Notes under the pieces: generated by a model
Database searches by the model: none
What the model saw: the letters and a program-made list of their open reading frames with translations, nothing else
Told to the model about the DNA's origin: nothing
Assembly: GCA_002842345.1 (NCBI GenBank)
Contig: PHCU01000004.1
Coordinates: forward strand, 1-64,000
DNA: 64,000 bases
Source of the DNA: Betaproteobacteria bacterium HGW-Betaproteobacteria-12
GTDB lineage: Bacteria > Pseudomonadota > Gammaproteobacteria > Burkholderiales > Rhodocyclaceae
Reading direction: 5' to 3'
Translations under genes and position numbers: made by a program
Shown here: piece after piece, positions 1 through 64,000 of the stretch
Layout of the letters: each line of letters begins with the position of its first letter
Position numbering within the stretch: position 1 is the first letter of the stretch

Positions 1-36
1 CTCGCGGACGGCTGCTTCTTCACTGGCTTTGTTCAT
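1..36 (-). CDS. possible 5' end of a CDS running off the left edge (MNKASEEAAVRE...)
   Basis: Reverse complement of 1-36 is an open frame starting with ATG; too short to identify. Confidence 0.3.
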   Translation of the reverse strand, partial: MNKASEEAAVRE

Positions 37-104
37 GGCGGGGCGATGACGATGCGATGGCAGCACTATAGCCGAGCCGCCCGCCCCGCTCAATGGCCAA
101 TTCC

Positions 105-170
105 CTGTGGGAGCGGCGTCCACGCCGCGATAACGGCCGCCGTTCGCGGCGTGGACGCCGCTCCCACACC
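105..170. repeat. GTGGGAGCGGCGTCCACGCCGCGATA palindromic repeat
   Basis: gtgggagcggcgtccacgccgcgataa...ttcgcggcgtggacgccgctcccac inverted repeat; similar copies at 13591, 53501 and 55922. Confidence 0.85.
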
Positions 171-181
171 GGGCTTGATGC

Positions 182-2083
<1,902 letters not shown>

Positions 2084-2165
2084 GGAAATGCGCTCCGGAT
2101 GAAGACGGGGGGAGAAATGGGGGCAAAAACGGGCCTTTCAAGACCCCGGGCGTTCAGGGCCGCTG

Positions 2166-2711
2166 CTACTTGTAGCAAATGCCGACGACGTCCAGTTCGC
2201 GCAGGCCGTCCGGGATCTGAAACCGCACCGTGTCGCCTTCGCGCGCCTTGAGCAGCGCCTTGGCCAGCGGCGAGATCCAGCTGATCATGCCCTTGCCGGC
2301 ATCCGCCTCGTCGATGCCGACGATCTGGTAGGTAAGCTCACAGCCTGCCTCATCGCACACCGTGACGGTGGCGCCGAAGAACACCTGCTCCGTGTTCTCC
2401 TGGCTGGCCGGGTCGACGATCACGGCGTTTTCCAGGCGCTTCATGAGGAAGCGGATGCGCCGGTCGATCTCGCGCAGGCGCTTCTTGCCGTAGATGTAGT
2501 CGCCATTCTCGGAGCGGTCGCCATTCTTCGCCGCCCATGACACGACCTGCACCAGCGCCGGCCGCTCGGCCTTGACGAGCTGCTCCAGTTCCGCCTTGAG
2601 CTGCGCGTAGCCTCGGCGCGTCACGTAATTCTTCGTTCCAGGCGGCAGCGCCGGGGCGGACGGGACGTCCTCCTCCTCGGGGCTTTCTTCCTTGACGAAG
2701 GCCTTGCTCAT
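2166..2711 (-). CDS. greB: transcription elongation factor GreB
   Basis: GreA/GreB-type coiled coil plus C-terminal domain (YVTRRGYAQLKAELEQL...NGDRSENGDYIYGKKRLREIDRRIRFL). Confidence 0.93.
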   Translation of the reverse strand: MSKAFVKEESPEEEDVPSAPALPPGTKNYVTRRGYAQLKAELEQLVKAERPALVQVVSWAAKNGDRSENGDYIYGKKRLREIDRRIRFLMKRLENAVIVDPASQENTEQVFFGATVTVCDEAGCELTYQIVGIDEADAGKGMISWISPLAKALLKAREGDTVRFQIPDGLRELDVVGICYK

Positions 2712-2770
2712 GGGCGCATCTCGTTAAATGAAGCGATAATTATATAGCCCGATCAAAATCAACCAAATCA

Positions 2771-3490
2771 GTGACCCCCGCAGACAGCAGCACCGCTATC
2801 GGCCGCAAGGCAGCATTCCTGGCCGGCGCACGCGCCTGCATGCCGCTTTCGCCTGGCGTCCTGCTCTTCGGCATGGTGTGCGGCGCGGCCGCGGCCGGCG
2901 CAGGCCTCGCGCCGGGACAATCCTTCGCCCTCTCCTGGATGGTGTTCGCCGGCTCCTCGCAGATCGTCGCCACGCAACTCTTCTCCGCGGGCGCGCCGGC
3001 CTGGGTGATCGTCCTCACCGGCTGGGTGGTCAACCTGCGCTTCATGATGTACAGCGCCACGCTGGCGCAGCAATTTCGCGGCGCTTCCCGCTTCGAGCGC
3101 TGGCTGGCCGGCTACCTGCTCACGGACCAGGCCTTCGCCGTGACGCTGGCGCGGGTGCTCGACGGCCGCAAGGACATTCCGTGGTTTTACCTCGGCATCG
3201 CCGCCACCCTCTGGCTGCTCTGGCAGTTCGCCAACCTGGGCGGCATCTATCTGGGCGCACTGGTGCCCGCCAGCTGGTCGATGGATTTCGTCGTCGCCCT
3301 CACCTTCATCGGCGTGCTGGCGCCGCTGCTGCGCGATCGTGCCATGGCGGCGGCCGCCGTGTCGGGGGGGCTGACTTCCGTCTTCCTCGTCCTGCCGCTG
3401 AAGCTCAACCTGATGGCCGCGGCACTCATCGGCGCCGCCATCGGTATCGGAATGGAAACGAGCATGAAACGCGCAAAACTGAAACCATGA
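2771..3490 (+). CDS. azlC: AzlC family branched-chain amino acid exporter large subunit
   Basis: AzlC-like sequence (PLSPGVLLFGMVCGAAAAGAGL...FAGSSQIVATQLF); followed by azlD-like ORF. Confidence 0.88.
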   Translation: MTPADSSTAIGRKAAFLAGARACMPLSPGVLLFGMVCGAAAAGAGLAPGQSFALSWMVFAGSSQIVATQLFSAGAPAWVIVLTGWVVNLRFMMYSATLAQQFRGASRFERWLAGYLLTDQAFAVTLARVLDGRKDIPWFYLGIAATLWLLWQFANLGGIYLGALVPASWSMDFVVALTFIGVLAPLLRDRAMAAAAVSGGLTSVFLVLPLKLNLMAAALIGAAIGIGMETSMKRAKLKP

Positions 3491-3507
3491 AATCCACGCC
3501 CATGCCC

Positions 3508-3553
3508 GTTACCCTCTCCCCCAGCCCCTCTCCCGCATGCGGGAGAGGGGAGC
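3508..3553. repeat. CCCTCTCCC-type palindromic repeat between azlC and azlD
   Basis: accctctcccccagcccctctcccgcatgcgggagaggggag. Confidence 0.85.
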
Positions 3554-3587
3554 GCCCAGAGTCGCTGGCGCGACTGATTGAACAATC

Positions 3588-3908
3588 ATGGCCGAAATCG
3601 CGATCTGGGGCGTGATCGCCACGCTCGGGCTGGCGACCTTCGCCACCCGATTGTCCTTCCTGGCGCTGCTGGGGGAGGGAGAACTGCCGCTGTGGCTGCG
3701 GCGCGTCCTGCACTACGTGCCGCCGGCCATCCTGGCCGCCATCATCGCGCCGCAGCTTCTTTCAGGTGCGGCGGGTCTGGACGCCACTTTCGACGGACCG
3801 CGTTGCGCGGCCGCTCTGGCCGGCTTCGCCATCGCCTACTTCACGCGCAGCACCTTCGCCACCATCGCGGTCGGCATGGCCGTGCTGTGGGGGCTGACTT
3901 TGCTGTAG
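3588..3908 (+). CDS. azlD: AzlD domain-containing membrane protein
   Basis: Small hydrophobic protein (ATFATRLSFLALLGEGELPLWLRRVLHYVPPAILAAIIAPQLL) next to azlC. Confidence 0.85.
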   Translation: MAEIAIWGVIATLGLATFATRLSFLALLGEGELPLWLRRVLHYVPPAILAAIIAPQLLSGAAGLDATFDGPRCAAALAGFAIAYFTRSTFATIAVGMAVLWGLTLL

Positions 3909-3985
3909 GTCGGGCTTCACGCCAAAGTCGGGCTGAAGCCCGACCTACAAATCTGCCGCTGCCGGACTGAAGCCCGGCGTACGGT
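3905..3985. repeat. GTAGGTCGGGCTTCAGCCCGAC-type repeats
   Basis: gtaggtcgggcttcacgccaaagtcgggctgaagcccgacctac...ggactgaagcccggcgta; related copies near 42697. Confidence 0.7.
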
Positions 3986-4219
3986 TTAATGATAGACCGC
4001 AGGCTGGGTGATCAGAGAACCATACTCCTCGAGCAGGTCGCCATAGGCCTCCATGTCGGGGTCGCCCGAAACCAGCGCCTTCAACTCGGCGCGGAAACGA
4101 TCCGCCGCCCCGTCCCGCATGAGGACGCCCTTGTTGACACGCTTGTCGATCACCTCCACGGCATCCTGCGCCGGATAATCGACGACATGCATTACCGGAT
4201 TATCGAAGACGATCATCAT
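3986..4219 (-). CDS. DUF3567-like small protein
   Basis: 77 aa, MMIVFDNPVMHVVDYPAQDAVEVIDKRVNKGVLMRDGAADRFRAEL...LITQPAVYH; resembles betaproteobacterial DUF3567. Confidence 0.6.
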   Translation of the reverse strand: MMIVFDNPVMHVVDYPAQDAVEVIDKRVNKGVLMRDGAADRFRAELKALVSGDPDMEAYGDLLEEYGSLITQPAVYH

Positions 4220-4317
4220 GGTTGTTACCTCCGTATCTAGTATGTGGGCTTGCCCGCACGCATTTCAACCCTGTGCTTCATGTTGTCTTTCCCTGGCCTG
4301 CCGCATACCATAGCCGC

Positions 4318-4527
4318 ATGGCAGAATCCGACGACATCGCCTCCCTGCGCCTGCGCCTGCACGATTTTCAGGTCGAACACCGCGACCTGGACGAAATCAT
4401 CGAACGCCTGATGCAGACGCCTCCGCTCGACGACCTGATGCTGCGCCGGCTGAAAAAACGCAAACTGCTGCTGAAAGACCGCATCGCCATCCTCGAACGC
4501 ATGATCGAACCCGACATTCCGGCCTGA
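4318..4527 (+). CDS. YdcH/DUF465 family protein
   Basis: MAESDDIASLRLRLHDFQVEHRDLDEIIERL...LMLRRLKKRKLLLKDRIAILERM; typical DUF465 layout. Confidence 0.8.
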   Translation: MAESDDIASLRLRLHDFQVEHRDLDEIIERLMQTPPLDDLMLRRLKKRKLLLKDRIAILERMIEPDIPA

Positions 4528-4634
4528 GCGCCATCTGCCGGGCCGACCCAAAGATGGCGCAGCCAACACCAAGGAGCCGCGCTGCGGCGAACAATCGTCA
4601 CTCCCTTCCTCGGGAAGGGGGGCGGGAGAAAGGT
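4525..4634. repeat. long dispersed intergenic repeat, copy A
   Basis: tgagcgccatctgccgggccgacccaaagatggcgcagccaacaccaaggagccgcgctgcggcgaacaatcgtcactccctt...; aligns by eye with 34307-34418. Confidence 0.8.
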
Positions 4635-4639
4635 ACTCA

Positions 4640-5935
4640 ATGAGCAAGACCAGCGCTTTCAATTTCGACACCCTGAGCCTGCACGCCGGCCAGCAACCCG
4701 ACCCGCAATACGGCGCCCGCGCCGCGCCCATCTACCTCACAACCTCCTTCGTCTTCAAGGACACCGACCAGGCCGCCGCGCTCTTCAACATGGAGCGTGC
4801 CGGCCACGTCTATTCGCGCATCTCCAACCCGACCAATGCCGTGCTGGAGGAGCGCATCGCCGCGCTTGAAGGCGGCGTCGGCGCCATCGCCGCCGCCTCG
4901 GGCCAGGCGGCGCTGCACCTGGCCATCTGCACCCTGATGGGCGCCGGCAGCCACATCGTCGCCTCGCGCTCGCTCTACGGCGGCTCGCACAACCTGCTCG
5001 AATACACCCTGCCGCGCTTCGGCGTCGCCACCACCTTCGTCGATCCGCGCGACCTCGACGCCTGGCGCGCCGCCCTCCGCCCCGAAACCCGCCTGCTCTT
5101 CGGCGAAACGCTGGGCAACCCCGGCCTGGACGTGCTCGACGTGCCGCGCGTGGCCGAGATCGCCCACGCCGCCGGCCTGCCGCTGATGGTGGATTCCACC
5201 TTTACCACGCCCTTTCTCATGCGACCCTTCGACCTCGGCGCCGACCTGCTCTTCCATTCGGCGACCAAGTTCCTCGGCGGGCACGGCGTCGCCATCGGCG
5301 GCCTGCTGGTGGACTCCGGCAAATTCGACTGGGAAAGCTCGGGGAAATTCCCCACCCTGACCGAGCCTTACGCGGGCTTCCACGGCATGGACTTCGCCGA
5401 GGAGTCGACCGTCGCCGCCTTCCTGCTGCGGGCGCGGCGCGAGGGCCTGCGCGACTTCGGCGCCTGCATGAGTCCGATGACCGCCTTCCAGATACTGCAG
5501 GGCATGGAAACGCTGCCGCTGCGCATGCAGCGCCACATCGACAACACGCGCAGGATCGTCGCGCATCTCGCCGCACACGCCACGGTGGAATCGGTGTCCT
5601 ATCCGGAACTGGAGAACCATCCCGACCACGCCCTGGCGAAAACGCTGCTGCCGAAGGGCTGCGGCGCGGTATTCAGCTTCGTCCTGAAAGGCGGCCGGGC
5701 CGCGGGGCGCAAGTTCATCGAGAACCTGCGCGTCTTCTCGCACCTGGCCAACGTCGGCGATGCCAAGTCGCTGGTCATCCACCCGGCGAGCACCACGCAT
5801 TTCCGCATGTCCGACGAGGCCCTGCGCGCCTCCGGCATCCACGAGGGCACGGTGCGCCTGTCGATCGGACTGGAGGATGCGGACGATCTCATCGCGGACC
5901 TCGACAGCGGCCTGCGCGCCGCACAGAAGGCTTGA
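4640..5935 (+). CDS. metY: O-acetylhomoserine aminocarboxypropyltransferase / sulfhydrylase
   Basis: Cys/Met metabolism PLP enzyme; TLSLHAGQQPDP, HSATKFLGGHGVAIGG, 431 aa typical of MetY. Confidence 0.88.
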   Translation: MSKTSAFNFDTLSLHAGQQPDPQYGARAAPIYLTTSFVFKDTDQAAALFNMERAGHVYSRISNPTNAVLEERIAALEGGVGAIAAASGQAALHLAICTLMGAGSHIVASRSLYGGSHNLLEYTLPRFGVATTFVDPRDLDAWRAALRPETRLLFGETLGNPGLDVLDVPRVAEIAHAAGLPLMVDSTFTTPFLMRPFDLGADLLFHSATKFLGGHGVAIGGLLVDSGKFDWESSGKFPTLTEPYAGFHGMDFAEESTVAAFLLRARREGLRDFGACMSPMTAFQILQGMETLPLRMQRHIDNTRRIVAHLAAHATVESVSYPELENHPDHALAKTLLPKGCGAVFSFVLKGGRAAGRKFIENLRVFSHLANVGDAKSLVIHPASTTHFRMSDEALRASGIHEGTVRLSIGLEDADDLIADLDSGLRAAQKA

Positions 5936-5937
5936 AC

Positions 5938-6735
5938 ATGGAACTCACCGTCAATGGCGCCGCCACCTACGCCTACACCGGCGGCAAGCCCTTCAACCCG
6001 GAACTGCCGACCATCGTCTTCATCCACGGCGCCGAGAACGACCACAGCGTATGGGGCCTGCAAAGCCGCTGGTTCGCCCACCACGGCTGCGGCGTGCTGG
6101 CGGTCGACCTGCCCGGCCATGGCCGTTCCGACGGGCCGCTGCTGCCCACCGTCGAGGCGCAGGCCGAGTGGCTCGTCGCCCTGCTCGATGCCGCTGGCGT
6201 GGAAGACGCCGCGCTGGTCGGCCACAGCATGGGTTCGCTCATCGCGCTCGAAGCCGCGTCGCGCTTTCCGGAGCGGGTGTCGAGCATCGTCCTCGTCGGC
6301 ACCGCCGTGCCGATGCCCGTTTCCGAGGCGCTGCTCACCGCCGCGCGCGATGCGCGGCCCAAGGCCGACGGGATGGTCAACGTCTGGTCGCATGGCGCGC
6401 GCGGCGCCATCGGCGGCAACACCGTGCCCGGCATGTGGATGATGGGCGCCAGCCTGCGCCTGATGGAGCGCGCCGCCCCGGGCGTGCTGCACAACGATCT
6501 GCACGCCTGCAACGCCTATGCGCGCGGCCCGGAAGCCGCCGCCGCGGCGCAATGCCCGGCGCTGCTCGTCGTCGGCAGCCGCGACATGATGACCAGCCCG
6601 CGCGGCGCGCCCAAGCTGGCGGCGGCGATGAAGGATGCCCGCATCGCCCCCATCGAAGGCAGCGGCCATGCCCTCATGGCGGAATACCCCGATGCGGTGC
6701 TCGATGCGCTGCGCGGCTTCCTGATTGCCGCCTGA
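5938..6735 (+). CDS. alpha/beta hydrolase
   Basis: VFIHGAENDHSVW and nucleophile elbow GHSMGS; ATG at 5938. Confidence 0.9.
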   Translation: MELTVNGAATYAYTGGKPFNPELPTIVFIHGAENDHSVWGLQSRWFAHHGCGVLAVDLPGHGRSDGPLLPTVEAQAEWLVALLDAAGVEDAALVGHSMGSLIALEAASRFPERVSSIVLVGTAVPMPVSEALLTAARDARPKADGMVNVWSHGARGAIGGNTVPGMWMMGASLRLMERAAPGVLHNDLHACNAYARGPEAAAAAQCPALLVVGSRDMMTSPRGAPKLAAAMKDARIAPIEGSGHALMAEYPDAVLDALRGFLIAA

Positions 6736-6753
6736 GCAGCGGCGGTTCCCGGC

Positions 6754-8415
6754 TCAGGCGCGTGAGCGGTCCGACACGACCCTGATGTTTCGCGAAGAGG
6801 GCCTTGGCCCGCTCTTCGCATCAGTCCGGGTAAATGTCTCGACCCGGTTGCGGCCCGTATCCTTGGCAAGGTAGAGCGCCTGATCGGCCTTGGCGAAGAG
6901 CGTCTCCAGGTTGTCGCCTTTCGCGAACTCGGCGACGCCGAAACTCACGGTGAACCTCGGCAAGTCCTTCGCGTGGAATGTCTCGAACAACAGGCGCAGC
7001 TTTTCGGCGAGCCGGGCGGCTTCCTCGGCCGAGGTTTCCGGCGTCAGGATGATGAATTCCTCGCCCCCCCAGCGGGCGAAGATGTCCGTCCCGCGCATGT
7101 TGTCGCGAATCAGGCAGGCCAGTTCGATAAGCACCCGGTCGCCAACCGCATGCCCATGGCTGTCGTTGATCCGCTTGAAATGGTCTACGTCCGCGATGAT
7201 CATGGACAGCTTGCGATGGTAGCGCAGCGCACGCTGCAGTTCGCCCCCGGCGAGTTCGTGAAAGCCATGGCGGTTCAAAGCCCCGGTGAGGGCATCGGTC
7301 GACGCCTTGATGTTGAGGCTGTCAACCATGTCGAGCAACTGATTGAAGCTTTGCGCGATATCGATCGGCTCATCGCGCATCCCCTTCACCCCGCGCTCCC
7401 ACTCCTGCTTGCCCGCAGCCCGGCGCGCTCCCCGCAGGACGCTTTCGAACGCCCGCATGAGGAGCAGCAACGAGGAGATGGCGAGCCAGGTCAGGAGGAC
7501 TGATATGAGGAGCAGCCCGCCTCGCTGCAGCAGGATTTCCGCGCGGACCTTGTCGTGGATTGCCTGCGTCTGGTCGATCAATTCGATCAGGGAATAGCGT
7601 TCGACCTCGCGCAGCAGGTTGATCGCTTCCGTCACGATCCCGTACCAGCGCGTTCGCGGCATGCTGATCGGGTCGATGGCGCGGCCATCCCTGGCCGCTC
7701 GCAAGAGCCGCATCGACGACTGCATCGCCGGCTCGCCAAGCGCCCCCGTCAGCGTGGCCCGCATGGATGGACTGGATTCCTTGAGGAAGCGCTGGATGCC
7801 GGCTTCGAACAGGCCAAAGCGGCTGCCCATCGCCGCGTGCCAGGCGGGGTCGGGCCTGCCCTTGCCGGGCATAGCCAGCACGGTGGCGCGGGCCTGGCCA
7901 AGATACTCCTTGGCGCGGACCAGATGCACGAGGGCGATCAGGTCATGCTGTGCGGGATGCCCGTTCGCAGCGAGGCTCAGTCTGTCCATTTGCTCGAAAA
8001 TGCCGTTCAGGCTGAGCGTGTAGAAATCGAAGGATTCCCGTTCTTCGACCGCAGTCTGGTCCACCTTCTCCCGCATCGCCCCCAGGCCTGGCAGCAAGGC
8101 AGGCTCCTGAGCTGAATCCACCTGCGACAATCTGAAATCCGTCGCAATGCGTTGCGCAGACATTTCCTTGCGGGCGTTGCCCCCCGCGTCGGCAAGAAAG
8201 GCGGATGACAGGCCCCGCTCCTTCTGCACTTCATGAACGAGGCGTGCCATGCGCTCCGCCTGCGCTAGCTGATCCAGCATGGTGCGATGGCTTGTCAGTT
8301 CCTTGCCGGAGAGCTGATACTGGAGGCCAAAAACCAATAGCAGGCTGCCCAGAAACAACAGTCCGAGAAGCCAAATTCTTGTTTTGATGCTGATTTTAAG
8401 ATCCATACGAGCCAC
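6754..8415 (-). CDS. GGDEF diguanylate cyclase with N-terminal NIT (nitrate/nitrite-sensing-type) domain
   Basis: RWGGEEFIIL active site; N-terminal QKERGLSSAFLADAGG resembles NIT domains. Confidence 0.88.
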   Translation of the reverse strand: MARMDLKISIKTRIWLLGLLFLGSLLLVFGLQYQLSGKELTSHRTMLDQLAQAERMARLVHEVQKERGLSSAFLADAGGNARKEMSAQRIATDFRLSQVDSAQEPALLPGLGAMREKVDQTAVEERESFDFYTLSLNGIFEQMDRLSLAANGHPAQHDLIALVHLVRAKEYLGQARATVLAMPGKGRPDPAWHAAMGSRFGLFEAGIQRFLKESSPSMRATLTGALGEPAMQSSMRLLRAARDGRAIDPISMPRTRWYGIVTEAINLLREVERYSLIELIDQTQAIHDKVRAEILLQRGGLLLISVLLTWLAISSLLLLMRAFESVLRGARRAAGKQEWERGVKGMRDEPIDIAQSFNQLLDMVDSLNIKASTDALTGALNRHGFHELAGGELQRALRYHRKLSMIIADVDHFKRINDSHGHAVGDRVLIELACLIRDNMRGTDIFARWGGEEFIILTPETSAEEAARLAEKLRLLFETFHAKDLPRFTVSFGVAEFAKGDNLETLFAKADQALYLAKDTGRNRVETFTRTDAKSGPRPSSRNIRVVSDRSRA

Positions 8416-8513
8416 GCAGCCACTGATGCCCGATTTACGGCCAATAGCTGTATTTCTTTAGGAAAAACAATCTATAAGGCAATAAAAGCTCGAAACGGGC
8501 ATAATCTGACGAC

Positions 8514-9698
8514 ATGAACACTACTTCCGCTGGAACCTCCCGCACCGTCCGCCGCATCGTTCTGGCTGTTCTGATCTTGTCGCTTGTCGCAGGCGTCATC
8601 TGGTGGGCCACCCGACCCAAGCCGATTGCCGTCGTCGTGAGGGCGGTTGAGGTCGGCCGCGTCGAAACCACGGTCGCCAACACCCGCGCCGGCTCCGTCG
8701 CCGCCTGCCGCCGCGCCAAGCTGGCGCCGCCGCTGGGCGGCCGCATCGAAAAGCTGCATGTGCGCGAGGGCGACCGCGTCAAGGCCGGACAACTGCTCGT
8801 CGAACTGTGGAACGACGACCTCGCCGCGCGCGAGCGCATCTCGCGCGAGCAGCGCGCCACCGCCCTAGCGCACGTGCGTGAAGCCTGCCTGCTGGCCGAC
8901 ACGGCCACGCGCGAGGCGGCCCGCAGCCGCGCCCTGCGCGACAAGGGTTTTGTCTCCGAGGGCCAGGTCGACCGTGCCGAAAGCGAGGCCAAGGCGAAAC
9001 AGGCCGGCTGCGACTCTGCACGCGCCCAGGTACAGGAGGCCAACGCGCGCATCGGCGCCTCGCGCGCCGACACGGCGCGCTCAGTCGTGCGCGCCCCCTT
9101 CGACGGCATCGTCGCCGAGGTCAACGGCGAGGTGGGCGAATACCTCACGCCCTCGCCGCCGGGCATCATGACCCTGCCGGCAGTAGACCTCATCGACGAT
9201 TCCTGCCTCTACGTCACCGCGCCCATCGACGAAGTAGACGCCGCCCGCCTGAAGGTGGGGCTGAGCGGCCGCATCACGCTGGACGCCTACCGCGACAGGC
9301 ATTTCAGCGGCAAGGTGCGACGCATCGCGCCGTATGTCCTGGCGCTGGAGAAGCAGGCGCGCACGGTCGAGGTGGAAGTCGAGTTCGACAACCCGGGCGA
9401 CATCCGCCACCTGCTGGTGGGCTACAGCGCAGACATCGAGGTGGTGGTGGACACGCGCGACAACGTCCTGCGCATCCCGACCACCGCGCTCATGCCCGGC
9501 AGCCGCGTGCTGGTGCTGACCGAAGAGGGCATGCTCGAGGAAAGAAAAATCGAGACCGGCCTGACCAACTGGGAATTCACCGAGGCGAAATCCGGCATCG
9601 AACGCGGCGCGCGTGTCGTCACTTCGCTCGAGCGCGCCGGCGTCAAGGCGGGCGTGCGTGCCGTGGCCGAGGAAAAGCCGGAAACCAAGAAACCATGA
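8514..9698 (+). CDS. efflux periplasmic adaptor (HlyD/MacA-like)
   Basis: Membrane-fusion protein layout (LAPPLGGRIEKLHVREGDRVKAGQLL...VVRAPFDGIVAEVNGEVGEYL) upstream of ABC genes. Confidence 0.9.
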   Translation: MNTTSAGTSRTVRRIVLAVLILSLVAGVIWWATRPKPIAVVVRAVEVGRVETTVANTRAGSVAACRRAKLAPPLGGRIEKLHVREGDRVKAGQLLVELWNDDLAARERISREQRATALAHVREACLLADTATREAARSRALRDKGFVSEGQVDRAESEAKAKQAGCDSARAQVQEANARIGASRADTARSVVRAPFDGIVAEVNGEVGEYLTPSPPGIMTLPAVDLIDDSCLYVTAPIDEVDAARLKVGLSGRITLDAYRDRHFSGKVRRIAPYVLALEKQARTVEVEVEFDNPGDIRHLLVGYSADIEVVVDTRDNVLRIPTTALMPGSRVLVLTEEGMLEERKIETGLTNWEFTEAKSGIERGARVVTSLERAGVKAGVRAVAEEKPETKKP

Positions 9699-9716
9699 GC
9701 GGCGCGGGCCCTTGCC

Positions 9717-9785
9717 GTCATTCCCGCGAAAGCGGGAATCCAGCGGCTTTGGATCGACAATGGATTCCCGCTTTCGCGGGAATGG
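9717..9785. repeat. dRS3-like ATTCCCGCGAAAGCGGGAAT inverted repeat
   Basis: gtcattcccgcgaaagcgggaatccag...atggattcccgctttcgcgggaatg; similar copy at 57845. Confidence 0.85.
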
Positions 9786-9798
9786 CGGTCCTCGGCAA

Positions 9799-10473
9799 AT
9801 GATCAGCCTCACCGGCATCGAACGGGTCTTCCGCGTCGGCGACGAAGAGGTGCACGCGCTGCGCGGCGTCAGCCTGGACATCGAGCAGGGCGAGTACCTC
9901 TCCATCATGGGCCCGTCGGGCTCGGGCAAGTCCACCCTGCTCAACATCCTCGGCCTGCTCGACCGGCCGAACGCCGGCCGCTACGAACTGAACGGCCACG
10001 ACGTCACCGGCCTGCCCGACGACGAGTTGGCACGGGTGCGCCGGGAGAACATCGGTTTCGTCTTCCAGTTCTTCCACCTCGTGCCGCGGCTCACCGCCGG
10101 GCAGAACATCGAGCTGCCGATGGTGCTGGCCGGCATCGCCCCGGCGGAGCGGCGGCGGCGCCTCGACAAGCTGCTCGCCGCCTACGGCCTGGAAGCGCGC
10201 GCCGGCCACCGCCCCGACCAGCTCTCCGGCGGCCAGTGCCAGCGCGTCGCCATCGCCCGCGCCATGTCGATGGGCCCGACGCTGATCCTCGCCGACGAGC
10301 CGACCGGCAACCTCGACCGCCATACCGGGCAGGAGGTCATGGCAGTGCTCGAACAGGTGCATCACGACGGTGGCACCCTGGCGGTCGTCACCCACGACCC
10401 GGAGATCGGTGCGCGTGCGCACCGCCGCATCCGTCTCGTCGACGGCGAAGTCGTCGAGGATTTCCGGGAATGA
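9799..10473 (+). CDS. ABC transporter ATP-binding protein (MacB/LolD type)
   Basis: Walker [18 protein letters not shown] signature, [13 protein letters not shown] at 9799. Confidence 0.95.
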
Positions 10474-10487
10474 TCATCGCCCTTTCC

Positions 10488-10618
10488 CCCTCTCCCCAAC
10501 CCTCTCCCCGCTGGGGAGAGGTGGCCGTCTTCCTCCCCTCTTCCCGGCGGGGAGAAGGCGCCGTCTTCCTCCCCTCTCCCGCTTGCGGGAGAGGGGTCGG
10601 GGGAGAGGGTGGCTCTTA
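10488..10618. repeat. cluster of CCCTCTCCC-type palindromic repeats
   Basis: ccctctccccaaccctctccccgctggggagagg...cccctctcccgcttgcgggagaggggtcgggggagaggg. Confidence 0.88.
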
Positions 10619-10621
10619 ATC

Positions 10622-11830
10622 ATGCGCTTCGCTGACCTCCTCCGCTTCGCCTGGCAGGTGCTGGGCGGCTACCGCGCCCGCACGGCGCTGATCCTGCTCG
10701 CCATGGGCATCGGCGTCGCCGCAGTGGTGGCGGTGAGCTCCATCGGCGAGGGAGCGCGCCTCTACGTCGTCAACCAGTTCGGCTCGCTCGGCACCAACCT
10801 GATCATCGTCCTGCCCGGCCGCTCCGAGACGGCCGGCGCCATGCCCGGCGTGCTGATCGGCAAGACGCCGCGCGACCTCACCATCGACGATGCCCTGGCG
10901 CTCAAGCGCAGCCCGGCCATCCTGCGCTTCGCCCCGCTCATCGTCGGCGCCGGCGACGTGCGCGTCGGCAGCCGCAGCCGCGAGACGCCGGTGCTCGGCA
11001 CCACCGCCGAATTCATCCAGGTGCGCCAGATGGACATGGCACACGGCCTGTTCCTGCCGCCGGGCGATCCGCGCCACGGCCAGCCGGTATGCGTCATCGG
11101 CGCGAAGGTGGCCAGCGAGCTGTTCGGCGCGCGCCCGGCGCTGGGCGAGTGGCTGCGCATCGGCGACCGCCGCTTCCGCATCGTCGGCGTGCTCGCCAAG
11201 CAGGGCCAGTCGCTCGGCTTCAACACCGACGAGATCGTCGTCATCCCGCTCGCCGCGGCGCAGGCCCTCTTCAACACGGAGGCGCTGTTCCGCGTCCTCG
11301 TCGAGGCGAAGAGCCGCGAGCAGATTCCCCTGGCCAAGGCCGACGTCGAGGAGATCATCCGACTGCGCCACGAGGGCGAGCGCGACGTCACGGTGATCAC
11401 CCAGGACGCCGTGCTGGAGACCTTCGACCGCATCCTGCGCGCGCTGACGCTGGCCGTCGGCGGCATCGCCGCCATCAGCCTCGCCGTGGCCGGCATCCTC
11501 ATCATGAACGTCATGCTCATCGCCGTAACGCAGCGGCGGCGCGAGATCGGCCTGCTCAAGGCGTTGGGCGCCACCGGCGCGCAGATCCGCGCCGCTTTCT
11601 TCACCGAGGCGGCGATGCTGGCGCTGGGCGGCGCCGCGCTCGGCCTGATCGTCGGCAAGCTGGGCCAGGTCGCCATCGGCCAGGCCTTCCCGGACATCCC
11701 CTTCACGGCGCCCTGGTGGGCGGTAATCGCCGCTCCGCTCACCGCCATCGTCACCTCGGTGCTGTTCACCGTGGTGCCGGCCCGGCGCGCGGCGCAGCTC
11801 GATCCCATCCAGGCGCTGTCCAAGCGATGA
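10622..11830 (+). CDS. ABC transporter permease (MacB/FtsX family), first copy
   Basis: ARTALILLAMGIGVAAVVAVSSIGEGARLYV and C-terminal FtsX TM block RRREIGLLKALGAT. Confidence 0.92.
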   Translation: MRFADLLRFAWQVLGGYRARTALILLAMGIGVAAVVAVSSIGEGARLYVVNQFGSLGTNLIIVLPGRSETAGAMPGVLIGKTPRDLTIDDALALKRSPAILRFAPLIVGAGDVRVGSRSRETPVLGTTAEFIQVRQMDMAHGLFLPPGDPRHGQPVCVIGAKVASELFGARPALGEWLRIGDRRFRIVGVLAKQGQSLGFNTDEIVVIPLAAAQALFNTEALFRVLVEAKSREQIPLAKADVEEIIRLRHEGERDVTVITQDAVLETFDRILRALTLAVGGIAAISLAVAGILIMNVMLIAVTQRRREIGLLKALGATGAQIRAAFFTEAAMLALGGAALGLIVGKLGQVAIGQAFPDIPFTAPWWAVIAAPLTAIVTSVLFTVVPARRAAQLDPIQALSKR

Positions 11831-12387
11831 GGAAAAGCAGCCCCTCTCCCCAGCCCTCTCCCCGCAAGCGGGGAGAGGGAGTAAACACCCCTCTCCCGCA
11901 CGCGGGAGAGGGGAAGGGGGAGAGGGTACTGCTGCAAAACGCCAAATCACTCCGCAGCAACCAGACCGACGCCGAACAGAAGCTCTGGTACCACCTGCGC
12001 GCCCACCGCTTCATGGGGCTGAAATTCAAGCGACAGAAGCCAATTGGCCGCTACATTGCCGACTTCATCTGCGTCGAACAAAAACTGATCGTCGAACTGG
12101 ATGGCGGACAGCATGCCGACCAGACAGCCTACGACACGGAGCGTGACGGCTGGCTGCGCGGTGAGGGCTATACGGTGCTGCGGTTCTGGAACAACGAGGT
12201 GATGCAGGGAATGGAGGGGGTGCTGGAGAGGATTCGGCTTACCCTCTCCCCCGACCCCTCTCCCGCGAGCGGGAGAGGGGAGCAAGACAACCCCCTCGCC
12301 CCGCTTGCGGGGAGGGGGCTGGGGAGAGGGGAGCAGGACAACCCCCTCGCCCCGCTTGCGGGGAGAGGGCTGGGGAGAGGGGAATGA
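11827..12387 (+). CDS. DUF559 (Vsr-like) endonuclease domain protein; ends of the ORF lie in palindromic repeats
   Basis: LRSNQTDAEQKLWYHLRAHRFMGLKFKRQKPIGRYIADFICVEQKLIVELDGGQHADQTAYDTERDGWLRGEGYTVLRFWNNEV is a typical DUF559 core; true start uncertain. Confidence 0.85.
   Translation: MRKSSPSPQPSPRKRGEGVNTPLPHAGEGKGERVLLQNAKSLRSNQTDAEQKLWYHLRAHRFMGLKFKRQKPIGRYIADFICVEQKLIVELDGGQHADQTAYDTERDGWLRGEGYTVLRFWNNEVMQGMEGVLERIRLTLSPDPSPASGRGEQDNPLAPLAGRGLGRGEQDNPLAPLAGRGLGRGE
11840..11931. repeat. CCCTCTCCC-type palindromic repeat, 5' side of DUF559 gene
   Basis: cccctctccccagccctctccccgcaagcggggagaggga...cccctctcccgcacgcgggagaggggaagggggagaggg. Confidence 0.88.
12238..12384. repeat. CCCTCTCCC-type palindromic repeats with tandem partial copies, 3' side of DUF559 gene
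   Basis: accctctcccccgacccctctcccgcgagcgggagagggg followed by two near-identical gagca(a/g)gacaaccccctcgccccgcttgcggggag.gggctggggagagggg units. Confidence 0.88.
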
Positions 12388-13583
12388 TCACCACCGACTT
12401 CATCGCCTTCACCCTCGCCTCGCTCAAGGCGCACCGCCTGCGCACGGTGCTCACGGCGCTGGGCATCGCCGTGGGCATCGCCTCGGTGATCCTGCTCACT
12501 TCCATCGGCGAGGGCCTGCACCGCTTCGTCATTGCCGAGTTCACCCAGTTCGGCACCAACATCATCGGCATCTCGCCCGGCCGCACCCAGACGCATGGCG
12601 GCGCCCTCGGCGCAGTGAACACCGTGCGCCCGCTTTCCATCGACGACGCTGTGGCCTTGCGCCGCGCGCCGTATGTCCTGCTCTCCGTTCCTGTCGTGCA
12701 GGGCAACGCCGAAGTCGTGCATGCGGGCAAAAGCCGCCGCGTCACCCTTTATGGCACCGGGCCGGATTTCTCCAAAGCGTTCACCATGCGCGTGGCCAGC
12801 GGCGAATTCCTGCCCCACGACGACGTGCATGCGGCACGCGCCTTCGTCGTGCTCGGCTCCAAGGTCGCACGCGAACTGTTCGGCGACGACAACCCGCTCG
12901 GCAGCCGCATCCGCGTCGGCGGCGAGCGCTACCGCGTCGTCGGCGTCATGGAATCCAAGGGGCAGGTGCTCGGCTTCGACCTCGACGACACGGTCTACAT
13001 CCCGGTGGCGCGCGCGCTCGACATGTTCAACCGCGAGAGCCTGATGGAGATCGACGTCATCTATGAACCGACGGCGCCATTGGCCGAAGTGGAGGAAGGC
13101 CTGCGCAGCATCCTCGTCGCGCGCCATGGCGCCGAGGACTTCACCATCACCCCGCAGCAGAAGATGCTGGAGGTGTTCGGCACGGTGCTCGATGCCATCA
13201 CCTTCGCCGTGGCGGCCATCGGCGGCATCTCGCTGGTGGTGGGCGGCGTCGGCATCCTCACCATCCTCACCATCGGCGTGGCCGAGCGCACCTCCGAGAT
13301 CGGCCTGCTGCGCGCCATCGGCGCGACACGAAAACGCATCCTGCTGCTCTTCCTCGGCGAGGCCGCGCTGCTCTCCGCCCTCGGCGGCGCGGCCGGCCTG
13401 CTGCTGGGCTGGAGCATCGCCGTCCTGCTGACGCTGACTTTCCCGGCGCTGCCGGTGCACACGCCCTGGCTGTATGCCGTGCTGGCCGAAGGGGTCGCCA
13501 TCGGCGTGGGGCTGGCCGCCGGTGTTGTGCCCGCGCGCCGCGCCGCGCGCCTCGATCCGCTCGAAGCGCTGCGCAGCGAATGA
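12384..13583 (+). CDS. ABC transporter permease (MacB/FtsX family), second copy
   Basis: HRLRTVLTALGIAVGIASVILLTSIGEGL and RTSEIGLLRAIGAT. Confidence 0.92.
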   Translation: MITTDFIAFTLASLKAHRLRTVLTALGIAVGIASVILLTSIGEGLHRFVIAEFTQFGTNIIGISPGRTQTHGGALGAVNTVRPLSIDDAVALRRAPYVLLSVPVVQGNAEVVHAGKSRRVTLYGTGPDFSKAFTMRVASGEFLPHDDVHAARAFVVLGSKVARELFGDDNPLGSRIRVGGERYRVVGVMESKGQVLGFDLDDTVYIPVARALDMFNRESLMEIDVIYEPTAPLAEVEEGLRSILVARHGAEDFTITPQQKMLEVFGTVLDAITFAVAAIGGISLVVGGVGILTILTIGVAERTSEIGLLRAIGATRKRILLLFLGEAALLSALGGAAGLLLGWSIAVLLTLTFPALPVHTPWLYAVLAEGVAIGVGLAAGVVPARRAARLDPLEALRSE

Positions 13584-13590
13584 GGCTTCC

Positions 13591-13684
13591 CCGTGGGAGC
13601 GGCGTCCACGCCGCGATATCAGCGGCTGCACCCCAAGGGTGTTTCCTGCGAGGCATTATCGCGGCGTGGACGCCGCTCCCACGG
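13591..13684. repeat. GTGGGAGCGGCGTCCACGCCGCGATA palindromic repeat
   Basis: gtgggagcggcgtccacgccgcgatatc...attatcgcggcgtggacgccgctcccac. Confidence 0.88.
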
Positions 13685-13692
13685 GCATTCCC

Positions 13693-14916
13693 ATGACAGT
13701 CATCCAGCCGCTCGATCCGCTGCGCGAACGCGCCTTGCTGCTGATGCTGGCCGGCATCCAGTTCGCGCACATCCTCGATTTCATGATCATGATGCCGCTC
13801 GGGCCGATCCTGGTGCGCGCGTTCGGCATCGGCACGCACGAATTCGGTCTGCTCGTCTCGGCGTATACCTTCAGCGGTGCCGCCACCGGCCTGCTGGCGG
13901 CCACTTTCGTCGACCGCTTCGAGAGGAAGCGCCTGCTGCTGGGCATGTTCGCCCTCTTCACGCTGGCCACGCTGGCCTGCGGCCTGGCGCCGAGCTTCGG
14001 CCTCCTGATGCTGGCGCGCTGCGCCGCCGGCGCCTTCGGCGGCGTGCTCGGCTCGATGGTGCAGACCATGGTCGGCGACCTGATTCCCTTCGAGCGCCGC
14101 GGCCGCGCCAGCGGCACCATCATGTCGGCCTTCGCCCTGTCGACCGTTGCCGGCGTGCCGCTCTCGCTGGTGCTCGCCAACCACTTCGGCTGGCGCGCGC
14201 CCTTCATCTTCATCGCCGCCCTCGCCACCGGCCTGCTCGTGCTCGGCTGGAAGATGCTGCCCACGCTGCGCGGGCACCTGCGTTCCGCCGTCATCGGCGA
14301 AACGGAGCGCGCCCATCCCCTCGCCGCGATGGGGGAAGTGCTGCGCGACGCCAACCACCTGCGCGCGCTCGGCTTCATGGCGCTGATCATGTTCTCCGGC
14401 TTCACCGTGATTCCCTACATCACCCTCTACTCGGTAGCCAACGTCGGCATCCGCCAGGAGGATCTCTACCTGATCTATCTCGCCGGCGGCTGCGCCACCT
14501 TCTTCACTTCGCGACTGATCGGGCGGCTGGCGGACCGCCACGGCAAGGTGCGCGTCTACCGCATCGTCGCGTTCTGCTCCATGGTGCCGCTGATCATCCA
14601 GACGCATCTCGTTCCGGTGCCGCTGTGGCTGATGATCGTCGTCTCGACCCTCTTCTTCATCTTCGTGCCGGGCCGCATGGTGCCGGCCATGGCCATCGTC
14701 ACCTCGGCGGTGCAGTCGCGGCTGCGCGGCACCTTCCTCTCGATAAGCGGCGCCACCCAGCAGCTGGCCTCCGGCGCGGCCTCCTTCGTCGGCGGCCTCA
14801 TCATCGCGCAGGACGCGGCGGGGCACATCGTGCGCTATGACTGGGTGGGCTGGCTCGCCGTCGCCGCCACCCTGCTGGCGATGGCGCTTGCCAGCCGCAT
14901 CCGGTTTCGTGCCTGA
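13693..14916 (+). CDS. MFS transporter
   Basis: 12-TM MFS protein (FAHILDFMIMMPLGPILVRAFGI...FVDRFERKRLLL); ATG at 13693. Confidence 0.9.
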   Translation: MTVIQPLDPLRERALLLMLAGIQFAHILDFMIMMPLGPILVRAFGIGTHEFGLLVSAYTFSGAATGLLAATFVDRFERKRLLLGMFALFTLATLACGLAPSFGLLMLARCAAGAFGGVLGSMVQTMVGDLIPFERRGRASGTIMSAFALSTVAGVPLSLVLANHFGWRAPFIFIAALATGLLVLGWKMLPTLRGHLRSAVIGETERAHPLAAMGEVLRDANHLRALGFMALIMFSGFTVIPYITLYSVANVGIRQEDLYLIYLAGGCATFFTSRLIGRLADRHGKVRVYRIVAFCSMVPLIIQTHLVPVPLWLMIVVSTLFFIFVPGRMVPAMAIVTSAVQSRLRGTFLSISGATQQLASGAASFVGGLIIAQDAAGHIVRYDWVGWLAVAATLLAMALASRIRFRA

Positions 14917-14968
14917 AGACTGGGGAACCCAGTCCGAAGAAGTACTCTTGGGGTGTGCCTGAACGCGC

Positions 14969-15062
14969 CCCCTCTCCCCAACCCTCTCCCCCGGTGCCGG
15001 GGGAGAGGGAGTCGATGTACTCCCCTCTCCCGCTTGTGGGAGAGGGGCCGGGGGAGAGGGTT
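14969..15062. repeat. CCCTCTCCC-type palindromic repeat
   Basis: cccctctccccaaccctctcccccggtgccgggggagaggga...cccctctcccgcttgtgggagaggggccgggggagaggg. Confidence 0.88.
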
Positions 15063-15155
15063 GCGGGAGTTGTCATGAGCGCCGCCCCCGGCTAGAATCG
15101 TTTCATATATAAAGAAACGCGGCTCACCGCGTGCCCACCCCGCAGAGGAGGAGAA

Positions 15156-15926
15156 ATGGCATCACAGATGACCGAGGTCGAGCCGCGCCGGGACTTCCCG
15201 AAAATCCGCGACGTGCCGATGGAACAGCCGCTGAAATGGCTCAAGCTCGGCTGGGGCGACCTGATCTCCTGCCCCACCGCCAGCCTGTTCTACGGCTTCT
15301 GCTTCGTCGCCGGCGGCGCGCTGATGGTGCTGGCGCTCGGCGGCGCGCCCGAGTACATCGCCGCCGTCACCTCGGGCTTCCTCATCCTCGGCCCCTTCTT
15401 CGCCATCGGCCTCTACGAGATCAGCCGCCGGCACGAAAAGCAGCAGCCCTGCAGCCTCATGCCCACGCTCATGGCATGGAAGGGCAATGCCGGCAACCTG
15501 GGCATCTTCACGGCTGTCCTGCTGGTCATCTTCCTGGTCTGGGCGCGCGCCTCGATGGTCGCCTTCGCCCTCTTCTACTCGGGCGAGATGCCGAGCATGA
15601 GCGGCTTCCTGCGGCATGTCATTTCCACCGACCACATCGGCTTCCTGCTGGCCTATTTCGCCATCGGCGGCATTTTTTCCCTGATCGCCTTCTCCATCAG
15701 CCTGATCACCATCCCGCTCATGCTCGACCGCAACCTCGACGCCATCACCGCCGCCATCACCAGCGTGCGTGCCCTCTTCGCCAACCCGGCCGCCATGTTC
15801 GTCTGGGCCGGCCTCATCGCGCTGCTCGGCGGCCTCGGCCTCGTCACCTTCCTCGCCGGCATGCTCATCGCCGGCCCCATCCTTGGCCACGCCACCTGGC
15901 ACGCCTATCGCGACCTCATCGAATAG
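15156..15926 (+). CDS. DUF2189 domain-containing membrane protein
   Basis: MEQPLKWLKLGWGDLISCPTASLFYGFCFVAGGALM; multi-TM, DUF2189-like. Confidence 0.8.
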   Translation: MASQMTEVEPRRDFPKIRDVPMEQPLKWLKLGWGDLISCPTASLFYGFCFVAGGALMVLALGGAPEYIAAVTSGFLILGPFFAIGLYEISRRHEKQQPCSLMPTLMAWKGNAGNLGIFTAVLLVIFLVWARASMVAFALFYSGEMPSMSGFLRHVISTDHIGFLLAYFAIGGIFSLIAFSISLITIPLMLDRNLDAITAAITSVRALFANPAAMFVWAGLIALLGGLGLVTFLAGMLIAGPILGHATWHAYRDLIE

Positions 15927-15935
15927 AATGGTTGG

Positions 15936-17105
15936 ATGAATCCCGCCCATCGCGCCGTCGGCCTCCTTGCCGCCTGCCAGGCGCTGCTGCTCACCAACGG
16001 CGTCACCCTCGTTGCCATCAATGCCCTGGCCGGTTTCGCGCTGGCGCCGGACAAGCGGCTGGCCACGCTGCCTGTCGTCGGTTACGTGCTCGGCTCGGCG
16101 GTGTCGACCCTGCCCGCCTCGCACTTCATGCGCCGGCATGGCCGCCGCGCCGGCTTCCTGCTCGGCACCTTCTGCGGCATGCTCGGCGGCGCCATCGGTG
16201 CGGCGGCGATCCTCCTGCAGAGCTTCTGGCTGCTCTGCGCGGCCACCTTCTGCTCGGGCATCTACCAGGCCTTCGGCCAGTACCTGCGCTTCGCCGCGGC
16301 GGAAGTGGCGCCGGCCGACTGGAAAAGCCGCGCCATCTCGCTGACGCTGGCCGGCGGCATCCTCGGCGGTTTCATCGGCCCGGCCGTCGGCAAATGGACG
16401 CGCGACCTGGCGCAGCCGCAGTACATCGCCTCGTATGCCTCGCTCATCGGCTTCGCCCTCGTCGCCATGATGATCGCCGCCAGCCTGCGCTTCCCGCCGC
16501 AAAGTCAGGCCGAGCAGCACGGCGGCGGCCGGCCGCTGAAAGAGATTGCGCGCCAGCCCGTCTTCATCGTCGCCGCGCTGGCCGCCGCCGCCGGCTACGG
16601 CGTCATGAATTTGCTGATGAACGCCACGCCGCTGGCGATGGACTTCTGCGGCCTCGGCTTCGGCGACACCGCCTTCGTCCTGCAGTGGCACGTCATCGGC
16701 ATGTTCGCGCCGAGCTTCTTCACCGGCCACCTCATTGCCCGCTTCGGCGTGCTCAACGTCCTCTTCGCCGGCGCCGTGCTGATGTTCGCCTGCATCGGCA
16801 TCGCCGTGCAGGGGATCACGCTGATGCACTTCTGGTGGGCGCTGCTGCTGCTCGGCGTCGGCTGGAACTTCCTCTACATCGGCGGCACGACGCTGCTCAC
16901 CGAGGCCTACACGCCGGCGGAGAAAGCCAAGACGCAGGGCCTCAACGACTTCCTCATGTTCTTCGCCATGGCCGGCTCCTCCTTCGCCTCCGGCGTCGTC
17001 GTCACCAGCGCCGGCTGGAGCGTGCTCAACCAGATCGCCATCCCCTTCGTCGCCCTGACCGCGCTGGGCAGCGCCATCCTCTGGATGAAGCGCCGCGCCA
17101 ATTAA
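15936..17105 (+). CDS. MFS transporter
   Basis: Multi-TM MFS-type protein (LPVVGYVLGSAVSTLPASHFMRRHGRRAGFLLG). Confidence 0.87.
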   Translation: MNPAHRAVGLLAACQALLLTNGVTLVAINALAGFALAPDKRLATLPVVGYVLGSAVSTLPASHFMRRHGRRAGFLLGTFCGMLGGAIGAAAILLQSFWLLCAATFCSGIYQAFGQYLRFAAAEVAPADWKSRAISLTLAGGILGGFIGPAVGKWTRDLAQPQYIASYASLIGFALVAMMIAASLRFPPQSQAEQHGGGRPLKEIARQPVFIVAALAAAAGYGVMNLLMNATPLAMDFCGLGFGDTAFVLQWHVIGMFAPSFFTGHLIARFGVLNVLFAGAVLMFACIGIAVQGITLMHFWWALLLLGVGWNFLYIGGTTLLTEAYTPAEKAKTQGLNDFLMFFAMAGSSFASGVVVTSAGWSVLNQIAIPFVALTALGSAILWMKRRAN

Positions 17106-17151
17106 CCCCCCTCTCCCCGGAATCGGGGAGAGGGCCGGGGTGAGGGGCAAC
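17105..17151. repeat. CCCTCTCCC-type palindromic repeat
   Basis: ccccctctccccggaatcggggagagggccggggtgagggg directly after the MFS stop. Confidence 0.8.
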
Positions 17152-17174
17152 ACCGACAGCGGTATACTCGCCCC

Positions 17175-17525
17175 ATGAAACGCCTCCTCCCCCTCTTCGC
17201 CCTGCTCTGCCTGGCCCCCGCCCACGCCGACGAAGCCGCCGACCTCGACGCGCTTTGCGCCGCCGCCGGCGGGCAAGTGAAGCGCACCGACATCTCCAAC
17301 GTCCGCCGCACCGACTGCGCCGGCCCGCAAGTCACCTGGTTCCACATCCACTCCACCGGCACGCAGGGCCGCACCATGGTCAACTACACCGCCACCCGCA
17401 CCGGCAACTGGCGCAGCGCCCTCGACGCCGCGGCCGCCGACCTCGCCAAGCTTTGCGGCGAGCAACCGCCGAACATCCAGCTCCAGGAAGAAAAGCTCAG
17501 CGCCAGTTGCGGCTCGGGAAAGTAA
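17175..17525 (+). CDS. small secreted hypothetical protein
   Basis: Signal peptide MKRLLPLFALLCLAPAHA; coding-like composition. Confidence 0.7.
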   Translation: MKRLLPLFALLCLAPAHADEAADLDALCAAAGGQVKRTDISNVRRTDCAGPQVTWFHIHSTGTQGRTMVNYTATRTGNWRSALDAAAADLAKLCGEQPPNIQLQEEKLSASCGSGK

Positions 17526-17733
17526 AAGTCAGTCCCTGCAGCACGGCGCACCCATGCCTGCCACGATACGCTCGCTCGCAAGCACGGCGCATGCCTGCCC
17601 TGTTACTGGCAGGAAGAAGCTTGCCATAAAGGAAAATCCTTGAGATAAACAAACTTTGGCTATGCCTCCATGTCCGATGCAATATTATTTGCAAATTTGG
17701 TACCTACTTTAGGTTAGGTTTTATTCACCTCAC

Positions 17734-18573
17734 ATGAAGCACACTTACTACTCGCAACGCAGAGGGACCAACCCGAATCTCAAAGGCTTACCTTTGCCAG
17801 ACATCATTGATTTGTTTCTTCGCGTATTCGCGCAACTACAAGATGACGGCTATTTCCATGAGGCATTTGGATTCGAGTGCGTCGATGCCGATCACATTGA
17901 TGGGCGCGTTCGAGATGTCGAGTTGGAGATGCTCCTAAGCATCGGAAAGAAGGGGCTTTGGCCGATACATAAAACGGCCTCCACTTACTCAGAGGACGAT
18001 TTCTTCGACATTCTTGAGTTTCTCTATCAGCACGTATCCAAACCTATTGATGGAACCTTTCACAGTTGGAATAACTGTGGAATGCACTGGGAAACATTCA
18101 ACCAATCCGAGGGGCAAACCGAGTTCAGAGCGAAGGTTAATTCCGTCCTAGCGCGCTACGTAAATCCGTTTGAGCTTTCGCAAAATGGCGAGGTTTTATC
18201 GAAACCGGAGGCCGGCTTTGAGGCGATCTTTGAAGCTGATGTACCGTCTAAAGACTCAAATGTCGTAGGCCGTATCAATGCCGCTATTCTTCGGTATCGC
18301 AGGCATGGCTCGACGATTGACGACCGCAGACAGGCGGTTCGTGATTTGGCAGACGTTCTTGAGTATCTCCGACCGAAGGTCAAAACGCTGCTCACTTCTG
18401 AGGACGACAAAGCTCTGTTCAACATTGCTAATAACTTTGGCGTCAGACACCACAATGACAAACAGAAGACAGCCTATGATGCAGCACTCTGGTTGAGCTG
18501 GATGTTCTATTTCTACCTTGCAACTATCCATGTCGTGCTCCGCAAGATCGAGCACGACAGCACCAACAAATGA
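17734..18573 (+). CDS. uncharacterised accessory protein, Abi/HEPN-like C terminus
   Basis: 279 aa, lower GC than neighbours; C-terminal NIANNFGVRHHNDKQKTAYDAALWLSWMFYFYLATIHVVLRKIE recalls Abi-associated proteins. Confidence 0.65.
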   Translation: MKHTYYSQRRGTNPNLKGLPLPDIIDLFLRVFAQLQDDGYFHEAFGFECVDADHIDGRVRDVELEMLLSIGKKGLWPIHKTASTYSEDDFFDILEFLYQHVSKPIDGTFHSWNNCGMHWETFNQSEGQTEFRAKVNSVLARYVNPFELSQNGEVLSKPEAGFEAIFEADVPSKDSNVVGRINAAILRYRRHGSTIDDRRQAVRDLADVLEYLRPKVKTLLTSEDDKALFNIANNFGVRHHNDKQKTAYDAALWLSWMFYFYLATIHVVLRKIEHDSTNK

Positions 18574-18630
18574 ACACAGGTTTGGCCATGAATCCTAACT
18601 CGAACGTTTGCCTCATGACTGGCACCCACG

Positions 18631-19434
18631 ATGACTGAACGATTCTCGAAGAGACACGGTTACCACCCAGCTCACAAAGCCGAAATTTCCGTGCGGCAGG
18701 ATGCGCCACATGAACTGCGTGGCATCGTTGTCCAGCTTGCATACGAGTGCGGCTTTCGGCCGAAAAGCCTTCGCCCTCTTGTGTGTCGCATTCTCAGAAA
18801 GCGTCCCGACCCGATCAATTGGTCTGAGTACCCAAACATCGACAACGAAGTGCGCGGCCTTGTTGATGATTGTGATTGGTATCAGGTGTACGACATCATC
18901 GAAGGGATCGCCGGCGCTATACGCGAGATGCCTTCCTCCTACGAAACAGAGAAGTTCGAGAGCGAGCTCAACGACTACTTCCTCGAAAATGGCATCGGTT
19001 GGAAATTGTCGAATGGCGTAGTCGAGATGCGTGGCCCGGAAATTTTCGAGGAAGTTGTCGGTACTGCTGAACGGGAACTTGAAACCAAATACTTCAGTAC
19101 TGCTAAGAATGAACTACATGAGGCGCTACGCGATTTGTCTCGGCGTCCTGTCTCCGATATAACCGGCGCGATACAGCATTCAATGGCCGCGCTCGAATGT
19201 GTGGCCCGCGAAGCTTGTGGTGACTCCAAGGCCAATCTCGGTGACATCATGAAGCGCTACCGCGATATTGTTCCTCGCCCCCTTGATGAGGCTATCGCGA
19301 AGACATGGGGTTACGCTTCGGAAAACGCACGCCATATCAGCGAGGGAAGAGCGCCAACGTTCGAGGAGGCTGAGTTGGTTGTCGGTGTTGTTGCAGCTCT
19401 CGCAACATACTTGGCGCGAAAACATGAGGCATAA
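18631..19434 (+). CDS. AbiJ N-terminal-domain-4-like protein (abortive-infection related)
   Basis: MTERFSKRHGYHPAHKAEISVRQDAPHELRGIVVQLAYECGFRPKSLRPLVCRILRKRPDPINWSEYPNI...CDWYQVYDIIE matches the remembered AbiJ_NTD4 pattern. Confidence 0.75.
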   Translation: MTERFSKRHGYHPAHKAEISVRQDAPHELRGIVVQLAYECGFRPKSLRPLVCRILRKRPDPINWSEYPNIDNEVRGLVDDCDWYQVYDIIEGIAGAIREMPSSYETEKFESELNDYFLENGIGWKLSNGVVEMRGPEIFEEVVGTAERELETKYFSTAKNELHEALRDLSRRPVSDITGAIQHSMAALECVAREACGDSKANLGDIMKRYRDIVPRPLDEAIAKTWGYASENARHISEGRAPTFEEAELVVGVVAALATYLARKHEA

Positions 19435-19516
19435 CCCTACAGGCCACCAGACGCAGAGCGATAAAGCCGCGCAGCGCCGGCGACCTCCACGTTGAGCGTA
19501 CTAGGAGTTGTCCCGC

Positions 19517-20029
19517 ATGCCTGATATGTTCGAAGAAAGAAAGAAACAGGTACTTGCGCCAATTTTCTTCGAGGCCGGCGCGGCGCTATACGACTGTCAG
19601 ACCTTCGAATACGGCATCGCCTATTTGCTCTATCTGTTCTCGCGCCTTGGAGCCACTGGCCTAGATCCTGCCCACTGCGCTGCAATTCTGGACGACGAAG
19701 AGAAGAAGACTGCTGGCCAACTCGCTCAATTGCTTCAAAAGCATCTTCGCATCAGCGAAGACCTTGAGGAGGGACTTGCCAAGGCGCTGCGGGCGCGCAA
19801 TTGCTTAGTTCATCGCTTCCTCATTGATAACGTCGAACGAATGCTGGAGGTACGGGAGCACGATGCTCTGATAAAAGAAATCAGAGGTCTTCGCTCCACA
19901 GTCCAGAGATGCCAGAAGCAACTTGATCCGTTTGCGCGAGCTTTGGCCCAGTCCCTTGACGGGGCGTCTTTCGATATGTGGGCTTCCGAAGCGAAGGAAC
20001 AATTTCTCCGAGATACACGTGAGCATTAG
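19517..20029 (+). CDS. uncharacterised HEPN-like protein
   Basis: Helical 170-aa protein with ALRARNCLVHRFL, an R-x4-H HEPN-type motif; ATG at 19517. Confidence 0.6.
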   Translation: MPDMFEERKKQVLAPIFFEAGAALYDCQTFEYGIAYLLYLFSRLGATGLDPAHCAAILDDEEKKTAGQLAQLLQKHLRISEDLEEGLAKALRARNCLVHRFLIDNVERMLEVREHDALIKEIRGLRSTVQRCQKQLDPFARALAQSLDGASFDMWASEAKEQFLRDTREH

Positions 20030-20158
20030 GAACAGTACGCCCAACCCGGCGTGCGACCCTATTCGCTTCGCTCTCTGGACGCTGCGCGATAAAGCCGCGC
20101 AGCGCCCCTGACCATGAACGTTCTGCCCCCTGGGTTCTCATATGAACTTGGCGGAAAC

Positions 20159-20446
20159 ATGAAAACCGTAACTCTTGATGTACGAGCGCCCGCCGATTCA
20201 ATGGCGGATTCTGCGCGCGCCTGAAAAACAGGAAAGCCTCGGAAAACTACGCGTATCAGCTTCGCCACGCCTGAGCTGCTTTGGCGGGTGCTGACTGAAA
20301 AACGATGGGAATTGCTCAAGGTGCTCTGCGGTGCGGGGCCAGCGCCCATTCGCGAAGCCCATAGCGCGGCGATACTCCAGAGACCAAACCCTTCATTCAG
20401 CGGACTGCGCGGCACCCGGCCGCCGTCCTGTGGAGGCTGACTTTTG
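20159..20446 (+). pseudogene. remnant of an HTH DNA-binding (HVO_A0114/TumA antitoxin-like) gene
   Basis: atg-initiated frame MKTVTLDVRAPADSMADSARA*KTGKPRKTTRISFATPELLWRVLTEKRWELLKVLCGAGPAPIREA; in-frame TGA at codon 22 and loss of family similarity after REA. Confidence 0.65.
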
Positions 20447-20487
20447 ATCCAGCCCTGCTGGACGTTCGGATAACCCCCTATTCCGCC

Positions 20488-21600
20488 CTACTCCGCCCTA
20501 TGCTGCGCGCCAAGGTAGTCGCGCGTGCGCATCTCGATGAGGCGGCTGACGGTGCGGTGGAACTCGCCGGCCTGGGTGCCTTCGCGGTAGAGCTCGCCGG
20601 CCTCGCATTCGGCGGTCATGACGAGCTTGACCTTGTGGTCGTAGAAGATGTCGACCAGCCAGGTGAAGCGGCGCGCCTCGGAGGCCTGCTCGCGCGTCAT
20701 GCGCGGCACGCCGGAGAGGAACACGGTGTGGTAGCGGCGCGCGATCTCCAGATAGTCGTTCTGCGAGCGCGGCCCCATGCACAAGGTGGCGAAGTCGAAC
20801 CAGATGACGCCGATGGCGCGGCGCTTGACCGGCAGCTCGCGCTCGAGGATGTGCACCGGACGGTTATGGCCCTCGCCGCCTGACAGTTCGCGAAATGCGG
20901 CCTCCATCCTGGCCTCGCTCCTGGCGTCGGCCGGGACGTGATAGACCGCGGCCTTTTCCAGCGTGCGCAGTCGGTAGTCGATGCCGCCGTCGACTTCCAG
21001 CACGTCGAGCCGGTCCTTCAATAGCTGGATGGTGGGCAAGAAGTTGTGCCGCTGCAGGCCGTTGGGATAAAGGCCGTCGGGCGGGTAGTTGGACGTCAGG
21101 CAGAACACCACGCCGCGCTCGAACAGCGCCTCCATCAGGCGGCCGAGGATCATGGCGTCGGCGATGTCGGAGACGTGGAATTCGTCGAAGCACATCAGCC
21201 GCGTCTGGCGGGCGATGGCATCAGCGACCTTGAGCAGGGGATCGTCCTCGGCCTTGAGCGCGCGCAGGCGCTCGTGCACCTCGCGCATGAAGGCGTGGAA
21301 ATGCACGCGCCGCTTGCGCTGGTAGGGCACGGTGTCGAAGAAGCAGTCCATCAGCAGGCTCTTGCCGCGGCCGACGCCGCCCCACAGATAGGTGCCGCGC
21401 GGCAGCGGCGGATGCACGACCAGCTTGCGCAGCGTGCTGCGGCGCTGGTGCTTGAAGGCGACGAGTTCGTCGTAGAGGCGCTGCAGCCGCTCGGCGGCAG
21501 CCTGCTGGGCGGCATCGGGGATGATCTGGCGCGCCTTGAACTGGGCGTCCAGGGCGCGGAGCATGCCTTGCTTTTGGGAGCGTGGTGCGGGGGTGTTCAT
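20488..21600 (-). CDS. zapE: AFG1-like ATPase / cell division protein ZapE
   Basis: GTYLWGGVGRGKSLLMDCFFDTVP Walker A; FDEFHVSDIADAMIL. Confidence 0.93.
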   Translation of the reverse strand: MNTPAPRSQKQGMLRALDAQFKARQIIPDAAQQAAAERLQRLYDELVAFKHQRRSTLRKLVVHPPLPRGTYLWGGVGRGKSLLMDCFFDTVPYQRKRRVHFHAFMREVHERLRALKAEDDPLLKVADAIARQTRLMCFDEFHVSDIADAMILGRLMEALFERGVVFCLTSNYPPDGLYPNGLQRHNFLPTIQLLKDRLDVLEVDGGIDYRLRTLEKAAVYHVPADARSEARMEAAFRELSGGEGHNRPVHILERELPVKRRAIGVIWFDFATLCMGPRSQNDYLEIARRYHTVFLSGVPRMTREQASEARRFTWLVDIFYDHKVKLVMTAECEAGELYREGTQAGEFHRTVSRLIEMRTRDYLGAQHRAE

Positions 21601-21639
21601 GGTGATGCAATTTTACCTGCGGCCTTGTGCCCGGCGGAA

Positions 21640-21676
21640 ATCCCCCTTCCGTCCCCCTTTTCCAAAGGGGGAGACC
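21640..21676. repeat. CCCCCTTTTCCAAAGGGGG-type repeat
   Basis: aaatcccccttccgtcccccttttccaaagggggaga between lpdA and zapE. Confidence 0.8.
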
Positions 21677-21682
21677 AGGCCA

Positions 21683-23107
21683 TCAGAAGTGCAGCGGGCG
21701 CTTGTCGACGGCGAGGGCGGTTTCGTGCATGACTTCGGACAGCGTCGGATGGGCATGCACGATGCGGGCGATGTCTTCCGAGCTGGCGTGGAACTCCATG
21801 GCGACGACGGCCTCCGAAATGAGCTCGGAGGCATTGGTGCCGATGATGTGCACGCCGAGGATGCGGTCAGTCTTCGCATCGGCCAGCATCTTGACGAAGC
21901 CGGTGGTGTCGCCCTGCCCAAGGGCACGGCCGTTCGCGGCGAAGGGAATCTGGCCAGCGCGGTAGTCGATGCCGGCGCTTTTCAACTGCTGCTCGGTCTT
22001 GCCCACCCAGGCGATCTCGGGATGCGTGTAAATGACCCACGGCACGGCGTCGTAGTTGCAGTGGCCGGCCTGGCCGGCGATCAGCTCGGCAACCATGACG
22101 CCCTCTTCCATGCCCTTGTGCGCCAGCATGGGGCCGCGCACGACGTCGCCCACCGCCCAGACGCCGGGGAGGTAGCTGCGGCAATGCTCGTCGACATCGA
22201 CGCGACCACGATCGTCCAGCTTGAGGCCGACGGCCTCGCAGCCGAGACCCTCGGTATTCGGCACGCGGCCGACCGAGACGATGAGGCGGTCGCATTCGAG
22301 GACATGGTTGTCGTCGCCGGACTCGTATTCAACGGTGACGCCCTTCTTTCCGACTTTCACGGCGGTGATGTTGGCGCCGAGCTGGATGTCGAGGCCCTGC
22401 TTCTGGGTAAACACCTTCCAGGCCTCCTTGGCGACGGCGGCATCGGCTGCGGCAAGGAAATCCGGCAGAGCTTCGAGGATGGTTACCTGGGCGCCGAGGC
22501 GCTTCCAGACGCTGCCCAGCTCCAGGCCGATGACGCCGGCGCCGATGACGCCGAGGCGCTTGGGCACGGCATCGAAGGCGAGCGCGCCGACGTTGTCGCA
22601 CACCAGCTTGTTGTCGACCGGCACGCCGTCGAGGTGGCGCGGGCGCGAACCGGTGGCGACGATGACATGCTTCGCCGTGACGACCTCGCCGGCGACGTCG
22701 ACTTCCCAGGCGTCCTCGCCGCCGCCAACGAACTTGCCGTGGCCGGGCAGCAGCGTGACCTTGTTCTTCTTGAACAGGCCCTTGATGCCGCCGGTGAGCT
22801 GCGTGACGATGTTGTCCTTGCGCTTGACCATCGTCTTGACGTCGATCTTGACGTCGTCGGCGGTGATGCCGTGCATGACGAAGCCGTGGCGCGCGTTGTC
22901 GAAATGCTCTGAGGACTGCAGCAGCGCCTTGGAGGGAATGCAGCCGACGTTGAGGCAGGTGCCGCCGAGGCGCACCTCGCCCTTCGGGTCGTCGTAGGCC
23001 TCGGATTCGACGCAGGCGGTGGAAAAGCCGAGCTGCGCGGCGCGGATGGCGGCGATATAGCCGCCGGGGCCGCCGCCGATGACTACGACATCGAATTGCT
23101 TAGCCAT
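21683..23107 (-). CDS. lpdA: dihydrolipoyl dehydrogenase (E3)
   Basis: [21 protein letters not shown] and redox motif [16 protein letters not shown]. Confidence 0.96.
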
Positions 23108-23123
23108 GGTAAAACCCTTTCTC

Positions 23124-23194
23124 ACCACAGAGACACAGAGGCACAGAGAGATTCATGGAGAAAAGATTTCTCTGTGTCTCTGTGCCTCTGTGGT
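23124..23194. repeat. ACCACAGAGACACAGAGGCACAGAGA inverted repeat
   Basis: accacagagacacagaggcacagagaga ... tctctgtgtctctgtgcctctgtggt between lpdA and sucB. Confidence 0.9.
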
Positions 23195-23203
23195 TAATGG
23201 TTC

Positions 23204-24463
<1,260 letters not shown>

Positions 24464-24484
24464 TATTCTCTCCGCTTATGCGTA

Positions 24485-27319
24485 TCACTTCTTCGTTCCG
24501 AGGGCCTCGTTGACGAGGTCTTTCTGTTGTTCCATGTGCTTGGCGGCATAGCCGACCGCGGGCGAGGCTGAAGCCGGCCGCGACACCACCTTGAGTTCCT
24601 GGCCCTTGCGCAGGACGGCGACCAGGCGATGCGCCTTGGCGTACCAGGCGCCCTGGTTGAGCGGCTCTTCCTGGCACCACACGAGTTCCTTGGCGTTGGG
24701 GTAGCGCTTCAGCTCGTCGGCAAAGCGCCGATCGTCGAACGGATACAGCTGCTCGATGCGCAGCAACGCGACGTTGCCGATCTTGCGCTCGCGTCGCGCC
24801 GCCAGCAGGTCGAAGTAGACCTTGCCGGCGCAGGCGACGACGCGTTTCACCTTCTTCGTATCGATCTCGTCGATCTCGCCGATGACGGTGTTGAAGGTGT
24901 CGTTGGCGATGTCCTCGAGCGTGGTCGCGGCGTCCTTGTGGCGCAGCAGGGACTTGGGCGTGAACACGATGAGCGGCTTGCGCTGCTTGCGCAGCATCTG
25001 CCGGCGCAGCAGGTGGTACATCTGGCCGGCGCTGGAGGGCATGCAGACCTCCCAGTTGAACTCCGCCGACAACTGCATGTAGCGCTCGAGGCGTCCGGAG
25101 GAGTGCTCCGGCCCCTGCCCCTCGTAGCCGTGCGGCAGCAGCATCACGAGGCCGCAGCCGCGCCCCCACTTCGCCTCGCCGGAGGAGAGGAACTGGTCGA
25201 TGACGACCTGGGCGCCGTTGGCGAAATCGCCGAACTGCGCCTCCCAGACCACCAGCTCGTTGGGGCTGGCGGTGGCGAAGCCGTACTCGAAGGCCAGCAC
25301 GGCCTCCTCGGAGAGGACGGAGTCGAAGCAATGGAACCAGCCCTGCTTCTCCTGGATGTGGGCAAGCGGCCAGTAGCTGCCTTCGTCCCATCTCTCGCGG
25401 TTCTGGTCGTGCAGCGTGGCGTGGCGGTGGAAGAAGGTGCCGCGCGCAATGTCCTCGCCGGACAGGCGCACGTTGAAGCCGGCGGCGAGCAGCGTCGCAT
25501 AGGCGAGGTTCTCGCCCATGCCCCAGTCGACCGGCAGCTTGCCCTCGCCCATCGCCCGGCGGTCGTCGATGATCTTCTGCACGCGGGAATGCAGCGTGAA
25601 GTTCTCCGGGATGGCGGTAAGCCGCGCCGCGATGCGCTTGAGCTCCTTCATCGGCACGGTGGTGTCGCACTTCTCCGTGTAGGGCACGTTGATGTGCGGC
25701 CGCCAGTCGATGGCGAACTTGCTGTGGTAGTCGGTGATGACGGGATCGATGAGGTGGCGGCCCTCGTCGAGCGCGGCACGGTAGTCCTTGATCATCTGAT
25801 CGGCGTCGCCTGCCGCGATGACGCCCTGCGTCTCCAGTTTGTCGGCATACAGCTTGCGCGTGCCCTGATGCTGGGCGATCTTCTTGTACATGAGCGGCTG
25901 GGTGACCATCGGCTCGTCCTGCTCGTTGTGGCCGAGCTTGCGGAAGCAGACGATGTCCACCACGACGTCCTTGCTGAATTCCTGGCGGAACTCCATGGCA
26001 ATTTGGGTCACGAGCGCCACCGCCTCAGGATCGTCGCCGTTCACGTGGAAGATCGGCGCCTCGACCATCTTGAAGAGATCGGTGCAGTAGAGCGAGGAGC
26101 GGTAGTCGCGCAGGTCGGAGGTGGTGAAGCCGATCTGGTTGTTCACGATCAGGTGCACCGTGCCACCGGTGCCGAAGCCGCGCGTCTGCGAGAAGTTGAG
26201 CATTTCCTGGTTGACGCCCTGGCCGGCCACCGCGGCATCGCCGTGGATCAGCACCGGCAGCGCTTCGGCCTTGCCGTTCGGGCCGCGGCGCACCTGGCGC
26301 GCATACACCGAGCCGGCAACGACGGGATTGACGATTTCCAGGTGGGAAGGGTTGAAGGCCAGGGTCAGGTGCATCGGGCCTGCCGGGGTGGCGACGTCCG
26401 AGGAATAGCCCATGTGGTACTTCACGTCGCCGGCGGAGAGCACGCTGGCCTTCTTGCCCTCGAACTCCTCGAACAGCATGCCGGGCTGCTTGCCGAGGGT
26501 GTTCACCAACACGTTGAGGCGGCCGCGGTGGGCCATGCCGATGACCATTTCCTGCACGCCGACCGTGCCGGCAGTGCGGATGAGCTGGTCCATGGCGAGG
26601 ATGAGCGATTCGCTGCCCTCGAGGGAAAAACGTTTTTGCCCGACGTAGCGGGTATGCAGGTAGCGCTCCAGCGTCTCGGCCTGGGTGATCTGGCGCAGAA
26701 AGCGCTTTTTGTCGTCGGCGCCGTAGCCGGGCGCGGAGCGGACGGGTTCCAGCCGGGCCTGGATCCAGCGCTTCTGCGCAACGTCGGAAAGGTACATGTA
26801 CTCGGCGCCGATGGTGCCGCAATAGGTCTGACGCAACGCCTCGAGGATCTCGCGCAGCGTGGCCTGCTCGGGCGCTGCGGCGAAGCTGCCGGTGGCGAAG
26901 ACATGGCCGAGGTCGGCCTCGGTGAAACCGTAGTGGGCCGGATCCAGTTCCGGGATCGCCGGACGCTCGATGCGCTTGAGCGGATCGAGCTGTGCCCAGC
27001 GGTTGCCGAGGAAGCGGTAGGCATTGATGAGCTGCAGGACGGCGACCTGCTTCTGCTCGGTGCCGGTGACTGAGCCGGCCGTAGCAGCGCGCAGCGTGCC
27101 GAGCTTGGCGCGCTGCGCAAACGAGGCGATGACCGGGGCGTGGGCGACGTCGCGGCCGCCGTTGGCGCCAGGCAGGTTCTGCAGGCGGTCGAAATAATCG
27201 CGCCAGACGTCGGTGACGGACGCGGGATTCTCAAGATAGGACTCGTAGAGCTCTTCGATGAAGGGCGCGTTGGCGCCGAAGAGGTAGGAGTTGCCTTGCA
27301 TCTGCTTCATCACGCTCAT
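24485..27319 (-). CDS. sucA: 2-oxoglutarate dehydrogenase E1 component
   Basis: 944 aa; GMAHRGRLNVLVNTLGK, MPSSAGQMYHLLRRQ. Confidence 0.97.
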   Translation of the reverse strand: MSVMKQMQGNSYLFGANAPFIEELYESYLENPASVTDVWRDYFDRLQNLPGANGGRDVAHAPVIASFAQRAKLGTLRAATAGSVTGTEQKQVAVLQLINAYRFLGNRWAQLDPLKRIERPAIPELDPAHYGFTEADLGHVFATGSFAAAPEQATLREILEALRQTYCGTIGAEYMYLSDVAQKRWIQARLEPVRSAPGYGADDKKRFLRQITQAETLERYLHTRYVGQKRFSLEGSESLILAMDQLIRTAGTVGVQEMVIGMAHRGRLNVLVNTLGKQPGMLFEEFEGKKASVLSAGDVKYHMGYSSDVATPAGPMHLTLAFNPSHLEIVNPVVAGSVYARQVRRGPNGKAEALPVLIHGDAAVAGQGVNQEMLNFSQTRGFGTGGTVHLIVNNQIGFTTSDLRDYRSSLYCTDLFKMVEAPIFHVNGDDPEAVALVTQIAMEFRQEFSKDVVVDIVCFRKLGHNEQDEPMVTQPLMYKKIAQHQGTRKLYADKLETQGVIAAGDADQMIKDYRAALDEGRHLIDPVITDYHSKFAIDWRPHINVPYTEKCDTTVPMKELKRIAARLTAIPENFTLHSRVQKIIDDRRAMGEGKLPVDWGMGENLAYATLLAAGFNVRLSGEDIARGTFFHRHATLHDQNRERWDEGSYWPLAHIQEKQGWFHCFDSVLSEEAVLAFEYGFATASPNELVVWEAQFGDFANGAQVVIDQFLSSGEAKWGRGCGLVMLLPHGYEGQGPEHSSGRLERYMQLSAEFNWEVCMPSSAGQMYHLLRRQMLRKQRKPLIVFTPKSLLRHKDAATTLEDIANDTFNTVIGEIDEIDTKKVKRVVACAGKVYFDLLAARRERKIGNVALLRIEQLYPFDDRRFADELKRYPNAKELVWCQEEPLNQGAWYAKAHRLVAVLRKGQELKVVSRPASASPAVGYAAKHMEQQKDLVNEALGTKK

Positions 27320-27330
27320 GACTGGAATCT

Positions 27331-27410
27331 CTGTGAGGAGGGAGGAGTGAGGGGTGAGGAGAAAGGCGCGTGGGTTCTACCCCTCACTCCTCCCACCTCA
27401 CTCCTCACCA
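27331..27410. repeat. GGAGTGAGGGGTGAGGAG inverted repeat
   Basis: ctgtgaggagggaggagtgaggggtgaggag ... cccctcactcctcccacctcactcctcacc between sucA and gltA. Confidence 0.85.
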
Positions 27411-27413
27411 AAT

Positions 27414-28706
27414 TCAGCGCTTGTCCATGGCAATCACGTCGCGCTGGGTGGCGCCGGTAAACAGCTGGCGCGGACGGCCAATCTTCTGCTCCGGATCGCC
27501 GATCATCTCGTTCCACTGGGCGATCCAGCCGACGGTGCGCGCCATGGCGAAGATGCCGGTGAACAGCTTGACGGGTATGCCCAGCGCGCGCTGCACGATG
27601 CCGGAATAGAAATCGACGTTCGGATAGAGTTTCTTGCTGATGAAGTAGTCGTCCTCCAGGGCGATCTTCTCCAGCGCGATCGCCAGCTTGAAGAGGCGGT
27701 CGTCCTGCAGGCCGAGTTCGTTCAGCACTTCGTGGCAGGTCTCGCGCATCAGTTTGGCGCGTGGGTCGAAGTTCTTGTACACGCGGTGGCCGAAGCCCAT
27801 CAGCTTGAAGGGGTCGTCCTTGTCCTTGGCGCGCTTGATGAATTCGCCGACGCGGGACACGTCGCCGATTTCCTCGAGCATGTTGAGGCAGGCCTCGTTG
27901 GCGCCGCCGTGCGCCGGACCCCACAGGCAGGCGATGCCGGAGGAAATGCAGGCGAAGGGATTGGCGCCGGAGGAGCCGGCCAGGCGCACTGTCGAGGTGG
28001 AGGCGTTCTGCTCGTGGTCGGCGTGCAGGATGAGGATGCGGTCGAGCGCACGCACCAGCACCGGGTTCGGCTCGTACTTCTCGCACGGCGTGCCGAACAT
28101 CATGTGCATGAAGTTGGCCGTGTAGGACAGATCATTGCGCGGATACATGAACGGCTGGCCGGCGTTGTACTTGTAGGCCATGGCGGTGATGTTGGGCAGC
28201 TTGGCGATCAGCCGGTGCGCCGAGACAGTGCGGTGATACTCGTCGCTGATATCCATGGCCTCGTGATAGAAGGCGGACAGCGCGCCGACCACGCCGACGA
28301 GGATGGCCATCGGATGCGCATCGCGGCGGAAGCCGCTGTAGAAGCGCGTCAGCTGGTCATGCACCATCGTGTGGTTCTTGATGATGCTGTCGAACTCGCC
28401 TTTCTGTTTCGCGTTAGGCAGTTCGCCATGCAGGATCAGGTAGGCCACCTCGAGGAAGTCGCACTTCATCGCCAGTTGCTCGATCGGATAGCCGCGATAG
28501 AGCAGCACCCCTTCGTCGCCGTCGATATAGGTGATGTCGGACTTGCAGGCAGCCGTGGACACGAAGCCCGGATCGAAGGTGAACATGCCGGTCTTGGCAT
28601 ACAGCGAGCGAATGTCGATCACATCGGGTCCGATGCTGCCGCTGTAGATGGGCAGGTCGATGGACTTGCCGTCGACGTTCAGCGTTGCGTTGCGTTGTTT
28701 ATCCAT
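27414..28706 (-). CDS. gltA: citrate synthase
   Basis: [41 protein letters not shown]. Confidence 0.97.
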
Positions 28707-28741
28707 GTCTGCATCCCCATTAAAACGTTGAAACTCTCCCA

Positions 28742-28987
28742 TCACACCTGGCGCAGCCGGACGAGCATGCCTTGCAACCGCGGATCATCCGTCTCTCTCC
28801 GTCCGCTCACCAGTTCCCACAAATCGTGGTCTTCCATTTCAAGCAAAAGCTCCAGCGCTGTCTCCTGCTCCGCATCCACATCGTCACCGGCCTGTAGCCA
28901 GTAGCGCTGGAATTTCAAGTCCAGCTCCAGCAGCGCGCGCCGGCAGTGCCAGCGCAGACGACGCAAGCGCGCCGCACGTTCGTCCAT
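28742..28987 (-). CDS. sdhE: succinate dehydrogenase assembly factor SdhE
   Basis: [24 protein letters not shown] (RRGxxE-type motif) between sdhB and gltA. Confidence 0.88.
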
Positions 28988-28991
28988 GCGG

Positions 28992-29702
28992 CTAGACTGC
29001 CCGCCGCACCATCGCATCCTTGATCTTGCCGATCGCCCGTGTCGGGTTGAGGTTCTTCGGGCAGACGTCGACGCAGTTCATGATGCTGTGGCAGCGGAAC
29101 AGGCGGTACGGGTCCTCGAGGTTGTCGAGGCGCTCGCTGGTCGCCTGATCCCGCGTATCGGCTATGAAGCGGTAAGCCTGAAGCAGCCCGGCCGGGCCGA
29201 CGAACTTGTCCGGGTTCCACCAGAACGACGGACAGGCGGTGGAGCAGCAGGCGCACAGGATGCACTCATAGAGGCCGTTCAGCTCGTCGCGCTCCTCCGG
29301 CGACTGCAGCCGCTCGGTCTCCGGCGGCGGATCGTTGTTGATGAGATACGGCTTGATCGAGTGGTACTGCTTGAAGAACTGGGTCATGTCCACGATCAGG
29401 TCGCGGATGACGGGCAGGCCGGGCAGCGGGCGCAGCACCACGGGCTCCGGCAGGTCCTTCAGGTCGGTGAGGCAGGCGAGCCCGTTGCGGCCGTTGATGT
29501 TCACCGCATCGGAACCGCACACGCCCTCGCGGCAGGAACGCCGGAAGGACAGTGTATCGTCCTTGGCCTTCAGCTTGACCATGGCATCGAGCAGCTTGCG
29601 GTCGGTGGAATCCAGTTCCACCGAGATGTCCTGCATGTAAGGCTTGTCGTCCTTGTCCGGATCGTAGCGGTAGATCTTGAATTGCATGGTTCTGGTGGTC
29701 AT
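28992..29702 (-). CDS. sdhB: succinate dehydrogenase iron-sulfur subunit
   Basis: CREGVCGSDAVNINGRNGLAC, CILCACCSTACPSFWW. Confidence 0.96.
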   Translation of the reverse strand: MTTRTMQFKIYRYDPDKDDKPYMQDISVELDSTDRKLLDAMVKLKAKDDTLSFRRSCREGVCGSDAVNINGRNGLACLTDLKDLPEPVVLRPLPGLPVIRDLIVDMTQFFKQYHSIKPYLINNDPPPETERLQSPEERDELNGLYECILCACCSTACPSFWWNPDKFVGPAGLLQAYRFIADTRDQATSERLDNLEDPYRLFRCHSIMNCVDVCPKNLNPTRAIGKIKDAMVRRAV

Positions 29703-29712
29703 GTCCGGATCC

Positions 29713-31500
29713 TCAGTACGCGCGCTTCTTGAGTTCGATGGTGTCGACGGTGAGCGGAGTCAGCTTCACCGATTTGTAGTCGAGGCGGTTGCCCTCCTTG
29801 AACCACAGGCTGTGCTTGAGCCAGTTCACGTCGTCGCGGCCGTTGGGGTGCTCGGGCGTGTCCGGCGCATCGTCGCGCACGTGGGCGCCGCGCGACTCCT
29901 TGCGCGCCTCGGCCGAGATCATGGTGGAGACTGCCACCTCGATCAGGTTCTCCAGTTCCAGCGCCTCGATGCGCGCGGTGTTGAAGACCTGCGACTTGTC
30001 GCGGATCTCGGCGCGCTCGACGTCCTTCTGCACCTCGAGGATCTTCGACACGCCTTCCTTCATCTTGTCGGCGAAGCGGAACACGCCGCAATGGTTCTGC
30101 ATGGTGCGCTGCATGGCCAGGCGGGCCTGGTGCACGTCGGCGCCGTCCTTCTGCGTGTCGAGGCGGTTGATGCGCGCGAGCGTGCGGTCGATCGCCTCCT
30201 GCGGCAGCGGCTTGTGCGCCTTGACCGACTTCCGGACGTCCTCGACCGCCGTCTCGCCAGCCGACTTGCCGAACACCAGCAGGTCGAGCAGCGAGTTGGT
30301 GCCAAGGCGGTTGGCGCCATGCACCGAAGCGCAGGCGCATTCGCCGGCGGCGTAGAAGCCCGGCACGGCGACGTTCATGCTGCCGCCGCGCGGCGCGACC
30401 ACTTGGCCGCTGTAGTTGGTGGGAATGCCGCCCATCTGGTAGTGGCAGGTCGGCACCACCGGGATCGGTTCCTTGATCGGGTCGGTGCCGGCGAACTGGA
30501 TGGAGATCTCGTGGATGCCCGGCAAGCGCTGCATGATCACCTTCGGGTCGAGGTGCGTGATGTCGAGCAGGACGTAATCCTTGTTCGGGCCGCAGCCGCG
30601 CCCCTCGTTGATCTCGGTGACCATGGCGCGCGAGACGACGTCGCGCGAGGCGAGGTCCTTGGCATTGGGGGCATAACGCTCCATGAAGCGTTCGCCGGCG
30701 CTGTTCCTCAGGATGCCGCCCTCACCGCGCACGCCCTCGGTGATGAGCACGCCGGCGCCGGCCACGCCGGTCGGGTGGAACTGCCAGAACTCCATGTCCT
30801 CGAGCGGAATGCCGGCGCGCGCCGCCATGCCGAGGCCGTCGCCGGTGTTGATGAAGGCGTTGGTCGAGGAATAGTAGATGCGCCCCGCCCCGCCGGTGGC
30901 GAAGATGGTGGCCTTGGACTGGAAGGCGACGATCTCGCCGGTTTCCATTTCCAGCGCCGTGACGCCGAGCACCTCGCCCTCGGCGTCGCGGATCAGGTCT
31001 AGGGCCATCCACTCGACGAAGAACTGGGTGTTGGCGCGCACGTTGCGCTGATACAGCGCGTGCAGCATGGCGTGCCCGGTGCGATCGGCCGCCGCGCAGG
31101 AACGGCGCACCGGCTTCTCGCCGAAGTTGGACATGTGGCCGCCGAAGGGGCGCTGGTAGATCTTGCCGGCATCGGTACGGTCGAAAGGCATGCCGTAGTG
31201 CTCGAGTTCGATGACCACTTCATTCGCCTTGCGGCACATGAACTCGATGGCATCCTGGTCGCCCAGCCAGTCCGACCCCTTGACGGTGTCGTACATGTGC
31301 CAGTGCCAGTGATCCTCCTCGGAGTTGCCCAGCGAGGCGGCCACGCCGCCCTGCGCGGCGACGGTGTGCGAGCGGGTCGGAAAGACCTTGGTGATGACGG
31401 CCGTCTTGAGTCCGGATTCGGACAGTTGCAGCGCGGCGCGCAGGCCGGCGCCGCCGGCGCCGACGATGACCGCGTCAAAGGTGCGTTTGGTGACTTTCAC
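29713..31500 (-). CDS. sdhA: succinate dehydrogenase flavoprotein subunit
   Basis: [35 protein letters not shown]-binding His motif. Confidence 0.97.
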
Positions 31501-31848
31501 TTACAGCCTCCAGAGGATCGAGACTGCCCAGCCGGTGTAGCCGACGAGGGCAAGGAGCGTGACGACATGCAGCGCAAGGCGCACGCTCGTTGGCTTGACA
31601 TAGTCCATCCAGATGTCGCGCACGCCGACCCAGGCGTGGAACATGAGGCTGACGATGAAAAGGAAAGTGAGGAAGCGCATGAAGCCGCCCGCCATGAAGG
31701 CGTGCCAGGTTTCATAGGTCAGTTGCTCCTGCCCGGCCAGCAGGACCACCAGGATGACGGTATAGAGCGCCATGACCGCGGCGGTGATGCGCTGCCCCAG
31801 CCAGTCCTTCAGGCCGTAATGCGCGCCGACGATGATGTCCTTCACCAT
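31501..31848 (-). CDS. sdhD: succinate dehydrogenase membrane anchor subunit
   Basis: Small 3-TM protein upstream of sdhA; GLKDWLGQRITAAVMALY, HAWVGVRDIWMDYV. Confidence 0.92.
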   Translation of the reverse strand: MVKDIIVGAHYGLKDWLGQRITAAVMALYTVILVVLLAGQEQLTYETWHAFMAGGFMRFLTFLFIVSLMFHAWVGVRDIWMDYVKPTSVRLALHVVTLLALVGYTGWAVSILWRL

Positions 31849-32231
31849 AGTTTCGCTCCCAGGATGGCGGTCAGCGCCAGGCTGACGACCATGACGACCT
31901 TCGCGCTGGTGCGCGCCGGCTTGAGGTCCGTGCCCATGTTCATGTCGAGCAGGAGGATGCGGATGCCCATGCAGAAGTGATGCAGAAAGGCCCAGAGCAG
32001 GCCGATCAGGATCAGTTTGACGAGCGGATAGGCGACGAAGGCCTTGAATATGTTGAAGCCCAGCGAGGAATCCAGGCTCAGCTCGAAAAGGTAAATGAGA
32101 AAAGGGAGCATGAGAAACAGCCCCGCCCCGCTGACGCGATGCAGGATCGAGGCGATGGCAGGCAGCGGCTGCTTGATGACCCGCAGATCCAGATGCTTAG
32201 GTCTTTCCTTCTTCATGATTGTTTCCGTCAT
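31842..32231 (-). CDS. sdhC: succinate dehydrogenase cytochrome b556 subunit
   Basis: RPKHLDLRVIKQPLPAIASILHRVSGAGLFL; HHFCMGIRILLLD. Confidence 0.93.
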   Translation of the reverse strand: MTETIMKKERPKHLDLRVIKQPLPAIASILHRVSGAGLFLMLPFLIYLFELSLDSSLGFNIFKAFVAYPLVKLILIGLLWAFLHHFCMGIRILLLDMNMGTDLKPARTSAKVVMVVSLALTAILGAKLW

Positions 32232-32336
32232 ATAGGCCCTTCTCCTACGCTGTGCGGCGCACCATAAAGCGCCGCGATACCCCAATAAACTGCTGATTAT
32301 AGCGTTTCGTCAGCCACCGGCCCACGCCCTGCGGCC

Positions 32337-33065
32337 TCAGATCAATTCGTTCAGGTAATAGTGCTCGGCGGTGGAATACAGGCCGCGCCGCCACTCCACC
32401 GGCTTGTCGCCGTAGGTGTAGGTGACGCGTTCCACCGACAGCAGCGGGCTGCCTTCCTCCACCGCCAGCAGCTCCGCCGAAGTCCTGTCCGCCGCAATGG
32501 CACGGATGCGCTCCTCGGCACGGATCATGCGCACGCCGAAGCGCGTTTCGAACAGGCTGTAGAGCGACGCCTGGTATTCCTGCAGCACTTCCAGCGATAG
32601 CCCCTGAAAGATGTCGCCGGGCAGGTAGATTTCGTCGACTACGACTGGCTTGCCGTTGAACTTGAGCACGCGTCGCACGATGGTGATGGGTGCGCCCGGC
32701 GCAATGTCGAGGATGCGGGCGGCTTCCTGGCCGGCCTTGGCGCGCCAGCATTCCAGCGGCACGCTCTGCGGTACGCTGACGCCGCCCTCGTTGGGAACGA
32801 CGCGAAGGAAGCGGAAAAAAGCGCGAGGGTCGTTGTGCGAGGCAACATAAGTGCCCTTGCCCTGCTTGCGCACGACAAGGTTCTCGGCAGCCATCTCGTC
32901 GATGGCCTTGCGCACGGTACCCTGGCTGACGTTGAAGCGGATGGCCAGCTCGGCCTCGCTGGGAATGGCCTCACCGGGACGCCACTCGCCCGACGCAAGG
33001 CCTTGCATGATCAGGTCCTTGATCTGGCGGTAGAGAGGACTGAAGGTCGGGGACACTTGCGCCAT
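32337..33065 (-). CDS. GntR family (UTRA/HutC-type) transcriptional regulator
   Basis: wHTH GEAIPSEAELAIRFNVSQGTVRKAIDEMAAENLVVRKQGKGTYV plus UTRA-type C-terminus. Confidence 0.93.
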   Translation of the reverse strand: MAQVSPTFSPLYRQIKDLIMQGLASGEWRPGEAIPSEAELAIRFNVSQGTVRKAIDEMAAENLVVRKQGKGTYVASHNDPRAFFRFLRVVPNEGGVSVPQSVPLECWRAKAGQEAARILDIAPGAPITIVRRVLKFNGKPVVVDEIYLPGDIFQGLSLEVLQEYQASLYSLFETRFGVRMIRAEERIRAIAADRTSAELLAVEEGSPLLSVERVTYTYGDKPVEWRRGLYSTAEHYYLNELI

Positions 33066-33110
33066 GCGGCAATTTCACCACAAAATAACCTCATCGTCTA
33101 TAGGCTCTCT

Positions 33111-33130
33111 TATGTCTTATATAAGATATA
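33111..33130. promoter_or_regulatory. candidate GntR operator palindrome TATGTCTTATATAAGATATA
   Basis: 20-bp palindrome with one mismatched pair, in the gntR/mdh divergent region, 10 bp upstream of the mdh -35. Confidence 0.65.
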
Positions 33131-33139
33131 AGTTAGCTA

Positions 33140-33168
33140 TTGACACACTGCAAAAAGAATTCTAACAT
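33140..33168 (+). promoter_or_regulatory. sigma70-like promoter for mdh
   Basis: TTGACA (33140-33145), 17-nt spacer, TAACAT (33163-33168). Confidence 0.6.
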
Positions 33169-33283
33169 TTTCGCCGTACCCGGCTCACTCTGCGTGCATT
33201 GTCCGGGCTTGCAATCCGGCCCTTCCAGCGCGTCGCCTTGCAAGCAAGCGTTTCCGAAAAACCTGTCTCGAGGAGTCACATCA

Positions 33284-34273
<990 letters not shown>

Positions 34274-34306
34274 GCATCGCAAACCGGAATGGAACGGCTG
34301 CTGGCA

Positions 34307-34418
34307 TGAGCGACATCCGCCGGGCCGCCCCAAGGATGGCGCCGCCAACTGCATGGAGCTGCGTAGCGGCGAACAACCGTCACCCCCTTCCGCGGGAAGG
34401 GGGCTGGGGGGAAGGTTC
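34307..34418. repeat. long dispersed intergenic repeat, copy B
   Basis: tgagcgacatccgccgggccgccccaaggatggcgccgccaactgcatggagctgcgtagcggcgaacaaccgtcacccccttcc...; aligns with 4525-4634. Confidence 0.8.
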
Positions 34419-35435
34419 ATGAAGGGTCCCCTTCACCCCGCCGCAGTTCTCTACCGCGAAAAAAAACCTTTCCCCGCCCTGCCGGCCTGCGAGCATTACG
34501 CCGGCAGTGAAAAGCTGATCGGCAAGGCGCTCGCGCTGCAGCGCACGCTCGGGCCGATATTCGACGTCACCTGCGACTGCGAGGACGGCGCGCCGGCCGG
34601 CGCGGAAAAGGCCCATGCCGAAATGGTCGCCGCCGCCATCAACGGCGCGGACAACCGCCACGGACGCGTCGGCGCGCGCATCCACGACATCACGCACCCG
34701 CACTGGCGCACCGACCTGGAAATCATTGTCGGCGAAGCCGGCAAACGACTGGCCTACGTCACCCTGCCCAAGGCCGCCGGTCGGCAGGACGTGCAGACGA
34801 TGCTGATGGCGCTCGCCGCCATCGCGAAGAACTGCAGTTTGGATCGGCAAATTCCCGCACACGTGCTGATCGAGACCCACGGCGCGCTGCGCGAGGTGGA
34901 GGACATCGCCGCCCTGCCCGGCGTCGAGACGCTGGATTTCGGCCTGATGGACTTCGTCAGCGGCCACCACGGCGCCATCCCTGCCGCAGCCATGAAAAGC
35001 CCGGGGCAGTTCGAGCATCCGCTGGTGGCGCGCGCCAAGTGCGCCATCGCCGCCGCCGCCCTCGGCCACGGCGTGGTGCCCTCGCACAATGTCACCACCG
35101 AATTGCACGACACGCAGGTGGTCTACGCCGACGCCCGTCGCGCGCGCGAGCAGTTCGGCTTCCTGCGCATGTGGAGCATCCATCCGAACCAGGTGCAGCC
35201 CATCGTCGATGCCATGCGGCCCGATTTCGACGAGGTCGACGTGGCCAGCGGCATCCTGCTCGCCGCGCAGGCCGCCGGCTGGGGACCGATCCGCCACGAC
35301 GGCCGCCTGCACGACCGCGCTTCGTACCGCTATTACTGGGAACTGCTGCAGCGCGCCCACGCGACCGGCATGGCCCTGCCGCCCGCCGCGCGCCACCGCT
35401 TCTTTTCCGCAACCCCTTCACCCCCTACCCCATGA
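34419..35435 (+). CDS. HpcH/HpaI aldolase/citrate lyase family protein (CitE-like CoA-ester lyase)
   Basis: [62 protein letters not shown]. Confidence 0.88.
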
Positions 35436-35451
35436 TCGAGAGGACACCTCC

Positions 35452-38061
35452 GTGCTAGAAGCCTACCGCCAACATGTCGCCGAACGCGCCGCGCTCGGCA
35501 TCCCGCCGCTGCCCCTGACCGCCAAACAGACTGAAGAACTGGTCGCGCTGCTGCAGGCTCCGCCCAAGGGCGAGGAAGCTTTCCTCGTCGACCTCCTCAC
35601 CCACCGCGTGCCGGCCGGCGTGGACGACGCCGCCAAGGTGAAGGCCGCGTTCCTGGCGAAAGTCAGCCGCGGCGAGACGGCGTGCGCGCTGATTTCCCGC
35701 GAAAAGGCCACCGAACTGCTCGGCACCATGCTCGGCGGCTACAACGTCAAGCCGCTCATCGACCTGCTCGACGATGCCGCCGTCGGCGCCATCGCGGCGC
35801 AAGGCCTCAAGGGCACGCTGCTGATGTTCGACGCCTTCCACGACGTTGCCGAGAAAGCCAAAAAGGGCAACGCCAACGCCAAGGCCGTCATGCAGTCCTG
35901 GGCCGACGCCGAGTGGTTCACCTCGCGCCCGGAAGTGCCGAAGAAGATCAGCGTCACCGTCTTCAAGGTCACCGGCGAAACCAACACCGACGACCTCTCG
36001 CCCGCGCCCGATGCCTGGAGCCGCCCGGACATCCCGCTGCACGGCCTGGCCATGCTGAAGAACGCGCGTGAAGGCATCACCCCGGAGAAGCCGGGCGAGC
36101 GCGGCCCGATGAAGCTCATCGAGGAACTCAAGCAGAAGGGCCATCCGGTCGCCTACGTCGGCGACGTGGTCGGCACCGGCTCCTCGCGCAAGTCCGCCAC
36201 CAACTCCGTGATCTGGTGGACCGGCGAGGACATTCCGTTCGTGCCGAACAAGCGCTACGGCGGCTTCTGCCTCGGCGGCAAGATCGCGCCGATCTTCTTC
36301 AACACGCAGGAAGACGCCGGCGCCTTCCCCATCGAGTGCGACGTCAGCGGCATGAACATGGGCGACGTCATCGACATCTTCCCGTACGAGAAGAAGATCG
36401 AGAAGGACGGCAAGGCCATCGCCACTTTCGAGTACAAGTCGGAAGTGCTGCTCGACGAAGTGCGCGCCGGCGGCCGCATCAACCTCATCATCGGCCGCGG
36501 CCTCACCGCCCGCGCGCGCGAGGCGCTCGGCCTGCCCGTGTCCACGCTGTTCCGCCTGCCGCAGGCGCCGAAGGATTCCGGCAAGGGCTATTCGCTGGCG
36601 CAGAAGATGGTCGGCCGGGCATGTGGTTTGCCTGAGGCAAATGGGAAACAGCAAGGTATTCGCCCCGGCACCTACTGCGAGCCGAAGATGACCACCGTCG
36701 GCTCCCAGGACACCACCGGCCCGATGACGCGCGATGAGTTGAAGGACCTCGCCTGCCTCGGCTTCTCCGCCGACATGGTGATGCAGTCGTTCTGCCACAC
36801 CGCCGCCTATCCGAAGCTGGTCGACGTCAGGATGCATCGCGAGCTGCCGTCCTTCATCAGCACGCGCGGCGGCGTGGCGCTCCGCCCCGGCGACGGCGTC
36901 ATCCACTCCTGGCTCAACCGCCTGCTGCTGCCCGACACGGTGGGCACCGGCGGCGACTCGCACACCCGCTTCCCCATCGGCATCTCCTTCCCGGCCGGCT
37001 CGGGCCTCGTCGCCTTCGCCGCCGCCACCGGCGTCATGCCGCTCGACATGCCGGAGTCGGTGCTGGTGCGCTTCAAGGGCTCGCTGGAGGAGGCCGGCAA
37101 GCGCGGCGTCACCCTGCGCGACCTGGTCAACGCCATCCCCTACTACGCCCTCAAGGCGGGCCTGCTCACCGTCGAGAAGAAGGGCAAGAAGAACGTCTTC
37201 TCCGGCCGCATCCTCGAGATCGAGGGCCTGCCCGACCTGAAGGTGGAGCAGGCCTTCGAGCTGTCGGACGCCGCTGCCGAGCGCTCCGCCGCTGCCTGCT
37301 CAGTGCACCTCGACAAGGCGCCGATCATCGAATACATGCGCTCGAACATCGTGCTCATGAAGTGGATGATTGCCAACGGCTACGAGGACAAGCGCACGCT
37401 CGGCCGCCGCATCCAGGCCATGGAAGCCTGGATCGCCAACCCGCAACTGCTCAAGGCCGACGCCGACGCCGAGTACGCCGCGGTGATCGAGATCGACCTC
37501 GCCGACGTCAAGGAGCCGCTGGTCGCCTGCCCGAACGACCCGGACGACGTGAAGACGCTCTCCGAAGTCGCCGGCGACAAGATCGACGAGGTCTTCATCG
37601 GTTCGTGCATGACCAACATCGGCCACTTCCGCGCCGCCGGCAAGGTGCTCGAGGGCAAGAGCGACATCCCGACGCGCCTGTGGATCGCCCCGCCGACCAA
37701 GATGGACGCCATGATCCTCAACGAGGAAGGCTACTACGCCATCCTCGGCAAGAGCGGCGCGCGCATGGAGATGCCCGGCTGCTCGCTGTGCATGGGCAAC
37801 CAGGCGCAGATCCGCAAGGGCAGCACGGCGATGTCCACCTCGACGCGCAACTTCCCCAACCGCCTCGGCATCGACACCCGCGTCTATCTCGGCTCGGCCG
37901 AACTGGCAGCGGTGTGCGCGCTGATGGGGAAAATTCCGACAGCGGCCGAGTACCTGGAACAGGTGAAGGCGGTGAATGCCAAGGCCGCCGACGTCTACCG
38001 CTACATGAACTTCGACCAGATCGCCGAGTTCAGGGATGTGGCGGAGGGCGTGACGGTGTAA
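35452..38061 (+). CDS. acnB: bifunctional aconitate hydratase 2/2-methylisocitrate dehydratase
   Basis: [50 protein letters not shown] start at 35452. Confidence 0.96.
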
Positions 38062-38098
38062 GCCGCCGTATCCCGGCGGCTGACTTTTGCCTGCCGTA

Positions 38099-38134
38099 AA
38101 ACGACAACCCCGCCGATTGGCGGGGTTGTCGTTT
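38099..38134 (+). terminator. Rho-independent-like terminator after acnB
   Basis: Perfect 16-bp stem aaacgacaaccccgcc-gatt-ggcggggttgtcgttt. Confidence 0.88.
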
Positions 38135-38152
38135 GTGAGTCCGGTAACGGAT

Positions 38153-38407
38153 TCAGCAGTGCCTGCCGCGCCACTGATCGGCGCGGCTCATGGAGGCTTC
38201 GTGCTGCGCCTTGACCTTGGCGCGGTAGGGGATGTCGTACATCAGGCAGATGCCGAGCAACACCATCACGACGGAAAATGCCTCGTTGAGCCCTATCGAC
38301 ACCAGCATCGAATAGGCCGGTTGGAAAATGGCCAACGAAATCACCAGCCAGAGAAATGCCAGGATTTTCCAGGAAGAATTCTTCTGATCGCCTGCCTTGT
38401 TTGCCAT
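38153..38407 (-). CDS. small membrane hypothetical protein
   Basis: 84 aa with two hydrophobic segments (ILAFLWLVISLAIFQPAYSMLVSIGL). Confidence 0.65.
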   Translation of the reverse strand: MANKAGDQKNSSWKILAFLWLVISLAIFQPAYSMLVSIGLNEAFSVVMVLLGICLMYDIPYRAKVKAQHEASMSRADQWRGRHC

Positions 38408-38783
38408 GATTTTCTCCTAAGTTGAGCCTAATGAGTCAGTCAGTACAAGGCTTTGCAATCAACGTGCCAGCTCAGGAAAACTTCATATCTTTTTGATTTG
38501 TTTATTGTTTATTCATGGCGATTGGAGGAGCGCTGACGCATCGCGCCAGGATTGGACGCTGCGCGTCAGTCAGTCGCCCTACCCTGGGCTGATCTGGGCC
38601 TCGACGCGCGCGCCGCCTGTGTCTGCCCCTGATAGCCCCAGGCATCGGCCGCCACCTCGCGCACGATGACATAGCTCGCCGCATCGAGCCTGCCGAGGAT
38701 CGCCTCCGCCGCCCCGAGGGAGACATGCGCCCCCTCGATGGGCAGCGAACGAAGGTGAGCGTGAGGAACCAAGTTCGCCCTCC

Positions 38784-39140
38784 TCAGCGCAGCATCGTCA
38801 CGGGGATCGCCGCCAGACCCGGATGCCGCCAGCGCAGCAGCCTCGCCAGGATCGACTCCGCCTGCGCAGGCGTCCCGATGCACGGCGCGGCGAGCGTGGC
38901 CTGCTTGCGTGCATCCGTGGTAACGAGCAGCGAAGGCTTCAGCGCCGACACCACGACCGGCGTATTGCCGGTCACCTGCCAGCGCTCGCCGGGGCCGAGG
39001 ATGATGTCCTCCTGCATGCCGTCGACCGTGATCCAAAGTTCCCCCGAGTTGCAGGCCAGTTCGTGGTCCTCGATGCACCCCAGGGCCAGCAGTTCGCGCG
39101 CCGCCATTTCTATGCGGGTCTCTTGCACTATCTTCGCCAT
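38784..39140 (-). CDS. DUF2917 domain-containing protein
   Basis: LACNSGELWITVDGMQEDIILGPGERWQVTGNTPVVVSAL; divergent from a LysR gene, a familiar arrangement. Confidence 0.75.
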   Translation of the reverse strand: MAKIVQETRIEMAARELLALGCIEDHELACNSGELWITVDGMQEDIILGPGERWQVTGNTPVVVSALKPSLLVTTDARKQATLAAPCIGTPAQAESILARLLRWRHPGLAAIPVTMLR

Positions 39141-39256
39141 GACTCTATCCTCCATGCGTTCCATGCATCGAATGGTGCCTGCATGTGCGCTCACAGTAGG
39201 CCTATGTCCCAAGTGCCGCAAACGAGAAAAGCGAATCCTATGCATGAGAAAAACGC

Positions 39257-40186
39257 ATGAATAAAGATCCGTACCGGCTGCCCGCCCTCGACCCGCTGAA
39301 GGGTTTCGATGCAGCCGCGCGCCATTTGAGTTTCACCCGGGCCGCCGCGGAACTGTTCCTCACCCAGTCGGCCATCAGCCGGCAGATCCAGACGCTGGAG
39401 GAACAGCTCGGCGTGAAGCTGTTCCGCCGCGAGGCGCGGCGTCTCAGCCTGACGCCGGAGGGCGAGGTGCTCGCGCGCGCGGTGGCCGAAACGCTCGGCC
39501 GCCTCGCCGACGTGTGCGCCGGCCTGAGGGCCTCACAGCGGCGACCGCGCGTGAATGTCTCGGCCGCCGTCGGCATCGCCTCGCTGTGGCTGGTGCCGCG
39601 CCTGGCCGCCTTCCAGGAGATAGAGCCCGACGTCGACGTGCGGCTTTCCGCCGACAATCGCATGGTGGATCTGGCGCGCGAGGACATCGACCTCGCCCTG
39701 CGCTACATCCACCCCGATGCCGCGCCGCCCGGCGCTGCGCTGCTGTTCGAGGAGGAAGTCTTTCCGGTTGCCGCGCCGAAACTCGCGGCGAAGCTGCCCG
39801 CCGTGCTGCGGCCCGAAGACCTCGCCAAGCTGACGCTGCTGGCCTTCGACAACGGCCACAAGGCGCCGTGGTTCTCGTGGGAGCCTTGGCTGATCGGACT
39901 CGGGCTCGCCCATGCCCGACCCAAGGCGGTGCTCGAGTTCAACCAGTACGACCAGCTCATCCGCGCCGCCGAGGACGGCCGCGGCATCGCCCTGGGGCGC
40001 GGCCCGCTGGTGGGACATCTGATTGCCGAAAGGAAACTCAGGCCGCTGGGCAAATCGCGCCAGCGCGTTGCCGCACGCGGCTACTTCCTCGTGCGTGCCC
40101 CCGGCGTCGCGCGGCCCGAGGTGGAAGGCTTCGCGGCATGGCTGCTGGCGGAGGCGAACAAAACGGTGCGGGAAGCGGAGAAGTGA
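39257..40186 (+). CDS. LysR family transcriptional regulator (GcvA-like)
   Basis: LPALDPLKGFDAAARHLSFTRAAAELFLTQSAISRQIQTLEEQLGVKLFRR. Confidence 0.94.
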   Translation: MNKDPYRLPALDPLKGFDAAARHLSFTRAAAELFLTQSAISRQIQTLEEQLGVKLFRREARRLSLTPEGEVLARAVAETLGRLADVCAGLRASQRRPRVNVSAAVGIASLWLVPRLAAFQEIEPDVDVRLSADNRMVDLAREDIDLALRYIHPDAAPPGAALLFEEEVFPVAAPKLAAKLPAVLRPEDLAKLTLLAFDNGHKAPWFSWEPWLIGLGLAHARPKAVLEFNQYDQLIRAAEDGRGIALGRGPLVGHLIAERKLRPLGKSRQRVAARGYFLVRAPGVARPEVEGFAAWLLAEANKTVREAEK

Positions 40187-40242
40187 GCAACCAGACTGCG
40201 GGCGCCGTGTTGCGGGGGCTGACTTTCCCGCAGTGACTGCTT

Positions 40243-40791
40243 TCAGCCTCCCCGGCTGTCCTCGATCGCCTTGCGGCGCCAGACCCAGACGTAATGCGCG
40301 CCGGACACCAGCACCGAGGCGAAAAGCAGGAGGAACAGCGGCATCAGCCAAGCCTGGAGCGCGACCAATTGCGCCGCCTGCGCCATGACCAGCGAGATGA
40401 CGCCGAATTCGAGGAAGGTGTTGGCCTTCGACAGGCGCGTCGGCGCCATCTCGATGCGGCCGACGACGAAGCGGTAGGCCACCGCGCCGGCGACGATGAT
40501 GGCGTCGCGCATGACGATCACCACCGCCAGCCAGATCGGCAGCATGCCCTGCGCCGCCATGAGGATGGCGACGATCATCATGGTCATCTTGTCGGCGACC
40601 GGATCGAGCACCGCGCCGAGCTGCGACATCTGGTTGAGGCGCCGCGCGAGGAAGCCGTCCACCCAGTCGCCGACGGCGGCGACGACGAAGACGGCGAAGG
40701 CCAGCCTGTAGTCGTGGTCGAGCAGCAGGAAGGCCACCACCGGGATGAGCAGCACCCGGCCGATGGTGATCAGGTTGGGAAGGGTGAACAT
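40243..40791 (-). CDS. CDP-alcohol phosphatidyltransferase family protein
   Basis: MFTLPNLITIGRVLLIPVVAFLLL; DWVDGFLARRLNQMSQLGAVLDPVADK. Confidence 0.92.
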   Translation of the reverse strand: MFTLPNLITIGRVLLIPVVAFLLLDHDYRLAFAVFVVAAVGDWVDGFLARRLNQMSQLGAVLDPVADKMTMMIVAILMAAQGMLPIWLAVVIVMRDAIIVAGAVAYRFVVGRIEMAPTRLSKANTFLEFGVISLVMAQAAQLVALQAWLMPLFLLLFASVLVSGAHYVWVWRRKAIEDSRGG

Positions 40792-40913
40792 GGCGCCATG
40801 AATAATGCACCGGGACGCCACCTCGGGCAAGGTTGCCCCACTCATCCCCCGCTCTCCCCGCGCACGGGGTGAGTGGAGTGATAGCATTGCCGCTTCGCAA
40901 CGGAGACCATGCA

Positions 40914-41798
40914 ATGAGCGACGCCACCCCCCGCCTGCGCCTCGGCATCCCCAAGGGCAGCCTGCAGGACACCACCCAGAAGCTGTTCCAGCGCGCCGGC
41001 TACGACCTGCGCATTTCCGGCCGCTCGTACTACCCTGACATCGACGACGCCGAAATCCAGTGCATCCTCATCCGCCCGCAGGAGATGGCGCGCTACGTCG
41101 AGCAGGGCGTGCTCGACTGCGCCATCACCGGCCTGGACTGGATGCTGGAAACCGGCGCCGACGTCGCGGAACTGGCCGACCTGCGCGCGCCCTGGCCCAA
41201 CTACGGCACGGTGCGCTGGGTGATGGCCTCCAAGGAAGGCTCGGCCTTCAACTCGGTGAAAGACCTCGAGGGCCGCCACATCGCCACCGAGGCGGTCGGC
41301 ATGACGAAGCGCTTCCTCGCCGAGCACGGCGTGAATGCCAGCGTGGAGTTTTCCTGGGGCGCCACCGAGGTGAAGCCGCCGATCCTCGCCGACGCCATCG
41401 TGGACGTCTCCGAGACCGGCTCCTCGCTGCGCGCCAACCAGCTGCGCGTGATGCACGTGGTGCTGGAAAGCACGCCGCGCTTCATCGCCAACCGCGCCGC
41501 CGCGCAGGACGTCTGGAAGCGCGCCAAGATCGAGCGCATGCTGATGCTGCTGAAGGGCGCCATCGCCGCCGCCACGCGCGTGCTGCTGGCCATGAACGTG
41601 GCGCGCGACAGGGTCGACGCCGTGCTCAGGATACTTCCCGCCCTGGCCACGCCGACGGTGTCCACCCTCTCCGATCCGGACTGGGTGGACCTCAGCACGG
41701 TGGTCGAGGAAAAACAGGTGCGCGAACTGATCCCGCGCCTCTACGAGGCCGGCGCGCGCGGCATCATCGAGCTGCCCATCAACAAGATCATCGACTAG
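40914..41798 (+). CDS. hisG: ATP phosphoribosyltransferase, long-form-like HisG
   Basis: LRLGIPKGSLQDTTQKLFQRAGYDL; DVSETGSSLRANQL; 294 aa with a C-terminal domain. Confidence 0.9.
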   Translation: MSDATPRLRLGIPKGSLQDTTQKLFQRAGYDLRISGRSYYPDIDDAEIQCILIRPQEMARYVEQGVLDCAITGLDWMLETGADVAELADLRAPWPNYGTVRWVMASKEGSAFNSVKDLEGRHIATEAVGMTKRFLAEHGVNASVEFSWGATEVKPPILADAIVDVSETGSSLRANQLRVMHVVLESTPRFIANRAAAQDVWKRAKIERMLMLLKGAIAAATRVLLAMNVARDRVDAVLRILPALATPTVSTLSDPDWVDLSTVVEEKQVRELIPRLYEAGARGIIELPINKIID

Positions 41799-41800
41799 CC

Positions 41801-42691
41801 ATGGCCGAGGAACGCGCCTTCGGCCCCGTGCGCCTGATTCCGGCCGCGAACCAGGGCCGCTACCCGCATTCGCATTCCGTCTATGTCGAAGGTGCCGGCG
41901 TGCTCATCGATGCCGGCGCCGATGAAGATCGCTACCGCGCGCTCATCGACGGCCCCGGCGTGAAGGAGGTGTGGCTGAGCCACTGGCATGAGGACCACCT
42001 GACGTACCTCGACCTCTTCGAGGGCCTGCCGCTGCGGCAGATGGCCGGCGAATCCGCGCCCCTGTCCGGCCTGGAGACGTTTCTCGACTGGTACGGTTTC
42101 GCCGAGGAAGAGTTCCGCGAATACTGGCGCCATCAGCTGACGACGCAGTTCCACTACCGCCCGCGCCGGGTGACGCATCCCTTCACGCCGGGCGAGGTCA
42201 TCGACCTGGGTTCGTGCACCGCCGAGGTCATCCACGCTCCGGGGCACACGCCCGGCTTCACCGCCTTCTTCTTCCGCGAGCCGGCCGTGGCGTTCCTCGG
42301 CGACTACGACCTCACCCGCTTCGGCCCCTGGTACGGCGACCGCGACGGCTCCATCGACGAGACCATCGCCTCGGTGCGCCGCCTGCAGCAGCTGCCGGCG
42401 AAAGCATGGCTGACCAGCCACGAGGACGGCTGCTTCGAGGGGGACGTTGCGGAAACCTTCGACCGCTACCTTGCCGTCATCGACGAGCGCGAGGCGAAGC
42501 TGCTGGATTTCCTCGCCGCGCCGCGCACGCTGGCGGACATCGTCGCCAAGTGCATCGTCTACCGCAAGCCGCGCGAGCCGCGCGCCTTCTTCGAGTGGGG
42601 CGAAGGCGCCATCATGGGCAAGCATCTGGAGCGCCTGCTGAAGAATGGCGCCATTGCGCTGGAGGATGGCCGCTACCGGCGCATCTATTGA
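41801..42691 (+). CDS. MBL-fold metallohydrolase
   Basis: LSHWHEDHLTYLDLF (HxHxDH-type), VIHAPGHTPG, LGDYDLTRFG; ATG at 41801. Confidence 0.88.
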   Translation: MAEERAFGPVRLIPAANQGRYPHSHSVYVEGAGVLIDAGADEDRYRALIDGPGVKEVWLSHWHEDHLTYLDLFEGLPLRQMAGESAPLSGLETFLDWYGFAEEEFREYWRHQLTTQFHYRPRRVTHPFTPGEVIDLGSCTAEVIHAPGHTPGFTAFFFREPAVAFLGDYDLTRFGPWYGDRDGSIDETIASVRRLQQLPAKAWLTSHEDGCFEGDVAETFDRYLAVIDEREAKLLDFLAAPRTLADIVAKCIVYRKPREPRAFFEWGEGAIMGKHLERLLKNGAIALEDGRYRRIY

Positions 42692-42696
42692 GGCCG

Positions 42697-42855
42697 CTGT
42701 CGGGCTGAAGCCCGACCTACATATTGAGTCGTATGCGCGCCTGCCGAACGTAGGTCGGCCTTCAGGCCGACGCAGCCGCTGCCGCCCCACAGGGCTTTGC
42801 GCTTCCTTCGGTCGGGTTTCCCGCGGTCATCGGGCTGAAGCGCGACCCGCGCATA
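42697..42855. repeat. GTCGGGCTGAAGCCCGACCTAC-type repeats, degenerate multiple copies
   Basis: gtcgggctgaagcccgacctac...gtaggtcggccttcaggccgac...gtcatcgggctgaagcgcgac. Confidence 0.7.
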
Positions 42856-42878
42856 CCGTGTCAGCCGTTATCAGAGGC

Positions 42879-44867
42879 TCAATAGGAGCCGAGCGTAAAC
42901 CAGAACGTCGCACCCTTGCCGATTTCGGCCTCCGCCCAGATGCGGCCGCCGTGGCGCTCGACGATGCGCCTGGCCGAGGCCAGGCCAAGTCCGGTGCCGG
43001 CGAACTCGCTGTCGCGGTGCATGCGCTGGAAAGGCTGGAAGAGCTTGCCGGCGTATTGCATGTCGAAGCCGGCGCCGTTGTCGCGCACGAAATAGGCGGC
43101 TTCATCCTGCTGCTGCACCTTGCCGAACGCAATCTCCGGCGCGGGCGTCTTCTCGCTGTACTTCCATGCATTGCCGAGCAGGTTGGACAGCACGTTGCGC
43201 AGCAGTGTGGCATCGGCCAACGCCGTCAAGTCGGGTTCGATATCCACGCGCACCTGGCGATCCGGGCTGGCACCGCGCAGCTCTTCGACAACTTCCCGCG
43301 CCATTTCGGACAAATCCACCTTGACCGGATCGAGTTCCTTGCGCGCCAGCTGGGCCAGTTCGAGCATGCCGTCGATCAACTCGCCCATCTTCTCGCTGGC
43401 AGTGCGGATGCGGGCAAGGTGGCTGCGGGCCTCCTCGTCCAGCCGGTCGCCCCAATCCTCCTCCAGCAGGGTGCTGTAACCGTTGATGGCCCGCAACGGC
43501 GCGCGCAGGTCGTGCGACACCGAATAACTGAAGGACTGCAGTTCGCGGTTGGCCATTTCCAGCTCCTGGGTACGGACCGCCACGCGTTTTTCCAATTCCT
43601 CGTTGGTGCCTTCCAGGCGCTGCGTCGCGCCTTTCAGCAGGCTGCGCATCTGCGACTGCGCAGCCGCAAGGCGGTTTACCTCTAGCCAGCGGGTCTTCAC
43701 CGTCGCCCCGTTCTCGAATTCGAGGCGGCCGATGCGTTTGCTCACGGCGGCGAGAAATTCCAGCGGCTGGCTGAAGCGGCGCGACAAGGACAACGCCATC
43801 GTTATGCCGCCAGCGAGCACCAGCAGTCCGAGCCCGCCCAGCGCGGACAGGGCGCCGCCATGCAGGATCGAGAATTTATCGGCCGGAATCATCGAGGTGA
43901 TCCACAGATGGGTGCCATTCAGCTTGTATCCGTCAAAACGCGCCAGCCACTTCTCCTCCCCGACCAGGTAACTCAGAATCCGGTCTTCCGGGCTGCCGCT
44001 ACGCTTCCAGGCCGCATAAGACGCCGCCAGGTAGGGCTGGCCGTTGACCGCTACAGGCTGCATCAGGGCAGTGTGCAAGTCTTCCGTCCTGGTTCCCTGC
44101 AGTTCCGGCGCGGCGAGCAGGCGGCCGTCATCGGTCATCACCGCAACCTTGCCATTGGTGTCGATCCCAATCTCGGCAGTGATCGCACTCAGGTCGCGCA
44201 GGAGCACGTCGATGGCCAGCACGCGGACATGCCCGTCCTCGGCCTGCCAGCGCAAAGACGCGGTGATGCCCGGCTCGCGCGTGGTGAAGAAAGCATAGGG
44301 ATGCGTCCAATGCACCTCACGCTCGTTCTTCAACTTGAGGGCGCCCGCATACCATGGCCGCTGCCGCGGGTCGTAGCCGATGTCGCGCCACTCCTCGCGC
44401 GTGACCTCCGTTCCCTGCAGATCCAGATAACGGGATCGGCCATTCGCCCCCGGCAGCCCGCTCAGGCGATTGGTCCAGGCGTCGTTGCCGCGTTCCAGCA
44501 GCAGGAGCTCGCGGCCTTCGTCGTCGGCGTAGAGCGCCGACGAGATCCACGCGTTCTGCCTGAGCAGAGGGGCGAAGCGGGTATTGAATTGGCGATAGTC
44601 ACCGAAGTCGAATCCGCCGACGCGCATGCGTTCGCGATTGACGCGCAATGCTTCCTCGACATAGCCGAACACGCACCAGAGCTTGTCGCGTGCCGCATCA
44701 GAGGACGCCTGGAAATGCTTTTCGATGAGTTCGGACAGCGCCGGCCGTACCAGCAGATAATGGAATCCCACGGCGAAGACGCACACTGTGGATACGATAA
44801 TCACCACCTGCCGCCAGACCAGGCTGCGGCTGATGCTGCCAACCCGTTGATTGTCCTCAGGATGCAT
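42879..44867 (-). CDS. sensor histidine kinase with extracellular (dCache-like) sensor
   Basis: N-terminal TM plus periplasmic domain; SYSVSHDLRAPLRAINGYSTLL H-box; FVRDNGAGFDMQYAGKLFQPFQRMH. Confidence 0.92.
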   Translation of the reverse strand: MHPEDNQRVGSISRSLVWRQVVIIVSTVCVFAVGFHYLLVRPALSELIEKHFQASSDAARDKLWCVFGYVEEALRVNRERMRVGGFDFGDYRQFNTRFAPLLRQNAWISSALYADDEGRELLLLERGNDAWTNRLSGLPGANGRSRYLDLQGTEVTREEWRDIGYDPRQRPWYAGALKLKNEREVHWTHPYAFFTTREPGITASLRWQAEDGHVRVLAIDVLLRDLSAITAEIGIDTNGKVAVMTDDGRLLAAPELQGTRTEDLHTALMQPVAVNGQPYLAASYAAWKRSGSPEDRILSYLVGEEKWLARFDGYKLNGTHLWITSMIPADKFSILHGGALSALGGLGLLVLAGGITMALSLSRRFSQPLEFLAAVSKRIGRLEFENGATVKTRWLEVNRLAAAQSQMRSLLKGATQRLEGTNEELEKRVAVRTQELEMANRELQSFSYSVSHDLRAPLRAINGYSTLLEEDWGDRLDEEARSHLARIRTASEKMGELIDGMLELAQLARKELDPVKVDLSEMAREVVEELRGASPDRQVRVDIEPDLTALADATLLRNVLSNLLGNAWKYSEKTPAPEIAFGKVQQQDEAAYFVRDNGAGFDMQYAGKLFQPFQRMHRDSEFAGTGLGLASARRIVERHGGRIWAEAEIGKGATFWFTLGSY

Positions 44868-45036
44868 TGGGGAAATGACGGAGTTGAGGAATGGCTGTTC
44901 AGTCTAGCGCCATGGCGACGGCAGGACAACCGCGTCGCTTTCAGACGTATCCGATCGGCACGGACTCCGAATGCGCGGTGTCGTCTTGCGCCACAATCCG
45001 CGCCATGCCGTCCGTGTGCAGATCGGGAATCAAGTG

Positions 45037-45161
45037 CCTGTTCACAATTGTTTTGTCGGTGCGAACGGGTGTCTCAGGGTGCGGGGCAAAGCGCAAGCGA
45101 CGCGCGTCTAGCAGTCGACGCTTTTGGCCACAACGCATCCGACAAAACAATTGCGAACAGG
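45037..45161. mobile_element. MITE-like element with 23-bp terminal inverted repeats
   Basis: cctgttcacaattgttttgtcgg (45037-45059) and ccgacaaaacaattgcgaacagg (45139-45161), one mismatch. Confidence 0.6.
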
Positions 45162-45163
45162 CC

Positions 45164-45805
45164 CTAGGCCTGGTCAGACACCTTGACGGCCGCCGTGCTG
45201 CCGCCGCCGGCAGTGTCGCCTGTTCCATTGACGACGCCGTAGGCCTGCATCAGGCGCACCACCATCAGCATCATCTCCACGTTGCGGCTGTCCGCGGCGG
45301 CCGTCTGCACCTGCGCCGCGGCACCGCCGCCGACAGCCTTGCCGAAATCCCGAGCCTCCTTCAGGCTGACCCGGCCGTCGCCGTCGGCATCCGCCCTGTT
45401 GAAATTGCCGGCGATGCCCGACACCAGGCCGCCCAGGTCTTCGCGGGTGAAGCCCGCATCGCCGACAGGGGGCGGCATGGCGCCCTCGCCGTGCATGCGC
45501 ACGCGCTGGTAATGCTGGTCGAGCTGCTCGGCCAGATTGTTGATCGAACCGGAAAACTCGCTCCGCGTGAGCTTGCCGTCGCCGTCGCTGTCGAGCTTCG
45601 TGAAAAGCTTGTCCGCACCGCCGGCCGCGGTCGACTTGATCTTCTCGAATGCCGTCTGCAGGTCGGCACTCTGGATCTCACCCTGCCCCAGCGCATCGAG
45701 TTTGGAAAACAGCTTGTCCGCCATCTGCTGCGGCTCCGGCGGAGTGAAGGCCCGCACGGCCTGAATCACCGAGGTTACGATTCCGATAATCGCGCCAATG
45801 GCCAT
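45164..45805 (-). CDS. EF-hand domain protein
   Basis: Repeated Ca-binding loops TKLDSDGDGKLTRSEF and NRADADGDGRVSLKEA; start uncertain (45805 or 45877). Confidence 0.8.
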   Translation of the reverse strand: MAIGAIIGIVTSVIQAVRAFTPPEPQQMADKLFSKLDALGQGEIQSADLQTAFEKIKSTAAGGADKLFTKLDSDGDGKLTRSEFSGSINNLAEQLDQHYQRVRMHGEGAMPPPVGDAGFTREDLGGLVSGIAGNFNRADADGDGRVSLKEARDFGKAVGGGAAAQVQTAAADSRNVEMMLMVVRLMQAYGVVNGTGDTAGGGSTAAVKVSDQA

Positions 45806-46014
45806 TTCCGATCTCCTGCCTGTCTGCTCCGAATGAGCGTCTGCGGACATCTCACAGCAAGATTCCGGCCAGGGCATTCGTAGTGTTGATTCCCCAGGAG
45901 AGGCCGAGTCGGCGGGGCGACGCCCTGCAAGGCTTGCCGGTCTCCGAAGCGGCGAGACGGCAGGAATTGCCGGCCTTCCTCGAAAGTCAGCCGCTGCGGG
46001 ACGGCGCAGGCAGG

Positions 46015-47499
46015 CTAGGCCACGTCCACCCGGTTGCGCCCGCCGTGCTTGGCCGCATACATCGCGTTGTCGGCTCGGTTGACCATGCTGTCGGGGGATT
46101 CGGTGCCGTTGTACAGGCTAACGCCGATGCTGATGGTCACGGAAAGCTGCAAATCCCCGACCGCGACGGGGGCGGCCGAAACAGCCTGCCGCAGGTCTTC
46201 GGCGATGCGGCGCGCCTCGGGCAGGTCGCAGCCCTTGAGCACCAGCAGGAACTCTTCGCCGCCCCAGCGCACGGCCAGGTCGGATGCGCGCAGCCGTTGC
46301 TGCAGAAGCCGCGCCACCTCCTTCAGCACCGCATCCCCCACCTGGTGGCCATGCCGGTCGTTGATCTCCTTGAAATGGTCGATGTCGGCGAGCAGCGCGG
46401 CAGTCGGCCTGGGATCGCGTCGGTGCTCTGCCATCAGCTTGTCGATGAGGATGTCGAAGGCATGGCGATTGAGGAGGCCGGTCAGCGCGTCGGTCGTGGC
46501 CATCTCCTCGATGCGGTGCTGGTAGCGCTCCAGCGCAAGGTGGGCAAGGAACACCACCAACAGCGTCACCACCAGGCTGATGGCCAGGTTGGCGTACAGC
46601 GTGCGGCGGATGTCGGCGAGGGCGGCCGACGCGTTCTGCTCGACGAACAGGTACCACTTCAACTCGGGCAGGTAGTTGAAATGCAGGATGTGGCTGTCGC
46701 CGTTCGCCTCGAACATATGCGAGCCGCGCTGCTTCTGCAGGATGCCGTCGATCAGCGGGCCCAGCCCGGGCACCGTGCGCAGGTCGGCGCCCGGCACGCC
46801 GCGGCCCGCGCCCAGCTGCACCGCGCGGCCGTTGGCATCGACGAAATAGATGGTGCGGCTGAAGCGCGCCTGGTATTCCGCGACCAGGCGGCTGACGGCA
46901 TCGACGGTCAGCCCGATGCCCGTGGCGCCGATGAAGCGGCCGTCGAAGTCGAAGACGCGGTAGTTGATGAAGATGGTCAGCGCGTCGGCATTCGCCATGT
47001 CCGGATCGACGTTGATCTCGTAGTCCTCCTTCATTTCCCTGACACGGAAATACCAGGCGTCGCGCGGCTCGTCGGGCCGCACCCGCTTGAGGATGCCTTC
47101 GCCGGTGTAGTAGGTGGCGGATCTCTCCGAAACGAAGAAGCTGCTGAAGGCGCCGTAGCGCCGCTTCACTTCGGCCAGGTAGCGCGCCACCTCGGCGACG
47201 TCCTTCTCGCCGCGCAGCACCCAGTCGCGCAGGAAGGTGTCGTGCGCCATGGTCGAGGAGATCAGCACCGGCCGCACCAGGTCCTTCTGGATTTCCGAAT
47301 AGATGTTGCTCGAGGTGAGCGGCAGGTCCTGCTCGATGATGGCCTTCTGGATGGCCCGGCTGGAGGCGAAATAGCCGAACAGGGCCGTCGCGGCAAAGCC
47401 GGCGGACAGCAGCAGGGCCAGCAGCAGCAGCAGGCTGCGACGGTCGAAGATGCGCGGATGGGCCATGATGGAAGGATTGTAACGCCGGGCCCGTGGCAT
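46015..47499 (-). CDS. diguanylate cyclase with periplasmic dCache-like sensor
   Basis: RWGGEEFLLVL GGDEF site; N-terminal TM and extracytoplasmic domain. Confidence 0.93.
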   Translation of the reverse strand: MPRARRYNPSIMAHPRIFDRRSLLLLLALLLSAGFAATALFGYFASSRAIQKAIIEQDLPLTSSNIYSEIQKDLVRPVLISSTMAHDTFLRDWVLRGEKDVAEVARYLAEVKRRYGAFSSFFVSERSATYYTGEGILKRVRPDEPRDAWYFRVREMKEDYEINVDPDMANADALTIFINYRVFDFDGRFIGATGIGLTVDAVSRLVAEYQARFSRTIYFVDANGRAVQLGAGRGVPGADLRTVPGLGPLIDGILQKQRGSHMFEANGDSHILHFNYLPELKWYLFVEQNASAALADIRRTLYANLAISLVVTLLVVFLAHLALERYQHRIEEMATTDALTGLLNRHAFDILIDKLMAEHRRDPRPTAALLADIDHFKEINDRHGHQVGDAVLKEVARLLQQRLRASDLAVRWGGEEFLLVLKGCDLPEARRIAEDLRQAVSAAPVAVGDLQLSVTISIGVSLYNGTESPDSMVNRADNAMYAAKHGGRNRVDVA

Positions 47500-47508
47500 C
47501 GCGCCGTA

Positions 47509-50500
47509 TCAGGCGAACTCCAGCAGCAGGTCCTTGGCGTTCACCGCCTCGCCCGGCCGGGCGTGGATGGCGGCGACGACGGCGTCGCGCTCGGCGGTGA
47601 GCATGGTCTCCATCTTCATCGCCTCGATGGACAGCAGCGGGTCGCCCTTGGCGACTTTCTGCCCCGTCTTCACGGCGATGGTGACGACGCTGCCCGGCAT
47701 CGGCGCGCCGACATGTTTCGGGTTGCCCTCCTCGGCGCGCGGCTTCTCCTTCGCCGCGGCCATGCCGGCCTTGGCGATCTTCAGCGTGCGCGACTGGCCG
47801 TTCAGCTCGAACGTCGCCCGCACGAAGCCATCCTGGTCCGGCCCCGCCGTGCCGTGCAGGCTGACTATCAGGGTCTTGCCGCGGTCGATCTCGACGGCGA
47901 TCTCCTCGCGCTCGGCCAGCCCGTAGAAAAAGGCCGGCGTCGGCAACTGGGAGACGTCGCCGTAGTGGCTGCGATGCGCGGCGTAGTCCTTGAACACTTT
48001 CGGATACATGAGATACGAGGCGAGGTCCGTGTCGCCGACCTTGCGCCCCACCGCCGCCTCGGCCTCGGCGCGCTTCGCTTCGAGATCGACGTCGGGCAGC
48101 GAATCGCCGGCGCGCCCGGGCAGGGGCGGCTCGCCCTTGAGCACCTTCTTCTGCAAGGCCTCGGGGAAGCCGTCGGGCGGATAGCCCAGCTCGCCCTTCA
48201 TGAGCGAGATCACCGATTCGGGGAAGGCGACCTCGCGCGCCGGGTCGCGCACCTGCTCCGGCGTGAGGTCGTTGGCCACCATGAACAGCGCCATGTCGCC
48301 CACCACCTTGGAGGTCGGCGTCACCTTGACGATGTCGCCAAACAGCAGGTTCACCTCGGCATAGGCCTTCGACACCTCCGCCCAGCGGTGCTCGAGGCCC
48401 ATGGCGCGCGCCTGCTCGCGCAGGTTGGTGTATTGCCCGCCCGGCATCTCGTGGCGATAGACGTCGGCGGTGCCGGAGCGGATGTCCGCCTCGAAGGGCG
48501 CGTAGCAGCGGCGCACGCCCTCCCAGTAGAGCGACAGCGCCTGCATGGCGTCGAGGTCCACGCCGGGGTCGCGCGGCGAGCCGGCCAGCGCTGCCGCGAT
48601 GGAACTCAGGTTGGGCTGCGAGGTGAGCCCGCTCATGGCGTCGAGGGCGCCGTCCACCGCGTCCGCGCCCGCCTCGACGGCGGCCAGCACGCTGGCGGCG
48701 GCGATGCCGCTGGTGTCGTGGGTGTGGAAGTGGATCGGCAGGCCGACCTCCTGCTTGAGCGCACGCACCAGCTCGGCGGCGGCGCGCGGCCGGCACACGC
48801 CGGCCATGTCCTTGATGCCGAGGATGTGGGCGCCGGCGCGCTCCAGCTGCTTCGCCAGGTCGACGTAGTACTTCAGGTTGTACTTCGGCCGCTTCGCGTC
48901 GAACAGGTCGCCGGTGTAGCAGATGGCCGCCTCGCACAGCGCGCCCTCCGCGCGCACGGCATCCATCGCCACGCGCATGTTGTCCACCCAGTTGAGCGAA
49001 TCGAAGACGCGGAAGACGTCGACCCCCTCCTTCGCCGCCTGCCTGACGAAGTAGCGCACGACATTGTCCGAATAGTTGGTGTAGCCCACCGCGTTGGAGG
49101 CACGCAGCAGCATCTGCAGCAGCACGTTGGGCACGGCGGAGCGCAACGCGGCCAGGCGCTCCCAGGGGTCTTCCTTGAGGAAGCGCAGCGCCACGTCGAA
49201 GGTCGCCCCGCCCCAGCATTCGAGCGAGAAGAGGTCGGGCAGCAGGCGCGCGTAGTGCGGCGCGATCTCCAGCATGTCGTGGCTGCGCATGCGCGTGGCG
49301 AACAGCGACTGGTGCGCGTCGCGCAGCGTGGTGTCGGTGAGCAGCACGCGCCTTTCGGCCTTCATCCACTCGGCGAACTTATCGGCGCCGAGTTCCTTCA
49401 GCCGGTCGCGCGTGCCAGGCGGCGGCGCGGCAGTGAGGTCGACGCGCGGCCGGATCGGCCGGGCCAGTGGCAGCGCCGGCAGGATGCGCCCCTTCATCTC
49501 GGGATTGCCGTTGACCGCCACCTCGCCTAGGAACTTCAGCAGCCGCGTGGCGCGGTCGCGGCGGCGCTGGAACTTGAACAGCTCCGGCGTCTCGTCGATG
49601 AAGCGCGTGGTGCATTCGCCCGAGCGGAACAGCGGATGGTCGATGACGTTCTCGAGGAACTGCAGGTTGGAGGCGACGCCGCGGATGCGGAACTCGCGCA
49701 GCGCGCGGTCCATGCGCGCGCCGGCCTCGTCGGGCGTGTGGCCCCAGGCCGTCACCTTCACCAGCAGCGAGTCGTAGTACGGCGTGATCACCGCGCCGGC
49801 ATAGGCGGTGCCGCCGTCGAGGCGGATGCCGAAGCCGGCGGCGCTGCGATACACGGCGATGCGGCCGTAGTCCGGCGTGAAGCCGTTCTCCGGGTCCTCC
49901 GTGGTGACGCGGCACTGCACGGCATGGCCGTTCAGGCGGATGTCCTCCTGGCGCGGCACGTAGCTGTCCTCGTCGCCGATGCGCCGCCCCTCGGAGATGC
50001 GGATCTGCGCCTTGACGATGTCGATGCCCGTCACCTGCTCGGTGACGGTGTGCTCGACCTGGATGCGCGGGTTCACCTCGATGAAATAGAAGGCGTCGGT
50101 GTCGGCGTCCATGAGGAACTCCACCGTGCCGGCGTGGGTGTACTTCGCAGCGCGGGCAAGCTTCAGGGCCGCGTCGCACAGCTCGGCGCGACGCGTGTCG
50201 GCAAGATAGGGCGCCGGGGCGCGCTCGACCACCTTCTGGTTGCGCCGCTGCACCGAGCAGTCGCGCTCGAAGGCGTGCACCAGATTCCCGTGCGTGTCGC
50301 CGAGCACCTGCACCTCGACGTGGCGCGCGCGGCGCACCAGCTTCTCCAGGTACACCTCGTCGTTGCCGAAGGCCGCGGCGGCTTCGCGCCGCGCCACCTC
50401 CATCGCCGGCCCCAGGTCGGCCTCGGTCTCCACCACGCGCATGCCGCGCCCGCCGCCGCCCCAGCTCGCCTTGAGCATGAGCGGGTAGCCGACCTGCGCC

Positions 50501-50952
50501 GCCAGCTTCTTCGCGCCCTCGAGGTCGGCCGGCAGGGCGCCGGTGGCCGGCACCACCGGCACGCCGGCGCGCTCGGCCAGTGCCCGCGCCGACACCTTGT
50601 TGCCCAGCTTGCGCATCACCTCCGGCTTCGGCCCGATGAAGACGATGCCGGCAGTGGCGCACGCCTCGGCGAAATCCGGGTTCTCGGAGAGGAAGCCGTA
50701 GCCGGGATGGATGGCGTCGACATGCGCCTCCTTCGCCACGCGGATGATGTCGTCGATGTCGAGGTAGGCCTGGATCGGCTTCTTGCCGGCGCCGACCAGG
50801 TAGGATTCGTCCGCCTTGAAGCGGTGCAGCGCGAAGCGGTCCTCGTTGGAATAGATGGCCACCGTGCGGATGCCCAGCTCGGAGGCGGCGCGCATGACGC
50901 GGATGGCGATTTCGCTGCGGTTGGCGATGAGGATGCTGCGGATTTTCTTCAT
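47509..50952 (-). CDS. pyc: pyruvate carboxylase (single-chain)
   Basis: Biotin carboxylase start MKKIRSILIANRSEIAIRVMRAASELG, carboxyltransferase LLTDTTLRDAHQSLFATRMR, biotinyl motif SIEAMKMET. Confidence 0.95.
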   Translation of the reverse strand: MKKIRSILIANRSEIAIRVMRAASELGIRTVAIYSNEDRFALHRFKADESYLVGAGKKPIQAYLDIDDIIRVAKEAHVDAIHPGYGFLSENPDFAEACATAGIVFIGPKPEVMRKLGNKVSARALAERAGVPVVPATGALPADLEGAKKLAAQVGYPLMLKASWGGGGRGMRVVETEADLGPAMEVARREAAAAFGNDEVYLEKLVRRARHVEVQVLGDTHGNLVHAFERDCSVQRRNQKVVERAPAPYLADTRRAELCDAALKLARAAKYTHAGTVEFLMDADTDAFYFIEVNPRIQVEHTVTEQVTGIDIVKAQIRISEGRRIGDEDSYVPRQEDIRLNGHAVQCRVTTEDPENGFTPDYGRIAVYRSAAGFGIRLDGGTAYAGAVITPYYDSLLVKVTAWGHTPDEAGARMDRALREFRIRGVASNLQFLENVIDHPLFRSGECTTRFIDETPELFKFQRRRDRATRLLKFLGEVAVNGNPEMKGRILPALPLARPIRPRVDLTAAPPPGTRDRLKELGADKFAEWMKAERRVLLTDTTLRDAHQSLFATRMRSHDMLEIAPHYARLLPDLFSLECWGGATFDVALRFLKEDPWERLAALRSAVPNVLLQMLLRASNAVGYTNYSDNVVRYFVRQAAKEGVDVFRVFDSLNWVDNMRVAMDAVRAEGALCEAAICYTGDLFDAKRPKYNLKYYVDLAKQLERAGAHILGIKDMAGVCRPRAAAELVRALKQEVGLPIHFHTHDTSGIAAASVLAAVEAGADAVDGALDAMSGLTSQPNLSSIAAALAGSPRDPGVDLDAMQALSLYWEGVRRCYAPFEADIRSGTADVYRHEMPGGQYTNLREQARAMGLEHRWAEVSKAYAEVNLLFGDIVKVTPTSKVVGDMALFMVANDLTPEQVRDPAREVAFPESVISLMKGELGYPPDGFPEALQKKVLKGEPPLPGRAGDSLPDVDLEAKRAEAEAAVGRKVGDTDLASYLMYPKVFKDYAAHRSHYGDVSQLPTPAFFYGLAEREEIAVEIDRGKTLIVSLHGTAGPDQDGFVRATFELNGQSRTLKIAKAGMAAAKEKPRAEEGNPKHVGAPMPGSVVTIAVKTGQKVAKGDPLLSIEAMKMETMLTAERDAVVAAIHARPGEAVNAKDLLLEFA

Positions 50953-51207
50953 GGCTAAAGTAGGCAGACGGAACAAGAAAAACGGGCCGGCGGCCCGTAT
51001 CGAGCAGAGTTTATCCCAGCAAGGCGCGGTGCAGCATTTAGGGTTTTTATGACCGGAGGTAATACCCGCGAACCGTATTCGCAAACATGCGCTTTGCCTG
51101 ACAAGCATCCAGTCGCGATTTGCCAGGACAATCGACCCCGCAATGAACGCAGGGTCCTTATTGACAACATACGGGCGAATGGGACATGACAATATAGATT
51201 CTATAGA

Positions 51208-52416
51208 ATGGAACGGCCTGCAGCCCCAGCCTGCCGGCTTGACCGGAAAGAACATTTGCAGCTCGACATCCGCACCCTCATCATCAACCTGCTGCTGTTC
51301 GCGCTGGTTTTCGCCATCGGCATCTTCCTCCTGCAACGCAGCCAGCCGCGCCTGCGCGCCCTGCGCTGGTGGTCTGGGGCGATCATCGCCGCCGGGGCAG
51401 GCTTCCTGCTGCTCTCGCTGCGCAGCAGCATCCCGGATTTACTTTCCGTCGTCGTCGCCAACGACCTGATGCTCCTGGCCCTGTGCCTGTTCCTCGAAGG
51501 CGTCGTCGTCTTCCGCCGCCTGCCCCGGGGCTACGTCTGGCGCATCAGTGCGCCCCTGATTGCCATCCTGACTCTGCTGCTGCTGTACTTCACCTATGCC
51601 GAAGCAAGCGTGGCCGCGCGCATCGTCGCCGTGTCGCTGACCAATGCGGTCCCGGTCACCCTGGCCGCCTGGCTGCTCATCAGGGACATTCCGCGCCCCA
51701 TGCGGTTCTCGCATTATTTCACCGCCGCCGGCTTCATCCAGTTTGCCGTCGTCTCGGTCGGGCGCATCGCGCATACGCTGATCTCGCCGCCCGCAGACCT
51801 GATGACGGCCGGCCCGATGCAGGCGGCGATCTTTCTGTCGATCTTCTTCCTGCTGGTGGTGAGTTCCTTCGGCTGCGTCTGGATGGTCTCGGCGTATCTG
51901 GCGGAGGAACTTGAGCAGCAGGCCCGCACCGATCCGCTCACCGGCGTCTTGAACCGCCTGGCGCTGGACGAAACCCTTGCGCGCGAACTCTCACGCGCGC
52001 GCCGCGGCAAGCACGCCCTTTCCCTGCTGATGTTCGACCTGGACCACTTCAAGGCGCTCAACGACCGCCTCGGCCACCAGGCCGGCGACATGGCCCTGCG
52101 AAGCGTGGCCGCCGCAACACAGCAGCAACTTCGCGCCACCGACCTGCTGGCGCGCTATGGCGGGGAGGAATTCGTCGTCGTCCTGCCCGACACGGACAAG
52201 GCGCACGCCATCGAAACGGCGCAGCGCCTGCGCAAGCGGGTTGGCGCCCTGGGCATCGATCGCGGCGACGGCGTCAGCCTGACGGCCAGCTATGGCGTGT
52301 CCACCTTTCCGGAGGACGGCGATGACCAGGACAGCCTGGTCGGCCGTGCCGATGCCACGATGTATGCCGCCAAACAGGCTGGGCGCAATTGCGTCAGCGC
52401 CTCCGTGGCGCCCTGA
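51208..52416 (+). CDS. GGDEF diguanylate cyclase, membrane-bound
   Basis: RYGGEEFVVVLPDTD; multi-TM N-terminus. Confidence 0.92.
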   Translation: MERPAAPACRLDRKEHLQLDIRTLIINLLLFALVFAIGIFLLQRSQPRLRALRWWSGAIIAAGAGFLLLSLRSSIPDLLSVVVANDLMLLALCLFLEGVVVFRRLPRGYVWRISAPLIAILTLLLLYFTYAEASVAARIVAVSLTNAVPVTLAAWLLIRDIPRPMRFSHYFTAAGFIQFAVVSVGRIAHTLISPPADLMTAGPMQAAIFLSIFFLLVVSSFGCVWMVSAYLAEELEQQARTDPLTGVLNRLALDETLARELSRARRGKHALSLLMFDLDHFKALNDRLGHQAGDMALRSVAAATQQQLRATDLLARYGGEEFVVVLPDTDKAHAIETAQRLRKRVGALGIDRGDGVSLTASYGVSTFPEDGDDQDSLVGRADATMYAAKQAGRNCVSASVAP

Positions 52417-52465
52417 GTCAGGCTAGCGGCGCCAGTCCAAGCCGTCGTCGCGCCTGGCTGCAGGC

Positions 52466-52524
52466 CTAGGGCGTGTTCTCAATCATTCTGTTGGTGCGAC
52501 AGAATGATTGAGAACACGCCCTAG
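52466..52524. mobile_element. perfect 26-bp inverted repeat with 7-nt loop, MITE-like
   Basis: ctagggcgtgttctcaatcattctgt-tggtgcg-acagaatgattgagaacacgccctag; arm resembles the right end of 45037-45161. Confidence 0.7.
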
Positions 52525-52540
52525 CGGGAGTCTTCGGCGC

Positions 52541-53482
52541 TCATGCCGCCAGCGCCGCATCGAGCGCCTCGGCGCGCTCCAGTTCGCGCACACGGCAATA
52601 CAGGGCTTCCGCCTCGGCATAGTTCCGCCGCAGCAGATTCAGCCATTGCTTGAGCCGGCCCGGCGCGTGGCGCGGCGCCAGCTTCGCCCGAACCTGCGCC
52701 CAGAAATCGGCCAACAGCGGCTGCAGCGCCTGCCAGTCTGCGGCATCGGGCGCCTCGGCGCGCGCGCCGCGGATGCGCTCGGCCAGAAAAGGATCGGCCA
52801 CCGCGCCGCGCCCGAGCATGACGTCGTCGCAGCCGGTGGCAACACGGATGGCACGCCAGCCGGCCACGTTCCACACCTCGCCGTTGGCGATCACCGGCAC
52901 GGCCACCGCCTCGCGGATGCGCGCCACCCACTCCCAGCGCACCTGCGGCCGGTAGCCGTCCGTCCGGGTGCGCGCGTGCACCGCCAGTTCCTGCGCGCCG
53001 CCCGCCGCCAGCGCCCGCGCGCAGTCGAGGGCGCGCGACGTGTCGTCGATGCCGAGGCGCATCTTGGCGCTGACAGTCAGTCCCTGCGGCACGGCGCTGC
53101 GCACCGCGGCGGCGATGCGATGGAGCAGTTCCGGCTCGTCGAGCAGTGCCGCGCCGCCGCGGTGGCGATTGACCAGCGGCGCCGGGCAGCCGAAGTTGAG
53201 GTCGATGCCGGCTGGGTTGAGCTCGGCCAGGCGTGCGGCATTTTCGGCAAGGCAAACAGGGTCCGATCCCATCAGCTGCACCCGCACCGGCGTGCCCGCC
53301 GCGGTACGCGCGCCGTGCATCAGTTCAGGACTGACGCGGGTAAAGCTGCGTCGCGGCAAGACTGTGCCGGAAACGCGCACGAACTCGGTGACGGCCCAGT
53401 CGTAGCGCCCCGCGCGCGTCAGCACGCCGCGCAGGATGTCGTCGGCGAGGCCCTCCATGGGAGCGAGGATGAGGCGGGACAT
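52541..53482 (-). CDS. dusC: tRNA-dihydrouridine synthase DusC-like
   Basis: MSRLILAPMEGLADDILRGVLTRAGRYDW; GIDLNFGCPAPLVNRHRGGAALL; VSAKMRLG. Confidence 0.93.
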   Translation of the reverse strand: MSRLILAPMEGLADDILRGVLTRAGRYDWAVTEFVRVSGTVLPRRSFTRVSPELMHGARTAAGTPVRVQLMGSDPVCLAENAARLAELNPAGIDLNFGCPAPLVNRHRGGAALLDEPELLHRIAAAVRSAVPQGLTVSAKMRLGIDDTSRALDCARALAAGGAQELAVHARTRTDGYRPQVRWEWVARIREAVAVPVIANGEVWNVAGWRAIRVATGCDDVMLGRGAVADPFLAERIRGARAEAPDAADWQALQPLLADFWAQVRAKLAPRHAPGRLKQWLNLLRRNYAEAEALYCRVRELERAEALDAALAA

Positions 53483-53499
53483 GGGGGAGATGGAGAATG

Positions 53500-53578
53500 T
53501 GGGAGCGGTGTCCACACCGCGATATCCCCCAAGAGGACTTCCTTCGGGGCGTCGCGGCCTGGAGGCCGCTCCCACAGT
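53500..53578. repeat. diverged GTGGGAGCGGTGTCCACACCGCGATA palindromic repeat
   Basis: gtgggagcggtgtccacaccgcgatat...gcgtcgcggcctggaggccgctcccac. Confidence 0.8.
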
Positions 53579-53583
53579 CCGGA

Positions 53584-54441
53584 TCAGGCGTAGGTGAAGA
53601 AGCCCTTCCCCGTCTTGCGCCCGAGATAGCCCGCCTCGACCATCTCGACCAGCAGCGGCGCCGGGCGGTACTTCGGATCCTTGAAGCCGTCGAAGAGCAC
53701 GTTCATCACCGCCAGCTGCACGTCGAGGCCGATCATGTCGCACAGCGCCAGCGGGCCGATCGGGTGGTTGGCGCCGAGCTTCATCGCCTCGTCGATCTGC
53801 GCGGCGGTGGCGAGCCCCTCGCCGAGGGCGAAGATGGCCTCGTTGATCATCGGGCAGAGCATGCGGTTCACCACGAAGCCGGGGCTGTTCCTCACCTGCA
53901 CCGGCGACTTGCCGACGGCCTTGGAGACTTCCTCGACCGCCGCATAGGTGGCGTCGGAGGTCTGCAGGCCGCGGATCAGCTCCACCAGCGCCATCAGCGG
54001 CACCGGATTGAAGAAGTGCATGCCGATCACCTTGTCCGGGCGCTGGGTCGAGGCGGCCAGCTTGGTGATGGAGATCGACGAGGTGTTGCTGGCGATGACG
54101 GCGTCGGCCTTGGCCAGCCCGTCGAGCTGTTTGAATATCTTCAGCTTGAGGTCGAGATTCTCGGTGGCGGCCTCGATGATGAGGTCGCTGTCCTTGAGCG
54201 CGGCGAGGTCCGTGGCGGTCTGGATGCGCGCCAGCGCCGCGGCCTTCTGCTCGGCCGTCATCTTCTCCTTCTTGATGAGGCGGTCGTAGCTGCCGGAGAT
54301 CGTGTTCATGGCGCGCTCGAGCGCAGCCTGCGCCACGTCGCTCATGACCACGTCGAAGCCCGCCTGGGCGAAGGCCTGGGCAATGCCGTTGCCCATCGTG
54401 CCGGCGCCGACGACGCCGATTTTCCTGAATGCCATGTTCAT
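53584..54441 (-). CDS. 3-hydroxybutyryl-CoA dehydrogenase
   Basis: [47 protein letters not shown]. Confidence 0.94.
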
Positions 54442-54588
54442 CCTTTCGAAGTTCGCGGCAGCGTCTCCCGTCGCCCCGCACAGCCCGCTAGTTTACAGGA
54501 GACGGGCGGCGGAATTGTCGCCGCGCATACAGATGCCCAGCCGAAGCATGATGTCCCGTAAAATCACGGCTCTTTTCCGGCTTCATCC

Positions 54589-55905
54589 ATGGACAACGAC
54601 ACCCTCCTCCGCCGCAGCCTCGACGCCGTCTGGCACCCGTGCACGCAGATGAAAGTGCACGAAACCCTGCCGCTGGTGCCGATCCGCTCGGGCGAAGGCC
54701 CCTGGCTGATCGACTTCGAGGGCCGCCGCTACCTGGATGCCATCAGCTCCTGGTGGGTGAACCTGTTCGGCCATGCCAACCCGCGCATCGTCGCGGCGCT
54801 GCGCGACCAGCTCGACACGCTCGACCACGTCATGCTGGCCGGCTTTACCCATGAGCCGGTGGTGGCGCTGTCGGAAAAACTCTCCGCCCTGACCGGGCAC
54901 GCGCTCGGCCACTGCTTCTACGCCTCCGACGGCGCCTCGGCGGTGGAGATCGCGCTGAAGATGAGCTTCCACTTCTGGCGCAACACGGGCCATCCGGGCA
55001 AGAACCGCTTCCTCAGCCTCGCCGGCAGCTACCACGGCGAGACCCTCGGCGCGCTGGCGGTGACCGACGTCGCCCTCTTCCGCGACGCCTACGCGCCGCT
55101 GCTGCGCGCCTGCGACACCGTGCCCAGCCCGGACTGGCGGCTCGCCGGCGCTGGCCAGTCGCCGCGCGATGCGGCGGTGACGGCGGCCATAGCGCTGGAG
55201 GCCTATCTCGCCGCGCACCATGCCGAAGTGGCGGCCCTCATCGTCGAGCCGCTGGTGCAGTGCGCCACCGGCATGGCCATGCACGACGCGGAATACCTGC
55301 GCCGCGCACGCAACTTGTGCGACCACTACGGCGTGCACCTCATCGCCGACGAGATCGCCGTCGGCTGCGGCCGCACCGGCACGTTCTTCGCCCATGAGCA
55401 GGCCGGCATCCGGCCGGACTTCCTCTGCCTGTCGAAGGGCATCAGCGGCGGCACGCTGCCGCTGTCGCTGGTGATGACCACCGACGCGGTGTATGCCGCC
55501 TTCTGGGACGACAGCACGGCGCGCGGCTTCCTTCATTCGCATTCCTATACCGGCAACCCGCTCGCCTGCCGCGCCGCGCTGGCCACGCTCGAGATCTTCG
55601 AGACGGACGGCGTCATCGCCGCCAACCGCCGCCTCGCCGCGCAGATCACTGCCGCGGCCGCCCCGCTCGCCGCCGATCCGCGCGCACGCCACTTCCGCAA
55701 TACCGGCATGATCTGGGCCTTCGACGCCGCCACGGACGACCCGCTCTTCGCGCGGCGCTTCCACCAGGCGGCGATGGCGCGCGGCCTGCTGCTGCGCCCG
55801 CTCGGCAACACGGTGTACTTCATGCCGCCCTACGTCGTCGGCGGCGAGGAGATCGAGTTGCTCGTCGACGGCACGATCGGCGCGCTCGACGAGGTGCTGG
55901 GGTGA
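54589..55905 (+). CDS. bioA: adenosylmethionine-8-amino-7-oxononanoate aminotransferase
   Basis: VWHPCTQMK; DAISSWWVNLFGHANPRI; followed by bioF and bioD. Confidence 0.96.
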   Translation: MDNDTLLRRSLDAVWHPCTQMKVHETLPLVPIRSGEGPWLIDFEGRRYLDAISSWWVNLFGHANPRIVAALRDQLDTLDHVMLAGFTHEPVVALSEKLSALTGHALGHCFYASDGASAVEIALKMSFHFWRNTGHPGKNRFLSLAGSYHGETLGALAVTDVALFRDAYAPLLRACDTVPSPDWRLAGAGQSPRDAAVTAAIALEAYLAAHHAEVAALIVEPLVQCATGMAMHDAEYLRRARNLCDHYGVHLIADEIAVGCGRTGTFFAHEQAGIRPDFLCLSKGISGGTLPLSLVMTTDAVYAAFWDDSTARGFLHSHSYTGNPLACRAALATLEIFETDGVIAANRRLAAQITAAAAPLAADPRARHFRNTGMIWAFDAATDDPLFARRFHQAAMARGLLLRPLGNTVYFMPPYVVGGEEIELLVDGTIGALDEVLG

Positions 55906-55921
55906 TTCGGGACTTTTGCAT

Positions 55922-56016
55922 TTGTGGGAGCGGCGTCCACGCCGCGATAAATCCCCCGGCCCTGCGGGCCACCCCCTTTTGCAAAGGGGGTTCGCGGCGT
56001 GGACGCCGCTCCTACA
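55922..56016. repeat. nested repeat: CCCCCTTTTGCAAAGGGGG unit inside a GTGGGAGCGGCGTCCACGCCGCGATA palindrome
   Basis: gtgggagcggcgtccacgccgcgataaatcccccggccctgcgggccacccccttttgcaaagggggttcgcggcgtggacgccgctcctac. Confidence 0.85.
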
Positions 56017-56031
56017 GGGCGCCGTGTTGCC

Positions 56032-57189
56032 GTGACTGACTTTTCCGAAGAACTCGCCGCCCTAGACGCACTGACGCTGCGGCGCACCCGGCGCGTGGTC
56101 GACTCCCCCTGCGCGCCGGAGCTCGTCGTCGACGGCCGCCGCATCCTCGCCTTCTGCAGCAACGACTACCTCGGCCTCGCCAACGACCCGGCGCTCGTCG
56201 CCGCGGCGCAGGAGGGCGCCCGCCTGTACGGCCTCGGCGCCGGCGCCTCGCCGCTTATCACCGGCCACATGGCGCCGCATGCCGCGCTGCAGCGGCGCCT
56301 CGCCGCCTTCACCGGCATGGAGCGCGCGCTGCTCTTCTCCACCGGCTACCTCGCCAACCTCGGCGTGGTGCCGGCGCTGGTTGCGCGCGGCGACGCCATC
56401 TTCTCCGACCGCCTCAACCACGCCTCGCTCATCGATGCGGCGAAGCTCGCGCGCGCCGAGCTGCATGTCTACCCGCATTGCGATCTCGCCGCGCTCGACG
56501 CTGCGCTCGCCGCTTCAAGCGCCAAGCGCAAGCTGATCGTCACCGATGCGGTGTTCAGCATGGACGGCGACCTCGCGCCTTTGCCCGACCTGCTTGCGCT
56601 CGCCGGGCGCCACGATGCCTGGCTGCTGGTCGACGACGCCCACGGCTTCGGCGTGCTCGGCCCGCAGGGGCGCGGCAGCGCGGCGCATTTCGGCCTCGCC
56701 TCGCCGCGCCTGCTCGTCATGGGCACGCTGGGCAAGGCGGCCGGCGCGGCCGGCGCCTTTGTCGCCGGGGCGGAGAACGCCATCGAGTGGATCCTGCAGA
56801 AAGCGCGCACCTACATCTTCAGCACCGCCGAGCCGCCGCTGATCGCCCACGCCCTGCTGACGGGCATCGATCTCATCGAGCAGGGCGATGCGCGCCGGCG
56901 GCACCTCGCCGCGCTGATCGCGCAACTGCGCGGCACGCTGCAACTGAAGCGCTGGAAGCTCCTGCCCTCGCACACCGCCATCCAGCCGCTGCTGATCGGC
57001 GACAACGCCGAGACCATGGCCGTCGCGAACAAGCTGTTCGAGCGCGGCCTGTGGGTGCCGGGCATCCGCCCGCCCACCGTGCCCGCCGGCACGGCGCGGC
57101 TGCGCATCACGCTCTCCGCCGCACACAGCGGGGCCCAGGTCGAAGCCCTCGTTGCCGCATTGATGCAACTTGAAAGAGAACCGGCATGA
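56032..57189 (+). CDS. bioF: 8-amino-7-oxononanoate synthase
   Basis: [31 protein letters not shown]; probable GTG start at 56032. Confidence 0.95.
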
Positions 57190-57842
57190 ACCTGTTTGTC
57201 ACCGGCACCGACACGGAAATCGGCAAGACCCTGGCCAGCTGCGCCCTGCTGCACGCCCATGCAGGCAAGGGGCGGCGGGTGGCCGGCATGAAGCCGGTCG
57301 CGGCAGGCGTCGGCGCCGACGGCGTCAATGAGGATGTGGCGCAGTTGCGCGCCGCGAGCACGGTCGACGCGCCGTACGACCTGGTGAATCCCTTTCTGTT
57401 TCGCGAACCGCTGGCGCCGCACATCGCGGCGCAGCGTGAAGGCGCGACAATCAACATGGCGCGCATCGTGGCCGCCTACCAGGCGCTGTGCGCGCTGGCC
57501 GATGTGGTCATCGTGGAAGGCGTGGGCGGCTTTCGCGTGCCGCTGGGCGAGCGCTGGGACAGCGCCGACCTCGCCGCGCGCTTGGGCCTGCCGGTGGTGC
57601 TGGTGGTGGGCCTGCGCCTGGGCTGCCTCAACCACGCCCTGCTGACGCAGGAAGCCGTCGCCGCGCGCGGCCTGCGGCTGGCCGGCTGGATCGCCAACCA
57701 GGTCGACGTGGGGATGGCCTGCGTGGAGGAGAACGTCGAGATGCTGAAGGCACGGCTGGAAGCGCCGCTGCTGGGCTTCGTGCCGCACCAGGCCGCGCCC
57801 GATGCGGCGCGGGTGGCGGAACTGCTGTCGCTGCCGGATTGA
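57186..57842 (+). CDS. bioD: dethiobiotin synthase
   Basis: [24 protein letters not shown] overlap with bioF. Confidence 0.96.
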
Positions 57843-57844
57843 CC

Positions 57845-57915
57845 GTCATCCCCGCGCAAGCGGGGATCCAATGCCTTTCGACCAGGTCATGGATTCCCGC
57901 TTGCGCGGGAATGAC
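57845..57915. repeat. dRS3-like inverted repeat
   Basis: gtcatccccgcgcaagcggggatccaatg...atggattcccgcttgcgcgggaatgac. Confidence 0.85.
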
Positions 57916-57921
57916 GATGCA

Positions 57922-58311
57922 TCAGATTGAAGCCAGGACGCGATCGAGGCGGCCGCGCACGTCCTTCGCCAGTTCCTCGACCTCCGGCTTGTCGACCAGC
58001 TGCATGATGGCGATGGGGTCCATGAACTCCACGTGCACCGTGCCGGCGGCATCCTGACGCACCACCACGTTGCAGGGCAGCAGCAGGCCGATGGAAGGCT
58101 CGGCGCCGATGGCGCGGTTGGCCAGCTGCGGGTTGCAGGCACCGAGAATGCGGTAGGACGGCATGTCGACATTGATCTTCTTTTTCATCGTCGCCGCCAC
58201 GTCGATTTCGGTGAGCACGCCGAAGCCCTCCTTGGAAAGCGCCTCGGTCACCTTCGCCAGCGCATCATCGAAGCCGTAGTCCACCGCCTTGCCGAATCCG
58301 TATTTGTTCAT
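57922..58311 (-). CDS. DUF302 domain-containing protein
   Basis: ALSKEGFGVLTEIDVAATMKKKINVDMPSYRILGACNPQLANRAIGAEPSIGLLLPCNVVV. Confidence 0.9.
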   Translation of the reverse strand: MNKYGFGKAVDYGFDDALAKVTEALSKEGFGVLTEIDVAATMKKKINVDMPSYRILGACNPQLANRAIGAEPSIGLLLPCNVVVRQDAAGTVHVEFMDPIAIMQLVDKPEVEELAKDVRGRLDRVLASI

Positions 58312-58389
58312 GCATTTCTCCTTCGGTAACGAGCGGCAAACGTTACAATGCCGCCCCTGTCGAGTCAAAACGATTGGTTGTATAGCCCC

Positions 58390-59496
58390 ATGACGGAAAA
58401 AATCGGTGCAGCGGTGATCGGCGCGGGCGTGGTCGGCCTGGCCTGCGCGCGCGCCCTGGCATTGCGCGGCATCGAGACGGTCGTGCTCGAAGCCAATGCC
58501 GCCATCGGCATGGAGACCAGCTCGCGCAACAGCGAGGTGATCCACGCCGGCATCTATTATCCCGCCGGCTCGCTCAAGGCGCGCCTGTGCGTGGCCGGCA
58601 AGTCGATGCTCTACGACTACTGCGCCGCGCAACATGTCGCGCACCGCCGCTGCGGCAAGCTGCTCGTCGCCACCACGCCCGCACAGGAGGAAGGCCTCGC
58701 CGCCCTGCGGCGCAAGGCGGAAGCCAACGGCGTGCTCGACCTGCAGCCGCTGGGCATCGCGCAACTGAAGGCGCTGGAGCCCGAACTGCGCGCCAGCGCC
58801 GCCCTGCTCTCGCCGTCCACCGGCATCGTCGACAGCCACGGCCTCATGCTGGCCCTGCTCGGCGAGGCCGAGGCGCACGGCGCGGCGCTGGCCCTGAAGA
58901 GCCCGCTGCTGCGCGCCGAGGCGAACGACGGCGGCTTCCTGCTGGAAGTCGGCGGCGCGGAACCGATGCGGCTGCAAGCGGGCCTGCTCATCAATTCCGC
59001 CGGCCTGCATGCCGCGCGGGTGGCCGCAACGATCGACGGGCTGGACGTCCGCCATGTGCCGCGCCTGCATCTGGCGAGGGGGCATTATTTCTCGCTGGCG
59101 GGCAAGGCGCCCTTCTCGCGCCTGATCTATCCCCTGCCCGAGCCGGGCGGCCTTGGCGTGCATATCACGCTGGATCTCGGCGGCCAGGCGCGCTTCGGCC
59201 CCGACGTGGAATGGGTCGACACCATCGACTATGCGGTCGACCCGCGCCGCGCGGAGGTCTTCTACGGCGAGGTGCGCAAGTACTGGCCCGACCTGCCGGA
59301 CGGCGCGCTGCAGCCGGCCTATTCCGGCATCCGGCCGAAGCTCGCCGGTCCGGGCGAGCGGCAGGCGGATTTTCTCGTCCAATCGCACGCCACGCACGGC
59401 CTGCCCGGCCTCATCAACCTGTTCGGCATAGAATCGCCGGGGCTGACCGCCTGCCTGGCGCTGGCCGAACACGCTTGCGGCGAACTGGGTCTCTGA
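58390..59496 (+). CDS. NAD(P)/FAD-dependent oxidoreductase (LhgO-like)
   Basis: [45 protein letters not shown]. Confidence 0.9.
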
Positions 59497-59984
59497 TGCG
59501 GCGGCTGTCGCTCGTTCTCGACACCAACGTGGTGCTCGACCTGCTGCATTTCCGCGACCCGGCCGTCGAGCCGCTCCGGGAAGCCCTGCGCAACGGCCGG
59601 GCGGCCTGCTTCGGCAATGCCGCCTGCCGCGACGAGCTGGCTCACGTGCTGAGCTATCCTCAGTTGAAAATCGCCGAAGATGAAGCCCGCCGCATCCTCG
59701 ACGACTATGCTGCCCTGGCGCTGCCCTGCGAAGCCCCAGCAAGCATCGCGCTGCCGCAGTGCCGCGACCCGGACGACCAGAAATTCCTCGAACTGGCGCA
59801 GGCCGCCAGGGCCGATCTCCTCGTCACCAAGGACAAGGCGCTGCTGGCGCTGGCGAAAAAGTCCCGACGGCTGGGTTTTCGCATCGCCACCCCGGCAGGG
59901 GCGACGGCGCTGTTTGCAGAAGATCAGGCGGAGAGCTTGTCCAGCGCTGCGGGCGTCAGCCGCACCCATGCGCCGCCGACCTGA
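59496..59984 (+). CDS. PIN-domain protein, putative toxin family (COG1569-like)
   Basis: LSLVLDTNVVLDLLHF; CRDPDDQKFLELAQAARADLLVTKDKALL; TGATG junction with upstream gene. Confidence 0.85.
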   Translation: MRRLSLVLDTNVVLDLLHFRDPAVEPLREALRNGRAACFGNAACRDELAHVLSYPQLKIAEDEARRILDDYAALALPCEAPASIALPQCRDPDDQKFLELAQAARADLLVTKDKALLALAKKSRRLGFRIATPAGATALFAEDQAESLSSAAGVSRTHAPPT

Positions 59985-60358
59985 ACATCGACCTTCTCGA
60001 AGGGAATGGCCAGATTCGGACTCAGCTTGTTGGTCGGATTCACCGCGTCGTCGACGCCGAAATAGATCACGCCCGACGCCAGGTTGCGCTCATCGGGTAT
60101 GCGCGTCACTTCGGCGAACAGGGCATTGCGCTCCGGAATGCGCAGGACGACCGAGGCGTCACCGTTCGTCTGCGGCACGCGGGTCTGGCATTCGAGACGA
60201 TAGACGGCACGGCTCGCCGGCAATTGCTTGCGCACCGTTTCCAGCATTTTCTGGGGATAATCGTGCGGCGGCCCGAACTGCCGCTCGAGGCGCAACACCT
60301 GCTCTTTCGCCTTCAGCAGCCGAGCGAGCTTCTCGGTGTGGTAGACGTAATTCGTCAT
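59924..60358 (-). CDS. hypothetical protein
   Basis: 144-aa ORF with ordinary composition; its 3' end overlaps the PIN gene by 61 nt in convergent orientation. Confidence 0.65.
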   Translation of the reverse strand: MTNYVYHTEKLARLLKAKEQVLRLERQFGPPHDYPQKMLETVRKQLPASRAVYRLECQTRVPQTNGDASVVLRIPERNALFAEVTRIPDERNLASGVIYFGVDDAVNPTNKLSPNLAIPFEKVDVQVGGAWVRLTPAALDKLSA

Positions 60359-60533
60359 GCTTCAAACCCTCTGTTGGCCGTCCGCCCTTGCGCCAGCCCC
60401 TGCCCTTGCGGGTCACGGCGTGGCGTCATTTATTTGCCATGAATATTAGCATTTAATACTGCATTCACAAGGCACTTATTCACGATCAGGCACAAATAAC
60501 TCGCACTGCCACGCACCTCCATCCATCGCCAGA

Positions 60534-62330
<1,797 letters not shown>

Positions 62331-62346
62331 CGGGCACGCCTTGCTC

Positions 62347-62377
62347 ATGAAGCGATTAGCCCCCATAATCGCTTCAT
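62347..62377. promoter_or_regulatory. operator-like palindrome upstream of fic gene
   Basis: ATGAAGCGATTA-gccccca-TAATCGCTTCAT, perfect 12-bp arms. Confidence 0.6.
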
Positions 62378-62396
62378 ATTCTGGAGCGAATAAAGC

Positions 62397-63527
62397 ATGC
62401 AAACGCTTCATCAATGGATCTGGCAGGAACCGGAATGGCCGCGCATGCGCTGGGATCAGGGCGTGCTTGCGCCCCTGCTTGCGCGGGCGCGGCTGGCCCA
62501 GGGCAAGGCGCTCGGGGTTACGCGGCTGCTGGACGCCGGACTGACCCTGGAAGCAGCGGCAGCCATTCTCGTCGAGGACGGCATCACCACCAGCGCCATC
62601 GAGGGAGAGCGGCTTGATCTCGATGCAGTGCGCTCGTCGGTGGCGCGCCACCTCGGTCTGCCGACGGCCGGACTGCCCGCACCGCCGCGCGCGGTGGACG
62701 GTCTGATCGATGTGCTGCTGGATGCGACCGGCGGATACGACAAGCCGCTGACCACCCGGCGCCTGTTCGGATGGCACGCCGCGCTGTTTCCTTACGGCCG
62801 CTCGGGCCTGCATACGATCCGCAGCGGCGCCCTGCGCGGCGACGATCCGATGCAGGTGGTCTCGGGTGGTGCTGGCCGGGAGCGCATCCATTTCCTCGCC
62901 CCTCCCCGGGAAGGGCTGGAAGCCGAGCTGGACAATTTCCTGGCGTGGTTCGATGCGGCCCCCGCCGGGTTCGACGGCCTTGTCCGCGCCGGCGTCGCCC
63001 ACCTCTGGTTCGTCACCCTGCACCCCTTCGAGGACGGCAACGGACGACTCGCCCGCGCCATCACCGACATGGCGCTGTCGCAGGACGAACGACAGCCGCG
63101 ACGGTTCTTCAGCCTGTCCGCGCAGATTCTGCGCGAGCGCAAAGGCTACTACGCCATACTGGAGCGGACGCAGCGCGGCGGACTGGACATTACCGATTGG
63201 CTGGCCTGGTTCATGGCACAGGTCGAGGCGTCCGCCAGCGCCGCAGAAGGCACGGTGGCATGCACGCTCTCCAAGGCCCGCTTCTGGCTGCGCCACCAGG
63301 GCACGAATCTCAACGAGCGCCAGCGCAAGGTGCTCAACCGCCTGCTGGATGCCGGCCCGGACGGCTTTGCAGGAGGCATCACGACACGCAAGTACATGAG
63401 CCTGACCAAAACCAGCCGCGTCACAGCCTACCGGGAATTGGCCGACCTGGTGGAAAAGGGCTGCCTGACGCCGACAGGCAAGGGCGGACGCAGCAGCAGT
63501 TACGTCATTGAATGGCAAATCCCATGA
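62397..63527 (+). CDS. Fic family protein with DUF4172 N-terminus
   Basis: N-terminal WIWQEPEWPRMRWD; Fic motif HPFEDGNGRLARAI; C-terminal HTH-like TSRVTAYRELADLVEKGCLTPTG. Confidence 0.94.
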   Translation: MQTLHQWIWQEPEWPRMRWDQGVLAPLLARARLAQGKALGVTRLLDAGLTLEAAAAILVEDGITTSAIEGERLDLDAVRSSVARHLGLPTAGLPAPPRAVDGLIDVLLDATGGYDKPLTTRRLFGWHAALFPYGRSGLHTIRSGALRGDDPMQVVSGGAGRERIHFLAPPREGLEAELDNFLAWFDAAPAGFDGLVRAGVAHLWFVTLHPFEDGNGRLARAITDMALSQDERQPRRFFSLSAQILRERKGYYAILERTQRGGLDITDWLAWFMAQVEASASAAEGTVACTLSKARFWLRHQGTNLNERQRKVLNRLLDAGPDGFAGGITTRKYMSLTKTSRVTAYRELADLVEKGCLTPTGKGGRSSSYVIEWQIP

Positions 63528-63674
63528 ACGCCACAACCGGCGGCTCGCCTTCTGAACCCGCTACACGATCTTCAGCCCGAAGGGCCGGCCGCAGAGATAC
63601 TCACCGACCGCCGCGACCACGGCGTGCAGGTCGTCGCCTGAGAAGATTTTTCTGGCGCAAATGCCGCAGGTCTG

Positions 63675-63680
63675 TATAAT
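63675..63680 (+). promoter_or_regulatory. TATAAT -10 element, probable promoter of downstream DEAD-box gene
   Basis: Exact TATAAT about 205 nt upstream of the ATG; no good -35 seen. Confidence 0.4.
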
Positions 63681-63886
63681 CCGCTTTGTGCAATGCAGCA
63701 AACAGTAGTTCTTCAGCCCTCCAGATACATCGGGCTCACGTGACTGTATTCCACACACAGTCTCCGTCCTCGATCTCTCCCGCCCTTCCCTTCCGAACGG
63801 CCTGAGTTGTTGCCGGTGATATCGCGTCGCCTCTGGGCTTGAGTCCCCGGGTTGCGACGCCCATCCATATTCGAAAGGAATGAGCC

Positions 63887-64000
63887 ATGGCGTTTGCCCA
63901 GCTCGGTTTGAACCCGTTAGTCGTCAAGGCCGTCGAGGCCAGCGGCTACACTGAACCCACGCCTGTCCAGGTGCAGGCGATCCCCGCCACGCTCGAAGGC
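63887..64000 (+). CDS. DEAD-box RNA helicase, 5' end (truncated by window)
   Basis: [39 protein letters not shown]-motif of RhlE-type helicases. Confidence 0.9.

Follow-up and report, generated by a model that had tools for sequence, protein, structure and literature searches.

E. coli has been known to carry BoxC/PIT repeats since the 1990s. The E. coli motif forms an intrastrand triplex in vitro and is present in 23 copies in E. coli MG1655, with related motifs in more than 260 genomes; genomic instability is raised at BoxC/PIT sites, and no mobility activities were found near the E. coli copies (PMC4666352). In the RAYT/REP/REPIN systems (REPtrons), short hairpins, each beside a conserved motif, bracket a nuclease gene; these systems also show inverted doublets, dispersed non-autonomous copies, and co-variation of enzyme and repeat (PMC3116915, PMC8266576). 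The DUF559 gene described here, located in a window of 64,000 nucleotides (the whole stretch of DNA that was analysed), resembles RAYT/REP/REPIN in each of these respects. The original prediction had drawn this analogy, which stands for the architecture, a gene between inverted hairpins of a dispersed family, and fails for the enzyme, the tag, and the association with Y1 transposases. DUF559 is of the PD-(D/E)XK type, whereas RAYT is an HUH Y1 enzyme, and no HUH Y1 domain was found in DUF559. In contrast to REP, the GTAG/CGTC tag beside the hairpin is missing, and the DUF559 repeats have a C-rich triplex foot. The likeness to BoxC/PIT/TM elements (PMC4666352) extends to the foot, linker, hairpin, inverted doublets, and linker types, and E. 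coli copies lie beside the DUF559 gene ycjD. The difference is that BoxC/PIT had previously been linked to no gene.

Among nucleases, Vsr is related to DUF559 in fold, but Vsr genes are without flanking palindromes. Caulobacter VsrA is itself a DUF559 protein and has the same active-site positions (PMC12907096). I-Bth0305I (PDB 3r3p) has the same fold by Foldseek; in contrast, no intron or fixed recognition site was seen for DUF559 units, which sit in intergenic gaps. ISL3 insertion sequences and MITEs also have inverted ends round a gene, and an ISL3-type element carries DUF559 in one genome (G084), whereas the other loci inspected have no ISL3 ends and their palindromes are different sequences. 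No link of DUF559 to BoxC/PIT or REP was found in the openly available journal papers that were searched. As far as this literature shows, the new part is the link between two known orphans, DUF559 and BoxC/PIT.

The DUF559 locus and its repeats in the window

The genes and repeat elements of the window are as follows.

11827..12387, + strand: DUF559 ORF, 186 aa, both ends of which are translated repeat (ORF list, Pfam)
11932..12246, + strand: DUF559 core with PD-(D/E)XK/Vsr-like fold (Pfam, AlphaFold2/Foldseek, residue conservation)
10370..11830, + strand: upstream MacB/FtsX permease gene, longest ORF; the real start is probably near 10619-10631
12384..13583, + strand: downstream MacB/FtsX permease gene
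11842..11879, + strand: BoxC/PIT-type element, foot 11842-11850, hairpin 11854-11879
11888..11926, - strand: BoxC/PIT-type element at the gene start, hairpin 11888-11913, foot 11918-11926 facing the gene
12242..12280, + strand: BoxC/PIT-type element at the gene end, foot 12242-12250 facing the gene, hairpin 12255-12280
12271..12381, - strand: two tandem hairpin-foot copies, the product of a 51-bp direct duplication
3512..3550, + strand: single BoxC/PIT-type element, foot 3512-3520, hairpin 3525-3550
10488..10609, no strand: inverted doublet with feet outside, hairpins 10501-10521 and 10571-10596
14970..15060, no strand: inverted doublet with feet outside, hairpins 14982-15009 and 15022-15047
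17109..17147, - strand: single element, hairpin 17109-17134 followed by foot GGGTGAGGGG

Pfam and the ORFs confirm the predicted position of the DUF559 core between two MacB-like permease genes. The repeat DNA at both ends of the ORF is likewise present, as is the ATGA overlap, in which ATG 11827 of the DUF559 ORF overlaps the TGA of the upstream permease. PF04480 matches amino acids 36-140 of the ORF (E 6e-45, 152 bits, curated cut-off 20.6); the Vsr profile (PF03852) gave no match to it, and the only other hit was a sub-threshold match to PF18741. The start codon of the gene is uncertain because its homologue in genome G010 carries a TTG immediately past the repeat, and the repeat-encoded N-terminus may perhaps be untranslated. 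DUF559 is single-copy in the window's assembly.

All repeat elements of the window share an anatomy of C-rich foot, short linker, and the hairpin CCC(C)TCTCCC(C)-loop-(G)GGGAGAGGG(G). Around the gene they are ordered as foot-hairpin, hairpin-foot, GENE, foot-hairpin, hairpin-foot, hairpin-foot, with the gene-adjoining feet facing the gene. The two halves of the direct duplication (12271-12321 and 12322-12372) are 96% identical. CCCTCTCCC occurs 28 times in the window against a chance expectation of 0.67, and all occurrences are inside 3512-17134. The earlier statement that the palindromes lie within about 9 kb of the gene is true of the window and is not general; a 9-kb halo finds no support as a rule, hairpin density at 127 DUF559 loci being flat beyond 500 bp. 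An Rfam search of the window gave no match. The window also contains hairpins of the CCCCCTTT/AAAGGGGG type at 21652-21672, 23987-24007, and 55971-55991, like the elements beside DUF559 in G124 and G073, and a perfect inverted repeat with 26-bp arms, CTAGGGCGTGTTCTCAATCATTCTGT, at 52466-52524.

The contig of the window (C10) probably comes from outside its assembly's genus, by contamination or transfer, as judged by sequence comparison. Its permease 2 is 90%, 86%, and 77% identical to those of G121, G010, and G073, which belong to another genus, versus 56-57% for the nominal genus, whose own permease 2 orthologue is located on contig C261. These three genomes also align with the window's first 18 kb, mostly at 82-91% nucleotide identity, and the assembly has 6.9% contamination. 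Eight of the nine palindromes of the assembly lie on this stretch, and because the contig looks foreign, assembly-wide palindrome clustering was dropped as evidence.

Association of DUF559 genes with oriented palindromes

The sample of DUF559 genes comprised 127 loci, 47 from the window's bacterial family and 80 from diverse bacteria in a species-level genome collection. Perfect-hairpin density within 200 bp is 4.2/kb at the family loci and 4.5/kb at the 80 further loci, and it falls to 0.1-0.2/kb beyond 500 bp in both sets. The original prediction, which depended on enrichment of the repeats near DUF559 genes across genomes, survives on this point, with a density beside the 127 genes about 30-fold over background. 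By record titles, the 80 loci include Pseudomonadota, Desulfobacterota-type, Chloroflexi, Nitrospirae, and Planctomycetota, together with Omnitrophota, Melainabacteria, FCPU426, and Wirthbacteria, and the pairing of DUF559 with palindromes spans at least nine bacterial phyla. Flanking sequence was sufficient at 119 loci, and in 98 of these the upstream and downstream sides match in inverted orientation beyond the 95% level of same-locus controls 3 kb distant. When imperfect hairpins are allowed, an element lies within ~160 bp of 115 of the 127 genes, and 86 have elements on both sides.

These elements are oriented: of 201, 189 turn a pyrimidine-rich arm towards the gene and 2 a purine-rich one (189:2). 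Gene-facing elements within ~160 bp occur at 112 of the 127 DUF559 genes on any side and at 77 on both, compared with 76 and 3, respectively, of 1356 control ORFs in these loci. The query DUF559 lies inside 47 of the 53 feet-in brackets of 150-1500 bp, and a second DUF559 lies inside one of the remaining six. The control ORFs (3/1356 bracketed) and the bracket contents reject the explanation that palindromes flank any gene. Generic intrinsic terminators are also rejected, as the hairpins occur on both sides of the gene, are oriented and clade-specific, and are lacking at Vsr genes; none of 28 Vsr loci had a perfect hairpin within 500 bp. Repeats of other types accompany other DUF559 genes, for example CCCATCCCCACCCCAG-CCCTCCCCTTGAAGGGGAGGG.

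Several loci have further peculiarities. An extra inner hairpin between the foot and the main hairpin is seen in L133, L161, L165, L170, L180, and L183, which are mostly from Alphaproteobacteria. L192 (N. gonorrhoeae) has near-identical tandem units with CCTCTCTCCCTGTGGGAGAGAG and CCCTCTCCCCAGCCCTCCCCCACAGGGGAGGG 3' of the DUF559 gene, and L116 has a second DUF559 gene in feet-in elements at 15173-15557, less than 6 kb from the first.

At the genome level, palindromes were counted by pattern search, with one repeat type (CCCTCTCCC) scored. Among 151 genomes of the family, at least two palindromes are present in 28 of 41 genomes with full-length DUF559 versus 13 of 110 without (p 3e-11). Among 299 genomes of the phylum, the corresponding figures are 68 of 84 and 16 of 215 (odds ratio 53, p 5.5e-36), and the association persists when stratified by taxonomic family (odds ratio 50, p 1.4e-11; permutation p 5e-5). 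DUF559 genomes make up 28% of the 299 and contain 3213 of the 3546 CCCTCTCCC palindromes (91%). Palindromes of the scored type, one among the types that exist, are missing from 11 of the 84 DUF559 genomes of the phylum and from 10 of the 41 of the family, while G380, G204, G107, and G147 are palindrome-rich (129, 57, 32, and 28) with no DUF559 detected. Y1 transposases have no significant association with the palindromes in the 151 family genomes (p 0.10), and Y1/RAYT was rejected on this ground as their hidden partner; the window's assembly has no Y1 transposase.

Nuclease clade and repeat sequence were also expected to co-vary, and this was borne out. Upstream and downstream elements of the same gene share 72% identity, and elements of different loci 53% (p 5e-4). 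Over 112 loci, element identity correlates with protein identity (Mantel r 0.32, p<5e-4), climbing from 0.48 to 0.76 across protein identity classes. This co-variation partly reflects shared descent and is not proof of recognition.

The repeats fit BoxC/PIT/TM elements in their anatomy, inverted doublets, and linker types. The positional consensus comprises a C-rich foot and a CAA/CAG/TAA/CGG linker. The foot matches the arm at 147 of 201 gene-proximal sides versus 35 of 201 outer sides, and the mirror match exceeds the direct one, as required for a triplex. E. coli ycjD, a DUF559 gene between sapF and fabI (L194 2908-3261), runs at its 3' end into a BoxC-like element, and a complete one lies downstream. 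Sequences similar to the 48-mer downstream of ycjD number 19 per E. coli genome (median), and nearly all E. coli keep ~19 copies although only 3364 of 5426 complete genomes contain at least 80% of the ycjD-region query. BoxC was described near envM/fabI, and on this location and the anatomy the ycjD-adjacent repeat is probably BoxC itself. Both the match to known BoxC/PIT triplex elements and the case of E. coli ycjD go beyond the original prediction. E. coli strains without ycjD are unusable as empty sites because their neighbouring genes differ. Four PLSDB entries (NZ_CP119142, NZ_CP119140, NZ_CP141089, and NZ_OL790696) are chromosome-sized N. gonorrhoeae or E. coli records filed as plasmids.

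Insertion sites and alternative explanations

Empty-site alleles, which had been proposed as a check in close relatives, exist at two operon junctions, and the original prediction survives on this count too; the BoxC/PIT element is absent from the empty sites at both. At the permease junction, the whole unit is present in the window and in G010, G121 has an unrelated palindromic element, and G073 is empty, with the two genes overlapping and reading ...AAGCGATGATCGTC.... At the hypD-hypE junction, G010 has hairpin-foot-DUF559-foot-hairpin, G121 has yet another repeat, and G073, G023, G053, and G003 are empty. As a candidate target-site duplication, a 4-bp ATGA is found on both sides of the permease insertion, possibly selected as stop/start codons; it is not seen at hypD-hypE. 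Neither G073 nor G121 has a hairpin corresponding to the window elements at 3512, 10488-10609, 14970-15060, and 17109. In G010, an element pair occupies a junction that carries a different palindrome in the window. At window ~9700-9780 and at the L101 and L233 junctions, the palindromic family at one and the same operon junction differs among relatives (GTCATTCCCGCGAAAGCGGGAATCC type; CCACAGAGAACACAGAG type), and these intergenic gaps are therefore shared landing places for unrelated repeats. Insertion sites that are shared by different genera suggest vertical residence, not frequent movement.

DUF559 could be a passenger between two copies of a repeat, with BoxC/PIT moved by other machinery, slippage, or recombination, but this is unlikely. 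In its favour, the unit is plainly cargo in G084 (L041, L080-L089, L198), where several near-identical DUF559 units lie within identical 24-bp inverted ends, GGCTCTATGCGGTTTGTAGTGGGT, the same as those of an ISL3-transposase element in that genome. These copies were considered as proof of self-mobility and rejected because an ISL3-type element carries them. Hairpin number varies among them, and this tandem variation, together with the 51-bp duplication of the window, fits repeated breakage at the element and also slippage. Palindromes moreover persist in some genomes without DUF559. However, the cargo of a bracket should vary, yet the brackets almost always hold DUF559 and control genes are unbracketed; the co-occurrence and co-variation would be unexpected for a passenger, and Y1 transposases are not associated. 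Nor does a passenger account for the kept active site and the purifying selection on DUF559. The putative active-site residues of the core, E15, D44, E55, D57, H61, and D68, are 99-100% conserved over 127 sequences, and the gene is under purifying selection, with a dN/dS of 0.114/0.565 = 0.20 between the window's copy and its homologue in G010.

It is similarly doubtful that DUF559 is a Vsr-type mismatch-repair or defence nuclease whose hairpins insulate or regulate a potentially toxic gene. Caulobacter VsrA, a DUF559 protein, causes SOS when the cytosine methyltransferase is absent and was proposed to repair TG mismatches (PMC12907096). The SOS result fits a nuclease and leaves its substrate unfixed. 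Vsr is a fold relative as well; the AlphaFold2 model of the DUF559 protein (mean pLDDT 91) matches 3hrl, which is NGO0050 of N. gonorrhoeae, a DUF559-like protein and solved homologue, then the I-Bth0305I catalytic domain (3r3p), and more weakly Vsr (1vsr). On the other hand, true Vsr genes are without such hairpins, insulators would be neither genome-dispersed in gene-tracking numbers nor symmetrically oriented, and PADLOC found only a weak match of DUF559 to DpdF.

Still less likely is a homing-endonuclease-like gene that inserts into pre-existing BoxC/PIT copies, the repeats being its targets and not its own ends: the nearest solved structure beyond the family belongs to the homing endonuclease I-Bth0305I and the gene is always amid repeats, but its units are found at two unrelated gene junctions, the empty sites in relatives lack the element, and insertion between doublet hairpins is excluded as a common route because the feet face the gene (189:2) while close doublets are mostly feet-out (37 feet-out vs 17 feet-in pairs).

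DUF559 as a candidate nuclease of BoxC/PIT repeats

The explanation that we favour, with moderate confidence, is that DUF559 acts as cognate nuclease on the triplex-forming BoxC/PIT palindromes. Its observed basis is the pairing, with the order hairpin-foot-GENE-foot-hairpin in the majority of lineages covered, the polarity, the co-occurrence, the co-variation, the selection on the nuclease, and the presence or absence of the unit as a whole. Against it stand the exceptions in both directions among the genomes, the ~19 copies kept by nearly all E. coli, the insertion sites shared by genera, the ISL3 origin of the single multi-copy case, and the share of common descent in the co-variation. The Vsr/homing-endonuclease-like DUF559 would recognise the foot and the hairpin, probably folded as a hairpin or triplex in transiently single-stranded DNA, and would nick or cut beside the element. 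Repair or copying of the cut ends could then spread doublets as non-autonomous elements and yield tandem copies beside the gene, and the gene with its flanking elements might occasionally be moved into gaps between genes. By analogy, DUF559 would fill the role ascribed to RAYT transposases for REP/REPIN, as an unrelated enzyme. More tentatively, these could be pan-bacterial selfish or domesticated systems whose PD-(D/E)XK-type nuclease would recognise a triplex or hairpin and spread copies of it genome-wide; this would explain the origin of BoxC/PIT and provide the first enzyme known to act on intrastrand triplex repeats.

DUF559 is the first candidate enzyme for the spread or maintenance of BoxC/PIT. 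It is in turn a very common domain, and the link gives both it and BoxC/PIT concrete hypotheses that are testable in laboratory E. coli K-12, which has ycjD and BoxC. If true, partnerships of the RAYT/REP kind between nuclease and palindrome have at least two origins, in unrelated enzymes.
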